NCBI GenBank assembly: GCA_016214985.1
Contig: JACRMM010000030.1
Coordinates: 62,001 to 126,000 of the forward strand
Source of the DNA: Deltaproteobacteria bacterium
Lineage (GTDB): Bacteria; Desulfobacterota; Deferrisomatia; Deferrisomatales; JACRMM01
Direction of reading: 5' to 3'
Length of the DNA: 64,000 nucleotides
In this document: piece by piece, positions 1-64,000 of the stretch
How the letters are laid out: every line of letters begins with the position of its first letter
Position numbering within the stretch: position 1 is the stretch's first letter
Translations under genes and position numbers: made by a program
Notes under the pieces: generated by a model
Databases searched by the model: none
The model's input: only the letters and a program-made list of their open reading frames with translations
What the model was told of the DNA's origin: nothing

Positions 1-587
1 GCTCGGAGGCGTTGGCCGCTGTCTTCCTGGAGCTCCAGTCGCGCGGCGCCCGCAACGTCAACTGGGTGACGCCGGCCCACGCGCTGCCCTGGCTCGTGGA
101 GGGCTTGGTCCTGGCCGCGGACCAGGGGTTCGACCTCCCGATCGTCTACAATACCTCGGGCTACGAGCGGGCGGAGGTCCTCCGGCTCCTCGAGGGGATC
201 GTGGACATCTACCTGATGGACCTCCGGTACACGTCGGAGAAGGCCGCCCGGGAGGGCTCACGGGCGCCGGACTACCCGGAAGTGAACCGCGCGGCGCTGA
301 GGGAGGCGCTTCGACAGGTGGGCCCTTTCCGGGAAACCTGGTACCGGGGCCTGATCGTGCGGCACCTGGTGCTGCCCGGGCGGATCGAGGACACGGTGCG
401 CGCGCTGGAGTTCGTGGCCGAGGAGCTCTCCCTCTCCGTGCCCGTGTCGCTCATGAACCAGTACACCCCTAAGCACCGGGCGGTGGACTGCGCGGGCTGG
501 GACCGCAGGGTCGAACCCGGGGAGTACGCCGAGGCGGTCGAGCACCTGGACGAGCTCGGGCTCAGCGAGGGGTGGGTGCAAGAATAG
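1..587 (+). CDS. Radical SAM protein, C-terminal part (PflA/PflX-like activating-enzyme family), truncated at window edge
   Basis: Reading frame is open to base 1. Contains NVNWVTPAHALPWL, VDIYLMDLRY and SLMNQYTPKH, typical of PflX-type radical SAM proteins. Confidence 0.75.
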   Translation, partial: SEALAAVFLELQSRGARNVNWVTPAHALPWLVEGLVLAADQGFDLPIVYNTSGYERAEVLRLLEGIVDIYLMDLRYTSEKAAREGSRAPDYPEVNRAALREALRQVGPFRETWYRGLIVRHLVLPGRIEDTVRALEFVAEELSLSVPVSLMNQYTPKHRAVDCAGWDRRVEPGEYAEAVEHLDELGLSEGWVQE

Positions 588-690
588 CGTTCGGCTGTCA
601 GCGATCAGCTCTCAGCCAAGATCCAAACAACCCGCACGGCGGTTCAAGCTGATTGCTTAGCGCTGACCGCTGAACGCCGGCTCTCAGAGC
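588..690. repeat. Degenerate intergenic CAGC/GCTGA-rich repeat
   Basis: ggctgtcagcgatcagctctcagcc ... gctgattgcttagcgctgaccgctgaacgccggctctcag between two CDSs. Confidence 0.5.
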
Positions 691-731
691 CCAATTCACT
701 TCCGACATCCACAGCCGCCGGGACAGGGAAC

Positions 732-3700
732 ATGCCGAAACGAACCGACATCCAGAAGATCCTCATCATCGGCGCCGGCCCCATCGTGATCGGCCAGGCG
801 TGCGAGTTCGACTACTCGGGCTCTCAGGCGTGCAAGGCGCTGCGGGAAGAGGGCTACACGGTCATCCTGCTGAACTCCAACCCCGCCACGATCATGACCG
901 ACCCGGAGCTCGCCCACCGCACCTACGTGGAGCCGGTCACGGTGGACGTCGTGGAGAAGATCCTGGAGCGTGAGCGGCCCCAGGCGATCCTGCCCACGCT
1001 CGGCGGGCAGACGGCGCTCAACACCGCGGTGGACGCGGCGAAGATGGGGATCCTCGACAAGTACGGGGTCGAGCTCATCGGCGCGAAGCTGCCCGCGATC
1101 CAGAAGGCTGAGGACCGGGCCGAGTTCAAGGAGGCGATGGAGCGCATCGGCCTGGACCTGCCCCAATCCGGCTATGCCCACAACCTGCACGAGGCGCTTC
1201 GCATTGTGGAAGACGTGGGGTTCCCGGCGATCATCCGGCCTTCCTTTACCCTCGGGGGGTCCGGCGGAAACATCGCCTACAACCGCGAGGAGTTCGAGAA
1301 GTACATCCAGTGGGGCCTCGAGCAGAGCCCGGTGACCGAGGTGCTGGTCGAGGAGTCGGTGATCGGGTGGAAGGAGTACGAGCTCGAGGTGATGCGTGAC
1401 TCGAAGGACAACGTCGTCATCATCTGCTCGATCGAGAACTTCGATCCAATGGGCATCCACACCGGCGACTCGATCACCGTGGCTCCGGCCCAGACGCTCA
1501 CCGACAAGGAGTATCAGGTGATGCGGGACGCGGCCATGGCCATCATCCGGGAGATCGGGGTGGATACGGGTGGGTCGAACATCCAGTTCGCCCTGAACCC
1601 ACGAAACGGCCGGATGGTCGTCGTGGAGATGAACCCACGCGTCAGCCGCTCCTCCGCCCTCGCGTCCAAGGCCACGGGCTTCCCCATCGCGAAGATCGCC
1701 GCCAAACTCGCCGTGGGCTACACCCTGGACGAGATCCCCAACGACATCACCAAGGAGACGCCGGCCTGCTTCGAGCCCACGATCGACTACGTGGTCACGA
1801 AGATCCCGCGCTTCGCCTTCGAGAAGTTTCCCAAGGCCGACGCCACGCTCACGATCCAGATGAAGAGCGTGGGCGAGGTGATGAGCATCGGACGGACCTT
1901 CAAGGAGAGCCTCCAGAAGGCGATCACGAGCCTCGAGCGGGATCTGTACGGCCTCTCTCCGCGGCTCAAGGAGGTCGAGGGCCTCAACGGCGACGAAGTC
2001 CGCGACCTCCTCACCGAGAAGCTGCGCGTCCCGAACTCCGAGCGACTCTGGTTCCTGGCCGACGCCTTCCGGCAGGGTTTTACGGCCGAGGAGATCTTCG
2101 GGCTCACGAACATCGATCCCTGGTTCCTGGAGAACGTCCGCCAGATCGTGGAGTTCGAGGAGGAGATCAAGACCTACCGGAACCCCCCGGGCGAGCCGAC
2201 GCGGCTTCCGGCCGCCGTGCTTCGGGAATCGAAGGAGTGGGGCTTCTCGGACCGCCGCCTCGGCGACCTGCTGGGCGTGAAGAGCCTCGACGTGCGCCGC
2301 TGGCGCGAGGAGGACGGCCTGCACGCAGTCTTCAAGCGGGTCGACACCTGCGGCGCCGAGTTCCGGGCGCGCACTCCGTACCTCTACTCCACCTACGAGT
2401 CCGAGTGCGAGGCCGAGCCCACCGACCGCAAGAAGATCATGATCCTGGGCGGAGGCCCCAACCGCATCGGGCAGGGGATCGAGTTCGACTACTGCTGTGT
2501 GCACGGCGTCTTCGCGCTGGCCGAGGACGGGTACGAGACCATCATGGTCAACTGCAACCCGGAGACCGTCTCCACCGACTACGACACCTCCGACCGCCTC
2601 TACTTCGAGCCCCTCACCCTCGAGCACGTGCTCAACATCGTCCGCGTCGAGAAGCCGGTCGGCGTCATCGTCCAGTTCGGCGGCCAGACGCCCCTGAACC
2701 TGACCAAGGCCCTGGAGGCCGAGGGCGTGCCGATCATCGGCACCTCTCCGGACTCCATCGACGTGGCCGAAGACCGGGAGCGGTTCCAGCAGCTCCTCCA
2801 CAACCTGGGCCTGAAGCAGCCCGACAACGGCATCGCCCGCCACACCGGGGAGGCCGAGACCATCGCGGCCCGGATCGGGTACCCGGTGCTGGTCCGCCCC
2901 TCCTACGTGCTCGGCGGACGGGCCATGGAGATCGTGTTCGACGAGAAGAGCCTCAAGACCTACATGACCCACGCCGTGGAGGCGAGCCCCGAGCGGCCGG
3001 TCCTGATCGACAAGTTCCTGAACGACGCGATCGAGGTCGACGTGGACGCCGTGTCGGACGGCGTGCGCGTCGTGATCGGCGGCATCATGGAGCACATCGA
3101 GGAGGCGGGCATCCACTCGGGCGACTCCGCGTGCAGCCTCCCGCCCTACAGCCTGGGCCACGACGTGCTCGACGAGATCCGGCGGCAGACCGTGGCCCTG
3201 GCCCTGGGCCTGAAGGTAGTCGGGCTCATGAACGTCCAATTCGCGATCCAGGGCGGGACGATCTACGTGCTTGAGGTGAACCCCCGGGCGAGCCGGACCG
3301 TGCCCTTCGTGTCCAAGGCCACGGGCGTGCCGCTCGCGAAGATTGCGGCGCGGGTCATGGCCGGCAAGACGCTCGACGAGATCGGCTTTACGAAGGAGGT
3401 CGTCCCCTCCTACGTGTGCGTGAAGGAGGCGGTCTTCCCCTTCGTGAAGTTCCCCGGCGTGGACACGATCCTCTCGCCCGAGATGAAATCGACCGGCGAG
3501 GTGATGGGCATCGACGCGGACTTCGGTCTCGCGTTCGCGAAGAGCCAGATCGCCGCCGGCAACCGGCTTCCGCTCGCCGGCACGGTCTTCCTCTCGGTGC
3601 GCGACGCCGACAAGCCGGCGGCTGCCCAGGTGGCGCGGCGGCTCGTGGAGGAGGGCTTCTCGCTCATCGCGACCCGAGGCACGGCGGCGTTCCTCGAGGC

Positions 3701-3974
3701 CGAGGGGCTCCCGGTGACGGTCGTGAAGAAGGTCCAGGAGGGCCGGCCCCACGTGGTCGACGCGATCGTCAACGGCGACGCGGATCTCCTCATCAACACG
3801 ACCGAGGGGGCCAAGGCCATCGCCGACTCCTACCACATCCGCCGCACGGCGCTGGAGTACCGGATTCCCTACTTCACCACCATCGCCGGCGCCCGGGCCG
3901 CCGTGTCGGCGATTCGGAGCCTTCGCCGCTCGGGGCTCGAGGTGAAGTCGCTGCAGGAGTTTTACGAAGGCTAG
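732..3974 (+). CDS. carB: Carbamoyl-phosphate synthase large subunit
   Basis: 1080 aa; [30 protein letters not shown]; duplicated ATP-grasp halves; C-terminal MGS-like domain. Confidence 0.98.
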
Positions 3975-4008
3975 AAAGCTGGAAGGCTAGAAAGCTGGAA
4001 GGCTCGAC
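3969..4008. repeat. Tandem 16-bp repeat (ggctagaaagctggaa x2 plus partial)
   Basis: Two perfect adjacent 16-bp copies at 3969-3984 and 3985-4000; the carB stop codon lies in copy 1. Confidence 0.9.
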
Positions 4009-4057
4009 AACCAGGGGCTGCTTCGCGGGCGATGAGCCGGCGCGGCGGCCTCTGTGT

Positions 4058-5191
4058 CTATGGACGCGTCGACTTCGTTCGCGCGGCTTTCAGCCCCAGG
4101 GGGAGAAGGAGGACAAGGAAGAGAGCGGCGCTGGCGCCGAAGGCGGCCGCGTAGGAGAGGTGGGACGCTACGGCTCCGGCGATGGCTGCGCCCCCAGCCG
4201 TGCCCGCGTCGAAGGCGGCCGCGCCCATGGCAGCGGCGCCGCTGCGCCGCTGCGCCGGAACCGACTCCAGGATGTAGACGAGCAGAGAGGGGTGACCGGT
4301 GCCCACGCCCGAGCCGAAGAGGAATGCGGCGGCCAGGAAGGTCGGCCACGAGCGCGCGAGCGCGAGGAGCGCGAGCGCGGCGATCACTGCGGTGCTTCCG
4401 CCGAAGGCCCAAGGCAGTCGGCCGCCACGGTCGAGGACCCGCCGGGTCGTGAGCCGGGTGGTGATCACGGCCACCGCGTACCCCGAGAAGAAGAGCCAGC
4501 CCTGGGAGAGGCCGGCTCCGGCCACGGCCAGGGGAACGAACACCATCACGGTCCCGTAGGCGGTCGCAAAGCCCAGCATGGCGGCCGTCGGCCGCCATGC
4601 GTCGGGCTCCCATAGCCGCGCCACGGCCCCTCCGGCCGGGGCCAGGTGGGTTCGGGGCACGGTCGCGATCCCCGCGGCCGAGACGACCAGGCCCACGGCG
4701 AAGAGGGCGACCTCACCGCCGTGGTCGAGCAGCAGCGACCCGGCGGCTGGAGCGAGGCCCATGGCCACGTTCGCCGCGAGGCCGAAGAGGCTCACGAACT
4801 CGGCCCGGCGGCCCGGGCCCGCGAGCTCCGCCAGGTACAGGTAGGCCGAGGTGTTGAAGGCCGCGAGGCCGATCCCCTGCACGACCCGGCCCACGAGCAC
4901 GGGCGGGAGCCCGGCCGGGACGAGGTAGGCGGCGAAGCCGAGCAGGATCGCCCCCTGGCCCCAGCGAAGGAGCGGCTCCGGGGCGGTGCGGGTCAGCAGG
5001 GCGGCCACCGGCGCACGGAATAGGAGGGCCGCGGCCGTGAAGGAGCCCATCACGAGGCCTACCTGGGCCGGGCCGCTCCCTCGCCCGTGCAGGATGAGCG
5101 GGAGGGTCGGCAGCAGCACGTACCCCGCGGCGTTGAAGAGCACGGCCGAGAGGAGGAAGCGCAGGGGCAGTGCGGGCTCTCCGGTCCGCAC
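4058..5191 (-). CDS. MFS transporter
   Basis: 377 aa, about 12 hydrophobic segments, MFS-like loop motifs (LVGRVVQGIGLAAF). Confidence 0.85.
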   Translation of the reverse strand: MRTGEPALPLRFLLSAVLFNAAGYVLLPTLPLILHGRGSGPAQVGLVMGSFTAAALLFRAPVAALLTRTAPEPLLRWGQGAILLGFAAYLVPAGLPPVLVGRVVQGIGLAAFNTSAYLYLAELAGPGRRAEFVSLFGLAANVAMGLAPAAGSLLLDHGGEVALFAVGLVVSAAGIATVPRTHLAPAGGAVARLWEPDAWRPTAAMLGFATAYGTVMVFVPLAVAGAGLSQGWLFFSGYAVAVITTRLTTRRVLDRGGRLPWAFGGSTAVIAALALLALARSWPTFLAAAFLFGSGVGTGHPSLLVYILESVPAQRRSGAAAMGAAAFDAGTAGGAAIAGAVASHLSYAAAFGASAALFLVLLLPLGLKAARTKSTRP

Positions 5192-5240
5192 CGCGAGGGC
5201 GTCGGGCGAGCGCTCCCGCAGCGCGGCTCGGAGCCGGGGG

Positions 5241-6812
5241 TCAGGGGCGGGCAGGGGCGCCTCCTGGTCCCGCAGCAGGCGGCCGGTCGGGGAGGGGCCC
5301 GGAGGGGAGCTCGTACACGCGGGCCTCGGCGTCTCTGTAGCGGAGCGCGAGCCCCTGCTCCTCGGCGCGCGTGTACACGCGGCGTCGTCGTGCCGAGGTG
5401 ACGAGGTACCGCGCCCCGAAGCGCGCCAGGGCCGCCTTGAGGTCCACCGGCTCTGCCTTCTGGACGGAGCGCCAGATCCAATAGAGGCCGCGATCGTAGT
5501 AGTAGAGGTAGTTGGGGTCCAGCCCCGTCACGTACCGGCCCTTCGGATTGTGGAAGAAGAGCATCGTGTAGCGGTCCCAGTCCACGTTGAACACGACGTC
5601 ACCCGGCCGGCTGTTTGCAGACAGCCACGAGGCAGCACCCTCGAAGGTTTTCCGGGGAAGTGCCCAGCTCAGCCGGTCGGCGAAGGTGGACCCGTTGACC
5701 GAGGCGACGACGACGAGCGCCGCAGCGAGCACGCGGCCGGGGAGCCGCACGCCGCGAAGGGCCAGGGCTCCCGCGAGAAGGCACAGCGGCGGCAGGTACT
5801 CGATCCAGCGGCGAGCCCCTACGTAGAAGGCAAGACCGGCCAGCGCCCAGAGCACATGCGGTTCGAGCAGCACCCTCCAGCGTCGCCGCAAGATCTCTGC
5901 GGCGAGAGCGATGGCGAGCACCACGACCGAAACGCCGGCATCGGCCAGGCCCTCCATGAGACGGGGGGACCCCCACTCCCCGCCGACCGCCACCGGGGCC
6001 TTCTGCAGGAAGATCCGCTGGAAGTTGAAGGCGTAGGACGCCAGGTTCTCGGGGAAGTACGGGTTCACCACCAGTGCCAGGAACGTTCCGAGGCCCGCAG
6101 CTACCAGGGCGGCGACGGGGACCTTCCGAGAGCGGATGCCCTCGGCGACACCCCACAGGGCGGTCATCAGGAGAAGGACCGCGAAACCGTCGTAGAGCCA
6201 GACGTAGAGGAACGCCACGACGGCGAGCAGGCGCCAGCGGCGCAGTTCGAGAGCCACGAGGCCGGTCAGGAGGAACGCCAGGGACTGGCTCTGCACGCGC
6301 GCCATCTCCAGGCGCACGAGGAACCCGGGCGAACAAACGGCCAGGAACGCAGTCCACGCCCCGGGACGCTCGACGCCGAGGCGACGGAGCGTCCAGTAGA
6401 AGACAAGGTGGGCCAGGGCCGCGAAGGTCGCGGCCGAAATCTTCGCGCCCGTGAGCAGGTCCGGAAAGGCCGTAAACGGCATCTGCAGAAGATGCGAGAG
6501 CCAGTGGTGGTCTCGGTAGTGCGTGCCGTGGACGGAGAAGGGGAGGCTCGGAAGGCTGCGGATCGTGCCCTGCTCCCGCATCAGCTCGGCGAAGCGGATG
6601 TGGAAGAAGGAGTCGGTGCTGAAGAGGCCCGAGGTCAGGAACTGGTAGACGACGACGAACGCCAGGGCGGCCAGGAGCAGCGCGCCGTCCCAGAGGGGCG
6701 AGGGGACAGGCCTCGCCGCCGCGGGTGCCTGGCTCGGAGCCAGCGTGCTGGGCAGAGGTCCGGGTTCCGGGCTCTGCCTCTGGGGAGGCCGTCGGCCGCG
6801 TCGCCGGCTCAC
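5241..6812 (-). CDS. Multi-TM membrane protein, GT-C/STT3-like glycosyltransferase fold suspected
   Basis: Many TM segments; STDSFFHIRFAELMREQG and DHHWLSH loops; soluble C-terminal part (FNVDWDRYTMLFFHNPKGRYVTGLDPNYLYYYD). Likely GTG start at 6812 overlaps the upstream stop. Confidence 0.6.
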   Translation of the reverse strand: MSRRRGRRPPQRQSPEPGPLPSTLAPSQAPAAARPVPSPLWDGALLLAALAFVVVYQFLTSGLFSTDSFFHIRFAELMREQGTIRSLPSLPFSVHGTHYRDHHWLSHLLQMPFTAFPDLLTGAKISAATFAALAHLVFYWTLRRLGVERPGAWTAFLAVCSPGFLVRLEMARVQSQSLAFLLTGLVALELRRWRLLAVVAFLYVWLYDGFAVLLLMTALWGVAEGIRSRKVPVAALVAAGLGTFLALVVNPYFPENLASYAFNFQRIFLQKAPVAVGGEWGSPRLMEGLADAGVSVVVLAIALAAEILRRRWRVLLEPHVLWALAGLAFYVGARRWIEYLPPLCLLAGALALRGVRLPGRVLAAALVVVASVNGSTFADRLSWALPRKTFEGAASWLSANSRPGDVVFNVDWDRYTMLFFHNPKGRYVTGLDPNYLYYYDRGLYWIWRSVQKAEPVDLKAALARFGARYLVTSARRRRVYTRAEEQGLALRYRDAEARVYELPSGPLPDRPPAAGPGGAPARP

Positions 6813-8149
6813 GGGGCCTGTCGCCCCTCCCGAGCCGCCGCGCCCCCGCCCTGCCACGCATAGTAGGCGGAGAGGAGCTCGTCCCACCCGAAGGCGTTCA
6901 GGAACTCCCCCTTGTTGCCGGTCCCGGTCTGGGGGTCGTAGTCGTGGTAGTTGGTGTCGAACGTGCCGACGGCCTCGGCCTCTGGACGCTGGAAGAACAC
7001 GATCGACACGCCGTGGGCGTTGGGCCGCCCGTCGCCGTGGTACTCTGCGATCGTCGCCGCCTGGATCAGGGGCCGGATGTTCGTCGGGCTCAGGGGCTCG
7101 AGGAGACGGTCGAGGTCGAAGAGATCGACGTACACGTAGGGCTGGGAGTACCGGTCGATCGCCTGCACGTTGCGCCGGGCAACCGCGATCGCAGTGCCGG
7201 TGGCGTCGCGGGTCGCCGGGTCGCCCAGCAGTCGTCCCAGCTCCCGCGCCAGGCCGCCGACTGCCTGCCCCAGATCGCCCAGGGGGGCCGTGCGCAGCGC
7301 CGAGATCGAATGGCGGCGATCGTAGCCAGCGTGCGCCGGATCCGGGTAGAAGACGTTCTCGAAGAAGTCACGGTAGGCGTCGACGATGAGCTGCGAGAGC
7401 TCCTCCGCTCCCATCTCGGGCTTCGAGGTCAGCCCCCCCAGGATCGCCGTGTAGTCCCAGCCGTGGGTTTCTCCCACCTCCTGGGAGGTCACGAGCACGG
7501 GAGCGACGGTCCGGAGCTCGTACTGGGCCTCGAGGGTCCCCATGATGCTCGCGTCGAGCCCCAGGAGGTCCAGGGCGACGCCGGCCGCTTCGATCGCCCC
7601 GCGCACGCGATAGTTCGCGAGAAAGGGGCTCTGGTTGTCGTCGTCTCGGAGGATCGAAGGGAGCCGGCGCTGCGCGGCCGGAGAGGGCCCGTCGCCCTGG
7701 TCCCAGCCGTTGCCGTGGTTCCACACCACGAGCGCCGTGCGCCGGGCCGGAGCCGCGGCTGCCCCCCACTTCAGGAACGCCGTCAGAGTCCCGGGCTTCG
7801 CCATGTCGACCTCGCCCAGATCGGCGAGCTCACGGCGGCCTCCCTTGACCACCCGGTAGCGTTTCGCGGGCACCCCGTTCGGCAGGTCGAGCTGCACCAG
7901 CACGTCCACCGCAGCGGTGGACCCCACCGCCTCCATCTCCGCCAGATCCGCCAGGGCAGCGTCGCCCAGGTCGTTGTCCCCGTCCAGGTAGACGAGCACC
8001 GTCCAGGCTCTCTCGGGGCCATCCCCCCCCCCGCTCCCACAGGAAGCGAGGAACAGCGCTGCCAGGAGCAAGGAACCGAGCCCCCAAAAAGAAAGAGGGG
8101 GGAGAAGCTCTCCCGCCCTCTTCGTCCTCGGGTTGGACCTTTGCGTCAT
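6809..8149 (-). CDS. Clostripain-like (peptidase family C11) lipoprotein
   Basis: MTQRSNPRTKRAG... LLLAALFLASCGSGGGD lipobox; AWTVLVYLDGDNDL, ALVVWNHGNGW and GLDASIMGTLEAQYEL are C11 hallmarks. Confidence 0.88.
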   Translation of the reverse strand: MTQRSNPRTKRAGELLPPLSFWGLGSLLLAALFLASCGSGGGDGPERAWTVLVYLDGDNDLGDAALADLAEMEAVGSTAAVDVLVQLDLPNGVPAKRYRVVKGGRRELADLGEVDMAKPGTLTAFLKWGAAAAPARRTALVVWNHGNGWDQGDGPSPAAQRRLPSILRDDDNQSPFLANYRVRGAIEAAGVALDLLGLDASIMGTLEAQYELRTVAPVLVTSQEVGETHGWDYTAILGGLTSKPEMGAEELSQLIVDAYRDFFENVFYPDPAHAGYDRRHSISALRTAPLGDLGQAVGGLARELGRLLGDPATRDATGTAIAVARRNVQAIDRYSQPYVYVDLFDLDRLLEPLSPTNIRPLIQAATIAEYHGDGRPNAHGVSIVFFQRPEAEAVGTFDTNYHDYDPQTGTGNKGEFLNAFGWDELLSAYYAWQGGGAAAREGRQAP

Positions 8150-10449
8150 TCGTCTGCCGCGGGCCGCTTCCTGCGCGCCCCGCGGGTCGAGCAGGCGGCG
8201 AGCCCCACGAGGAGCGCAAGGCCGCCCACGGCCAGCAGCCGAGCTCGAGCCAGACGCCCAGGCGTGCTCCTCGGGAGCCCGGTCTCGACCAGCGAGACGA
8301 AGCACGTCTTCGAGCCGTCGCCGCTTCCGTTGAGGTCGGGTACTCCGTTGTTCTCGTCCTGATCGCCGCCCGAATCCGGGTCCGAGTCCGTGAACTTCGT
8401 GCCCGAGAAGTAGGTCGTCGCCTCCGCCGTCGGAAGGCCGATGAACGTTCGGCCGAGAGCTTCCCGGATCGGAGCGACCCGGAAGTGGACCTCCGGCGAG
8501 CCCTGCATACCCCACTTCTGATCGATCAGGCCCGAGGTCGCGTTGGCCGGCATGTCGAAATGAGCGTCGTACCGGTCCAGGCGGCTCTGCGACGTGGCGC
8601 CGTAGTACACTCGGTACCCCGTGGTCGTCGGGTTCCCGCCCGCCACGAGCGCGGAGACGCGGCCCAGTACCTCCGGAGCCGCTACCGTATACTGGAAGTA
8701 CGCCGTCCCGAAGTCGGAGCCGGGTCCCACGAACGTCACGGACACGGCCGGCTCTCGAACCGTAGGATCGCCTCCGAGGCCTGCCTCCGCACCGTCGCTC
8801 ACCGTGTCGCCGTCCGTGTCCGGATTGAAGGGGTTGGTTCCGGACTGGTACTCCTGGAGCCAGTTGAGGCCGTCGCCGTCCACGTCCTGCGCGAGCACGG
8901 GGGAGGCGGCACTCAAGGGGTTCGTTCCATACTGGACTTCCCAACCATCCGGAAGTCCGTCGCCGTCGCTGTCGGGGTTCAAGGGGTCGGTGCCCCGGGC
9001 AACTTCCTGCCCGTCCGAGAGGTCGTCGCCGTCGGTGTCGGTGTCCAGCGGGTTGGTGCCGCGGACGTACTCCTGCTGCCAGTTCAGCCCGTCGCCGTCC
9101 ACGTCCTGAGAAGCAACGGGAGAGGCCGCGCTGTTGGGGTCCGTGCCGTACGTCAGCTCCCACGCGTCCGGGAACCCGTCGTCGTCGGTATCGTTGTCCA
9201 GCGGGTTGGTCCCCAGGACCAGGACTTCCTGGCCATCGCTGAGCCCGTCGTCGTCGGTGTCAGGGTTCAGGGGGTTCGTGCCGTACTGGTACTCCTGATT
9301 CCAGTCCAGGCCGTCGCCGTCAGCGTCCGCTGCGGCGGGTACCGCGGCATTGGTCGGGTCGGTGTTGGGCTTGTACGCAACCTCGACCCCGTCGAACCAG
9401 CCGTCTCCGTCGGTGTCGGTGCTGACGGGGTTCGTCCCGTTGTCGTACTCCTGCACCCAGTTGAGGCCGTCGCTGTCCACGTCCTGAAGCTGCACGGGAA
9501 GCCCCGAGTTGGTCGGGTTCGTGCCGTAGGCCGCGTACTGCACCTCCCAGGCGTCCGCGAAGTGGTCTCCGTCGGTGTTGCCGTTCGTCGGGTTCGTCCC
9601 GTACACCAGCACCTCGTCGCCATCGGTCAGGCCGTCGCCGTCGGTGTCGGGGTTCAGCGGGCTCGTCCGGTTCTGGTACTCCTGCAGCCAGCTGAGCCCG
9701 TCGCCGTCCACGTCCTGCTCTGGGCGGTCGGCCGGGTCCGTCGGATCGTCCGGGTTGGTCCCGTACAGGATCTCCCAGTAGTTCGGGAAGCCATCCAGAT
9801 CGGTGTCGCCCCGGGAGATGAGGGCCGTGTTGTCGGCGATGCTGGGCGCGTTGACCGAGTACTGCACGCCGTCGGTGCCGTCGATGTTCTCCAGGCCGAT
9901 GGTGGCGCTGCCGCCGGCACCGTAGAATGGATTGACCGACGTCATGCTCGCGTACTGGTACGTGATGGACCCGTCCGCTTCCCCGAGGATTACCTCAAAG
10001 TTAACATTTCCAGACGCGTAGAAGAAACTGAGCCCTTTGTACTGAACGACGAATTGCCGGTTGGGTGCTGTGCCGATCGTTTGGTAATAAATCGAACCGT
10101 AGTAGAGATCATCCCAAAAAGGAGCCAGGAAGTTGTTCGGAGTGGACGTGCTTGGGATTCCATTATTGGTATAGGTGGCATCTGTGGTTCCAAACGTTAG
10201 CAGGCCGTTGGAGGAGACTCCGACGGTCGTGTAGGCGTTCCCGTTGTAGGTGAACGTGAAGCCGATGGGATAGGTTCCGGCACAGTCGTCGCACGTGAGC
10301 CCGGTGTTCGTTCCTGTCCCGGAGATCTCGACCCAGGAGAAGGGGGTTGGAAAGAACTCGTATCCGGCCATCGTGGCCTGGGCGCCGCCCGCGGAGGCCA
10401 AGGCGATCAAACCAACGAGGGATGCTGCAGCCCAGTATCTTCCTCTCAT
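8146..10449 (-). CDS. Secreted thrombospondin type-3-like Ca-binding repeat protein with C-terminal TM/Arg anchor
   Basis: Signal peptide; nidogen-like N-terminal domain; many DxDxDG motifs (DVDGDGLNWLQEYQSGTNP); C-terminus CFVSLVETG...LLAVGGLALLVGLAACSTRGARRKR. Confidence 0.85.
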   Translation of the reverse strand: MRGRYWAAASLVGLIALASAGGAQATMAGYEFFPTPFSWVEISGTGTNTGLTCDDCAGTYPIGFTFTYNGNAYTTVGVSSNGLLTFGTTDATYTNNGIPSTSTPNNFLAPFWDDLYYGSIYYQTIGTAPNRQFVVQYKGLSFFYASGNVNFEVILGEADGSITYQYASMTSVNPFYGAGGSATIGLENIDGTDGVQYSVNAPSIADNTALISRGDTDLDGFPNYWEILYGTNPDDPTDPADRPEQDVDGDGLSWLQEYQNRTSPLNPDTDGDGLTDGDEVLVYGTNPTNGNTDGDHFADAWEVQYAAYGTNPTNSGLPVQLQDVDSDGLNWVQEYDNGTNPVSTDTDGDGWFDGVEVAYKPNTDPTNAAVPAAADADGDGLDWNQEYQYGTNPLNPDTDDDGLSDGQEVLVLGTNPLDNDTDDDGFPDAWELTYGTDPNSAASPVASQDVDGDGLNWQQEYVRGTNPLDTDTDGDDLSDGQEVARGTDPLNPDSDGDGLPDGWEVQYGTNPLSAASPVLAQDVDGDGLNWLQEYQSGTNPFNPDTDGDTVSDGAEAGLGGDPTVREPAVSVTFVGPGSDFGTAYFQYTVAAPEVLGRVSALVAGGNPTTTGYRVYYGATSQSRLDRYDAHFDMPANATSGLIDQKWGMQGSPEVHFRVAPIREALGRTFIGLPTAEATTYFSGTKFTDSDPDSGGDQDENNGVPDLNGSGDGSKTCFVSLVETGLPRSTPGRLARARLLAVGGLALLVGLAACSTRGARRKRPAADE

Positions 10450-10578
10450 GTAATCCTCCTTACAGGATGCGGCGATGAGTAGCCACTATCGAAAGCGTAT
10501 TCTTTCCGGATCGGGGGCGGTGCTGACGGGAGGCAGGAAAGCCCAGTGCATCTCTCTGGGGTGAACCTTCCTCTTTCA

Positions 10579-10618
10579 GAACCCCCCACGGTCTGACGCT
10601 TCATGCCGTGGGGGGTTC
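10579..10618. terminator. Perfect 13-bp stem hairpin in the spacer
   Basis: gaaccccccacgg (10579-10591) pairs with ccgtggggggttc (10606-10618). Confidence 0.6.
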
Positions 10619-10620
10619 CG

Positions 10621-10654
10621 AAAAAGGGCAGGCAGGGGTTTCCCCCTGCCTGCC
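10621..10654 (-). terminator. Rho-independent terminator of the 1207-aa lipoprotein gene
   Basis: 12-bp stem GGCAGGCAGGGG/CCCCTGCCTGCC (10627-10638/10643-10654), followed on the minus strand by C-UUUUU, 10 nt after the stop codon. Confidence 0.88.
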
Positions 10655-10663
10655 GAAGGTGGG

Positions 10664-13600
10664 TTAGAAGGGGTTGGTCGTCACGCTGGTCGGAATCGAC
10701 GCGTTGTAGACCTGGTCTGCGGTGGCGTCGAGCGCGTTGCCCTTAACGTCAGCCTGGCTCGCCGCCACGTTCACGTTGAGGGTGAGGTTGGTGTAGAGCG
10801 TGCTGGTCTCCGGGCCCGCAGCCGCCGTCTCGGCGGGGTTGGTCACGGTGATGACCAGACGCGCTTGCTGGTTGTTGAGAATGTTCACGCGGGAGACCAC
10901 CGGGACGACTTCGGTCGCCGTGGGCGCCGTGGCGCCGGTGGTGACGGTCAGGCTGTAGTTGGCCGCGTTCTCCAGGGCGGCCAGGTTCACGGGCTCGTTG
11001 AAGAACACGTCGAGCGTGAACTCCTGGGTGGCCACCTTGGTGAAGTCTCCGCCGGCCGGCGCCGGGAGGGACAGGCCGCCGAGGAAGCCGGTGCCGGCCG
11101 GGGACGCGAGCTTCGGCGCCACCGTGTCTGCGATCGAGACCACTTCGCTGTTCGCGAGCGTGGTGCCGGTGGGCCCGTACGCGAAGAGCTGGTAGGTGCG
11201 CGTGCGCGCCGTGCCCTGCGGGTCCGACGGCGTGGCCGCGGTCACGAAACCGCCCGTGAAGGCGCTGGCGTCCGTCGCGGCCGTGACGATGCCCGTGGAG
11301 GTGCACGCGACGCTGCTGGGGTCGGTGACCCCGGCGACTGCCCAACCGCCGCAGAGCTCATAATCCACGGCCCCGCTCACCGGCAGCCAGTCGAAGCGCG
11401 GGTTGCTGTCCGTTGCCGGAGCGGCGTTGTAGCCCCACTTCAGGGTGCTGTTGAGGAAGCTCAGGGTCACGGCGCCGGCGGACGGCTGGATCACGTGGTA
11501 GATGGCCTTGCTCGTGTCGAGGCCGTTGCCCGCGATGTCGGTGATGGTGTTGGCCAGGGTGAGGCTCCACTGGCCCGTGTAGGTCGCGCCGGTGGTGTTG
11601 GTGAGCGTGACCGTGACGGTGGCCTCACCGCGGTTCGAGCCATCCACCCCGTCGTAGGTGACGCCGGTGACGACCGGGGCCACGTCGGAGGCGGCGGCGG
11701 TGGCGTTCTTCGCCATGACGTAAGCGGCCAACGTTTCGACGGCCTCCTCGCGCATGGGCTCGTTGAACTGGAGCAGCAGGTGGTAGGTGGCCGTTTCGCC
11801 CGCCGCCGGGAGGACGAGATCGTCGACGCTCGAGAACGAGCCGTCCGCGTTCTGGATCTCGACGCCCACCGGCTGGTTGAGCTTCGGCGCCTTCAGGTCC
11901 TTCACGGTCTGGACGGTGCTGCGCGCGAGTTCCTTGCCGCTCAGCGAGTAGGCCGAGATCGTGCACTGCCAAAGCTTCTGGATTTCCTGGGTTCCGGTGT
12001 ACTCGACGAACGGGACGTCCTCAGAATCGTCGTTGGTGGAGATGCTGGCCGCGGTCGCCTCGAAGCGACCGTTCGACGAGAAGGAGCTGTCCTTGATCCA
12101 GTCATCGCCCCAGGCCTCGTAGATGTCGCAGGTCCAGCCGTAGGTCTTGGCGTTCGTGACGGCCAGCCAGTCGAAGTTCGCGCCGTCCGTGTTGAAGTCG
12201 ATCTGGTTCTGGTTCACGAAGGTCACGGCGAGCACCGGCGGCGCCGCCACGGGCAGGTCGTTCGTGTAGACCGACTTCGTCGGCTCGAACGTGTTGCCGG
12301 CGACGTCCATGATGTTGTCGCTGCTGAGGCTGATCGACCAGAAGCTCGAGTAGTGGTCGCGGTCGATCCCGGCGTCGGCCGGGTTCGTGAGCTTCAGGGT
12401 CAGGGTGACGTAGGGGCTGCCGGCCTGGTAGGCCGCGCCCACGAGCTCGGGGATGACGTCGGTGGCGGCGAGGGTGGTCGTGGCGGCCAGGGTGTAGTTG
12501 GCCACGTCCGCAGCGCCGGCCTTCTGGAGCGGCTCGCTGACGCCCAAGTTCACCGTGAACGTCTCCGAGTTCCCGTCAGACGGCATCTGGTCAGACACGG
12601 TCCCGTTCAGGGCGCCGTCCGCGGTCGTCAGCGAGGGGCTCTTGGTGTCGGCGATCGTGACCGGGTCGCTGGCGGGGCCCTCGAGGTGGTCGGAGCTCAC
12701 GCCCGTTACGTAGCAGGAGTACTGCCGCGCGATCTCGTTGTTCTCCACGAGGGGGAGGAGGTCGGTGTACCCGTTGTCGTTGATCGACAGGTTGATCTCC
12801 GAGGCGGTGATGTCCCAGTTGTCGTTGACCAGCACGGCCTGGTGGGTCACCGGCCCGTCCTCGAACATCTGCACGGCGGCGCAGTAGAGGTTGTAGGTCT
12901 TGGCGCCGGGCGTGACGGCCCAGTCGAGGGCCACGTCGCCGACCCAGTCGACGGCGGAGGTCACGACGGCCAGGGCCGCGGGCTGTGCCGGGGTGGGGGC
13001 GCCGTTGGTCGTGAAGGTCGTCTCGGTGATCGAGTTGTCATCAGAAACCCCGTTCCCGGCCAGGTCCGTAAACCGGGAGTCGTCGAGAGCGCTGTCGATG
13101 TCGACGTTGTAACTGCCGGAGGGGGCCAACGCGGCGATCGTCACGATCAGCTGCGTGCGGTCCGCGCTCCACGCCAGGGTGTGGGCCACGTTGCCGGCCT
13201 TGCTCGAGTACGTGACCGCCACGTCTTCGTAGATGGTGCCGACGCTGGAGGCGGTCAGGCCGTTCGTGTAGGCGTTGCCCAGGATCGGCTCGCTGAAGGT
13301 GAAGGTGACGATGTTGTTGCCAGCCCCGGCAGGATCCAGGTCCGAGCCGCTCTCCGGCGTCACACTCACGACGAAGGGATCCTGGTCGTCCAGCGGTGCC
13401 GCGAAGATCGGGTCGATGATGTTCACGAGGAAATCGTCCGAGCCCGTCTTCTGGCCCGACATGAAGAGGGTCTCGTTGTCGCCGAGAGTCGACACGTCGG
13501 CGTGGCCGTAGATGGTCTTGTCGGCGTTCCAGACGCGGATGCAGACGCTGCGCTGGGCCTCGACGTTGCTGAAGAGGAACCGGCCGTTGGCGTCGGTGGT

Positions 13601-14287
13601 CGCGGTGGCGATCACGTTCTCATCGGTGCCGGTCACGTTATTGTCCGAGCCGAAGGTGCCGGCCAGCTTGACCGTGTAACCGGCGCCCACGGGCTGCCCC
13701 GTCGACTTCATGACGACCAGGCCGTCGATGTGGGAGTCGAGCTTGCCGACCCGAAGGTCGTAGCCGTCGGCCAGGTAGTCGATCGGGGTGTCGTGGTTCG
13801 AGCCGGCGCCTCCACCGGGGTTCGACCCCTCGGTGTCGTTGAAGCTCGTGAACACGACCTCGAGATTCTTGATGGCGAAGTTAGGGTACACCACGGCCAC
13901 CACGGTGTTCGTGGGGGTCGAGGCCGCCTTGGCGTCCGCTACGCGCTTCGAGTTCACGGCGCGCAGGTCGACGGTGGCCTTGTAGCTGCCAGAAACGCCG
14001 CTGTACGAGTTGTCGTTCGTGTCGTCCGTTGTGGCCGGAACGTTCCGCAGCACGAACTGGCCGGTCTCCGTCGTCGTGGCCTTGGCCACGCCGATGTCGA
14101 CGACGGCGCCGGCGATGGGCTGCTGCGTCACGGTGTCGAGCAGCCGGCCCTGGATCGTCCCCTTCGGCTTGAACTCGTTGGGGTTGGGGTTGGTGACGTC
14201 GCCGTCGGTCTTGGCGCATCCGAACAGTGCCGCGGCCAGGTAGGCCGCTGCCATCGGATAGAGAACCCTCCTGAGCACTTTCTTCAT
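10664..14287 (-). CDS. Modular lipoprotein: CarboxypepD_reg-like N-terminus, then alternating SbsA-Ig-like and FN3-like modules
   Basis: 1207 aa; lipobox AAALFGCAKTD; GTIQGRLLDTVTQQPIAGAVVDIG; recurring F(S/N)EP(I/M/V)-type Ig motifs; about three FN3-like modules. Confidence 0.82.
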   Translation of the reverse strand: MKKVLRRVLYPMAAAYLAAALFGCAKTDGDVTNPNPNEFKPKGTIQGRLLDTVTQQPIAGAVVDIGVAKATTTETGQFVLRNVPATTDDTNDNSYSGVSGSYKATVDLRAVNSKRVADAKAASTPTNTVVAVVYPNFAIKNLEVVFTSFNDTEGSNPGGGAGSNHDTPIDYLADGYDLRVGKLDSHIDGLVVMKSTGQPVGAGYTVKLAGTFGSDNNVTGTDENVIATATTDANGRFLFSNVEAQRSVCIRVWNADKTIYGHADVSTLGDNETLFMSGQKTGSDDFLVNIIDPIFAAPLDDQDPFVVSVTPESGSDLDPAGAGNNIVTFTFSEPILGNAYTNGLTASSVGTIYEDVAVTYSSKAGNVAHTLAWSADRTQLIVTIAALAPSGSYNVDIDSALDDSRFTDLAGNGVSDDNSITETTFTTNGAPTPAQPAALAVVTSAVDWVGDVALDWAVTPGAKTYNLYCAAVQMFEDGPVTHQAVLVNDNWDITASEINLSINDNGYTDLLPLVENNEIARQYSCYVTGVSSDHLEGPASDPVTIADTKSPSLTTADGALNGTVSDQMPSDGNSETFTVNLGVSEPLQKAGAADVANYTLAATTTLAATDVIPELVGAAYQAGSPYVTLTLKLTNPADAGIDRDHYSSFWSISLSSDNIMDVAGNTFEPTKSVYTNDLPVAAPPVLAVTFVNQNQIDFNTDGANFDWLAVTNAKTYGWTCDIYEAWGDDWIKDSSFSSNGRFEATAASISTNDDSEDVPFVEYTGTQEIQKLWQCTISAYSLSGKELARSTVQTVKDLKAPKLNQPVGVEIQNADGSFSSVDDLVLPAAGETATYHLLLQFNEPMREEAVETLAAYVMAKNATAAASDVAPVVTGVTYDGVDGSNRGEATVTVTLTNTTGATYTGQWSLTLANTITDIAGNGLDTSKAIYHVIQPSAGAVTLSFLNSTLKWGYNAAPATDSNPRFDWLPVSGAVDYELCGGWAVAGVTDPSSVACTSTGIVTAATDASAFTGGFVTAATPSDPQGTARTRTYQLFAYGPTGTTLANSEVVSIADTVAPKLASPAGTGFLGGLSLPAPAGGDFTKVATQEFTLDVFFNEPVNLAALENAANYSLTVTTGATAPTATEVVPVVSRVNILNNQQARLVITVTNPAETAAAGPETSTLYTNLTLNVNVAASQADVKGNALDATADQVYNASIPTSVTTNPF

Positions 14288-14821
14288 GTCGGAATCCCTC
14301 CTCTACTACACATAGTGTTGCGTTTCCCCGGGTCTCCTCGTTGGTGCTGTCGTCATCCCTCTGGGCGGTGAACCTCCTTTCCTCTTTTCCATCGGCAGTC
14401 AACGCGGGTTGTGGCCAGCTGTGATCGTCTGAAACAACCCCGTGGTCGGGGAGTGCAAGGATTCCAGGTCTCCGGCCGCTCGGCAAGGGCGTTCGAAGAC
14501 CAGGAGGTGGCCGGCATCGGGTGTGCCGGCGTATCGTCGCGTCGCGCCCATAGCTTGAGCCGTCCGACGTCCCCGGCCGAGATCCGCTCCGGCGCGGAGG
14601 CTGGCCGGGGGCCCGGCCGACATGCAGAAGAAGCCATGGAGTGGGCAGCGTACCCCGAGACGGCGCGTTTGGCGAGGTGGGGACGCGTGAACACAGGAAA
14701 AAAGCGATTTGCCGCGGAAAATTCTTGACGGGGGGCGCGTTGTACGCGTTCGGGTGCGTCGGCCCGGCGACCGACAGCCGGAGCATAACCCTCTTGCCAG
14801 GGGCGTGGAGAGCGTGCCGAC

Positions 14822-14894
14822 GGCGTTTGCTGCCCGCGGTTCGGGCCGCCCCTCCCACTCACTCGGTGGGACGGTGGGCCCCCCGCAGAACGCC
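14822..14894 (-). other. Candidate structured leader RNA element (nested inverted repeats)
   Basis: Minus-strand reading: GGCGTT..(GGGCC..(TCCCAC-cgagtga-GTGGGA)..GGCCC)..AACGCC. Confidence 0.35.
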
Positions 14895-14979
14895 TGTGAG
14901 TGTCCTCCTGCGTGTGCACCGATCAGATCCCCCTCTCAGGACAGCGCAAGCCAGCATCCGAACCCAATTCTGGGGCGGT

Positions 14980-15009
14980 ATTATTGCGGGCGATGTGTCA
15001 GGGAGTCAA
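14980..15009 (-). promoter_or_regulatory. Sigma70-type promoter TTGACT-N18-AATAAT
   Basis: Minus strand; 5/6 matches at both -35 and -10; A8 tract about 20 bp upstream of -35. Confidence 0.5.
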
Positions 15010-15332
15010 GAGGCCGAGGGCCTATGTGGCCATTTTTTTTGATGATGAGGAGCAAGTTGTGTCGGATGGGGTGTAGGTCCTGGGACGGAGAGGGGAGGCG
15101 AGAACCCCAACACGACGAGAGACAAGTTCGGTCTTCTTCCCTTGTTGCCGTTTCGGGACCGAGGGATCTTCCCTTGGTGCGTTCCGGTGACCCAAGCTGT
15201 TGGTTTCAGGAACCTCGTGCCCGATCTTCATTGAGTGAGCGATCCGCTCTGAGAAAGGTTTTCCCCGTGACGTACGGCGTCTTTCTTCGGCGGGCGCTCT
15301 GCGCCCGGAAGGCGTGTTTCCGGCACAGGCGG

Positions 15333-16193
15333 TCAGCGGAGCTCGAGCGGCCTACCCCTGGCCTTTGGACTTCGACTCTCGCACGGAACCTCCGTCTGGC
15401 AAAGGCCACAACCGGCCTCGGAGACGCCGTAGGCTTCCGAGGTTTCGTCCGGGACCGTGCCGTACACGTGGTCCCGGCAAAGGGCCTTGTCGTGTCCCTC
15501 CTCCGAGAGGGCCCCGACCGGGCAGCGATCGATGCAAGCGCCGCAGGCGGCGCCCTGGAAGAAGAGGCAGTGGGCCCGCGGACTGTCGTAGGGCCGGGCC
15601 GTGGGCGGGAGCGCCCGGTCCGTCACGATGCTCCCGATCCGATGGGCGATGCCGCGGGGCGTGATGAGCCCATCGTTCAAGCCGAAGGTGCCGAGTCCGG
15701 CGGCGTAGGCCGCGTGGCGCTCGGACCACGTGGACGCCAGCCCAGCCGGCGGAGCGTCGACCGTCCTCCAGAGGGGGCTCAGCAGCGGGGCCACCGCCCG
15801 GTGGCCCGAGGCCTCGAGAAAGGCGACCAGGTGGCGGCGGAGCTCGGAATTGAAGCGCTCGCCGAAGGCCCGGGTGTGAGCCCAGCGCTTCGAGGGCAGT
15901 CGATCCTGGGCACGGTTCGAGAGCCGCGTCTCCTCGGGGATCGGAAGAATCCACACGACCACAGTGCCGTCGTGGAGGGTTCCGGGACCGAAGGCCCCCT
16001 CGAAGAGCTCCCTCGGGGTCAGGTGGAAGCTCCCGATGATCCGTTTGTACTCGACGAACAGAGGATCATCGGCCGAGGCAAATCCCACGAGCGGCTCGTC
16101 GAAGTAAGGGCCCGAACCGTCTTCGTGGCGGTTCGACGCACTTTCCCTCACGAACCGCTCGATCTCTCGCTGGATCGTGTCGGTAGCGCTCAT
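15333..16193 (-). CDS. Epoxyqueuosine reductase-like 4Fe-4S protein (QueG-related)
   Basis: MSATDTIQREIERFV start at 16193; CGACIDRCPVGAL and CGLCQTEVPC Cys clusters; YAAGLGTFGLNDGLI. Confidence 0.75.
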   Translation of the reverse strand: MSATDTIQREIERFVRESASNRHEDGSGPYFDEPLVGFASADDPLFVEYKRIIGSFHLTPRELFEGAFGPGTLHDGTVVVWILPIPEETRLSNRAQDRLPSKRWAHTRAFGERFNSELRRHLVAFLEASGHRAVAPLLSPLWRTVDAPPAGLASTWSERHAAYAAGLGTFGLNDGLITPRGIAHRIGSIVTDRALPPTARPYDSPRAHCLFFQGAACGACIDRCPVGALSEEGHDKALCRDHVYGTVPDETSEAYGVSEAGCGLCQTEVPCESRSPKARGRPLELR

Positions 16194-16346
16194 GATGGTC
16201 CTCCACAGAAGTGTCGTCGACAGGGCGCCAACGTGGGGTGCTGGGGCCGAGAAGTCAAGCGCGGTTGCGGTATCCTCCATCCCTCGCGTGACCCTTGCCA
16301 CGAGGGGAAGGGCCCGTGGAAGGTGTACACTGGAGGGCAACGACGT

Positions 16347-16369
16347 CCCCCTCCCGTCGAGGGAGGGGG
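16347..16369. other. Perfect 9-bp stem hairpin in the pncB leader
   Basis: ccccctccc-gtcga-gggaggggg. Confidence 0.6.
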
Positions 16370-16450
16370 AGAATCGCGTAGCGCGTATGTTCCGGAGGGG
16401 GAGAACGCGAGTGGGGGGCCGCGCCTGGAACCGGTGGAGGAACAACAATG

Positions 16451-16468
16451 GTCGGGGCTTGCCCCGAC
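16451..16468. other. Perfect 8-bp stem hairpin just upstream of the pncB RBS
   Basis: gtcggggc-tt-gccccgac; RBS-like ggaaggagg at 16471-16479. Confidence 0.6.
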
Positions 16469-16486
16469 GAGGAAGGAGGCAGCCCC

Positions 16487-18037
16487 GTGAGGGAGCGAGA
16501 TCGGTCACTGGCCGAGGGGATCCTCTACACGGATCAGTACCAGCTCACCATGGCCCAGCTCTACTATCGGATGGGCCTCTCCCGCACCCGAGCCCAGTTC
16601 GAGCACTTCTTCCGGCGCTGCCCGGACTACGGGGATCACCAGGCGGGCTACTGCGTCAACGCCGGCCTGGAGTGGGCGCTCGACTGGATGGCGGAGGCGC
16701 GCTTTCGACCCGAGGACCTCTCCCCGCTTCGCGGCCAGCGGGGGAGGACCGGGGCCCCGGTCTTTGCCGAGGACTTTCTCGACTGGCTGAGCCGGGAGGG
16801 CACCTTCGAGGGGCTCTCGATCGCGGCGATCCCGGAGGGACGGGTCGTGCACCCGAATGTGCCGCTCACGGTCGTCCAGGGCCCTCTTCCCATGGCCCAG
16901 CTCCTCGAGACGGCGCTGCTGAACCACCTGAACTACCAGACCCTCATCGCGACGAAGGCGGCGCGCATCCACGCGAGCGGCCGCGGCCGGCTCCTCTTGG
17001 AGTTCGGGCTGCGCCGGGCCCAGGAGCGCGGAGGGAGCGCAGGCGTTCGGGCCGCGCTGATCGGGGGCGCTGATTTCTCGTCGGCGGTGGGCATCTCCCA
17101 CGTGCTCGGGCTGGCGCCCAAGGGCACGCACGCTCACAGCATGGTCCAGGTCTTCATGGCCGTCGGCGAGGGCGAGCTCGGTGCCTTCCGCGCGTACGCC
17201 GAGGTCTACCCGGACGACTGCCTGCTCCTGGTCGACACCATCAACACCCTGGAGAGCGGCGTCCCCAACGCGATTCGGGTGTTCGAGGAGCTCCGGCGCA
17301 AAGGCCACGCTCCGGTCGGCATACGGCTCGACTCCGGCGACCTCGCGCACCTGGCCGTGCGTTCCGCGAAGATGCTCGACGAGGCGGGCTTCCCCGACAC
17401 CACGATCGTACTCTCCAACAACCTCGATGAGCTCGTCCTCTGGCAGATCCTGGCCCAGATCGAAGAGGAGGCGCCCCGCTACGGCGTCGACGCGGAGCGG
17501 CTCCTGGGCCGGCTCGCCTACGGGGTCGGCACCCGGCTCATCACGTCCCGCGGCCAGGCCGCCCTGGACGGGGTGTACAAGCTGGTGGCGGTCGAGCGCT
17601 CCGGGGAGTGGGTGCCGGCGATCAAGATCTCCGAGGCGGCGGAGAAGACGCTCAATCCGGGGCACAAGAGGGTGTGGCGGCTCTACGACCGGCGCGGCAA
17701 GGCGACGGCCGACGTGCTCGGCCTCGACGAGGAGGATCTCAGCCGCATGGCCGAGATCTCCCTGCACCACCCGGTCGACCACGGCCGCCACCGGGTCTTG
17801 TCGCGAGACGCCGTGGCCGAACGCGAATCCCTGCTCGAAGAGGTCATGAGGGACGGGACCCTCCTTCGTCCCCATCCCACCCTGGAGGAGATCCGCGACC
17901 GACGTCGGCGCGACCTGGAGCGCCTCGACCCAGGGGTGAAGCGCCTCGTCAACCCGCACGTCTACCACGTCTCGCTCACCGACGGTCTGTGGCGCCGGAA
18001 ACAGGAAATGATCGAGGCAACCATCAACCGAGTCTAA
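16487..18037 (+). CDS. pncB: Nicotinate phosphoribosyltransferase
   Basis: [43 protein letters not shown] start at 16487 preferred because of the RBS. Confidence 0.92.
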
Positions 18038-18123
18038 TGTTGTCGACGAGGTATGCCGATCCCGCAGAGGTGCACGGCCTCTCTCGGTACTCCGCCCGCC
18101 CGTGTCCATCGGGGAAGGGAACG

Positions 18124-18498
18124 ATGCATGTGCTCGTCGTGGATGACAGCTCGACGATTCGCCACGAGGTGGGCCGGGCCCTCACCGGGTTTTCCTGCGA
18201 CTTTGCCGAGAACGGCCTCGTAGCGCTTCGCCTGGCGCTGGCGCGCCGCTACGACCTGATCCTCACCGACTTGACGATGCCGCTGCTCGACGGGCTCAAG
18301 TTCATCGGACGGATCCGCTCCGGCGGCAAGAACCAGGAGACCCCCATCCTGATTCTGTCCTCCCGAAAAGACGAAGAGGCGGTCTTCGGGGCCCGCGATC
18401 TCGGCGTCCAGGGGTACATCCTGAAGCCGTTCGCGCCGGAAGACCTCCTGGGCCGGGTGCGCGCCGCGCTGTCCCGGTCGGGCGGCGCGGCCGAGTAG
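18124..18498 (+). CDS. CheY-like single-domain response regulator
   Basis: MHVLVVDDSSTIRHEV; DLILTDLTMPLLDG; ILSSRKDEE; YILKPFAPEDL. Confidence 0.92.
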   Translation: MHVLVVDDSSTIRHEVGRALTGFSCDFAENGLVALRLALARRYDLILTDLTMPLLDGLKFIGRIRSGGKNQETPILILSSRKDEEAVFGARDLGVQGYILKPFAPEDLLGRVRAALSRSGGAAE

Positions 18499-18897
18499 GG
18501 TTAACGCTGGCGTGAATCTTCCGTTTCCTGACAAGTCCTAACCGGCACAAGGTTGTCGCAAAGTGCAACCCCGCCCGGTCTCCCTGTCCCACATCAAGAC
18601 AAACACAGTTTGGACAAAGCACTGACCGCCGCGCTTGCGGCGGCGACGTTTCGCTTCTGCACCATGGCCGAGCCGGGCCCCAGGGGCCTCGATCACGCTG
18701 TCATCCGTGTGGCATGTCTTGTGCTTGGCTCCCCGGTCGTGGGCGGGGTCCAGAACGGTGTGTTCTCGGACCTTCGGTCATGAATTGTGAACGCGCGGTT
18801 TGCTCGCAGCGTGTTCCTCGTTTCGTCGAGGCACATTGCGGGGCGTGAAACTCGCGGAGGGAGTGGCGGAGGTCTCGCTCCCACGGCGATGATCGCG

Positions 18898-18927
18898 TTG
18901 ACACAAGATGAAACGTGGTGATACAAG
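18898..18927 (+). promoter_or_regulatory. Candidate sigma70 promoter TTGACA-N18-TACAAG upstream of the pan operon
   Basis: Consensus -35, 4/6 -10, about 300 nt before panC. Confidence 0.35.
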
Positions 18928-19234
18928 CGCGCTGCCGCTTGGATCCGGGCCACCGGACCGGGACGGGAACCGATTGCTCGAGGATGACTGCAGGGCCGTA
19001 GGCGACGGAGCTCGATCGTTGCCGTGCCCCTCGGTTTCGAGCGCCCCCGGTCTCTCCCGGCGGGCGCTCGTTTTCGTCGGGGACACGGAGGTGCCCGGGT
19101 CGAGGAGCGCAGGGAGGCGCGGGAACGACCAGAGCTCCCGGGTCTTCGCCACCCGAGGAGGGGAGGCTCGCGGCCACGGCTTCGTCGACGAGAAACCGGT
19201 GTGACGTGACCGGGGAGGGGACAGGGTACGGTCC

Positions 19235-20080
19235 ATGCAAGTGCACCCGACCATCGCAGGGACGAGGGCCGCGTCGCGGACTGCCAGAGCGCGCGGAGCG
19301 CGCGTGGGCCTCGTCCCGACCATGGGCTACCTGCATCGGGGTCATCTCGAGCTCATCCGCCAGGCCCGTGAACGGGCCCAGTGGGTTGCGGTGTCGCTCT
19401 TCGTGAACCCGACGCAGTTCGGGCCGACCGAGGACCTCGAACGGTATCCGAGGGCCTTCGAGCGAGACGTTGCCCTGTGCGAGGGAGAGGGGGTCGATGT
19501 CCTGTTCGCGCCGTCGCCGGCGGAAATGTACACGCCGGGTGCGCAGACGTTCGTGACCGTCGAGGAGCTCTCGAAGCCGTTGTGCGGGGCCGCGAGGCCG
19601 GGGCACTTCCGGGGTGTGGCCACGGTGGTGGCGAAGCTCTTTCATATCGTGGAGCCGGACGTGGCGGTCTTCGGTGAGAAGGACTACCAGCAGCTCCAGG
19701 TGATTCGCCGCATGGTGCGCGATCTCGACATGCCGGTCGAGGTGGTGGGCGTGCCGACGGTGCGCGATGCCGACGGCCTGGCTCTCTCGAGCCGCAACCA
19801 GTATCTGTCGCGGGAAGAGAGGGACCGGGCCCTTTGCCTGTCGCGAGCGTTGGCGTCGGCCCGGGACTTGGTTGCGGCGGGAGAGACCGACGCCGAGCGC
19901 GTGCTCGAGCGGGTGGCCGTGATTCTCTCGGAGGGGACCGCAGAGTTGGACTATGCGGAGATTCGAGACGCGGAAACCCTGGCCGCGGTCCAACGCATCG
20001 AACGGCCCGTAGTTCTCGCGCTCGCGGCCCGAATCGGCGCCACGAGGCTCATCGACAACACGATGTTGACCCCGGCGTGA
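19235..20080 (+). CDS. panC: Pantothenate synthetase
   Basis: VGLVPTMGYLHRGHLELI; FVNPTQFGPTEDLERYPR; FGEKDYQQLQVIRRMVRDL. Confidence 0.97.
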   Translation: MQVHPTIAGTRAASRTARARGARVGLVPTMGYLHRGHLELIRQARERAQWVAVSLFVNPTQFGPTEDLERYPRAFERDVALCEGEGVDVLFAPSPAEMYTPGAQTFVTVEELSKPLCGAARPGHFRGVATVVAKLFHIVEPDVAVFGEKDYQQLQVIRRMVRDLDMPVEVVGVPTVRDADGLALSSRNQYLSREERDRALCLSRALASARDLVAAGETDAERVLERVAVILSEGTAELDYAEIRDAETLAAVQRIERPVVLALAARIGATRLIDNTMLTPA

Positions 20081-20140
20081 CGCCGGGAAAACCAGCGCTG
20101 GACCCGGAAGGGCCGGCAGCTCAACGGAGGTAGAACGACC

Positions 20141-20503
20141 ATGACACGGAGCATGCTGAAGGGGAAGATTCACCGGGCCACGGTGACCGGGGCCGACCTG
20201 CACTACGAGGGAAGCATCACCATCGACCAGTCGCTCATGGACGCCGCGGACATCCTCCCCTACGAAGAAGTGCGCATCTACAACGTCAACAATGGGGAGC
20301 GGTTCGAGACGTACGCGATTCCCGGCCCGCGGGACTCGGGCGTGATCTGCATCAACGGTGCGGCGGCCCACAAGGCATCGCGCGACGACATCGTGATCAT
20401 CGCGTGCTTCGGCCTCGCGGACGCCGCCGAGCTCCGCCACTGGCAGCCGAGCCTCGTGTACGTCGACGCCGCCAATCGGATCGCCCACCGAAAGGCCGCG
20501 TGA
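20141..20503 (+). CDS. panD: Aspartate 1-decarboxylase
   Basis: [44 protein letters not shown]. Confidence 0.98.
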
Positions 20504-21687
20504 AGCTCGTCTCGGCATCCTGGGTCGTCCCGATGGAGGGCCCTCCCGTGGAAGGGGGGGCCCTCCTCGTGTCTGGAGGCCGCGTGCGGGCCGTGGGGCG
20601 GGCCTGCGACTTACGGCAGGAGTGGCCGGAAGCCGAGCGAGAGGACCTCGGCGGGTGCGCGTTGGTGCCAGGACTGGTCAACGCCCACACACACCTGGAG
20701 CTGACGTGCCTTGGCGAGATTCCTTCCGGAGAGGGGTCCGACTTCGTGGGTTGGATCCTCGACGTCGTCGGTCGCAAGCGGGCAGCGGTGCCGGATGCGT
20801 TCTGCCGGGGGGTTCGGGAGGGTGCCCTCCGGTGTCGCGAACTGGGACAGGCCGTGGTGGCCGACGTGCTGAGTGTGCCGACCGCGGGGTTGTGCTATCC
20901 CGAGGCGGGTCCTCGAGTCGCCGCGTTCCCCGAGGTCATTGCTCCCCACGCGAGCCAGACCGGGCCGGCGCTCGAGAGAGCGCTTTCCGTCGAAGTGTCC
21001 GGCCCGGCCCGGGTCGCCGGGCTCTCGCCCCATGCCCCCTATACGGTCGGGAGAGAGGCCTATCGGGCGTGTGGGAGCGCCGTGGCCGAGCTCGGCCGGC
21101 TTCTCATGACCCACTTGGCCGAAAGCGCTCAGGAGATCGCCTTCTGCCGTGACGGGACGGGGGAGATCCCGGAGCGGCTCTATGGGGCTCTCGGTCAGGA
21201 AGCGCCCGCCGCGCCGGACGATCATCCCCTCGACTGGTTGGACCGTCTGGGGCTGCTTCGGGGGGGGACGATCCTGATCCACGCGGTCCACCTGCGGCCG
21301 GAGCACGTGGATCTCATCGCGCTCCGGGGGTCGGGCGTGGTGCTGTGCCCTCGCAGCAATCGGCGGCTGGGCGTCGGGCGCGCGGCGGGCCGCAGGTTCC
21401 TCGCGGCCGGGGTCGCGGTGGGGCTGGGGACCGACAGCCGGCTCTCGGCGGGGAACCTGAATCTCTGGGAGGACCTGATCGCGGCCGTGGACGAGTATGG
21501 CTGGTCGCCCGAGGAGGCGCTGCGGGCAGCCACCCTCGGCGGGGCGACCCTCCTGGGCGCGGGCGACTCCGGGCGCTTCGCGCCGGGGGCCCGTGCTGAT
21601 ATACTCGCCGTCTCCCTGTCTGCCGGGCGAGGCCTCTGGGATCAACTCCTTCCGGCGGCTGCGTCGGGATGCCGCTGGGTCGGATGA
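20500..21687 (+). CDS. Amidohydrolase / aminofutalosine-deaminase-like protein
   Basis: GTG start overlaps panD stop; [36 protein letters not shown]. Confidence 0.8.
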
Positions 21688-21731
21688 CGGGAGGGCCGAG
21701 GCCGGCCCTTTCCACCGCGAAGGGGTTCGCC

Positions 21732-22424
21732 ATGTCATGGGTTCAGATCCGCAGCCGTCTCCAGGGCGCGGCGCGCCGGCACTTTCTCACGGGGCTCCTC
21801 GTGATCGTGCCCCTGGGTCTCACGTACTACGTAGTCTCGGCGATCGTCGGCACCATGGACCAGTTTCTGGCGATTTTGCCGCCGACCTTTCACCCGGACA
21901 CGTACCTTCCCTTCCGGATCCCCGGGCTCGGCATCCTCTTCACGCTCATCATCATTCAGGTCGTCGGCTTCCTCGGCGCGAACCTCTTCGGCCGGGGCGT
22001 GGTCAAGGCCTACGAGCGGCTCCTCGCCCGGATCCCGCTGGTGCGAAGCATCTACGCCGGGGTCAAACAGGTCATGGAGCAGCTCCTGTCGGAGCGGTCG
22101 GACCGGTTCCGGCGGGTGGTCCTGTTCGAGTTCCCGCGCAAGGGGATCCTCAGCCTCGGGTTCGTGACCGGTGAGGTGGGTGGCGAGATCGGCGGCAAGA
22201 CGGCGAGTCGCTCGGTCAATGTCTTCATCCCCTGCACGCCCAACCCCACCTCCGGTTTCTACCTGATCGTGCCCGAAGAGGAGCTGATTCCGGTCGATCT
22301 CTCCGTGGAGCAGGCGTTCAAGATCATCCTGAGCGGAGGCATGGTGGGCGGGGAGGAGAAGCACAAAAAAGCCCGCCACTCGGAAGAGCGGCGGGCCCTG
22401 GCGACGGACGCAGAGACGGGCTAG
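21732..22424 (+). CDS. DUF502 family membrane protein
   Basis: LTGLLVIVPLGLTYYVVSAIVGTMD; GRIPLVRSIYAGVKQVMEQL-like region; PNPTSGFYLIVPEEELIPVDLSVEQAFKIILSGGM. Confidence 0.88.
   Translation: MSWVQIRSRLQGAARRHFLTGLLVIVPLGLTYYVVSAIVGTMDQFLAILPPTFHPDTYLPFRIPGLGILFTLIIIQVVGFLGANLFGRGVVKAYERLLARIPLVRSIYAGVKQVMEQLLSERSDRFRRVVLFEFPRKGILSLGFVTGEVGGEIGGKTASRSVNVFIPCTPNPTSGFYLIVPEEELIPVDLSVEQAFKIILSGGMVGGEEKHKKARHSEERRALATDAETG
22365..22396 (-). terminator. Rho-independent terminator (minus) inside the DUF502 coding sequence
   Basis: GCCCGCC (22371-22377) pairs with GGCGGGC (22390-22396); six A at 22365-22370 read as UUUUUU on the minus strand. Confidence 0.82.
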
Positions 22425-22702
22425 CGGCCGATCTTGCGCTTGCTGGCCTTGAGGGGGTTGAGCATCTTCTGCTGCTTCTCCTCTTCGACCTTGAGGTGCG
22501 TGGCCATGTTGCACAACCCTACCTTCCAGTGCTTCTCCGGGGCCGGGTACGAGGCGCAGTAGCTACCCGTCGGCCACTGCTCCGTGCGGCCGCAGCCCTC
22601 GCAGTTGTCCACCACGACGCGGCAGTGCCCTTCGATGAACGTGCAGCCGTCATCGCCCCAGAAAAAGCAGTCCTTGTCCTTCTTGATCGTCTGACAGAGC
22701 AT
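22421..22702 (-). CDS. PxxKW family cysteine-rich protein
   Basis: MLCQTIKKDKDCFFWGDDGCTF...VVDNCEGCGR...YCASYPAPEKHWKVGLCNMATHLK...NPLKASKRK; many cysteines. Confidence 0.85.
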   Translation of the reverse strand: MLCQTIKKDKDCFFWGDDGCTFIEGHCRVVVDNCEGCGRTEQWPTGSYCASYPAPEKHWKVGLCNMATHLKVEEEKQQKMLNPLKASKRKIGR

Positions 22703-24143
22703 GGAGAACGCCCTCCTCGATGGTCGCGGCCCGATGGCCGAGGGATGCTTGAAAGCGCGTAATCATAGTCGCTACGCCGACCCCGTGTCAACGCTCCTCC
22801 TGCAGGTCGAGGCGGCCCTGCTGCGCGTCGACGTGCGCGGCCGCGACGTCCTGGTGGCCGTCTCCGGCGGGCTCGACTCCGTGTGCCTTCTGCAGGCCCT
22901 GGCCGCGCTGCGCGGAGAGGCGGTGGGACGGGTGGAGGTGGCCCATGTGGACCACGGCCTGCGGTCGGACTCGGACGAGGATGCGCAGTTCTGCCGCCGG
23001 CTCGCCGAGGAGCTCGGGATGGTCTTTCACCTGCGCTGCCTAGGCCTGAAGGAGTTTCTCCCGGGCCGTGGCGTCCAGGCGGAGGCGCGGCGCCTCCGGC
23101 GGGCGTTCTTCGAGGAGGTTCGGCGGGTCCGCGACCTGGGGGCCGTGGCTCTGGGCCACCACGCGGACGACCAGGCGGAGACCGTGCTCTTCCGGCTGGT
23201 CCGCGGCACCGGGCCCCGAGGGGTCCGCGGGATGTCGGCTTGGGATCCGCCGTACGTTCGGCCGCTGCTGGGACTGCGCCGCGCGGATCTGGAGGCGGCG
23301 GTGGCAGCCCAGGGGTGGGCTTTCCGGGAGGACCCGTCGAACGCGAGCCCTCGCTTCCTGCGAAACCGCATCCGCCACGAGGTGCTCCCGCTTCTCGCGG
23401 CCCTGAACCCTTCGGTGGTGGAGGCGCTCGGTCGCTTTGCCGGCTTGGCGGCCGACGACGACGATCTGCTCTCGGCGGTGGCGAGGGCGGAGTTGACAGA
23501 GCTCGCCCGGCCGGAGCCGGAGGGGCTCCGCCTTTCGGCGGAGAGCCTGCTTCGGCACCCGCTGGCGCTGCGCCGGCGGCTCTACCTGGCCGTTTGGGAG
23601 GCCGTCGGCTGCGACCCGTCGGTGCTCGAGGCGAGGCACCTGGAGGCGGTCGACGCGCTGCTCGAGCCCGGGCGACCGCACCGTTGGGCGCCCGTTCCGG
23701 GCCCGGGTGGTTTTGCGCGGAGCTACGGCGATCTCTGGGGGTTGGCTCCAGGTTTTCGCTCCCGTCCTTCGGGGCCCGTGGCCCTGCGGGACGGCGAGCC
23801 CTCCTCCTTGCCCGGGGGGGCCGGCGTCGCGGTCGCCTGGGGACCGACGCCTCCGGACGGCGTACCGCACGTGGGCCTGGAGGAGGGCCGGCCCGGGACG
23901 CTCCTCGTCGCGCGGCCTTGGCGGCCGGGCGATCGAGTGGACGGAAGGAAGGTCAAGGACCTCCTCATGGAGGCCTGTCTCCCGGCGTGGCGCCGCCAGC
24001 GGGCGGTCCTGGTGGAAGACGGAGACGAGGCCCTCGGCCTGCTGGCCCAGGGGCGTGCCTGGTCAGCGGCGCGCCCGGGCCGGACGGTCGGCGCCCTGTG
24101 GCTCGAGGCGCCTCGGAAAGAGGATCATCCCACCCCGGCGTGA
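22701..24143 (+). CDS. tilS: tRNA(Ile)-lysidine synthase
   Basis: VAVSGGLDSVCLLQAL; HVDHGLRSDSDEDAQFC; LGHHADDQAETVLFRLVRGTG. Confidence 0.93.
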   Translation: MENALLDGRGPMAEGCLKARNHSRYADPVSTLLLQVEAALLRVDVRGRDVLVAVSGGLDSVCLLQALAALRGEAVGRVEVAHVDHGLRSDSDEDAQFCRRLAEELGMVFHLRCLGLKEFLPGRGVQAEARRLRRAFFEEVRRVRDLGAVALGHHADDQAETVLFRLVRGTGPRGVRGMSAWDPPYVRPLLGLRRADLEAAVAAQGWAFREDPSNASPRFLRNRIRHEVLPLLAALNPSVVEALGRFAGLAADDDDLLSAVARAELTELARPEPEGLRLSAESLLRHPLALRRRLYLAVWEAVGCDPSVLEARHLEAVDALLEPGRPHRWAPVPGPGGFARSYGDLWGLAPGFRSRPSGPVALRDGEPSSLPGGAGVAVAWGPTPPDGVPHVGLEEGRPGTLLVARPWRPGDRVDGRKVKDLLMEACLPAWRRQRAVLVEDGDEALGLLAQGRAWSAARPGRTVGALWLEAPRKEDHPTPA

Positions 24144-24278
24144 CCCCCCTGAGTTGTTCGGGAAGGATCCATGAAAAGGCTCCTTGAAAAGGCGTGGTGC
24201 ACCTGCAGCTCTTGTGCTATCTAACACGGCTCGGCGTATGTCTCGCCGATCAACCCCCACTCGTGAGGTTCGTCGCGA

Positions 24279-26159
<1,881 letters not shown>

Positions 26160-26168
26160 GGAGGCACG

Positions 26169-27380
26169 ATGGCGTTTGAGGTTCGCCTGCTCGATCTGTC
26201 CGACCCCCGGCGTGCGAAGGGCGAGCTGGAGGCCGTGGGTGCGGACCCGGCCGGCGTGGCCAAGATGGTGCCCAAGGCGTCGTTCCTTGCGTTCAAGGCC
26301 ACGGGGATCAAGGCACCGGGCGCGAACATCCTGAAGCAGGAGGCCCTGGCCGCCGGCGCCGAGGCGGCCGTGAGCCGAGGGGTGATCAACTGCTCCGTGG
26401 CGCGCACCGACGTCGTCATCCTGGGTACGCGCAAAGAGATCCGCGCCCTTGTGCGGCGGCTCAAGCCTCAGCCCTTCGGCCTCAAACGCCTCGCCGCCGA
26501 GCTCGAAGCCGTGCTCGGCGCCGTGGAGCGCCGTTTCGAGCTTCCCTGGGCTCGAGGCGTGCTCCGCCTCTCGGAGCGGCCGCACATCATGGGGATCCTC
26601 AACGTCACGCCCGACTCCTTCTCGGATGGAGGGGAGTTCCTTGGCCGGGACGAGGCGCTGGCGAGGGCGGAGCAGATGGTCGCCGAGGGCGCCGACCTCA
26701 TTGACGTGGGCGGCGAGTCCTCCCGGCCCGGGGCCGAGCCGGTGGACGAGGCGGTGGAGCTGTCGCGCGTCCTGCCGGTGATCGAGCATCTGGCACCGCG
26801 GCTGCCGGTGCCGGTTTCGGTGGATACGTACCGGGCCGGGGTGGCGGAGGCTGCCGCAGCGGCCGGGGCGTCGATCGTCAACGACATCAGCGGCCTGGCC
26901 GCCGATCCCGCCATGGCCGAGACCGTGGCGCGCACCGGCGCAGCCGTTGTGGTGATGCACATGCGCGGCACGCCTCGGACCATGCAGTCCGACACGGCGT
27001 ACGGCGACCTGCTCGGCGAGGTGTGCCGCTCGCTGCGCGAGAGCGCGGAGCGGGCCCTCGCAGCCGGGGTGCCGGCGGAGAAGATCGTGGTCGATCCCGG
27101 CCTGGGGTTCGGGAAGACGGCCGAGGGAAACCTGGTGCTCCTCGGCCGGCTGGGAGAGCTTCGAAGTCTCGGCTACCCCGTGCTCGCGGGTGCGAGCCGA
27201 AAGTCGTTCCTTGGAAAGGTGCTCGGGACAGAGGATCCGAAGGATCGGCTCGAAGGATCGCTCGCGGCGGCGGCCGTGGCGGTCTGGAACGGCGCGCACA
27301 TCCTCCGGGTCCACGACGTGCGGGAGACCCGCCGGGCGGCTGAGGTCGCCTGGGCCGTCCGGCAGGCTCGGGGGGGATGA
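26169..27380 (+). CDS. folP: Dihydropteroate synthase with N-terminal extension
   Basis: HIMGILNVTPDSFSDGGEF; IDVGGESSRPGAEPV; DPGLGFGKTAEGNL; about 130-aa N-terminal domain. Confidence 0.95.
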   Translation: MAFEVRLLDLSDPRRAKGELEAVGADPAGVAKMVPKASFLAFKATGIKAPGANILKQEALAAGAEAAVSRGVINCSVARTDVVILGTRKEIRALVRRLKPQPFGLKRLAAELEAVLGAVERRFELPWARGVLRLSERPHIMGILNVTPDSFSDGGEFLGRDEALARAEQMVAEGADLIDVGGESSRPGAEPVDEAVELSRVLPVIEHLAPRLPVPVSVDTYRAGVAEAAAAAGASIVNDISGLAADPAMAETVARTGAAVVVMHMRGTPRTMQSDTAYGDLLGEVCRSLRESAERALAAGVPAEKIVVDPGLGFGKTAEGNLVLLGRLGELRSLGYPVLAGASRKSFLGKVLGTEDPKDRLEGSLAAAAVAVWNGAHILRVHDVRETRRAAEVAWAVRQARGG

Positions 27381-27383
27381 GCC

Positions 27384-28211
27384 GTGGCCGGGATGCCCTC
27401 GTGGCTGCGGTGGCAGGACGGGGTGGACGTCCTCCTGGTGGCGCTGGTCATCTACCGGATCTTCCTGGTGATCAAGGGCACGCGGGCGGTGCAGATCCTG
27501 CTGGGCCTTGCGGTACTGATGCTCGCGTACGTGGGTGCCGAGTTCTTCGAGTTCTTTACGCTCCACTGGATCCTCAACGGCTTCCTGTCGTCGCTCATCC
27601 TCGTGGTCGTCGTGCTCTTCCAGAACGACATCCGCCGCGCCCTGGCCCACGTGGGGATGAACTCGGTGTTTACCTACGGCGAAACTGGGGCCATGGGTCC
27701 ACAGGCGATCGAAGAGCTGATGAAGGGCTCCGTGAGCCTCGCCAACAAGAAGATCGGTGCGCTCATCGTGCTCGAGCGCGGGACCGAGCTTCGCGACTAC
27801 GTCGAGGGCGGCGTCCGGGTGGGCGGCCATGTGAGCCGCGAGCTGCTGCTGTCGATCTTCCTGCCCTACTCGCCGATCCACGACGGCGCGGTGTTGGTCA
27901 AGGACGACCAGATCCTATGGGCGGGCTGCTTCCTTCCCCTGACCACTCGCATCGACGTGGACAAGGAGCTCGGGACCCGGCACCGGGCCGCCCTCGGGAT
28001 CACCGAGGAGACCGACGCCGTGGTGATCGTCGTGAGCGAGGAGCGGGGGGCGATCTCGATGGCGATCAACGGCCGGCTCACCCGGGACCTCGACGGCGCG
28101 AGCCTTCGCCGGGTGCTCACCCGGTTGTTTCCCGCGGGGGAGCCGCCGCGTGAGCGCCGGCGGCGGCGACGGGCCAAGGATAAGCCCGGGGCCCGGGAGG
28201 CCCAGCCGTGA
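27384..28211 (+). CDS. cdaA: Diadenylate cyclase
   Basis: Three TM segments; FSPIHDGA-type motif (YSPIHDGAVLV); GTRHRAALGITEETDAVVIVVSEE. Confidence 0.96.
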   Translation: MAGMPSWLRWQDGVDVLLVALVIYRIFLVIKGTRAVQILLGLAVLMLAYVGAEFFEFFTLHWILNGFLSSLILVVVVLFQNDIRRALAHVGMNSVFTYGETGAMGPQAIEELMKGSVSLANKKIGALIVLERGTELRDYVEGGVRVGGHVSRELLLSIFLPYSPIHDGAVLVKDDQILWAGCFLPLTTRIDVDKELGTRHRAALGITEETDAVVIVVSEERGAISMAINGRLTRDLDGASLRRVLTRLFPAGEPPRERRRRRRAKDKPGAREAQP

Positions 28212-29175
28212 AAGGCTTTGCAGCCCTGGTGCGGAGCGCGCTCCTCGAGAACTGGGGATCGAAGGTCCTCGCCTTCGTCCTGGCAACGCTGCTGTGGATG
28301 TACGTCGTCGGCGAGAAGCGAAGCGAGGTGAGCCTCTCGGTCCCACTGGAGCTCACCGGCGTTCCGGCGAGCATGGTGATCGTGAACCGCGTGCCCGAGA
28401 CGGTCCAGGTGCGGCTGAGCGGACCCCGCACGCTCCTGGTTGCGCTCACCCCGCAACAGCTCTCGGTCGCGCTCGATCTGTCGGCGATCCAGCCGGGCAC
28501 GACGACCTTCGGCAACCTGCCCGCGCGCATGAAGTTGCCCAAGCGCATCGACGTGACGTATGTGTCTCCTTCGGTGATCACCCTCGACGCCGACACGAAA
28601 GCGCGCAAGCGGCTGCCGGTGAAGCTTCGGGTAAAAGGCGAGCCGGCACCTGGGTACCGCGTGGTGGAGGTCGGGGTGGACCCGGCAGAGGTCGAGATCG
28701 AGGGCTCGGCCCGCGTGCTCAAGTCACTCGAGGAGGTTTCCACGCAGGTGCTCGACATTCACGGGGCGGAGGAGACCCAGACGAGACCGGTGGACCTTTC
28801 GCTGCCCGACCCGACGCTGCGCCGGGTGTCCAAGGTCCCCGTCGTCGCGCAGGTCACGGTGGAGGAGCAGCGGGGCGAGCGGGAGTTTGCCCGCGTGCCG
28901 GTCGTCCTGCCCGGCCGCCGGTGGGTGGCCGCTCCGGCCAGCGTGGATGTGCTCGTCGCAGGCGGTACTGTGACGCTCGGGCGGCTCGGGCCGGCCGACG
29001 TCTCGGCGACCGTAGAGAGCGAAGGGAAGCCCCTGGCGAAGGGCACTCACCGCGTCACGGTCCAGACTCCTGCGGGCGTGGAGGTGCTCTCCATCAGCCC
29101 GCGGGCCGTGGAGGTTCGCCTCCGAAACACCGACAGCGCGTCCTCGAAGGGGTCTGACGCGGACGGAACGGGAGA

Positions 29176-29179
<4 letters not shown>
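28208..29179 (+). CDS. cdaR: YbbR-domain protein (CdaR-like)
   Basis: [23 protein letters not shown]; YbbR repeats; adjacent to cdaA and glmM. Confidence 0.9.
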
Positions 29180-30546
<1,367 letters not shown>

Positions 30547-30693
30547 AGGGCGTTAGTCTTTAAGTCCTACAACGACACATCCGCAGATTTCGCAGTGCTT
30601 CTGTCGATCTGCGTAAGCTGAGAAATCTGTGGATCATCCGCATTTTGTCTGAAATGTCGCCGTAATACTAACAACCAACACCGGACGAAAGCC

Positions 30694-31431
30694 ATGATCC
30701 GACTCGGCGTCAACATCGATCACGTCGCCACGGTGCGGCAGGCTCGCCGCATCCGGGAGCCTGACCCGGCCTGGGCGGTGGTCCAGGCGGAGCTCGGCGG
30801 CGCGGACCAGATCACGCTCCACCTGCGTGAGGACCGGCGCCACATCCAGGACCAGGACCTGCTCAACGTGCTCTCCCTGGCCAGCGTCCCGGTGAATCTG
30901 GAGATGGCGGTCACCCCCGAGATGGTGGCCATCGCCTGCGGGCTCGAGCGAAAGCCCCGGTCGGTGACGCTCGTGCCGGAGCGGCGCGAGGAGGTGACCA
31001 CCGAGGGAGGGCTCGACGTGGCCGGGTGCTTCGAACCCAGCCGGGCGGCGGTCGAAGTGCTCCGGGCCGCGGGCATGAGCGTCAGCCTCTTCGTGGACCC
31101 GGACCCGGCGCAGGTCGAGGCGTCGGTGCGGTCCGGAGCCTCGGCGATTGAGCTCCACACCGGGGCGTTCTGCGAGGCGTGGGGCACGCCCCAGGCGGGC
31201 CGAGAGCTGGAGCGCCTCCGAGAGGCCGCAGTTCTCGGCGGCCGGCTGGGTCTCCGCGTCCATGCGGGCCACGGCTTGAATGTTCGAAATGTCGCAGCGG
31301 TGGCTCGGTTGCCGCACGTGGAGGAGCTGAACATCGGCCACGCCTTGATCGGGCGCGCGATCTTCCTCGGGCTCCAGGCCGCGGTGGCCGAGATGAAGGC
31401 GCTGATCGCCCAGGCCGAGGGGAATCGCTGA
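30694..31431 (+). CDS. pdxJ: Pyridoxine 5'-phosphate synthase
   Basis: LGVNIDHVATVRQARR; DQITLHLREDRRHI; VHAGHGLN. Confidence 0.98.
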   Translation: MIRLGVNIDHVATVRQARRIREPDPAWAVVQAELGGADQITLHLREDRRHIQDQDLLNVLSLASVPVNLEMAVTPEMVAIACGLERKPRSVTLVPERREEVTTEGGLDVAGCFEPSRAAVEVLRAAGMSVSLFVDPDPAQVEASVRSGASAIELHTGAFCEAWGTPQAGRELERLREAAVLGGRLGLRVHAGHGLNVRNVAAVARLPHVEELNIGHALIGRAIFLGLQAAVAEMKALIAQAEGNR

Positions 31432-31512
31432 GCACGGCACACGCTGCGCTGGGGACGCTTCGGAACCCCTGAAGGCCCGGCCGCCGCGAACGACACCACA
31501 CCGGAGCCGATC

Positions 31513-33072
31513 ATGAAACCGCTCCTCACGGCCGCCGAGATGCGATCCCTGGACGACCGCACCATCCGAGAGGTGGGGCTGCCGGGCTGCGTCCTCATGG
31601 AGACGGCGGGACGCGGCGTCTTCTCCCGCCTCTGGGCCACGTTCGAGCCCCAAGCCCGGCAGGGCCCGACGATCGTCGTCTGCGGCCGGGGAAACAACGG
31701 CGGGGACGGTTTCGTGGTCGCGCGCTGCCTGCACACCAGGGGGTGCGACGTCCTCGTGCTTCTCCTGGGACGGTGCGAGGAGGTGCCGGGCGACGCGGCG
31801 ATCCACCTGACGGCGTACCGAGGAGTCGGGGGCCGCGTCTCGGAGGTGACCGAGATGGCGTGCTCCGATGCTGCTGCTCGGGTGGCCGGGGCGGGCCTCG
31901 TGGTCGATGCGATCGTGGGCACTGGGCTTTCCGAGGATCTGCGGGGCCTGGCGCTCGAGGCCGTGGGGTGGGTCAACGGCTCGCGGGCGCCCGTGGTCTC
32001 CGTGGACCTCCCCTCGGGGGTCGACTCGGACACGGGAAGACTTTGCGGGGCTGCGGTGCAGGCCGACCTCACGGTGACCTTCGGTTGGGCGAAGCGCGGC
32101 CACTGGCTCTACCCCGGCGCGTCCCGCAGCGGACGGCTCGAGGTGGTGGACATCGGCATCCCGGAGGCGCTTCTCGCCCGCCAGGCGCTGGGCCTCCTGG
32201 CCCTGGAGCCGGACGACGTGTCCGGGTGGCTCGCCCGGGCTCCGGATGCCCACAAAGGAACCTTCGGCCACGTCTTCATCCTGGGCGGGGGCGCCGGCAA
32301 GGAGGGCGCTGCGATCCTCGCGGCTTCCGCCGCCCTGCGGGCGGGCGCCGGTCTGTCGACCCTGTGCTGGCCCGCTGACCTGTTTGCGGGGGCAGGGGGA
32401 AGGATCCCTCCCGAGGTCATGACCGTACCCTTGCCGGCGCCGGGAGACCGGGCAGTGCAGTGGGGCGCGGAGCTGTGGCCGACCGTGCAGCGGCTGCAGG
32501 AGACCGCCGACGCGTGGGTCGTCGGCCCGGGGATGGGGGCGGGAGACGGTCTTGATGACTTTCTCGGTGCGGTCTTCTCCGAGGGTGGCCCGCCGCTCGT
32601 GGTCGACGCGGATGCCCTCAACGCGCTCGCGGTCTCGCCGGGTCTCTGGCCGCCGGGCGCGCGACGTGCGGTGCTGACGCCCCACCCGGGGGAGGCGGCA
32701 CGGCTGCTCGGGGTCACGACCGGCGAGGTGCAGGCGGACCGGGTCGGCGCGGTGAGGGAACTGGCCGACCGCTGGGGAGCGGTCGCGGTGCTCAAGGGCG
32801 CCCGCACCCTCGTGACCGCGCCCGACGCGCCGGTTGCTCTCGTGCCCACCGGCAACGCAGGCATGGCGACCGCGGGCTCCGGCGACGTCCTCTCCGGAGC
32901 CGTGGCGGCCTTTCTGGCGCGCGGGCTCCCTGCCCTCGACGCGGCGAAACTCGCCGCCTTCGCCCATGGTCTGGCCGGGGACCTCGCCGCCGAGGAGGTC
33001 GGCATGACGGGACTCACCGCGGCGCACCTGCTTCGGTTCCTGCCGAAGGCGCTGAAGACGCTGGGAGGCTAG
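31513..33072 (+). CDS. nnr: Bifunctional NAD(P)H-hydrate epimerase / ADP-dependent dehydratase
   Basis: VCGRGNNGGDGFVVAR; KGTFGHVFILGGGAGKEGAAIL; VLTPHPGEAARLLG; GNAGMATAGSGDVLSG. Confidence 0.96.
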   Translation: MKPLLTAAEMRSLDDRTIREVGLPGCVLMETAGRGVFSRLWATFEPQARQGPTIVVCGRGNNGGDGFVVARCLHTRGCDVLVLLLGRCEEVPGDAAIHLTAYRGVGGRVSEVTEMACSDAAARVAGAGLVVDAIVGTGLSEDLRGLALEAVGWVNGSRAPVVSVDLPSGVDSDTGRLCGAAVQADLTVTFGWAKRGHWLYPGASRSGRLEVVDIGIPEALLARQALGLLALEPDDVSGWLARAPDAHKGTFGHVFILGGGAGKEGAAILAASAALRAGAGLSTLCWPADLFAGAGGRIPPEVMTVPLPAPGDRAVQWGAELWPTVQRLQETADAWVVGPGMGAGDGLDDFLGAVFSEGGPPLVVDADALNALAVSPGLWPPGARRAVLTPHPGEAARLLGVTTGEVQADRVGAVRELADRWGAVAVLKGARTLVTAPDAPVALVPTGNAGMATAGSGDVLSGAVAAFLARGLPALDAAKLAAFAHGLAGDLAAEEVGMTGLTAAHLLRFLPKALKTLGG

Positions 33073-33120
33073 GCCCCGCTCCTGCCCTCGTCGGTCTCGC
33101 CCGTCCTGGGCTACCCGACG

Positions 33121-33139
33121 CGGTCGCATCCTGCGACCG
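33121..33139. other. Perfect 8-bp stem hairpin downstream of nnr
   Basis: CGGTCGCA-TCC-TGCGACCG; no U tract. Confidence 0.5.
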
Positions 33140-33175
33140 TCCCTGGGCCCGCGGGATACACCCCCTCCTGGGGAT

Positions 33176-33220
33176 AAACTCGGAACCGGGAACTCGGAAC
33201 TTGGAACTCAGAACTGGGAG
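33176..33220. repeat. Degenerate decameric GGAACTC-type direct repeat
   Basis: ctcggaaccgggaactcggaacttggaactcagaactggg immediately upstream of the CBS gene. Confidence 0.6.
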
Positions 33221-33228
33221 ATGCCGCC

Positions 33229-33684
33229 ATGAAGACCGCCCGCGAGATCATGACGAAAGATGTGTTCACGGTGACCGAGTCGACGCCCCTCGACGAGCTG
33301 GCCCGTGCCTTTGCCAACCGAGGCGTGAGCGGGTTCCCTGTGGTGGACGCCGAGAGACGACTCGTGGGGGTGGTGACCGAGACGGACCTGATCCACCAGA
33401 ACCAGCGACTGCACATCCCGACCGCCGTGGCGATCTTCGATGCCGTGATCGTGCTCGGGAGCTCGAAGCGCCTCGAGGAGGAGGTCCGGCGCATGACGGC
33501 CACGACCGTGGGCGAGATCATGGCGGCCGAGCCCGTCACCATCGGTCCGGATCTGTCGGTGCAAGACGTGGCTGCGCTGATGGCGGAGCAGGGGGTTCAC
33601 ACGTTGCCGGTGGTGGACTCCAGTGGCGCGCTTGTCGGCGTGGTCGGGAAGCTGGATGTGATCCGGGCGCTGGCGACCCCGTGA
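33229..33684 (+). CDS. CBS-domain pair protein
   Basis: Two CBS motifs: GVSGFPVVDAERRLVGVVTETDLI and GVHTLPVVDSSGALVGVVGKLDVIRAL. Confidence 0.93.
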   Translation: MKTAREIMTKDVFTVTESTPLDELARAFANRGVSGFPVVDAERRLVGVVTETDLIHQNQRLHIPTAVAIFDAVIVLGSSKRLEEEVRRMTATTVGEIMAAEPVTIGPDLSVQDVAALMAEQGVHTLPVVDSSGALVGVVGKLDVIRALATP

Positions 33685-34181
33685 TGTCGCAGTTGACCAC
33701 GTGCGGCGCCGAAGAGACCGAGGAGGTCGGCGAAGCACTGGGACGCGTGGCGGCGGCCGGACTCGTGGTGGCGCTCCAGGGGCCTCTCGGTGCCGGAAAG
33801 ACCGTGTTCACCAAGGGAGTTGCCCGCGGGCTCGATGTCCCGGCGCCGCGGTACGTCTCGAGCCCCACGTTCACGATCCACAAGGTCTACCAGGGCCGGC
33901 TCACCCTGCACCACCTCGACCTGTACCGACTCTCCAATCCCGGCGATCTCGAGGACTTGGGGCTGGACGACGCTCTAGGCGGGTCAAGCGTGTGTGTGAT
34001 AGAGTGGCCGGACTCTTTTTTTGGGGTCCTGCCCCAGGACCGTATTACGGTGCATCTCGCCGTTGCGCCGGGGGATTCGAGGGTGATCCGGATCGAGGCC
34101 TCGGGCGCGATCGCCGGAGGGGTGCTGGCGTCGTTCCGGAAGACCCTTCCCAAGAGATTTGCGAGGGAGGAGTGGCGATGA
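33684..34181 (+). CDS. tsaE: tRNA threonylcarbamoyladenosine biosynthesis ATPase
   Basis: GPLGAGKTVFTKGVARGL; SSPTFTIHKVYQGRLTLHHLDLYRL; VIEWPD; start overlaps the CBS stop. Confidence 0.93.
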   Translation: MSQLTTCGAEETEEVGEALGRVAAAGLVVALQGPLGAGKTVFTKGVARGLDVPAPRYVSSPTFTIHKVYQGRLTLHHLDLYRLSNPGDLEDLGLDDALGGSSVCVIEWPDSFFGVLPQDRITVHLAVAPGDSRVIRIEASGAIAGGVLASFRKTLPKRFAREEWR

Positions 34182-35584
34182 CGTACGATGTGGCGATTCT
34201 GGGAGCGGGCCCCGGCGGTTATGTGGCGGCCATCCGGGGCGGACAGTTGGGGGCGAAGGTCTGCCTGATCGACGAGGGAGAGCTCGGTGGCACGTGCCTG
34301 AACCGAGGGTGCATCCCGTCGAAGGCGTTCTACGAGAGCGCGGGCCGGATGGAGAGCCTTCGCCGTGGCGCCGAGTTCGGCATCCGCGCGGAGCTCGGAG
34401 CGTTCGACCTCGCGGCCTGCGTCGGCCGCAAGGACAAGGTCGTCGGCGATCTTGTGGGCGGGATCCAGAAGCTGCTCAAGGGCCACGGCGTGGACGTTCT
34501 CCGCGGCCGCGGGACCCTGATGGCGCCGGATTCGATCCAGGTGACGGGCCTCGACGGCGGCAAGACGGTGGTTACGGCGCGGGCCGTGATCATCGCGACC
34601 GGGTCTCGGCCCGCGGACCTGACGGGGCTTCCGGTGGACGGGCGAAGGATCGTCAACAGCGACCAGATCTGGGGCCTCACGGACCTGCCGGAGCGGATGG
34701 TCATCGTGGGCGGGGGCGTGATCGGGTGCGAGATGGCGCACATCTACTCGGCGTTCGGCGCCAAGGTGACGGTGCTCGAGCTCCTGGACCGGATCCTCGC
34801 GACCGAGGAGCGGGAGGTGTCGCGGACCGTGCAGAAGACGTTGGAGGCGCGCGGCGTCGAGTTTCGCACCGGCGTGCGTGTCCAGGGTGCCGAAGCCGGT
34901 GCTTCCGGGGTCACGATCGCGCTCCAGGGCGGCGAGGTGCTCCGGTGCGACCGAGCGGTCGTGGCGGTCGGGCGGGCCTACAACTCCAAGGGCCTCGGGC
35001 TCGAGAAGGCGGGGATCGAGCTCGACGGCAAGGGCCGCGTCGTCGTCAACGATGAGATGGAGACCGCGGTGCCGGGCGTGTACGCCGTGGGTGACGTGGT
35101 GGGCCAGCTGATGCTCGCGCACGTGGCCACGAGCGAGGCTCTCGTGGCCATGCACAATGCCCTGGGCAAGAAGTACTGGATGGACTACTCCGTGGTCCCC
35201 TATGCCGTGTTCACCGCTCCGGAGGTGGCCTCGGTGGGTGCCAAGGAGGCGGAGCTCAAGCAGAAGAAGATCGACTACAAGGTGGGTCGCTTCTCCTTCG
35301 CCGCGAGCGGCAAGGCGCTGTGCATGGGCGAGCCGGAGGGCTTCATCAAGATCCTGTCCGACAGTGACACCGGCCGGATCCTCGGCGCCACGGTGGTGGG
35401 GGCCCACTCGTCGGACATCATCGGAGAGGTTGCGCTCGCCATGCGCATGGAGGCGTCGCCCGGCGACATCGTGACCACCATCCACGTGCACCCCACCATG
35501 AGCGAGGTGATCCTGGAGGCGAGTGAGGACACCATGGGCCTGTCGATCCACAAGATGGGCCGCCGGAGCGCGAAGGAGGAGTAG
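34178..35584 (+). CDS. lpdA: Dihydrolipoyl dehydrogenase
   Basis: [50 protein letters not shown] overlap with tsaE. Confidence 0.95.
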
Positions 35585-35589
35585 CCGCG

Positions 35590-36813
35590 ATGGCGCTGGT
35601 CGTCCAGAAGTACGGAGGAACGTCGGTCGGCGACCCGGAGCGGATCCGCAACGTGGCGCGCCGGGCGGCACGGTACCGGGCCGAGGGGAACGACGTGCTG
35701 GTCGTGGTCTCGGCCATGTCCGGGGCTACGAACGGTCTCATCGCCCTCGCTCACCAGATCACCGACCTGCCCGACGAGCGGGAGATGGACGTGCTCCTCG
35801 CCACCGGGGAGCAGGTAACGATTGCGCTCCTGGCCATGACGCTCCTGTCCCTGGGCGTGCCGGCCGTGTCCATGACCGGTGCCCAGGTCCGGATCCTCAC
35901 CGACTCGGCCTTTACCCGGGCGCGCATCTCCGATATCGATACGGCGGGGATCCGGGCGGCCCTGTCCCAGGGCAAGATCGTGGTCGTCGCCGGGTTCCAG
36001 GGGGTGGACGCCGAGGGGAACATCACGACCCTGGGTCGCGGTGGATCCGACACGAGCGCGGTGGCCGTGGCCGCCGCGCTCAACGCTGACGTCTGTGAGA
36101 TCTATACGGACGTCGACGGCGTGTACACGACCGACCCCAACGTGTGCGACCGAGCGCGCAAGCTCGATCGGATCTCCTACGACGAGATGCTCGAGCTCGC
36201 GAGCGTGGGCGCCAAGGTGCTCCAGATCCGCTCCGTGGAGTTCGCCAAGAAGTACCGAGTGCCCATCCACGTGCGCTCGTCCTTCAGCGAGGTCGAGGGG
36301 ACCTGGGTGGTGGAGGAGGAAGGAAACATGGAGCAGGTGGTGGTATCGGGCGTGGCCTACGACCGCAATGAAGCCAAGGTGACGGTGCGCGGCGTCCCGG
36401 ACCGTCCGGGGATCGCCGCCCGGATCTTCGGGGCACTCTCGGAAAAGAACATCGTGGTCGACGTCATCGTGCAGGACGTGGGCGAGGGCGATCGGGCGTC
36501 GATGACCTTCACGGTGCCGAAGACCGATCTGAAGAAGGCGCTGTCGGTGATCGAACCCGTCGCCCGGGAGCTGGGCGGGGCCGAGGTCCGGTCGGACACC
36601 GGCATCGGGAAGGTCTCGATCGTCGGTGTCGGCATGCGAAGCCATGCGGGGGTGGCGGCGAAGATGTTCGACGTCCTCTCCCGCGAGGGCATCAACATCC
36701 TCATGATCTCGACCTCCGAGATCAAGGTGTCCTGCGTGATCGAGGAGAAGTACCTGGAGCTCGCGGTGCGCGTTCTCCACGACGCGTTCGGACTGTCGAA
36801 GGAAGAGGGCTAG
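35590..36813 (+). CDS. lysC: Aspartate kinase
   Basis: [33 protein letters not shown]-terminal ACT domains. Confidence 0.97.
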
Positions 36814-36900
36814 AAAGCTCAGAAGCTGGAAAGCTGGAAAGCTGGAAGGCGAGAAGGGACCGGTTTCTGGCTTTCTGGCTTCCCAGCCTCCTAGCTTCCA
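36808..36900. repeat. Imperfect AGCTGGAA direct repeats forming a long imperfect inverted repeat between lysC and cimA
   Basis: ggctagaaagctcagaagctggaaagctggaaagctggaagg ... tttctggctttctggcttcccagcctcctagcttcc. Confidence 0.8.
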
Positions 36901-36911
36901 ACGGGGTACCC

Positions 36912-38513
36912 ATGATCAAGATCTACGACACCACGCTTCGCGACGGCACCCAGGGGGAAGACGTCTCCCTCACCGTGGAAGACAAGCTCCGGATCGCGCA
37001 GCGCCTGGACGCCCTCGGTGTGCACTACGTCGAGGGCGGATGGCCCGGCTCCAACCCGCGCGACATTCAGTTCTTTCGCGAGGCGCGCGGCCTGACGCTG
37101 GAGCAGGCGAAGCTGTGCGCCTTCGGGAGCACCTGCCGCGTGGACGTGGAGCCGGACGACGACGCCAACATCCAGGCGCTCGTCGAGGCCGGGACGCCGG
37201 TCGTGACCATCGTGGGCAAGTCCTGGGACCTCCACGTCGAGGACGTGCTGCGCACGACCCTGTCCAAGAACCTCGAGATCATCGAGAAGAGCCTCTCCTA
37301 CCTCAAGCACCAAGGTCTCGAGGTCATCTACGACGCCGAGCACTTCTTCGACGGCTACAAGGCCAACCCCGAGTACGCCCTGGACACCTTGCGAGCGGCC
37401 GTGGCCGGCGGAGCCGACGTCCTGGTGCTGTGCGACACCAACGGCGGGAGCCTGCCCCAGGAGATCCACCGGATCGTCGGCGCCGTCAAGGAGCTCGTCA
37501 CCGCACCCCTCGGCATCCACTGCCACAACGACAGTGACCTCGCGGTGGCCAACAGCCTCGCGGCCGTGGCGGCCGGAGCGACCCACGTTCAGGGGACGAT
37601 GAACGGGTACGGCGAGCGGTGCGGCAACGCCAACCTGGTCTCCATCCTTCCGAACTTGATCCTCAAGATGGGTCGCTCCTGCATCCCCATGGACCGCCTG
37701 AAGAAGCTTCGCGAGGTGTCGCGGTTCGTCGATGAGCTCGCCAACCTGCAGCACAACAAGCACCAGCCCTTCGTGGGCGACAGCGCCTTCGCCCACAAAG
37801 GCGGGATCCACGTCTCGGCGGTGCGGCGAAACCCGCTCTCCTACGAGCACATCGAGCCCGGCCTCGTGGGCAACGATCAGCGCATCCTGGTCTCGGACCT
37901 CTCGGGCCGCGCCAACGTGATCGCCAAGGCCCGCGAGCTCGGTATCGAGCTCGACGAGGGCAGTCACCTGGCCGGAGAGGTTCTCGAGCGGATGAAGCGG
38001 CTCGAGTCCGAGGGGTACCAGTACGAGGGCGCGGAGGCGAGCTTCGAGATCCTCGTCAAGAAGAGCATCGGACGCTACCGGAAGTTCTTCGACCTCGTCG
38101 GGTTCCGCGTGATCGACGAGAAGCGCACGGAGGGGGAAGAGCCGATCGCCGAGGCCACGATCATGGTGCGGGTGGACGGCGAGGTGGAGCACACCGCCGC
38201 CATCGGCAACGGCCCGGTCAATGCGCTGGACGCCGCGCTGCGCAAGGCGCTGGAGACGTTCTATCCGGCCATCCGCGACGTGAGGCTCGTGGACTTCAAG
38301 GTGCGGGTCCTCTCGGGTGCCGTGGGTACGGCGGCGCGCGTGCGGGTTCTGATCGAGTCGACCGACGGCGTCGACAGCTGGGGCACCGTGGGCGTGAGCG
38401 AGAACATCATCCAGGCCTCCTGGGAGAGCCTGGTGGATTCGATCGAGTACAAGCTCCTGCGCGACGAAGAGAAGAGCCCGGACCGGCTCCCGGCCGGCAG
38501 GCCGGAGCGGTAG
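36912..38513 (+). CDS. cimA: (R)-citramalate synthase
   Basis: [47 protein letters not shown]-terminal LeuA allosteric domain. Confidence 0.94.
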
Positions 38514-38540
38514 GCCGGATCGTCGGTTGAGCCGGACGTC

Positions 38541-39017
38541 GTGCGAGACGAACGCCTTTCCGTCGCCGGTCTCCTGGTCCTGGCCGCTTCCGCCTGGGTC
38601 TTCGCGCCCGTGTGGCGCGCTGTGGTTTCGGTGACGCGCCCCGCTCCCGCGGTCCTCTACGCGCCTGCACCCCACCAGCCTCTCGTCTGGTCCCCTCCTT
38701 CCCGGATCTCCCCCGAGGCCGACGGAACCGTCCTCGGCGCGCCGGGGCGCCCTCCTGCGCCCGTCTCGGGGTGGCAGGGCCTGCTCCTGGGGACGCCGCT
38801 GGACCTGAACGACGCCTCGGCCGCGGACCTGGAGGCCCTTCCGGGCATCGGGCCCAAGACTGCGGCGGCGATCCTGGAGACCCGCGGACGGTTGGGAAGG
38901 TTCGGGACCGTGGAGGAGCTCACGGAGGCAAGGGGCATAGGTCCCAGGACCCTGGAGCGGTTGCGGCCCCTTGTGCGCGTGCCGGCCCCTGCGCCGGGTC
39001 CTCGGAGCCGTCGGTGA
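38541..39017 (+). CDS. Helix-hairpin-helix (ComEA-like) protein
   Basis: LNDASAADLEALPGIGPKTAAAILETRGRLGRFGTVEELTEARGIGPRTLERL. Confidence 0.85.
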   Translation: MRDERLSVAGLLVLAASAWVFAPVWRAVVSVTRPAPAVLYAPAPHQPLVWSPPSRISPEADGTVLGAPGRPPAPVSGWQGLLLGTPLDLNDASAADLEALPGIGPKTAAAILETRGRLGRFGTVEELTEARGIGPRTLERLRPLVRVPAPAPGPRSRR

Positions 39018-40168
39018 CGCTCTCGGGCCGGGTCTCCGAGATCCGCCAGGAGTTTGCGGTACGCTACACCTACCCCGTTTGCTTTACCCGGGCCGCCCTC
39101 GATCCCGACAATCCGGCTCTGCCCAACGTGTTCCGCGAGGGGGGTGCCGCCCGTCACCGCGTCCTGGTGGTCGCCGATCAAAACCTGCTCGCCGTCCGGC
39201 CCAACCTCCTTGACGCCGTGCGGCGCTTCGCGTCCGCTCATCAGGACCTCGTGGAGCTCGTCGGACCCGTCGTGGCCGTGGTCGGGGGGGAGCCGGCCAA
39301 GCGCGGGCTGACCACGGTGCGGCGGCTCCAGCGGGTGATCGAGCGTCACGGGCTGTGCCGGCAATCGTTTCTCCTCGCGATCGGCGGCGGGGCGGTGCTC
39401 GACGCGGTCGGGTACGCCGCCGGCACGGCGCACCGGGGGATCCGGCTCGTGCGCATGCCGACCACGGTCCTGGGCCAGAACGACGCCGGGGTCGGGGTGA
39501 AGAACTCGGTCAACGCCTTCGGCAAGAAGAACTTCCTCGGTACCTTCGCCCCGCCCTTCGCGGTCGTCAACGACTTCGACTTCCTCGCGACCCTTCCGGC
39601 CCGGGAGCTCCGAGCGGGCATCGCGGAGGCGGTCAAGGTGGCGCTGATCCGCGACGCCGCCTTCTTCCGCGAACTGTGCGCTGCTCGGGACGCGCTCGCG
39701 GCGTTCGAACCGCGCGCCATGGAACCCATGATCGTCCGGTGCGCGAGCCTGCATCTGGAGCACATTCGGGCCGGCGGCGACCCCTTCGAGTTCGGCTCCG
39801 CCCGCCCCCTGGACTTCGGCCACTGGTCCGCGCACCGGCTCGAGGTGCTCACGGCAGGGGAAGTGGGGCACGGAGAGGCCGTGGCCCTCGGCGTGGCGCT
39901 CGACTCCCTGTACTCCTACCGGCGCGGCCTCCTGAGCCGCGAGGACCTGGAGCAGATCTTCGAGGTCCTGGAGGGCGTCGGGTTCCGGCTCCACCACCCC
40001 GGCCTGGCAGGGCTGGACATCGCCGCCGCGCTCGAGGAGTTCAGGGAGCACTTGGGGGGAAGCCTCAGCATCACCTTGCTCGCCGGCCTGGGGCGCGGTG
40101 TCGAGGTGGGAGAGATCGACTGCCGGCTCATGGAGCAGTGCGTCGAGGCTCTGGGGGAGAGGGCCTGA
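39014..40168 (+). CDS. eboD: EboD-type 3-dehydroquinate synthase-like sugar phosphate cyclase
   Basis: VGVKNSVNAFGKKNFLGTFAPPFAVVNDFDFLATLPARELRAGIAEAVKVALIRD; GTG start overlaps the upstream stop. Differs from canonical AroB (VGGKT / KNLIGAF). Confidence 0.8.
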   Translation: MTLSGRVSEIRQEFAVRYTYPVCFTRAALDPDNPALPNVFREGGAARHRVLVVADQNLLAVRPNLLDAVRRFASAHQDLVELVGPVVAVVGGEPAKRGLTTVRRLQRVIERHGLCRQSFLLAIGGGAVLDAVGYAAGTAHRGIRLVRMPTTVLGQNDAGVGVKNSVNAFGKKNFLGTFAPPFAVVNDFDFLATLPARELRAGIAEAVKVALIRDAAFFRELCAARDALAAFEPRAMEPMIVRCASLHLEHIRAGGDPFEFGSARPLDFGHWSAHRLEVLTAGEVGHGEAVALGVALDSLYSYRRGLLSREDLEQIFEVLEGVGFRLHHPGLAGLDIAAALEEFREHLGGSLSITLLAGLGRGVEVGEIDCRLMEQCVEALGERA

Positions 40169-40173
40169 GCGGA

Positions 40174-41270
40174 TGGTGTCCTACTGCACCAACATCCACC
40201 CCGGGGAGACCTGGCCGGAGATCTTTGCCAACGTGAGGGCCCACGTGCCCACGGTCAAGGCCGCCGTGAGCGCGCGGCAGGCCTTTCCGATCGGGCTTCG
40301 CCTCTCGGGGCGTGCCGCGCAGGAGCTCACCCCCGGCGAGTCCCGCCGCTTTCGTGAGTGGTGCGGAGCGGAGGGGTGCTTCGTCACGACCCTCAACGGG
40401 TTCCCCTACGGCCGATTCCACGGCGTGCCGCTCAAAGAGGGCGTGTATCGGCCGGACTGGAGGGACCCGGAGCGGCTCGCGTACACCCGTCGGCTTGCCG
40501 AGCTTCTCGCCGGGTGGCTGCCCGAGGGGCAGAGGGGATCGATCTCCACGGTCCCTGTGGGCTTCCGCCGGACGCTGACCGACGGTATCGGTGCCGCGAA
40601 GGCGCACCTGCGCGCCAGCCTCGAGCACCTGCACGGCCTCGCCCAGGCGACCGGCCGTGAGATCCTCCTCGCCCTCGAGCCCGAGCCGGGGTGCCTCCTG
40701 GAGACCACGCCCGATGCCGTCCGGTTCGCCGAGGAGATGAGGCTGCCGTCGCACCTGCACCGCCACCTGGCGGTGTGCTACGACTGCTGCCATCAGGCGC
40801 TGCAGTTCGAGCGCCCCGCCGAGTCGCTGCGGCTCCTGCGGGAGGCGGGTCTTCGGATCGGCCACGTCCAGGTGTCCTCGGCCCTTCGCCTCTTGTCGCC
40901 GAAGCTGGACCCTCTCGAGCGGTTCTGCGAGCCCTGGTACCTCCATCAAACGGTGGGGCGGCGGTCCGGCGGAGAGCTCGTGCGCTACGACGATCTGCCG
41001 GAAGCGATCGCGGCCAGGATGCCCGGGATCGAGGAGTGGCGCGTCCACTTCCACGTCCCGGTGTTCGTCGACGAGCTCGCCGACTGCCGGACCACCCAGC
41101 CCTTTCTGCGGGAGGTCCTCCCGCTCTTCGAACCGGGGACGCCCCTGGAGGTCGAGACGTACACCTGGAGCGTGCTGCCGCCGGACCTCCGGGCCGGGCC
41201 GGTCACCGACTCCCTCGCCCGGGAGATCCGGTGGGTGGCGGAGCGGCTCGAAGCCTCCGCCGGGGCGTGA
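40174..41270 (+). CDS. eboE: EboE-type TIM-barrel protein
   Basis: MVSYCTNIHPGETWPEIFANVRAHV; FVTTLNGFPYGRFHG; VCYDCCHQALQFE; VHFHVPVF; VETYTWSVLP. Confidence 0.8.
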
Positions 41271-41328
41271 GAACCGAAGCCGGCGCCGGTGGAGCGCGGG
41301 CAGGCAGACGACGGATACGGAGGGTTTC

Positions 41329-43785
41329 GTGAAGAACGAACGAGCGGTGCGCGGGACGGGCAAGACGCCGAGACCGGCGGAGGAGCTGCGGCGCGACCTC
41401 CTTCGCCACGTCGTCGCGAGCCTGGGCTCCGACCCCGAGCACCTGGACCCCGCCCGGGTCTGCCGGGCGCTGGCCCTGACCGTGCGCGAGCGCCTCGCCC
41501 GGAACTGGATCGAGACCCAGCGCTCCTACTACGAGCGCCGGGGCAAGCGGGTGTACTACCTGTCCCTCGAGTACCTGCCCGGGCGGATGCTCCTGAACGG
41601 CCTGCACAGCCTGGGGCTCGTGGACGCGGCCCGGGAGGCGGTCGCGGCGCTGGGCCAGGACCTCGAGGCCGTGGCCGAGCGCGAGTGGGACCCGGGCCTC
41701 GGCAACGGGGGCCTGGGACGCCTCGCGTCGTGCTTCCTCGATTCGCTCGCCACCCTCGACGTGCCTGCGTACGGGTACGGGATCCGGTACGACTACGGGA
41801 TCTTCTACCAGACGATCGAGAAAGGCGAGCAGGTGGAGCGCTGCGACAACTGGCTCAGAGCGGGTAACGTGTGGGAGTTCGAGCGGCCCGAGAACCTCTA
41901 CCAGGTCAGGTTCGGGGGCCGTGTTCGGGAGTCCCTGGACAACGCCGGGCGGCTGCGCTGCGAGTGGGTCGACGCGGATACGGTCATGGCCATGGCCTGC
42001 GACATGCTCATCCCGGGGTATGCGAACGGCCGCGCCGTGAGCATGCGGTTGTGGGCCGCGAAGTCGAGCCGGGAGTTCGACCTTCGATTCTTCCACGCCG
42101 GCGACTACATCGGCGCGGTGGAGGACCGGGTGCGGAGCGAGAACATCTCCAAGGTGCTCTACCCGAGCGAAGAGGCGGAGGCCGGGCGCGAGTTGCGGCT
42201 CAAGCAGCAGTACTTCTTCGTGGCGGCGACCCTGCAGGATATCCTCCGGCGGCACCGAAAGCTCCACGCCACGTTCGAGAGCCTGCCCGATGAGGTCGCT
42301 ATCCACCTCAACGAGACTCACCCGGCGATCGCGGTCCCCGAGCTCCTGCGTTTGCTGATCGACGAGGAGGGTCTGGGCTGGGACGAGGCCTGGGGGATCT
42401 GCGAGCGCACGTTCGCATACACCAATCACACGATCCTGCCCGAGGCGCTGGAGACGTGGCCCGTGGAGCTGATGGGTCGCGTCCTCCCTCGGCATCTGCA
42501 GCTCATCTACGAGATCAACCGCCGGTTCCTCGACCGGGTCGCGGAGCGGGTCGGGAGCGACAGCGAGCTTCGCCGGCGGGTCTCGCTCATCGAAGAGGGG
42601 CCGGTGCGCAGGGTGCGCATGGCCCATCTGGCCATCGTGGGGAGCACGTCGGTCAACGGCGTCTCGGCCTTGCACACGAAGATCCTCCGGGAGCGGGTCT
42701 TCCGGGACTTCCACGACCTGTATCCGGAGCGGTTCAACAACAAGACCAACGGCGTGACCCCTCGGCGGTGGTTGCTCCAGTGCAACCCGCCCCTGTCCGC
42801 CCTCATCGGCGAGAGGATCGGGTGGGGCTGGGTCCGCGACCTGGAGGAGCTGCAGCGCCTGGAACCCCTGGCCGAGGACCCGGAGTTCCGGTCCCGGTGG
42901 CGCCGGGCGCGACAGGAGAACAAGGTGCGCCTGGTGGCGTATCTGGAGCGGCGGGTCGGCGCCCAGGTCGACCCGGCGAGTCTCTTCGACGTCCAGGTCA
43001 AGCGCATCCACGAGTACAAGCGTCAGGTCCTCAACGTCCTGCACGTGATCGCGCTCTACCATCGGATCTGCGACGACCCGGGAGCCGACGTCGTGCCCCG
43101 TACGGTGCTCTTCGGCGGCAAGGCGGCTCCGGCCTACTTCCTGGCCAAGCGTACGATCGCGCTCATCCACGCAGTGGCCGAGGTGGTGAACCGCGATCCG
43201 CGGGTGGCGGGGCGCCTCAAGGTCCTCTTCCTGCCCAACTACTGCGTTTCCCAGGCGGAGAAGCTCGTGCCGGCCGCCGATCTCTCGGAGCAGATCTCAA
43301 CCGCAGGGTTGGAGGCCTCGGGAACGGGCAACATGAAGTTCGCCCTGAACGGAGCGCTCACGATCGGTACCTTGGACGGCGCGAACATCGAGATCGAGGA
43401 GGCGGTGGGCTCCGGAAACCTCTTCATCTTCGGGCACACGGCCGAGGAACTGGCGGCGCTGCGCGGCCGCGGATACGACCCGAGGGCCTACCGGGACCAG
43501 GAGCCCGAGTTGGCGCGCGCTTTGGACGACATCGCGCGCGGTGCCTTCTCCGGCGGGGATCGGTCGACCTTCTGGCCGGTCGTGGACTCCCTGCTCCACC
43601 GCGGGGATCCGTTCTTCGTGCTGGCAGACTTCCGCCCGTACCTGACGTGTCAGGAGGCGGTGAGCCGGCTCTTCCGGGACCCGGAGGAGTGGACGCGGCG
43701 GTCGATCCTGAACACGGCGCGCATGGGCCGGTTCTCCAGCGACCGGGCGATCGCCGAGTACGTGAAGGAGATCTGGAAGGTGTGA
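41329..43785 (+). CDS. glgP: Glycogen/starch/alpha-glucan phosphorylase
   Basis: YYLSLEYLPGRMLLN; ALGNGGLGRLASCFLDSLATL-like region; NKTNGVTPRRWL; EASGTGNMKFALNGALTIGTLDGANIEI. Confidence 0.98.
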   Translation: MKNERAVRGTGKTPRPAEELRRDLLRHVVASLGSDPEHLDPARVCRALALTVRERLARNWIETQRSYYERRGKRVYYLSLEYLPGRMLLNGLHSLGLVDAAREAVAALGQDLEAVAEREWDPGLGNGGLGRLASCFLDSLATLDVPAYGYGIRYDYGIFYQTIEKGEQVERCDNWLRAGNVWEFERPENLYQVRFGGRVRESLDNAGRLRCEWVDADTVMAMACDMLIPGYANGRAVSMRLWAAKSSREFDLRFFHAGDYIGAVEDRVRSENISKVLYPSEEAEAGRELRLKQQYFFVAATLQDILRRHRKLHATFESLPDEVAIHLNETHPAIAVPELLRLLIDEEGLGWDEAWGICERTFAYTNHTILPEALETWPVELMGRVLPRHLQLIYEINRRFLDRVAERVGSDSELRRRVSLIEEGPVRRVRMAHLAIVGSTSVNGVSALHTKILRERVFRDFHDLYPERFNNKTNGVTPRRWLLQCNPPLSALIGERIGWGWVRDLEELQRLEPLAEDPEFRSRWRRARQENKVRLVAYLERRVGAQVDPASLFDVQVKRIHEYKRQVLNVLHVIALYHRICDDPGADVVPRTVLFGGKAAPAYFLAKRTIALIHAVAEVVNRDPRVAGRLKVLFLPNYCVSQAEKLVPAADLSEQISTAGLEASGTGNMKFALNGALTIGTLDGANIEIEEAVGSGNLFIFGHTAEELAALRGRGYDPRAYRDQEPELARALDDIARGAFSGGDRSTFWPVVDSLLHRGDPFFVLADFRPYLTCQEAVSRLFRDPEEWTRRSILNTARMGRFSSDRAIAEYVKEIWKV

Positions 43786-43943
43786 GGCGCGTCACGCCGG
43801 CCGAACTCCTTCAAGCCCTTCGGCGGGCGCGACGGTCTTCAGAAGGCCGTCCACGAGATCCGAGAGGCCTTGCACGCCCAGGTCGCTTGACTCGATCGCC
43901 TTACCAGGACGTGCTTTTCAGTAAGGAGAAAGGAGGCCTCTCG

Positions 43944-44186
43944 ATGCTCGTCAAGGTCACGGCCAAACGCCAGGTCACGTTTCCCGCCCAAGTGTTGGAG
44001 GCGCTGGGAGTGAAACCCGGCGACCGACTGGAACTTCTGGAGAGCCCAGACGGCTTCCTCCTGCGCCCCCGCCACGTGAATCCGGCCCGCCTGGCGCCCC
44101 TGCGTGGCAAGCTTCGCCGAGGTACGGGCACCTTCGATCTTGAAACCTTCCGCACCGAAGCCCATGACCCCGCGCTTCGGGATTGA
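43944..44186 (+). CDS. AbrB/SpoVT/MazE-type antitoxin
   Basis: MLVKVTAKRQVTFPAQVLEALGVKPGDRLELLESPDGFLLRPR. Confidence 0.82.
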   Translation: MLVKVTAKRQVTFPAQVLEALGVKPGDRLELLESPDGFLLRPRHVNPARLAPLRGKLRRGTGTFDLETFRTEAHDPALRD

Positions 44187-44562
44187 CACCTCCGTTCTCG
44201 TCCGGCTGCTGACCGGAGACCCAGAGGAGGGCTTCGTGCATTGTGCGGCCGCGCTGACCGCGCTCGTCGAGGAGGACGGAGCCGAGGTGCTCGCGTCGAA
44301 TCAGGTCATCGGAGAAGCCTACGTGGCCGTCCAGCACCATTACGGCGTGACCCAAGCCGAGGCTCGCGCGGCCCTCTCGAGCGTGCTGGGCAGCGGGCTC
44401 GTGTCGCCGCTGAACGGCGCCGGCGTGTTCGGCGCATTGGAAGCAGAGGGCGGGTGCGGGCTGCTCGACCGCCTCATCGCCGACGACTACCGCCGCGCAG
44501 ACCTGGTCACCCTCACCCTTGATGAGCGCATGGCCGTTCTGCCGGGCGCTCGCCTCTTGTAG
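44164..44562 (+). CDS. PIN-domain toxin (VapC-like)
   Basis: FGIDTSVLVRLLTGD; acidic residues along the chain; 23-nt overlap with the antitoxin. Confidence 0.82.
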   Translation: MTPRFGIDTSVLVRLLTGDPEEGFVHCAAALTALVEEDGAEVLASNQVIGEAYVAVQHHYGVTQAEARAALSSVLGSGLVSPLNGAGVFGALEAEGGCGLLDRLIADDYRRADLVTLTLDERMAVLPGARLL

Positions 44563-44715
44563 AGGCGGCGTGCCTTCGTGAGATGGGGGTGTAGGCGCAA
44601 CGCGTAACCCCCGCCTATCGGCGGGAACCCCGAAGCGGCCGACCCCGGACCGTCAGTTGGAGACCTTCGTGGCCCCGGCCGACGCGAGATCGTCCGCCCG
44701 TCGTTTGAGGCCGCC

Positions 44716-45150
44716 TCACAGGTGGGAGTGTACCCAGGCGAGCAGATTCGGGAGCGGCACAGCCCCGGACTGGCGGGCCACTTCGCGGCCGCCCTGAAAG
44801 AGGATCAGCGTTGGCAGGCCCTCGACGCGGTGCTGCGCGGCGAGCGTTTTCTCCTCCTCGGTGTTCACCTTGGCCAGGCGCACCCGGGGTTCCAGACGGC
44901 CGGCCGCCTGCTCGAAGGTCGGTGCCATGGACCGGCAGTATCCGCACCAGGGGGCCCAGAACTCCACGAGCACTGGCAGGCCCGAGCCCTCGACGTGACG
45001 TCGGAACGTGGCCGCCGTGAGCACCAGCGGGTGGCCCTGGAAGAGCTTTTGTCTGCACTTGCCGCAGTTCGGGGCCTCGCCCAGCCGGGCGGCGGGGACG
45101 CGGTTCGCGGTGTGGCAGGAGGGGCAGACGACGTGGACGAGGTCCGGCAT
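44716..45150 (-). CDS. trxC: Thioredoxin with N-terminal zinc-ribbon (TrxC-type)
   Basis: VVCPSCHTANRVP...NCGKC zinc ribbon; VEFWAPWCGYCRSMAPTFE, active site WCGYC. Confidence 0.88.
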   Translation of the reverse strand: MPDLVHVVCPSCHTANRVPAARLGEAPNCGKCRQKLFQGHPLVLTAATFRRHVEGSGLPVLVEFWAPWCGYCRSMAPTFEQAAGRLEPRVRLAKVNTEEEKTLAAQHRVEGLPTLILFQGGREVARQSGAVPLPNLLAWVHSHL

Positions 45151-45180
45151 GGGCTTACCTCTGGCTCGGCGCGGCCGGGC

Positions 45181-45624
45181 TCAGGTGCCCGAACCCAGCA
45201 CGCCGAGCCGTTCGATGTTGACCCCGGCGAGCGCCCTCATCGGGCAGGCGGTCTCGCACTGCCCGCAGGCGGCGCACTTCTCGGGCAGGAACGCAACCTC
45301 CATGGAGACCGCGTCGACCCGGAGCGCTCCGGTGCGGCACACCGCCGTGCAGGCGCCGCAGTGGACGCACCGGTCGTCGTCGCGGCTGATGTTCTCGGCG
45401 ATCGAGGTCACCTCAACTCCCGCGTCCTCCAGGTAGGCCACGCCCCGCGCCACGGCCTCCGGCGAACCGGTGAGCTCGAGGATCAGCCGGCCCTCCCGCC
45501 GGGGGAAGATCTTCGCCTCCAGGATGTTGAAGACGAGGTCGAACTCCCGCGCCAGGCGGTAGATCACGGGCTGGTACATGACCTCGGGGTTGAAGATGAG
45601 CAGCACGTTCTTCGACATGTCCAT
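45181..45624 (-). CDS. NIL-domain 4Fe-4S ferredoxin-like protein (homocysteine pathway type)
   Basis: NIL-type fold region plus CVHCGACTAVCRTGAL and CAACGQCETACPMRAL. Confidence 0.88.
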   Translation of the reverse strand: MDMSKNVLLIFNPEVMYQPVIYRLAREFDLVFNILEAKIFPRREGRLILELTGSPEAVARGVAYLEDAGVEVTSIAENISRDDDRCVHCGACTAVCRTGALRVDAVSMEVAFLPEKCAACGQCETACPMRALAGVNIERLGVLGSGT

Positions 45625-45721
45625 GGGGCTCCCTTCGATCGCCGCTGTCCGGTGTCCGCCTTCCGCTCTCAGCCAGGGACCTTGCAACCGTCTGTCGAGG
45701 ACCTGAGTCCTCCCGGCGGGT

Positions 45722-46528
45722 TCATGAGGGATCGCCGAGTGCTGACTGCGGATGGCCAATCTCCACAAACTCCACGTCGCCCCGCGCCGCCATCCGGTCC
45801 CCCAGGATCGCGACCGCCCCCCGAACCCCTGGGACGGCCAGGGCCCAGTCCACCGCCGCCTCCAGATCGCCGGGACCCTGGATGCGGTTTCCGAGGGCGG
45901 TGGCCATCGCGTCGGCCAGGGCCGCGTCCGCCGCGAGCACGATCGCGGCGTCCGCACAGCCGAACGAGAGGCTCGGTCCCACGGTACCCGAGGAGGTGCA
46001 CAGACCCAGGGGTGTGCGCTCCGCAGTGACGCGAAGGCCGAGCCGCCCGGAAAAAGGGGAGGCCCCGGCGAAGACACCCGCGACCGCCTCCTCCTCGAGA
46101 TCCAGGTAGAGGTCTCCGCCGTTCTCGACCAGTACCTCTGCGGCGTGCCGCCGGAGCTCCTCGCCCACCGTCTGGGCGATGGCGCCGGCCACGGCCGCCA
46201 TGGGGCCGACCTCCGCGGTCCGGGCGGCCCGGTACATGCGCTCGAGCAGCGCAGGCAAAGGCTCCGCCGGCAGGGGCAGTGGCCGGAGCGCCGTAGCGAA
46301 GGCTGGGTGCCTCTCGATGTGGGCGTCGAGCAGACCGCGCGCGGCCAGGGCCGCGGTGAGCGCCTCGGCCGACAGATCCCGGTCGGCGAGCAGGTAGAGG
46401 TCGGTGGTCTCGACGCAGGCTCGAAACGGGACGCGCCGGCCTCCGGTCGCCTCGAAGCGGCGGTAGGTCCGTTCTGTGTAGCCCAGGGCGCCAGGCAGAC
46501 CCGGCGTGTGCCGGGCGTCCCCGCTCAT
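45722..46528 (-). CDS. UPF0280 (ApbE-related) family protein
   Basis: YTERTYRRFEATGGRRVPFRACVETTDLYLLADRDL; MAAVAGAIAQTVGEEL; VENGGDLYLDLE. Confidence 0.87.
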   Translation of the reverse strand: MSGDARHTPGLPGALGYTERTYRRFEATGGRRVPFRACVETTDLYLLADRDLSAEALTAALAARGLLDAHIERHPAFATALRPLPLPAEPLPALLERMYRAARTAEVGPMAAVAGAIAQTVGEELRRHAAEVLVENGGDLYLDLEEEAVAGVFAGASPFSGRLGLRVTAERTPLGLCTSSGTVGPSLSFGCADAAIVLAADAALADAMATALGNRIQGPGDLEAAVDWALAVPGVRGAVAILGDRMAARGDVEFVEIGHPQSALGDPS

Positions 46529-46743
46529 GCCGTCCTCCCTATAAAGAAACTCCCGTCCTGTCAGAGCGGTCGGATGCCCCGCCGCTCCACGGGACGATCC
46601 TTGGGCATCTGAGGCGTCTTGCGGCGGCACGAATGGGCTGACGCGCCGTCGCACGCCCCGTGCCGGAATCGCGTCTCGCTCCGCTCTGGGGCACCCGACC
46701 GCTCGCGTTTCGTCCTTCGGGATGACCGGAGGTCATGGGCAAC

Positions 46744-47928
46744 TCAGTCGGGTCGCGGGACCGTGGGCAGCGGTTCCTGGGGGGCGCCGAGGGTGAACTG
46801 GCCGGCCTGGATCCACGACTTCAACAGACCTGCGATCTCCCGGGCTCGCGGCAGGCTCGACAGGGGCGTCGCCGGGACCTCCTTCCCGCCGACGACCACG
46901 GTGCCCGCCACCAGGTCCGCGTAGCTCACGTCGGCGAGGGGTTTGGGCTCGCCCCTCGGGTAGTCGGACCCGTAGTCGATGACGGGGCAGGTGATCTCCC
47001 GGTTGGAGACGCCGGTGAACCAGGCGAGCTCCTCGTTCAGGATCGGGATCGGGACTCCCACGCCCACCATGAGGCTCGTCCCGTACCCCACCAGGCTCGC
47101 GCCCCGCAGGAAACGCGGCGACATCTGCTTGAGGTCGCCGGTGAGCATGAGCGTCCCGGCGCCGCCCGTGGGGACGCCGCGGGCGTTTCTCGGGGTGGCC
47201 GGTGCGTGCTGGGTTCCGGCCCAGGAGACGACGCCGACGCCGCCGCCGAGGAAGATACGGGTGCCGGTGCCCAGGGTCCAGTAGTAGGGGTCGTTCAGGA
47301 GAGGGGAGAGCTCGCCGGCCGAGGAGTACGTAGCGTTCGCCATCCGCGGCCGCAGCACGCCCATGTACGTGTAGATGGTCCGGTCCGAGAGGTTCACGGC
47401 GCAGTTGTAGTTCTGGTAGGCGTTGCGCGGGTTGTGGAGCACGGCGTCGCGGAGGTCGGCCAGGCCCATCTCGGCCTGGTGCTCGCGCAGGGGGTAGCAG
47501 TCGGTGCCGTAGGAGACTGCCTTGAGGGATACCTTCCGGCCGGTGACGAGGTCCTCGATCACATGGCCGCCGCCGTACTCGAAGCGGCCGGGGTGGACCT
47601 TGTTCAGCGGGTCGTCCTCACGGACCTGGGTGGCGCCGATGTAGCAGTCCACGGCGGCCACGCCGGCGTACGCCTCGACGTCGTTGAGCCAGACCTTCGA
47701 GGCCTTCATCCGCGGCTTGGTGTGGCCGAAGTTGAGGAACGCGCCCGAGGAGCACATCGTGCCGAACGTGCCGGTCGTGACCACGTCCACCCGGCGCGCC
47801 GCGGCCTTGGGGCCTTCGTCGGCCACCACCCCGATCATCTCCTCCGCGGTCACGACCACGGCCTTGCCGGCGCGGATCCGCGCGTTGATCTCGTCGATGG
47901 ACTTGGTGACGGGGGGCTGCGCGGACAT
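46744..47928 (-). CDS. DUF39 homocysteine biosynthesis protein
   Basis: SIDEINARIRAGKAVVVTAEEM; TTGTFGTMCSSGAFLNFGHTKPRMKA; NAYQNYNCAVN; VGVGVPIPILNEE. Confidence 0.9.
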   Translation of the reverse strand: MSAQPPVTKSIDEINARIRAGKAVVVTAEEMIGVVADEGPKAAARRVDVVTTGTFGTMCSSGAFLNFGHTKPRMKASKVWLNDVEAYAGVAAVDCYIGATQVREDDPLNKVHPGRFEYGGGHVIEDLVTGRKVSLKAVSYGTDCYPLREHQAEMGLADLRDAVLHNPRNAYQNYNCAVNLSDRTIYTYMGVLRPRMANATYSSAGELSPLLNDPYYWTLGTGTRIFLGGGVGVVSWAGTQHAPATPRNARGVPTGGAGTLMLTGDLKQMSPRFLRGASLVGYGTSLMVGVGVPIPILNEELAWFTGVSNREITCPVIDYGSDYPRGEPKPLADVSYADLVAGTVVVGGKEVPATPLSSLPRAREIAGLLKSWIQAGQFTLGAPQEPLPTVPRPD

Positions 47929-48252
47929 GGACTCTCCGACGGAAGAGGGAACGGCCCGGAGGCGGACGGGCAAAGCGTACCGAGGATGGCGGGAAGGGAA
48001 AAGGAAAAACGCCGCCGTGCTCCTTCGCGCAACGTCTCGTTCCGGGGAGGTCGCCGGCCGACGTCCTGGGGGCGCCCGAGAACCTCGTTGAAGATGTCGG
48101 GGCGTGCTGGTAGCATCCGGGCCCGCGCGGCGGGGTTTCGGCCCCCGTGCCGGATGCCCGGTCCTCGGGCCTGCCCGGCGGAGAACCGCGCCCGGCTCGC
48201 CCGCCGGTCCCGTCGACTCCAACCCTGCGGCTCGACGCAGACGGGGGATCCC

Positions 48253-48903
48253 ATGTGGTCGCCGCCCCGGTTCCCGAGGTTCACGTTGGCGCTGGCCGGA
48301 GGTGCCCTCCTCGCGGTCGCGGGTGGGTTCGCCCCGGACGCGCGAGCGGACAACAGCAACTGGGTCTCGGAGATGTACCGAGGCGAGGATGCCGTCGGGG
48401 CCAAGGCGGACTTCAGCCTCCTCGCCGGGGCTCGACTGCTCAACTCGCGCGACTGGAAGCCCGTGGAGAAGCAGCCGCAGGTCGGCTTCGATGCTGACTA
48501 CGACGGCGGCGACTGGCCCGTCGCCCTGTGCGGATCCGTTCTGTTCTCGACGGCGAGCGGTTCGACGACCGGCGTGGACGTGACGGCACGGACCTACGAG
48601 TTGCAGCTGGGCCTGCGAAAGATCTGGAGGCCGCTCAAGAGACTGCGGCCTTACATCGGCGCAGGCGGTTCGATGCTGTGGGTCTCCTACAAGATCGACG
48701 GGGGCATCGTCGGGACCGGCTCCGACAGCCAGTATGGCTTCGGTTACTGGGCCGGAACGGGCGCGTTCTTCCGGGTGGGACGATCGTGGCAGGTGGGGGC
48801 CGACGCCCGGTGGTCCCAAGTGAACCTCGACGTCACCAACAGCAGTGCCAACGCGGGTGGACTCCAACTCGGCGTCGCGGCCGGGTACCACTGGTCCGAG
48901 TAG
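48253..48903 (+). CDS. Outer-membrane beta-barrel-like protein
   Basis: Signal peptide ending ARAD; alternating beta pattern; RPYIGAGGSMLWVSYKIDG; C-terminal GVAAGYHWSE. Confidence 0.7.
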   Translation: MWSPPRFPRFTLALAGGALLAVAGGFAPDARADNSNWVSEMYRGEDAVGAKADFSLLAGARLLNSRDWKPVEKQPQVGFDADYDGGDWPVALCGSVLFSTASGSTTGVDVTARTYELQLGLRKIWRPLKRLRPYIGAGGSMLWVSYKIDGGIVGTGSDSQYGFGYWAGTGAFFRVGRSWQVGADARWSQVNLDVTNSSANAGGLQLGVAAGYHWSE

Positions 48904-48946
48904 TGCGCGGCGGGGGTTCGCCCCGGGGCCGAGCGGGAGGTGAGGG

Positions 48947-50863
48947 ATGAGAACCAGCGGCTGTGTGATCGGTCAGAGGGTCTTGCGGGCCTGCGCGGCG
49001 GCCGTCTTGGGCGCGCTCTGGTTCGGAGCGCCGCCCTTGGCCCGGGCGGAGGAAGCCACGGCCGTCCTCACCGCCGAGCAGCAGAGCGACTTCGCGGCCC
49101 TCTCCGTGGAACTCGGAGCCAGCGGCGAGGCGCCGCAGCTCTGGCTCGACGACGTCTCCGGAACCCCGCGGCGACTGCTCCTTCGCACGCCCGCCCGCGT
49201 GCAGGGGGGCGTGCGCGGTGAGGACCGGTCCCCGGCGAGCGAGCGCCGGGCGCGAGAGTTCCTGTCGGACCATCGCCGCCTCTTTCGACTGACCGATCCG
49301 GACGCGGAGCTGCGCCTCGTGAAGGCCCAGGTGGACGAGGCGTCGCTGTCCCACCTGCGCTTCGAGCAGCGCTACCGGGGCGTGCCGTTCTGGGCCCGGG
49401 AGGTGATCGTTCACCTCGACGCGCAGGGGCTCGTCTACCTGGTGCAGGGCCAGACCGTTCCGACCCCGGAGGGGCTCGACGTCGTCCCCGTGATCACGGC
49501 CGCCGCCGCGGTGGAGGCGGCATGCGACCATCTGGGCCTCGGTGGGGCTCCCCTCGCAGAAGAACCCGGCGTCGACCTCGTCTTCTTTGTCACCGAGCGT
49601 GGGACACCGAGCCTCGCCTACCGGATCGAGGTCGTCCCCGGGCCGGCCCAGAGCTGGACCTTCTTCGTCGACGCGGGAACCGGAGCCGTCCTGAAGCAGC
49701 TCACCAATCTGCGCTACGGGCAGATGGTGCCGGCGAGCGGTCTGGACCTGGGGGGCCGGCTCGTCACCTTTCGAGCGTGGCTGGACGACGGCGTGTACTA
49801 CCTCCTGGACCCCACGCGCCCCCGCACCGACACCCCGGACGAGGATCCTCTCGGCACGGCGGCGTCGGCCGTGGGGACGGGCTTCCTGGTGGTCGGCGAC
49901 GCCGGCAACAAGCTGGACGACAGCGCGGTGACCATTGCCAGGAGCGAGTCGGCGTCCGGCCCCTGGGATCCGGCGGCGGTGAGTGCGATGGTCAGCCTCG
50001 CGCGTGTCAGCGACTACTTCCTGCGCACCTTTGGTCGCGCAGGGTACGACGGCGCCGGGATGAGCATCCGCGCCGCGGTGCACTTTGGCGACGCATACGC
50101 GAACGCTTTCTGGAACTCGAAGAGCCAGTTTCTGAACTTCGGCGACGGCGACGCGACGTTCCTGGAGAACCCGGCGGGCTGCCTCGACGTCGTGGCCCAT
50201 GAGTTCGCTCACGCGGTCACCGAGCACTCGACGAACCTGGTCTACGAGGGGCAGAGCGGCGCCCTGAACGAGTCGTACTCCGACTTCTTCGCGGCCATGG
50301 TCGACCGGGACGACTGGACGATGGGCGAGGGCTGTGTGCTCGTGGAGCCCGGGTTCGTGCGGGACATGGCCGATCCCCATCGCAGCCTCGGCTGGCAGCC
50401 CGCGAAGCTCGACGAGTACCAGAGGAGCCGGAACGACGAGGAGGGCGACTGGGGAGGGGTCCACGCGAACAGCGGGATCTCCAACCGCGCCGGGTACCTC
50501 CTCGCCCAGGGGCTTGCGAGCGGCGGGAGCGACGGAAGAGACAGGGCCGAGAAGATCGTGTTCAAGGGGCTGACCGACTACCTCACGCCGGCCGCGACCT
50601 TCCTCGATGCCCGAAACGCCTGGGCCCAGGCGGCGGGCGACCTCTACGGCCCGGCGGAGGTCGCGGTGGCGAACGCGGCCTGGGAAGCGGTCAACGTCCG
50701 GGACGTCGCTCCCCTGGGGAAGATGTGGGGGGGTGCGGGGACCGGCGCGGGAGTCGGCTCCTGCTTCGTCACGGTCCTGGGCGCCGGTCGCATCGACCCA
50801 CGGATTCCCCTTGCGCTCGACGTGGCCGCCGCGGCCTTCTTCCTCGGCCGCCGCAGGACCTGA
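48947..50863 (+). CDS. M4-family (thermolysin-like) metallopeptidase with FTP/PepSY propeptide
   Basis: VVAHEFAHAVTEHSTNLVYEGQSGALNESYSDFFAAM; C-terminal CFVTVLGAGR...RRRT anchor-like tail. Confidence 0.93.
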   Translation: MRTSGCVIGQRVLRACAAAVLGALWFGAPPLARAEEATAVLTAEQQSDFAALSVELGASGEAPQLWLDDVSGTPRRLLLRTPARVQGGVRGEDRSPASERRAREFLSDHRRLFRLTDPDAELRLVKAQVDEASLSHLRFEQRYRGVPFWAREVIVHLDAQGLVYLVQGQTVPTPEGLDVVPVITAAAAVEAACDHLGLGGAPLAEEPGVDLVFFVTERGTPSLAYRIEVVPGPAQSWTFFVDAGTGAVLKQLTNLRYGQMVPASGLDLGGRLVTFRAWLDDGVYYLLDPTRPRTDTPDEDPLGTAASAVGTGFLVVGDAGNKLDDSAVTIARSESASGPWDPAAVSAMVSLARVSDYFLRTFGRAGYDGAGMSIRAAVHFGDAYANAFWNSKSQFLNFGDGDATFLENPAGCLDVVAHEFAHAVTEHSTNLVYEGQSGALNESYSDFFAAMVDRDDWTMGEGCVLVEPGFVRDMADPHRSLGWQPAKLDEYQRSRNDEEGDWGGVHANSGISNRAGYLLAQGLASGGSDGRDRAEKIVFKGLTDYLTPAATFLDARNAWAQAAGDLYGPAEVAVANAAWEAVNVRDVAPLGKMWGGAGTGAGVGSCFVTVLGAGRIDPRIPLALDVAAAAFFLGRRRT

Positions 50864-50921
50864 CGCGCCGCCGGTCCTGCGGTCGAACGGCGGGCGGCCG
50901 GCTCCGCCGGAGGGCCTCGGG

Positions 50922-51299
50922 CTACGTCATGGAGTGGAGGCCCACCCGGTTGCCCTCGCGGTCCGCGAAGTGGGCGATGAAGCCGTACTCCCCGATGCTC
51001 GTCCTGGGCATGAGGGTCCGGCCGCCGTTGGCGCTCACCCGCTCGAGGACTCCTTCGATCCCCTCCACGCTGAAGTAGATGTTCGTCCCGGTCGTCGACG
51101 GGACGTAGCCCTCTCCCTTGACGAGGCTTCCCGCCGCGCCCGGCGCGCCCTCGGCCATCGGAAACCAAGCCATCTGCAGCGGCCCCATGCCCTCCTCGGT
51201 GAGGGCGATCCCGAAGACCCCCTCGTAGAACTGCGTGGCACGGTCGAGGTCGACGACTGCGATCTCGAACCAGTTCACCGGATTCGTTGGTTTGTCCAT
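50922..51299 (-). CDS. VOC-family (glyoxalase-like) protein
   Basis: NPVNWFEIAVVDLDRATQFYEGVFG; TNIYFSVEGIEGVLERVSANGG; FADREGNRVGLHS. Confidence 0.9.
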   Translation of the reverse strand: MDKPTNPVNWFEIAVVDLDRATQFYEGVFGIALTEEGMGPLQMAWFPMAEGAPGAAGSLVKGEGYVPSTTGTNIYFSVEGIEGVLERVSANGGRTLMPRTSIGEYGFIAHFADREGNRVGLHSMT

Positions 51300-51523
51300 G
51301 ACCGCCTCCTTCTTTTCGCTTCTTCCTGCCTCCCCTCGACGCCGCATGCGCCGGGGCAAGAACCTAAGGCGCTGACCGGCGCCGGGCAACGCAGCGGTGT
51401 GGACGCTCCGCCGGAGTTCCAGGGTCGCCTTGTGTTCGACCCCCGGGGCGCTACCCTGGGCCACGGTCCTGCCCCCCGGCCGGTGCGCGGCATTTCCCTT
51501 CCGACCCTTCTTGAGGACTCCGC

Positions 51524-52939
51524 ATGACTCGCCCGATCAGCTTCTATCAGCAGGTCAACCGCAGCTTCGACCGCGCGGCCGCGTACTTCGACCATGATCC
51601 GTCGCTTCTCAAGCAGATCCGGGGCTGCAACAGCGTCTACCACGTGAACTTCCCGATCCGCCGGGACGACGGCTCCATCGAGGTGATCCAGGCGTGGCGG
51701 GTCGAGCACAGCCACCACAAGCTCCCCACCAAGGGGGGGATCCGCTTCAGCATGGCCGTTAACCGGGACGAGGTCATGGCCCTGGCCGCGCTCATGACCT
51801 ACAAGTGCGCGCTCATGGACCTGCCCTTCGGCGGCGCGAAGGGCGGGGTGCGGATCTCGCGGCAGAGCTACTCGGAAGCCGAACTGGAGCGCATCACCCG
51901 CCGCTACACCTACGAGCTCGTGAAGAAGAACTTCATCGGCCCGGGCCTGGACGTGGTGGCGCCGGACTTTGGCACCGGGCCTCGGGAGATGGCGTGGATC
52001 GCCGACGCTTACAGCTCTCTGGTCCCGGACAAGCTCAACGCCCTGGCCTGCGTGACCGGCAAGCCCGTGGGCATCGGCGGTGTGCGGGGACGGGTTGAGG
52101 CGACCGGTCGAGGCGTGGTGTTCGGGATCCGGGAAGCCTGCTCCGTGGCGGAGGATCTCCGGCCCCTGGGCCTCGATCCCGGCCTGGAGGGGAAGAGGGT
52201 CGTGGTCCAGGGGTTGGGCAACGTCGGGTACCACGCGGCGAAGTTCCTCCAGGAGGCGGGCGCCGTGCTCGTGGGGCTCGCCGAGTACGAAGGCGCGATC
52301 CATGACCCCAAGGGGCTCGACCTCGAGAAGGTCGTCGCGCACCGCAGGGAGACCGGGTCGATCCTGGGCTTCTCCGGCGCGGCCGACCTCCCGAGCAGCC
52401 AGGACGCCCTGACCCTGGAGTGCGACATCCTGGTGCCCGCAGCCCTGGAGAACCAGATCACGCACGAGAACGCGCCGGGGATCCGCGCGAAGATCGTCGC
52501 TGAGGCGGCCAACGGCCCCACCACGGCCGACGCGGAGGAGATCCTGCGCGACCGGGGGATCCTGATCCTTCCGGACGTCTACCTGAACGCGGGCGGCGTG
52601 ACCGTCTCCTACTTCGAGTGGCTCAAGGACCTCTCCCACGTGCGCTTCGGGAGGATGGACAAACGCTTCGAGGAGGGCGTACACCGGGGGTTCCTGCAGG
52701 CCATCGAGAAGCTCACCGACCGCCGCTTCACCCCGGCCGAGGCCGCGGCCCTCACCCATGGGCCGGACGAGGAGTCGCTCGTGAATTCGGGGCTCGAGGA
52801 GACCATGGTCTCGGCCTACCACGAGCTCCGCGAGACCCGAAACCGCCTCGGGGCCGTGGTCGATCTGCGCACCGCTGCATTCGTCGACGCGATCGACAAG
52901 ATCGCGAGGTCCTATCTCGAGATGGGCATCTGGCCCTGA
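51524..52939 (+). CDS. gdhA: Glu/Leu/Phe/Val-family amino acid dehydrogenase (glutamate dehydrogenase)
   Basis: LPTKGGIRFSMAVNRDEVMALAALMTYKCALMDLPFGGAKGGVRI; VVQGLGNVGYHAAKFL. Confidence 0.94.
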   Translation: MTRPISFYQQVNRSFDRAAAYFDHDPSLLKQIRGCNSVYHVNFPIRRDDGSIEVIQAWRVEHSHHKLPTKGGIRFSMAVNRDEVMALAALMTYKCALMDLPFGGAKGGVRISRQSYSEAELERITRRYTYELVKKNFIGPGLDVVAPDFGTGPREMAWIADAYSSLVPDKLNALACVTGKPVGIGGVRGRVEATGRGVVFGIREACSVAEDLRPLGLDPGLEGKRVVVQGLGNVGYHAAKFLQEAGAVLVGLAEYEGAIHDPKGLDLEKVVAHRRETGSILGFSGAADLPSSQDALTLECDILVPAALENQITHENAPGIRAKIVAEAANGPTTADAEEILRDRGILILPDVYLNAGGVTVSYFEWLKDLSHVRFGRMDKRFEEGVHRGFLQAIEKLTDRRFTPAEAAALTHGPDEESLVNSGLEETMVSAYHELRETRNRLGAVVDLRTAAFVDAIDKIARSYLEMGIWP

Positions 52940-53105
52940 GGGGCTGGCGCGAGTGCGCTCGTTCCCCCTCGCGGCGACGCTCGGGGGGTGCTGCCGTTTG
53001 ACCTGAACCCCGCTCGCTTCCCCCGCCGCGCCGCCACGACTCGGCCGACCGCTTGAACACCTCCCCAAATCCGGCGCGAAACCGCAGCTTCCTCCAAGTG
53101 TGAAG

Positions 53106-53139
53106 TAAGTTCCCTCCCTATGTTGGAAAATAAGTTCCC
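53106..53139. promoter_or_regulatory. Direct-repeat candidate activator site (TAAGTTCCC x2, 25 bp apart)
   Basis: TAAGTTCCC at 53106-53114 and 53131-53139, 86-119 bp upstream of the sigma54 element. Confidence 0.35.
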
Positions 53140-53224
53140 AACCAGCGGACGTCGTCGGACGGGCCAGGAAAAGGGGGGGCGATAAACCGGGCGTTTCGAG
53201 CGGCAATCTGGACGAGAGGGTTAC

Positions 53225-53240
53225 TGGCATGGCGGTTGCA
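53225..53240 (+). promoter_or_regulatory. Sigma54 (RpoN) -24/-12 promoter
   Basis: TGGCATGGCGGTTGCA: GG-N10-GC with near-consensus flanks, 68 nt upstream of the PEP-CTERM ATG. Confidence 0.7.
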
Positions 53241-53307
53241 GCCCTGGTCAGACGGAATTTCCGGGGCCGTGCGCCGTCGGGCATCGGAGCGATCGAAAGG
53301 AGTCGAG

Positions 53308-53958
53308 ATGAGAGGCCGTTGGCTGTTCGCGGGTGCATTGGCCGTCCTCACGGGGTCGGCGAATCTGTCATTGGGTTCTTCTTTTGATATGACAGAACAA
53401 CCGCCTTGGAGCTACGTCGGGGGGGCTTATGTAGAGAGCGGACAGGCGGTGCTTACGACACCGGGATGGGAGACCGTCGCTCTCGATACTGTCATACCAG
53501 ACTGGGCCGGCTTCTTTACTTTTGATTTCAAAGTATCCGAGTGGTCGTCTGGCCTTTATTCAGAGGAAACACAGCAGTATTTTCCAAATTTCTTCGAGGT
53601 CACGTACTTAGATATTGAAGATGGGTCGTTCGATCGAACGTTCATCACTGCAGATCTGAATCCGGATACAACGGATCCAAGCGTTGGGCAGCCGAGGATC
53701 TTTCTCTACGACCCTTCGGTCACATACGAATCACTTGGCGACGATTGGTATCGGGTGACCGCAGACATCGCAGGGCTGTCGGGCCGAGAAGGCACGTTCT
53801 ATTTCGATCTATACGATAGGAATGATTTCTGGATCACCGAAGCTCGAGTTGCGAACGTGGAGATTGCACCGGTCCCCGAGCCGAGGAGCTTGGTTCTCCT
53901 GGGCACCGGCTTGCTGGGGCTGGCCCACGTAGCCCGGCGGAGGTCGGCTCGCGGGTAG
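53308..53958 (+). CDS. PEP-CTERM sorting-domain protein
   Basis: RBS then MRGRWLFAGALAVLTGSANLSLG signal; C-terminus VPEPRSLVLLGTGLLGLAHVARRRSARG. Confidence 0.9.
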   Translation: MRGRWLFAGALAVLTGSANLSLGSSFDMTEQPPWSYVGGAYVESGQAVLTTPGWETVALDTVIPDWAGFFTFDFKVSEWSSGLYSEETQQYFPNFFEVTYLDIEDGSFDRTFITADLNPDTTDPSVGQPRIFLYDPSVTYESLGDDWYRVTADIAGLSGREGTFYFDLYDRNDFWITEARVANVEIAPVPEPRSLVLLGTGLLGLAHVARRRSARG

Positions 53959-54118
53959 CTTCCGGTTGGGGGCGCGGGAAAACGGGCGGGGGGCATGAAT
54001 TCCACGGAGAAGAGAGCAGCCATGGACGGGGCGGGCCCTTGAGCCGTGTTCAGCGGTTCTTAGCGTCGTGGACGGACATGAGCGTGCTGGAGATCTGGGG
54101 TCGATTCTTCTGACCGAC

Positions 54119-54152
54119 CGGACGGGCCGATGTGGTTCGTCCGTTTTCTTTT
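54119..54152 (+). terminator. Terminator-like hairpin with T-rich tail
   Basis: CGGACG ... CGTCCG followed by TTTTCTTTT. Confidence 0.55.
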
Positions 54153-54211
54153 CTGGCGTGTCTGATTCGCACGAGTGTGTCGAGGGTCCACCCGACGAGA
54201 GAGGTGAGACG

Positions 54212-57200
54212 ATGAAGAGGACGAAACGCGGGAGCATGGGGTGCCGGCGCGTGGTTCCCCTTTTCGCTTCGATCGTCGCGCTGGCGGGTTGGCTGAGCTC
54301 CGGGCCTGTGCGGGCCGCCACTCCGGCGGCGGACTACTCGTCGCAAGTGACCGTCACGGCCTCCAACCAGCGCAGCGTGGCCGACCGGCGGACCAACACG
54401 ATCACGAGCGACGCCGACGTCACGCTGAAGAACAACGGCGCAGTTGCGATCAGCGCGCCGCTCTGGGCCGTGATCCAGTTCTCCTCTGCTGGTGTCGGCG
54501 CTCCGACGCAAAGTGGAACGTGGACGGGCCCGGCGGGATCGTGGAGCCCGGCCCGCCCGTATTGCGATCTCTCGGGCGCAATCGGCCAGGGCCTTCTGCC
54601 GGGTGCCAAGGTAACCTTCCACGTCAAGTTCGTCTGCCCGAGCACCGTTCGGTACACGTACAAAGTGCTCACGTATGGGGCGGCCACTCCGACCCAGAAT
54701 CACTCTCCGACGGCCAACGCGGGCGGGCCCTACACGGGCAACGTCGGCCAGGCGATCAGCTTCAGCGGCTCGGGAAACGACCCGGACCATGACACGCTGA
54801 CCTACTCCTGGGCGTTCGGCGACGGGGGGACGGCGAACGTTGCGACCCCCACGCACGTCTACGGCACGGGCGGCCCCTTCGTGGCCACGCTGACGGTGTC
54901 CGACGGCAAGGGAGGAACCGGATCGTCTACGGCGACCGTCACGGTGAACCGACCTCCGACGGCGACCGCGGGCGGGCCCTACACGGGCAACGTCGGCCAA
55001 GCGATCAGCTTCAGCGGCTCGGGAAGCGACCCGGACCAAGACACGCTGTCGTATTCCTGGGCCTTCGGGGATGGGGGCACGGCCAACGTTGCGGCGCCGA
55101 CGCATGTGTACATGACGGGCGGCCCCTTCACGGCCACACTGACGGTATCCGACGGCAAGGGCGGAACCGGGTCGTCCACGGCGGCCGTCGCGGTGAACCG
55201 ACCTCCGACGGCGAATGCGGGCGGGCCCTACGCGGGCAACGTGGGCCAGGGGATCCACTTCAACGGCTCGGGAGACGACCCGGACCATGACGCGCTGACG
55301 TACTTCTGGGTCTTCGGCGACGGGGGCACGGCCGACGTTGCGGCGCCGATGCATGTGTACATGACGGGCGGCCCCTTTACGGCCACGTTGACGGTGACGG
55401 ATCCCCAGGGCCTGACCGGGTCGTCCACGGCAGCCGTCGCGGTGAACCGACCTCCGACGGCGAACGCGGGCGGGCCCTACGCGGGCAACGTGGGCCAGGC
55501 GATCCGCTTCAGCGGCTCGGGAGACGACCCGGACCATGACGCGCTGACCTACTCCTGGGCCTTTGGGGACGGGGGGACGGCCAACGTCGCGGCGCCGACG
55601 CACGTCTATGCAACCGACGGAAGCTTCGCGGCCGTCTTGACTGTAACGGACCCCAAAGGCCTGACCGCGGCGTCTCAGGCGACGGTGACGGTCACGGCAG
55701 CGGGCAATCAGCCGCCGACGGCGGAACCGGGGCCCAATCGCACCGTCGCCCTGTCGTATGTGAGGGCCGCGGCGAGCGTCCAACTCGACGGAACGAAGTC
55801 GACCGACATCGACGGGACCGTCGTCGGGTACGCCTGGACCGCGGGTTCAGGCGGGCCGGACCCGGCCGACGAAGCCAAGCCCACGGTCTCCCTGGCCGCT
55901 GGCACGTACACCTTCACATTGGTAGTCACCGACGACAAGGGCGCGGCGAGCGCGCCGAAGAGCGTGGTGATCACGGTCGTGAAGGAGGCGGTCCAACTCC
56001 CCGCGGTGACGGTCGACACGCCGCCGCCCTATCAGGTGGCCGCCGGCGGTTCGACGCCGCTGGCGCTCGCCGTCTCGGCCGCGAGCCCGGACGGCCGCCC
56101 CGTTTCCCTCACGGCCTCTCCTCTCTTGGCTTCGGCTACCTTCCAGGCTGTGCCGGGGCCCTTGGCCAGCGGGACCTATGTGTTCCAGCCGGGCTTCGTG
56201 CCCTCCGGCACGTACCTGGTTACCTTTACGGCCCGAGATACCTATGGGCTGACGACGAGCACGACCGTGCCGATCGACGTGGGGGCCACGAACCGGCCGC
56301 CGGTCTTGACGGTCCAGGACACCGCGACGGTCGTGGCGGGCGGCGTGCTCTCGATCCCGGTGGCGGCGAGCGACCCGGACGGCGACATCCTCACCTTGAC
56401 GGCCACGGGCCTTCCGGAGAACGCGGTCTTCGTGCCCTCTTCCGGGGGCATCACCTTTACGCCCGCCCGGACGCAGACCGGGACCTACGACATCACGGTC
56501 AGGGCCTCGGACGGGCAATCGGCGACCGCCGGTCAGGTGGCCGTGACCGTGACCCCGCCAGAGTCGGGTGGCGGCGGCTCCGGCGGACCGGGGGCGCTCG
56601 TCTTGACCGTCGACCCGGTCGAGAGCCCGAGCTTTCTGACCGCGCAGCGCCTCACGGGGACGGTGAATAGCGCCGCGGAACCGAGGCCCGCCCAGAAGTC
56701 CACTCTGATCACGGGGATGAGCCCGACCACCGGGGAGCAGGGCTCGACGGTGATCGTGACCCTCACGGGCGACGTCGGCAGCTACGCCACCAACTTCGCG
56801 GCGGGCACCAGCGCGGCCAGCTTCGGTTCCGGGATCACGGTGAAATCCCTGGCGGTGACCGGCCCGTCCCAGGCCGCGGCCACGATCGCGATCGATCCGG
56901 CGGCCGTCGTTGGCGCCCGCTCGGTCCGCGTGGTGACCGGTTCGGAGACGGCGGTTTCCGTCAACGCGTTCACCGTGCTGAGCGGAAAGACCACGGTCAC
57001 CGGACGCCTGGTCGAGCCGGGAACCGGGGTTCCCATCGCCGGTGCGACCGTGGTCATCCAGGGAACGACCGCGCGGGCTACGACGGGCCTCGACGGCACG
57101 TTCACGCTGCAGGGCGTGCCGCCCGGCCCGCAAGACCTCCTGGTCACGGCCCTCAACCACCAATCCGTGCTCGTTCGCATCTCGCCCCAGATCGGTGTTC

Positions 57201-60200
57201 CGGTGGTCGTGGAGGATCTCGAGCTCACGCCCACGGTCTTCGACCCTGCAACGGCGCCGGCGGCCAGCCTGGGCAGCGTGGTCGGCCGCGGCCTCGGGAC
57301 ATTCTCCTTCACCGGAGATCCGGAGGAGGGCAAACAGCTGATCCGAGACACCCTGTTCGCCGTCGGCGGAAAACGTTACGGCCTGATCGACGAGTACGGC
57401 AACCAGCAGAACCCCAACGTGGAAGGCAATGGCATCGCGAGCCTGAAGCCGAACGGCTTGACGGCCATGGTCGGCCGCTGGCACCGGGGCGAGACGATGC
57501 CTCTGGGCGTCATTCTCCAGGGGATGGTCCTCGCCTTCGATTGGGAGAACAGCAACCCCCCGAGCCTTTTCCGACTCCTCAAGTCCCTCCAGGGCCAGGT
57601 GAACCGCGCCTGGAGCGATCCGACCGATCCGGCGAACGCCCTGCTCGTGGCGATGTTCAACCGGGGGCGGAGCGTGTCGCCGGCGCCCCCGACCCTGACC
57701 CAGGACACGCCGCTCAACGCCGTGCAGTCCTACCTCTTCTCCGTGACGGTCTTCGGGTACGTCTCGTCGCAGGTCCTCTACTACCAGGACCTTCCGGACG
57801 AAGGGCTCGGGGCCCTGGGCCGAAACGAGCCGAGCGACCGAAGCGTCCTGTTGGCCTGGAACGAGTGGACGCGCGATCTGGGGGTGGCTTCCGACGTGCC
57901 CCCACCACGGGCGCTCCTGCTCGCACAAGTGGCGGACACCCGGCCCGTGGCCTACGCCGGCCCGACGCAGACCATCCCCGTCAGCAAGGACACCGGCTCG
58001 ATCCCGGTGACCCTCGACGGCAGGACGTCGTACGCAAAGAACGGGCGGACCCTCGTGCTCTACAAATGGGTGCGCACCTCGAGCGCCGACCCGGACCCCG
58101 CCGACGAGATGAGCCCGACGATCGAGCTGATGCCCAAGGATCAGGGCACCCTGATCGGCCGGAAGCACACCTTCCGGCTCGTTGTGCAGGACAGCGAGGG
58201 AGAGTGGAGCAATCCCTCGGAGGTCCTCATCGTGCTCGATGGTCCCTGCCGGATCATCGACGCTGGAGACCCGTCCCTCGTGCCGTGGTGCGAGGTCTTC
58301 GAGAGCGTGGGAACCAGCCAGATCGTGAGCCTCACCAGCAGCGTGACGATCGATCCCTACCTGGAGTCTTTGAAGACGGCGATCTCCCCGACGCTGGTGG
58401 AGGACGCGGCAACGAAAGCGACGGCGGTCAAGCGCTGGACCGACTACCTGGAGCTGCTCGACTTCACGGACCAACAGTACCTCTCGAAGGTCCGCGCCGA
58501 AGACTTCGTCTCCAGCTTCGAGGACAGCAAGAAGGCAGCGGCCACGATCGGAAAGGTGACGCAGTTCACGAGCGCTGCGGCCGGCATCATGACCGATGTG
58601 GTCGGGTCCATCGTCGGGCAGGTGGCGAACTCCTTGTTCAAGGACCTCATCATCAACGACCTGATCAAGAACTTCGTCGAGTCGGCCCGGCCCAACGCGC
58701 CGTACGTCGACAGCGCGGTCCTTGTGCCGCCGGAGCAGGGGGGGACCCAGACGGTCCAGGTCACGTTCCGACCGGCTCAGGACGAGGTGGGCACGGCCGC
58801 GAACGGGTCGAGCTGGAAGTACTACTACGCCGTCTACCGCCAGAGCCGGGGCGTGCCGGGCTTCGGCACCCTCATCACGGTGCTCCCCTCCTACCGCTTC
58901 AACGCGCAATTGGCAGACGTGGAGGACGACGAGGTGGGTCGCGCCGCCATGCGCTATGCGCTGCAGAAGAGCGGTAGAGAGATGCGCCTGCGGTTCGTGG
59001 ACACCGATCCGGCACCCGGGACCAACACCTACCGGCTCGTGACCCGGGTGATGCGGGGCCACACGATTCCCAACAAGCCCTACATCGACCCCATCGTGAA
59101 GGCCGGGTTCGACTTCCTGGTGGAGAAGTCGACCGGGGCGAGCGGAAAGATCCTCGTGGACGGCATGTTCACCTGTCTGGACGCGATGGAGGCGATCCTG
59201 ACCGGCGTCATCTACCAGTGGAGCGAGTACTCGGACCCGGCCATGGTCTACGTGGGAACCGCGGCGGAGAGCCGATTTCCCCGGATCGACCTGGCTGTGG
59301 CCGAGCGCACCGGGGAAATCTTCGTCAGTCTCCCGGACACGAGCAAGATCTTCAAGTGGACGACGGAAGGCCTGAAGGTGCGGGTGGACGCGGGCTTCAA
59401 GACGCCGTACCAGACCGGCCTCGCTTCGGACGCCTACGGCAACCTCTACACCGACAACCGGGCCTCCGACCTGCAGTTCGGCGGACGCCTCTTCCGTTTC
59501 AGCGCCCTGGACAACTCGAGGGTGCTCGTGGGCTCGACGAACTACTACAGCATGCTTCTCCAGTATGCCCGCAGCACCGACGTGAAGGGCTTGACGTATG
59601 CGCTCGACGGAAAGGACCAGGTGTTGTTCGTGGCCGATGGCATGGAGCAGCGGATCAATCGCCTGGACCTCTACGACGGCGCGATCGTCGACCGCAACGT
59701 GAGCCAGGGTTACGTGTCCTCGACGCCGGAGACGCAGCTCTTCTTCCAGGACACGACCCGCCTCTTCTGGGACCCGACCTACCGCACCCTCTTCTTCACC
59801 CAGGGCAACGAGATCCTGAAGGCGCCGAAGGGCGGCCCGCTCGAGCGCGCCTTCCTCCCCGACGCGAACCCCTTCGCCGGCGCCTGGCTCACCGGGATCG
59901 ACGGCGACGAGAACGGCCTGTACGTGGCCGACTCGATCTCCGGCAAGGTGACCCTCATTCCTCACTGGTACCTCACCACCCGCGGGTTCGGGCTCCCGGA
60001 GGACTACTTGAAGCGCTATACGGTCGCCCGGTTCACCGGCCCCCTGGACATCAAGGTCCTGGGCGCACGGCGCCAGTTGGTGGCCGTGGACGCGGCGGGT
60101 GTGCGGATCGCCGGGTTCGGCCTCTCCGGCCGGATCTGGGACGGCCAGTACAACGAGCCCCTCGCAGGAGCCAGCCTTCTGCTCGACGACGTGCTGGCGG

Positions 60201-61537
60201 GTCAGACGGACGCCCAGGGGTACTTCGTCCTCAACAACATCGCCACGAGCGGGCCCGTTCGGCTCACCGTGGAGTCCCTGGACGGCCGCGTCCACCGCCT
60301 CTCCGATCGCTCCGGCACCTCCGGCCAGACGGTCTTCGTCAACCCCCGCGGGCAGACGGTTCTCGAAGACGACTTGCTGTTCGATCCGCCGCCGGTTCCG
60401 CGGCCCCAGGATGTCGACGCCAACACGCAGAACGTTCAGGTCGACCCGTCCCCGTTCCCGGCCACCTCGGAGGAGGTCACCCTCACTGCGGACGATCTCG
60501 GGACCACGGTGCAGACCCATTTCATTCTCCCCAAGCAGCGGCTGGTGCCGAGCGAGGCCCTGCGCAACCAGGTGCTGCCGAACCTTCCTGCTCCGCCGGA
60601 GCCACCGCCGCTGGTCGTGACGCGCACCCTGGGGGACGACGATGTTCCTGTCCTGGGAGAAGGGGCGCAGAAACAGGGCCCGGCGCGAGATCTCGCGGCG
60701 AGCAGGATCCGGATCCTCACCCCGATGTCCGGGCTGAAGATCCCGGCGACCGCCCAGCAGGCAGCGGTGTCTCGGGCGGTCGAGGGTGTCGTCCTCCTGC
60801 CGAAGAACACGACCGCCGCCCTGGAGGGAAGGGGCACGCTCCGGGTCGGTGACACCGAGCGCAGCATCGACCTTCGGCGGGTCGCGGCCACCGAGACGGA
60901 TCAGACGGCGGCGGCCCGATTCCAGACGACCGTGGACCTGGACAAAGGGCTGTCGGCCAAGGCCTTCCTCGCGGCCATGGATGTTCCCGTGGAGGCCGGC
61001 GTGGCGAAGGCGGCGCTGGCTCATGGGATGCCCGACATCGTGGTCGGCCCTTACGGCGCCCCCGCGGGCGGGGCACCCGAGCCCGCAGCGGCGGACCAGG
61101 CCAGGGCGTCGAGCAATCAGACGGCCGCTCTGGGAGACACGGCGGCGATGGACAATACGGCGGCCGCAGCAGGTTCCGCGGGCTGGGACGCGCCCGCCGC
61201 GCCTGCCCGGTACGCCGCGGTGGACGAAGGGGTTGGCTTCACCGGCTTCGCCCTTCAGAAGGCTGCCGTCGGCGAGAGGCCCGCGCCGCTCGCCGGCGCG
61301 CGCGTGTACGTCTACCCCTCCGACCCGACGATCACGACCACGGAGCAGGCAAAGGCCGCGGCCGCGGCGTCGGCTGTGACGGACGAGGCGGGCTTCTACC
61401 AGGTGCTCCTGCCCCTGGCGGCCCTGGCCGACGTGCAGGGGCGCGCTCCCGTGCCCGGTGACTTGGGCAGCATGACGCCGAAGAGCTTCAAAGTGATGGT
61501 GGACCTGGACGTAAGGGAACTCCGAGCCGCGCCGTAA
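54212..61537 (+). CDS. Giant secreted PKD-domain protein (2441 aa): PKD x4-5, Ig/cadherin-like, IPT/TIG, CarboxypepD_reg, propeller-like modules
   Basis: Start MKRTKRGSMGCRRVVPLFASIVALAGWLSSGPVRA; PTANAGGPYTGNVGQ...YSWAFGDGGTANVAAPTHVY repeats; ITGMSPTTGEQGSTVIVTLTG (IPT); VTGRLVEPGTGVPIAGATVVIQG (CarboxypepD_reg). Confidence 0.88.
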   Translation: MKRTKRGSMGCRRVVPLFASIVALAGWLSSGPVRAATPAADYSSQVTVTASNQRSVADRRTNTITSDADVTLKNNGAVAISAPLWAVIQFSSAGVGAPTQSGTWTGPAGSWSPARPYCDLSGAIGQGLLPGAKVTFHVKFVCPSTVRYTYKVLTYGAATPTQNHSPTANAGGPYTGNVGQAISFSGSGNDPDHDTLTYSWAFGDGGTANVATPTHVYGTGGPFVATLTVSDGKGGTGSSTATVTVNRPPTATAGGPYTGNVGQAISFSGSGSDPDQDTLSYSWAFGDGGTANVAAPTHVYMTGGPFTATLTVSDGKGGTGSSTAAVAVNRPPTANAGGPYAGNVGQGIHFNGSGDDPDHDALTYFWVFGDGGTADVAAPMHVYMTGGPFTATLTVTDPQGLTGSSTAAVAVNRPPTANAGGPYAGNVGQAIRFSGSGDDPDHDALTYSWAFGDGGTANVAAPTHVYATDGSFAAVLTVTDPKGLTAASQATVTVTAAGNQPPTAEPGPNRTVALSYVRAAASVQLDGTKSTDIDGTVVGYAWTAGSGGPDPADEAKPTVSLAAGTYTFTLVVTDDKGAASAPKSVVITVVKEAVQLPAVTVDTPPPYQVAAGGSTPLALAVSAASPDGRPVSLTASPLLASATFQAVPGPLASGTYVFQPGFVPSGTYLVTFTARDTYGLTTSTTVPIDVGATNRPPVLTVQDTATVVAGGVLSIPVAASDPDGDILTLTATGLPENAVFVPSSGGITFTPARTQTGTYDITVRASDGQSATAGQVAVTVTPPESGGGGSGGPGALVLTVDPVESPSFLTAQRLTGTVNSAAEPRPAQKSTLITGMSPTTGEQGSTVIVTLTGDVGSYATNFAAGTSAASFGSGITVKSLAVTGPSQAAATIAIDPAAVVGARSVRVVTGSETAVSVNAFTVLSGKTTVTGRLVEPGTGVPIAGATVVIQGTTARATTGLDGTFTLQGVPPGPQDLLVTALNHQSVLVRISPQIGVPVVVEDLELTPTVFDPATAPAASLGSVVGRGLGTFSFTGDPEEGKQLIRDTLFAVGGKRYGLIDEYGNQQNPNVEGNGIASLKPNGLTAMVGRWHRGETMPLGVILQGMVLAFDWENSNPPSLFRLLKSLQGQVNRAWSDPTDPANALLVAMFNRGRSVSPAPPTLTQDTPLNAVQSYLFSVTVFGYVSSQVLYYQDLPDEGLGALGRNEPSDRSVLLAWNEWTRDLGVASDVPPPRALLLAQVADTRPVAYAGPTQTIPVSKDTGSIPVTLDGRTSYAKNGRTLVLYKWVRTSSADPDPADEMSPTIELMPKDQGTLIGRKHTFRLVVQDSEGEWSNPSEVLIVLDGPCRIIDAGDPSLVPWCEVFESVGTSQIVSLTSSVTIDPYLESLKTAISPTLVEDAATKATAVKRWTDYLELLDFTDQQYLSKVRAEDFVSSFEDSKKAAATIGKVTQFTSAAAGIMTDVVGSIVGQVANSLFKDLIINDLIKNFVESARPNAPYVDSAVLVPPEQGGTQTVQVTFRPAQDEVGTAANGSSWKYYYAVYRQSRGVPGFGTLITVLPSYRFNAQLADVEDDEVGRAAMRYALQKSGREMRLRFVDTDPAPGTNTYRLVTRVMRGHTIPNKPYIDPIVKAGFDFLVEKSTGASGKILVDGMFTCLDAMEAILTGVIYQWSEYSDPAMVYVGTAAESRFPRIDLAVAERTGEIFVSLPDTSKIFKWTTEGLKVRVDAGFKTPYQTGLASDAYGNLYTDNRASDLQFGGRLFRFSALDNSRVLVGSTNYYSMLLQYARSTDVKGLTYALDGKDQVLFVADGMEQRINRLDLYDGAIVDRNVSQGYVSSTPETQLFFQDTTRLFWDPTYRTLFFTQGNEILKAPKGGPLERAFLPDANPFAGAWLTGIDGDENGLYVADSISGKVTLIPHWYLTTRGFGLPEDYLKRYTVARFTGPLDIKVLGARRQLVAVDAAGVRIAGFGLSGRIWDGQYNEPLAGASLLLDDVLAGQTDAQGYFVLNNIATSGPVRLTVESLDGRVHRLSDRSGTSGQTVFVNPRGQTVLEDDLLFDPPPVPRPQDVDANTQNVQVDPSPFPATSEEVTLTADDLGTTVQTHFILPKQRLVPSEALRNQVLPNLPAPPEPPPLVVTRTLGDDDVPVLGEGAQKQGPARDLAASRIRILTPMSGLKIPATAQQAAVSRAVEGVVLLPKNTTAALEGRGTLRVGDTERSIDLRRVAATETDQTAAARFQTTVDLDKGLSAKAFLAAMDVPVEAGVAKAALAHGMPDIVVGPYGAPAGGAPEPAAADQARASSNQTAALGDTAAMDNTAAAAGSAGWDAPAAPARYAAVDEGVGFTGFALQKAAVGERPAPLAGARVYVYPSDPTITTTEQAKAAAAASAVTDEAGFYQVLLPLAALADVQGRAPVPGDLGSMTPKSFKVMVDLDVRELRAAP
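54707..55690 (+). repeat. Coding tandem array of PKD units, about 249 bp period, 4 copies
   Basis: Copies begin with (T)PPTANAGGPY(T/A)GNVGQ near 54707, 54954, 55203 and 55452. Confidence 0.85.
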
Positions 61538-61626
61538 ACGGCGGTTCCGCATCTTCTCCGGAACGGAAGAGCGCCTACCTCCGACCACCTCGGGGTTGCG
61601 GCGCGTAGCATCGCGGGAGGCGCACC

Positions 61627-64000
61627 ATGGGACCGAAGAACCGCTCGACAGACAAGCCGGCTGGCGGGGTCAGGGGCATCACGCCGCACCTGTGGGCGGT
61701 GCTGCTCGTCCTATTCCTCACGTCACCGACCCGTGGAGTCGCGTCGATCACCGTGACCGCCAGCGGACCGGGCGGTCAGCAGTCCCAGAGCCTGCCGGAC
61801 GAGGGCGGCCCCTTCGAGCTGAACCTGCCCCTCCAGAAGAACGCGGTGAACACGCTCACGGTCACGGCCACGGACGCCGCGAGAAACACGGTGTCGCAAG
61901 AGCTCAAGGTGACCCAGCTCTCGCTGGACGCCGTGGTCGTCTCCCAGGTCAAGGCCGAGAGGCTCACCAAAGAAGAGATCCGGCAGCTCGTGAGCGACGG
62001 GGTCATCCAGCTCGACAACCCGGCGAACTACAACGTCTCGAAGTTCGACCTCGTCCTCACGATCGGCAGCCAGCCTATCCCCATCAGCGTAACGGTCCCC
62101 ATTCCGGTGGGCGCCGAGCAGACGGGCTGGGAGGTGTACAAGATGCCGAAGGGCGACGGCAGCGGGAGCGGGAAGCCGCCGCCTCCACCCCCGCAGATCA
62201 TTGTCTTCGACCAGCCGGTCCCTCAGGCGGCCAAGGAGCTCGGGATCCCCTCGATCCCCGGCGTCATCCTGATCGAGGGCAACATCAAGAGCCTGAAGGA
62301 GTTCTACACGGTTCGGCTGCTGCTGATGAACACCTCGGGCATCTTCACGCTCAAGGACGTGATGGCGCGCATCGCCTTCCCCACTGGCGGCCTGTCGGCG
62401 ATCGCGCCGGCCGACGGCGTCCTCTCCTTCGGCGACATCCTGCCGGGCGACGGCGGACAGCCGGGTCAGGCGGAGCGGCAGTTCATCATCCGCGGCGACG
62501 AGATCGGCGTGCGGCCCGTGGACGTGAGCTTCGGGGGCAGCATAGCGGGGCCAGGCATCGCCGCGGACAAGGCGATTCCGTTCAACGGGTCGGCGACGAC
62601 GGAGGTCGAGGTGAAAGGGCCTCCGACGTTCCGGGTCCTGGCGATCCATCCGGATGCCGTGGTCAAGGATGTTCCCTACGAGTTCAAGGTGGACATCACC
62701 AACACCGCAGAGATCCCGGCCCTCTATGCGAGCCTCGCCCTGGACGTCGGGGCCGATGCCCGGCTTGTTCGGTGCAGCGGAAGCGGCGACGCCGCGGTGT
62801 GTGAAGAGATCACGGGCTCCGACGTCCGCAACTTCGGAGACATCGACCCCGGGCAGACGGTGAGTGCGACATTCACGATCCGCCCGACGCAGACCGGCCC
62901 GATCACCTCCTGCGTCGGGGTCTCCGACCAGAACATTTCGCTCCAGGTCGTCGCCGGCACGATCGGGTGCCTGGCGGGGCAGTTCCCGCCCGAGCGGGGT
63001 GTCCCCGACGGCGTCCCCACCGTCGCGGTCGTGCCGTCGCCCAACACCCAAGGCGTCGGCATCGACACGCCGGTCACGGCCTTCTTCAGCCAGGAGATGA
63101 GCCCGGCCACGATCACGACCGGCGCAGGCGGGAGCTTCAACGTCTTCGACCGCGCCAACACGCTCGTGCCCGGCGTCCTGCGGCTCGAGACCCTCAACGG
63201 GAAGACCGTGGCGATCTGGCAGGTTCAGGACAACGTCACCAACCGGTGGGCGTCGAACGCGGAGTATACCGTCTACCTGACGCGCGCCATCGCGAACAAG
63301 GCCGGTGTCCTCCTTTACAACGCCTGGACGAGCCGGTTCACCACCACCGGCACGGCCTTGTACGACCAGACCCCTCCGACGCTGACCCTGACGGTCGAGC
63401 CGCCCGTGCTCCCAAGCTACGTCCTGCCGGGCCAGCTCGTGACGGTCGATGCCTACGCGGCCGACCTGGGGAGCGGCGTCGTGCGGGTCGAGCTGCGCAG
63501 CAAGGACCTCAGTGTTCCGGACGCCCCGTACCAGCTCGTCGACCGCAAGGTCGTGTTCAGTGGCGACAAGCCGCCGTTCCTCTTCACCATCGACTCCGGA
63601 AACCTCGCGCCGGACCGCTCGTACCGACTGCTCGCCACCGCATACGACTACATGATGAACGCGCAGAACGCGACGATCGACCTCTTCGTCGCGGGCTCGG
63701 CCTCGGCGCCCACCATCGCGCTGCCCGCGCCACCCGGCGAGGGGATTCTTCAGGGGATCTCGGTGTCGGTGACGCCCACGGCGGTCTCCGGGGGCGTCCG
63801 CGAGGTACGGTACTATCTGGACGGTGCGGCGTCGCCCTTCAAGACCGTGAACCTTCCGCCCTACCAGGCGGGGCTCGGCACGCTCTCTTTACCCCTGGGC
63901 CCCCACGTCATCCGAGCCGAGGCTCGGGACGGGCTGGGGCAGACGGGGCAGGCGACGTACGACTTCGCGCTCGTTTCAAACCCGAACAAGCCGCTGATCA
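61627..64000 (+). CDS. Large secreted Ig-like/multi-domain protein, truncated at the right edge (not in the ORF track)
   Basis: Manual translation from ATG 61627: MGPKNRSTDKPAGGVRGITPHLWAVLLVLFLTSPTRGVASITVTASGPGGQQ...; no stop seen to the window end; SbsA-Ig-like region TPVTAFFSQEMSPATI. Confidence 0.85.
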   Translation, partial: MGPKNRSTDKPAGGVRGITPHLWAVLLVLFLTSPTRGVASITVTASGPGGQQSQSLPDEGGPFELNLPLQKNAVNTLTVTATDAARNTVSQELKVTQLSLDAVVVSQVKAERLTKEEIRQLVSDGVIQLDNPANYNVSKFDLVLTIGSQPIPISVTVPIPVGAEQTGWEVYKMPKGDGSGSGKPPPPPPQIIVFDQPVPQAAKELGIPSIPGVILIEGNIKSLKEFYTVRLLLMNTSGIFTLKDVMARIAFPTGGLSAIAPADGVLSFGDILPGDGGQPGQAERQFIIRGDEIGVRPVDVSFGGSIAGPGIAADKAIPFNGSATTEVEVKGPPTFRVLAIHPDAVVKDVPYEFKVDITNTAEIPALYASLALDVGADARLVRCSGSGDAAVCEEITGSDVRNFGDIDPGQTVSATFTIRPTQTGPITSCVGVSDQNISLQVVAGTIGCLAGQFPPERGVPDGVPTVAVVPSPNTQGVGIDTPVTAFFSQEMSPATITTGAGGSFNVFDRANTLVPGVLRLETLNGKTVAIWQVQDNVTNRWASNAEYTVYLTRAIANKAGVLLYNAWTSRFTTTGTALYDQTPPTLTLTVEPPVLPSYVLPGQLVTVDAYAADLGSGVVRVELRSKDLSVPDAPYQLVDRKVVFSGDKPPFLFTIDSGNLAPDRSYRLLATAYDYMMNAQNATIDLFVAGSASAPTIALPAPPGEGILQGISVSVTPTAVSGGVREVRYYLDGAASPFKTVNLPPYQAGLGTLSLPLGPHVIRAEARDGLGQTGQATYDFALVSNPNKPLI

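Follow-up and report, generated by a model that had tools for sequence, protein, structure and literature searches.

The question raised by this locus is whether a thioredoxin gene situated directly behind three genes of a pathway to homocysteine, from which methionine is made, takes part in that pathway. In the window, i.e., the 64,000-nucleotide stretch of DNA that was analysed, which belongs to an assembly of 5.6 Mb (98.18% complete, 5.26% estimated contamination), family models recognise all four minus-strand genes that an earlier note had described there. They code for a DUF39/HcyBio protein of the COG1900a group (394 amino acids; 46744..47928), a distantly ApbE-like COG2122/UPF0280 protein (268 amino acids; 45722..46528), a protein consisting of a NIL domain and two [4Fe-4S] motifs (147 amino acids; 45181..45624), and a TrxC-type zinc-ribbon thioredoxin with a WCGYC active site (144 amino acids; 44716..45150). 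The intergenic gaps amount to 215 nt between the DUF39 and COG2122 genes, 97 nt between those for COG2122 and the NIL protein, and 30 nt between the NIL gene and trxC. A scan for sigma-70-like promoters and intrinsic terminators, a method of limited power in non-model organisms rich in GC such as this one, called none within the cluster. Neither tRNA genes nor Rfam RNAs, riboswitches included, were detected across the window. Convergent with trxC, a gene on the plus strand (44104-44562) shows a weak PIN-domain match (22.9 bits versus a cut-off of 23.6), and it may encode the VapC-type toxin of a toxin-antitoxin pair. An aspartate kinase-like gene with AA_kinase and ACT domains is located on the plus strand (35590-36813), roughly 8 kb away from the cluster; aspartate kinase feeds the synthesis of aspartate semialdehyde.

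The DUF39 protein matches PF01837 (HcyBio) with 505.8 bits (cut-off 26.2) over profile positions 1-349 of 349, i.e., at full length. It is 73-81% identical to DUF39 proteins of its order, the Deferrisomatales, and 56-81% identical to all homologs surveyed. In an alignment of 166 DUF39 homologs, the window protein included, C59 and C144 are the sole cysteines that are invariant in every sequence. In COG1900a proteins, Cys54 and Cys131 (MA1821 numbering) are nearly universal, and in the L-aspartate-semialdehyde sulfurtransferase (L-ASST) of Methanosarcina, Cys54 is essential while Cys131 is conserved and non-essential (PMC12068725). C59 and C144 would be the counterparts of these two residues, an equivalence that we infer from an alignment composed of homologs other than MA1821 itself, and the window protein is predicted from its sequence to be the catalytic subunit of an L-aspartate-semialdehyde sulfurtransferase. 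An AlphaFold2 model built on a 53-sequence alignment reached a pLDDT of 91.7 and a pTM of 0.91. A fold search of the PDB with this model gave no match at E <= 0.001, and a sequence search of the PDB returned antibody noise and no credible relative. As the predicted fold is without a match among solved structures, an experimental structure of a DUF39 protein would be informative. A long DUF39 reading frame in another surveyed locus (L060), considered as a possible fusion, was rejected because it overlaps likely genes on the opposite strand.

The COG2122 protein scores 266 bits with NF003323/PRK04334, marginally under the cut-off of 271, matches PDB entry 2o34 with 129 bits, and is presumed to be a sulfur-trafficking partner. 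The NIL protein (PF09383, 64 bits; Fer4, 48 bits) contains the motif CxxCxxCxxxC twice and is presumed to be the electron-delivery subunit. The genes for DUF39, COG2122, and the NIL protein form a tight co-directional operon in nine of 12 Deferrisomatales genomes, which are all nine that have DUF39, and in 28 of the 154 distinct DUF39 loci surveyed, the genes for COG2122 and NIL lie just downstream of that for DUF39. Around the operon, synteny between the window genome and its relatives is essentially limited to this three-gene block. Given the operon in the order genomes and the 73-81% identity of DUF39 within the order, the module is native and conventional. Three genomes from one genus of the order (G006, G007, and G008) do not possess DUF39 and retain MetX and MetY.

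Desulfovibrio mutants in each of the three genes, i.e., those for DUF39, the NIL-ferredoxin, and COG2122, require added methionine (PMC5764234), and the DUF39 and NIL-ferredoxin pair from Methanosarcina has been named L-aspartate-semialdehyde sulfurtransferase, electron supply in the pathway being attributed to the NIL-ferredoxin (PMC12068725). The assignment of DUF39, NIL-ferredoxin, and COG2122 to homocysteine synthesis, as the earlier note had proposed, is therefore supported, on the grounds of family models, the two invariant cysteines, the conservation of the operon, and genetic studies in the literature (PMC5764234, PMC12068725). The three proteins would constitute an L-ASST homocysteine module, in which a conserved cysteine of DUF39 may carry sulfur as a persulfide, COG2122 may help in sulfur loading, the DUF39-borne sulfur would be added to aspartate semialdehyde, and electrons from the NIL-ferredoxin would reduce the resulting product. 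These mechanistic steps are extrapolated from published work on homologs, and what the locus itself displays is family membership, conserved cysteines, and an operon. The module would operate in parallel to a complete homoserine-MetX-MetY route, and TrxC would be a general thioredoxin and no component of the pathway, its gene having come to follow the operon in this lineage and probably sharing a transcript with it. Taken as a whole, an L-ASST module beside a classical route, with TrxC as a general thioredoxin standing outside, seems to us a likely explanation of the locus.

With regard to the absence of a metX/metA/metB/metZ-type route, which the earlier note had suggested checking, the genome turned out to encode homoserine dehydrogenase, MetX (500 bits, cut-off 331), and MetY (658 bits, cut-off 495), and the DUF39 module is hence not its sole route. 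Further PLP-dependent enzymes of the Cys/Met type, CysK, and assimilatory sulfate genes are encoded as well (contig C17). Contamination as the origin of MetX and MetY was judged unlikely, since MetY is 81-85% identical in relatives from the order and MetX is found in 11 of 12 order genomes; MetY-type matches occur in 12 of 12. In a sample of 395 genomes from the phylum, 264 with and 131 without HcyBio, a strong MetX match is present in 63 of the former (24%) versus 60 of the latter (46%; Fisher p = 1.7e-5, ignoring phylogeny). MetX is thus rarer among HcyBio genomes yet occurs in about a quarter of them, which suggests that the two routes tend to replace each other and often coexist, and the present case documents genomes that retain two homocysteine routes.

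With a complete classical route encoded in this genome, and its enzymes widespread in the order, one might suppose that MetX and MetY make the homocysteine and that the DUF39 module no longer does so, having been left with some other thiol-forming job, comparable to that of methanogenesis marker 16 for coenzyme M. COG1900 proteins are indeed able to act on other aldehydes (PMC12068725). However, the window protein shares at least 56% identity with every homolog surveyed, has both cysteines intact, and scores only 126 bits with the methanogenesis marker 16 model, whose cut-off is 364, and coexistence of DUF39 with a strong MetX match is common in the phylum sample. A change of function therefore seems improbable to us, and homocysteine synthesis by the DUF39 module, alongside the classical route, is the preferred reading.

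The thioredoxin itself scores 137.9 bits with NF008229 (cut-off 125) and resembles TrxC (thioredoxin 2) in combining an N-terminal four-cysteine CxxC...CxxC zinc ribbon (Zn_ribbon_Thio2) with a thioredoxin domain, but it differs in having WCGYC instead of WCGPC and Glu and Leu at the usual nearby Asp and Ile positions. Two members of the order have clear TrxC orthologs (63-66% identical), encoded on other contigs and with no shared neighbors. Where these orthologs have VDFWAPWCGPC and IPT, the window protein has VEFWAPWCGYC and, at the cis-proline loop, LPT. Among 30 other TrxC-like loci, most of which encode WCGPC, clear departures at the active site were limited to one family (CGHC) and one degenerate protein. 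The WCGYC motif resembles the sites of protein disulfide isomerase-like proteins, and together with the nearby substitutions it could mean altered redox properties or specialisation.

How often trxC sits next to DUF39, a frequency that the earlier note had wished to see determined, is answered by a survey of 147 other distinct DUF39 loci, each covering 2.5 kb or more downstream of DUF39, none of which has TrxC or any thioredoxin there; in two surveyed loci, a plain TrxA is encoded almost 8 kb upstream. In the closest relatives, the three-gene operon is retained and no trxC adjoins it, and no DUF39, COG2122, or NIL gene was found within 1.5 kb flanks of the 30 other TrxC-like loci. Because the linkage is lacking from both sets of loci, the adjacency is a feature of one genome, which is the sole genome of its genus sampled. 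A role of TrxC as the partner of DUF39 in this lineage, reducing a disulfide or persulfide on DUF39 or relaying sulfur, would fit the close spacing on the same strand, the uninterrupted cluster with its likely co-transcription, and an active site that has diverged from all orthologs found, but it is quite unlikely considering that no other surveyed DUF39 locus shares the adjacency, that the genetic study of the Desulfovibrio pathway does not mention a thioredoxin (PMC5764234), and that electrons are already attributed to the NIL-ferredoxin (PMC12068725). The suggestion of the earlier note that the adjacent thioredoxin serves as reductant or sulfur-relay partner is thus left unsupported by the adjacency survey, by the relatives, and by the presence of a classical route, and an attractive hypothesis can be removed. 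Of the outcomes that the earlier note had named as refuting it, a complete classical pathway in the genome and an adjacency confined to this strain are both observed; for the latter, the note had also required independent transcription of trxC, whereas the short gap makes co-transcription likely. TrxC is probably not part of the homocysteine pathway. Since the gap of 30 nt makes co-transcription of the NIL gene and trxC plausible, TrxC may still have a lineage-specific function alongside the operon.

With regard to the sulfur donor of this pathway, the neighborhoods of DUF39 offer a lead that is directly testable. When the neighbors of DUF39 were clustered over the 154 distinct loci, a recurrent co-directional gene directly downstream of DUF39, at an offset of about 0-100 nt in most cases, was identified as larE (TIGR00268, 256 bits, cut-off 150). 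LarE is encoded near DUF39 in 37 of these loci from 16 families, nearly always immediately downstream (for example, L268:7107-7919 and L217:7103-7975, both on the plus strand). NIL or COG2122 genes are also near DUF39 in two of the 37 loci with LarE versus 33 of the 117 without it (p = 0.003, ignoring phylogeny). Both parts of the CxxC-C signature, known from a Thermotoga LarE that has been characterised as a [4Fe-4S] sulfur-inserting enzyme (PMC9283937), are present in 35 of the 37 DUF39-linked LarE proteins. Beside LarE, 16 of the DUF39 loci also encode a second PP-loop protein, which is ThiI-like and has an NFACT-R-type domain (e.g., L217:8138-9139, plus strand), and a relative of this protein is encoded in the sulfate-assimilation cluster of the window genome (L011:2145-3173, minus strand). 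The LarE pattern itself is absent from the window and from the order loci that were read, and none of the papers searched names LarE, sulfur transferase, and homocysteine together. As LarC is encoded in 343 of the 395 genomes of the phylum sample and does not discriminate between the possible roles, DUF39-linked LarE may merely serve the synthesis of the nickel-pincer cofactor. Judged by gene neighborhood, LarE is nevertheless a better candidate than thioredoxin for the sulfur donor of DUF39. We tentatively suggest, on the same basis, that homocysteine synthesis by DUF39 might use exchangeable sulfur-delivery modules, i.e., either the operon with COG2122 and NIL-ferredoxin, as in the lineage of the window, or a downstream LarE-type [4Fe-4S] PP-loop transferase supplying activated sulfur or persulfide. 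The two side leads, i.e., the linkage to LarE and the unsolved fold of DUF39, are worth more than the original thioredoxin hypothesis.

Among known systems, the L-ASST of Methanosarcina acetivorans (MA1821-MA1822; PMC12068725) resembles the window cluster in its COG1900a subunit with two conserved cysteines and in its NIL-ferredoxin subunit, but MA1821 has a CBS domain, and none was matched in the window DUF39. The Desulfovibrio pathway (PMC5764234) is likewise bacterial, employs the same three protein families, and includes the COG2122 partner. In contrast to the single operon of the window genome, the locus tags of D. vulgaris indicate three separate loci, and whereas D. vulgaris is without the classical route, the window genome also encodes MetX and MetY. 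The window cluster is an ordinary bacterial member of a known, recently recognised three-gene route to homocysteine.
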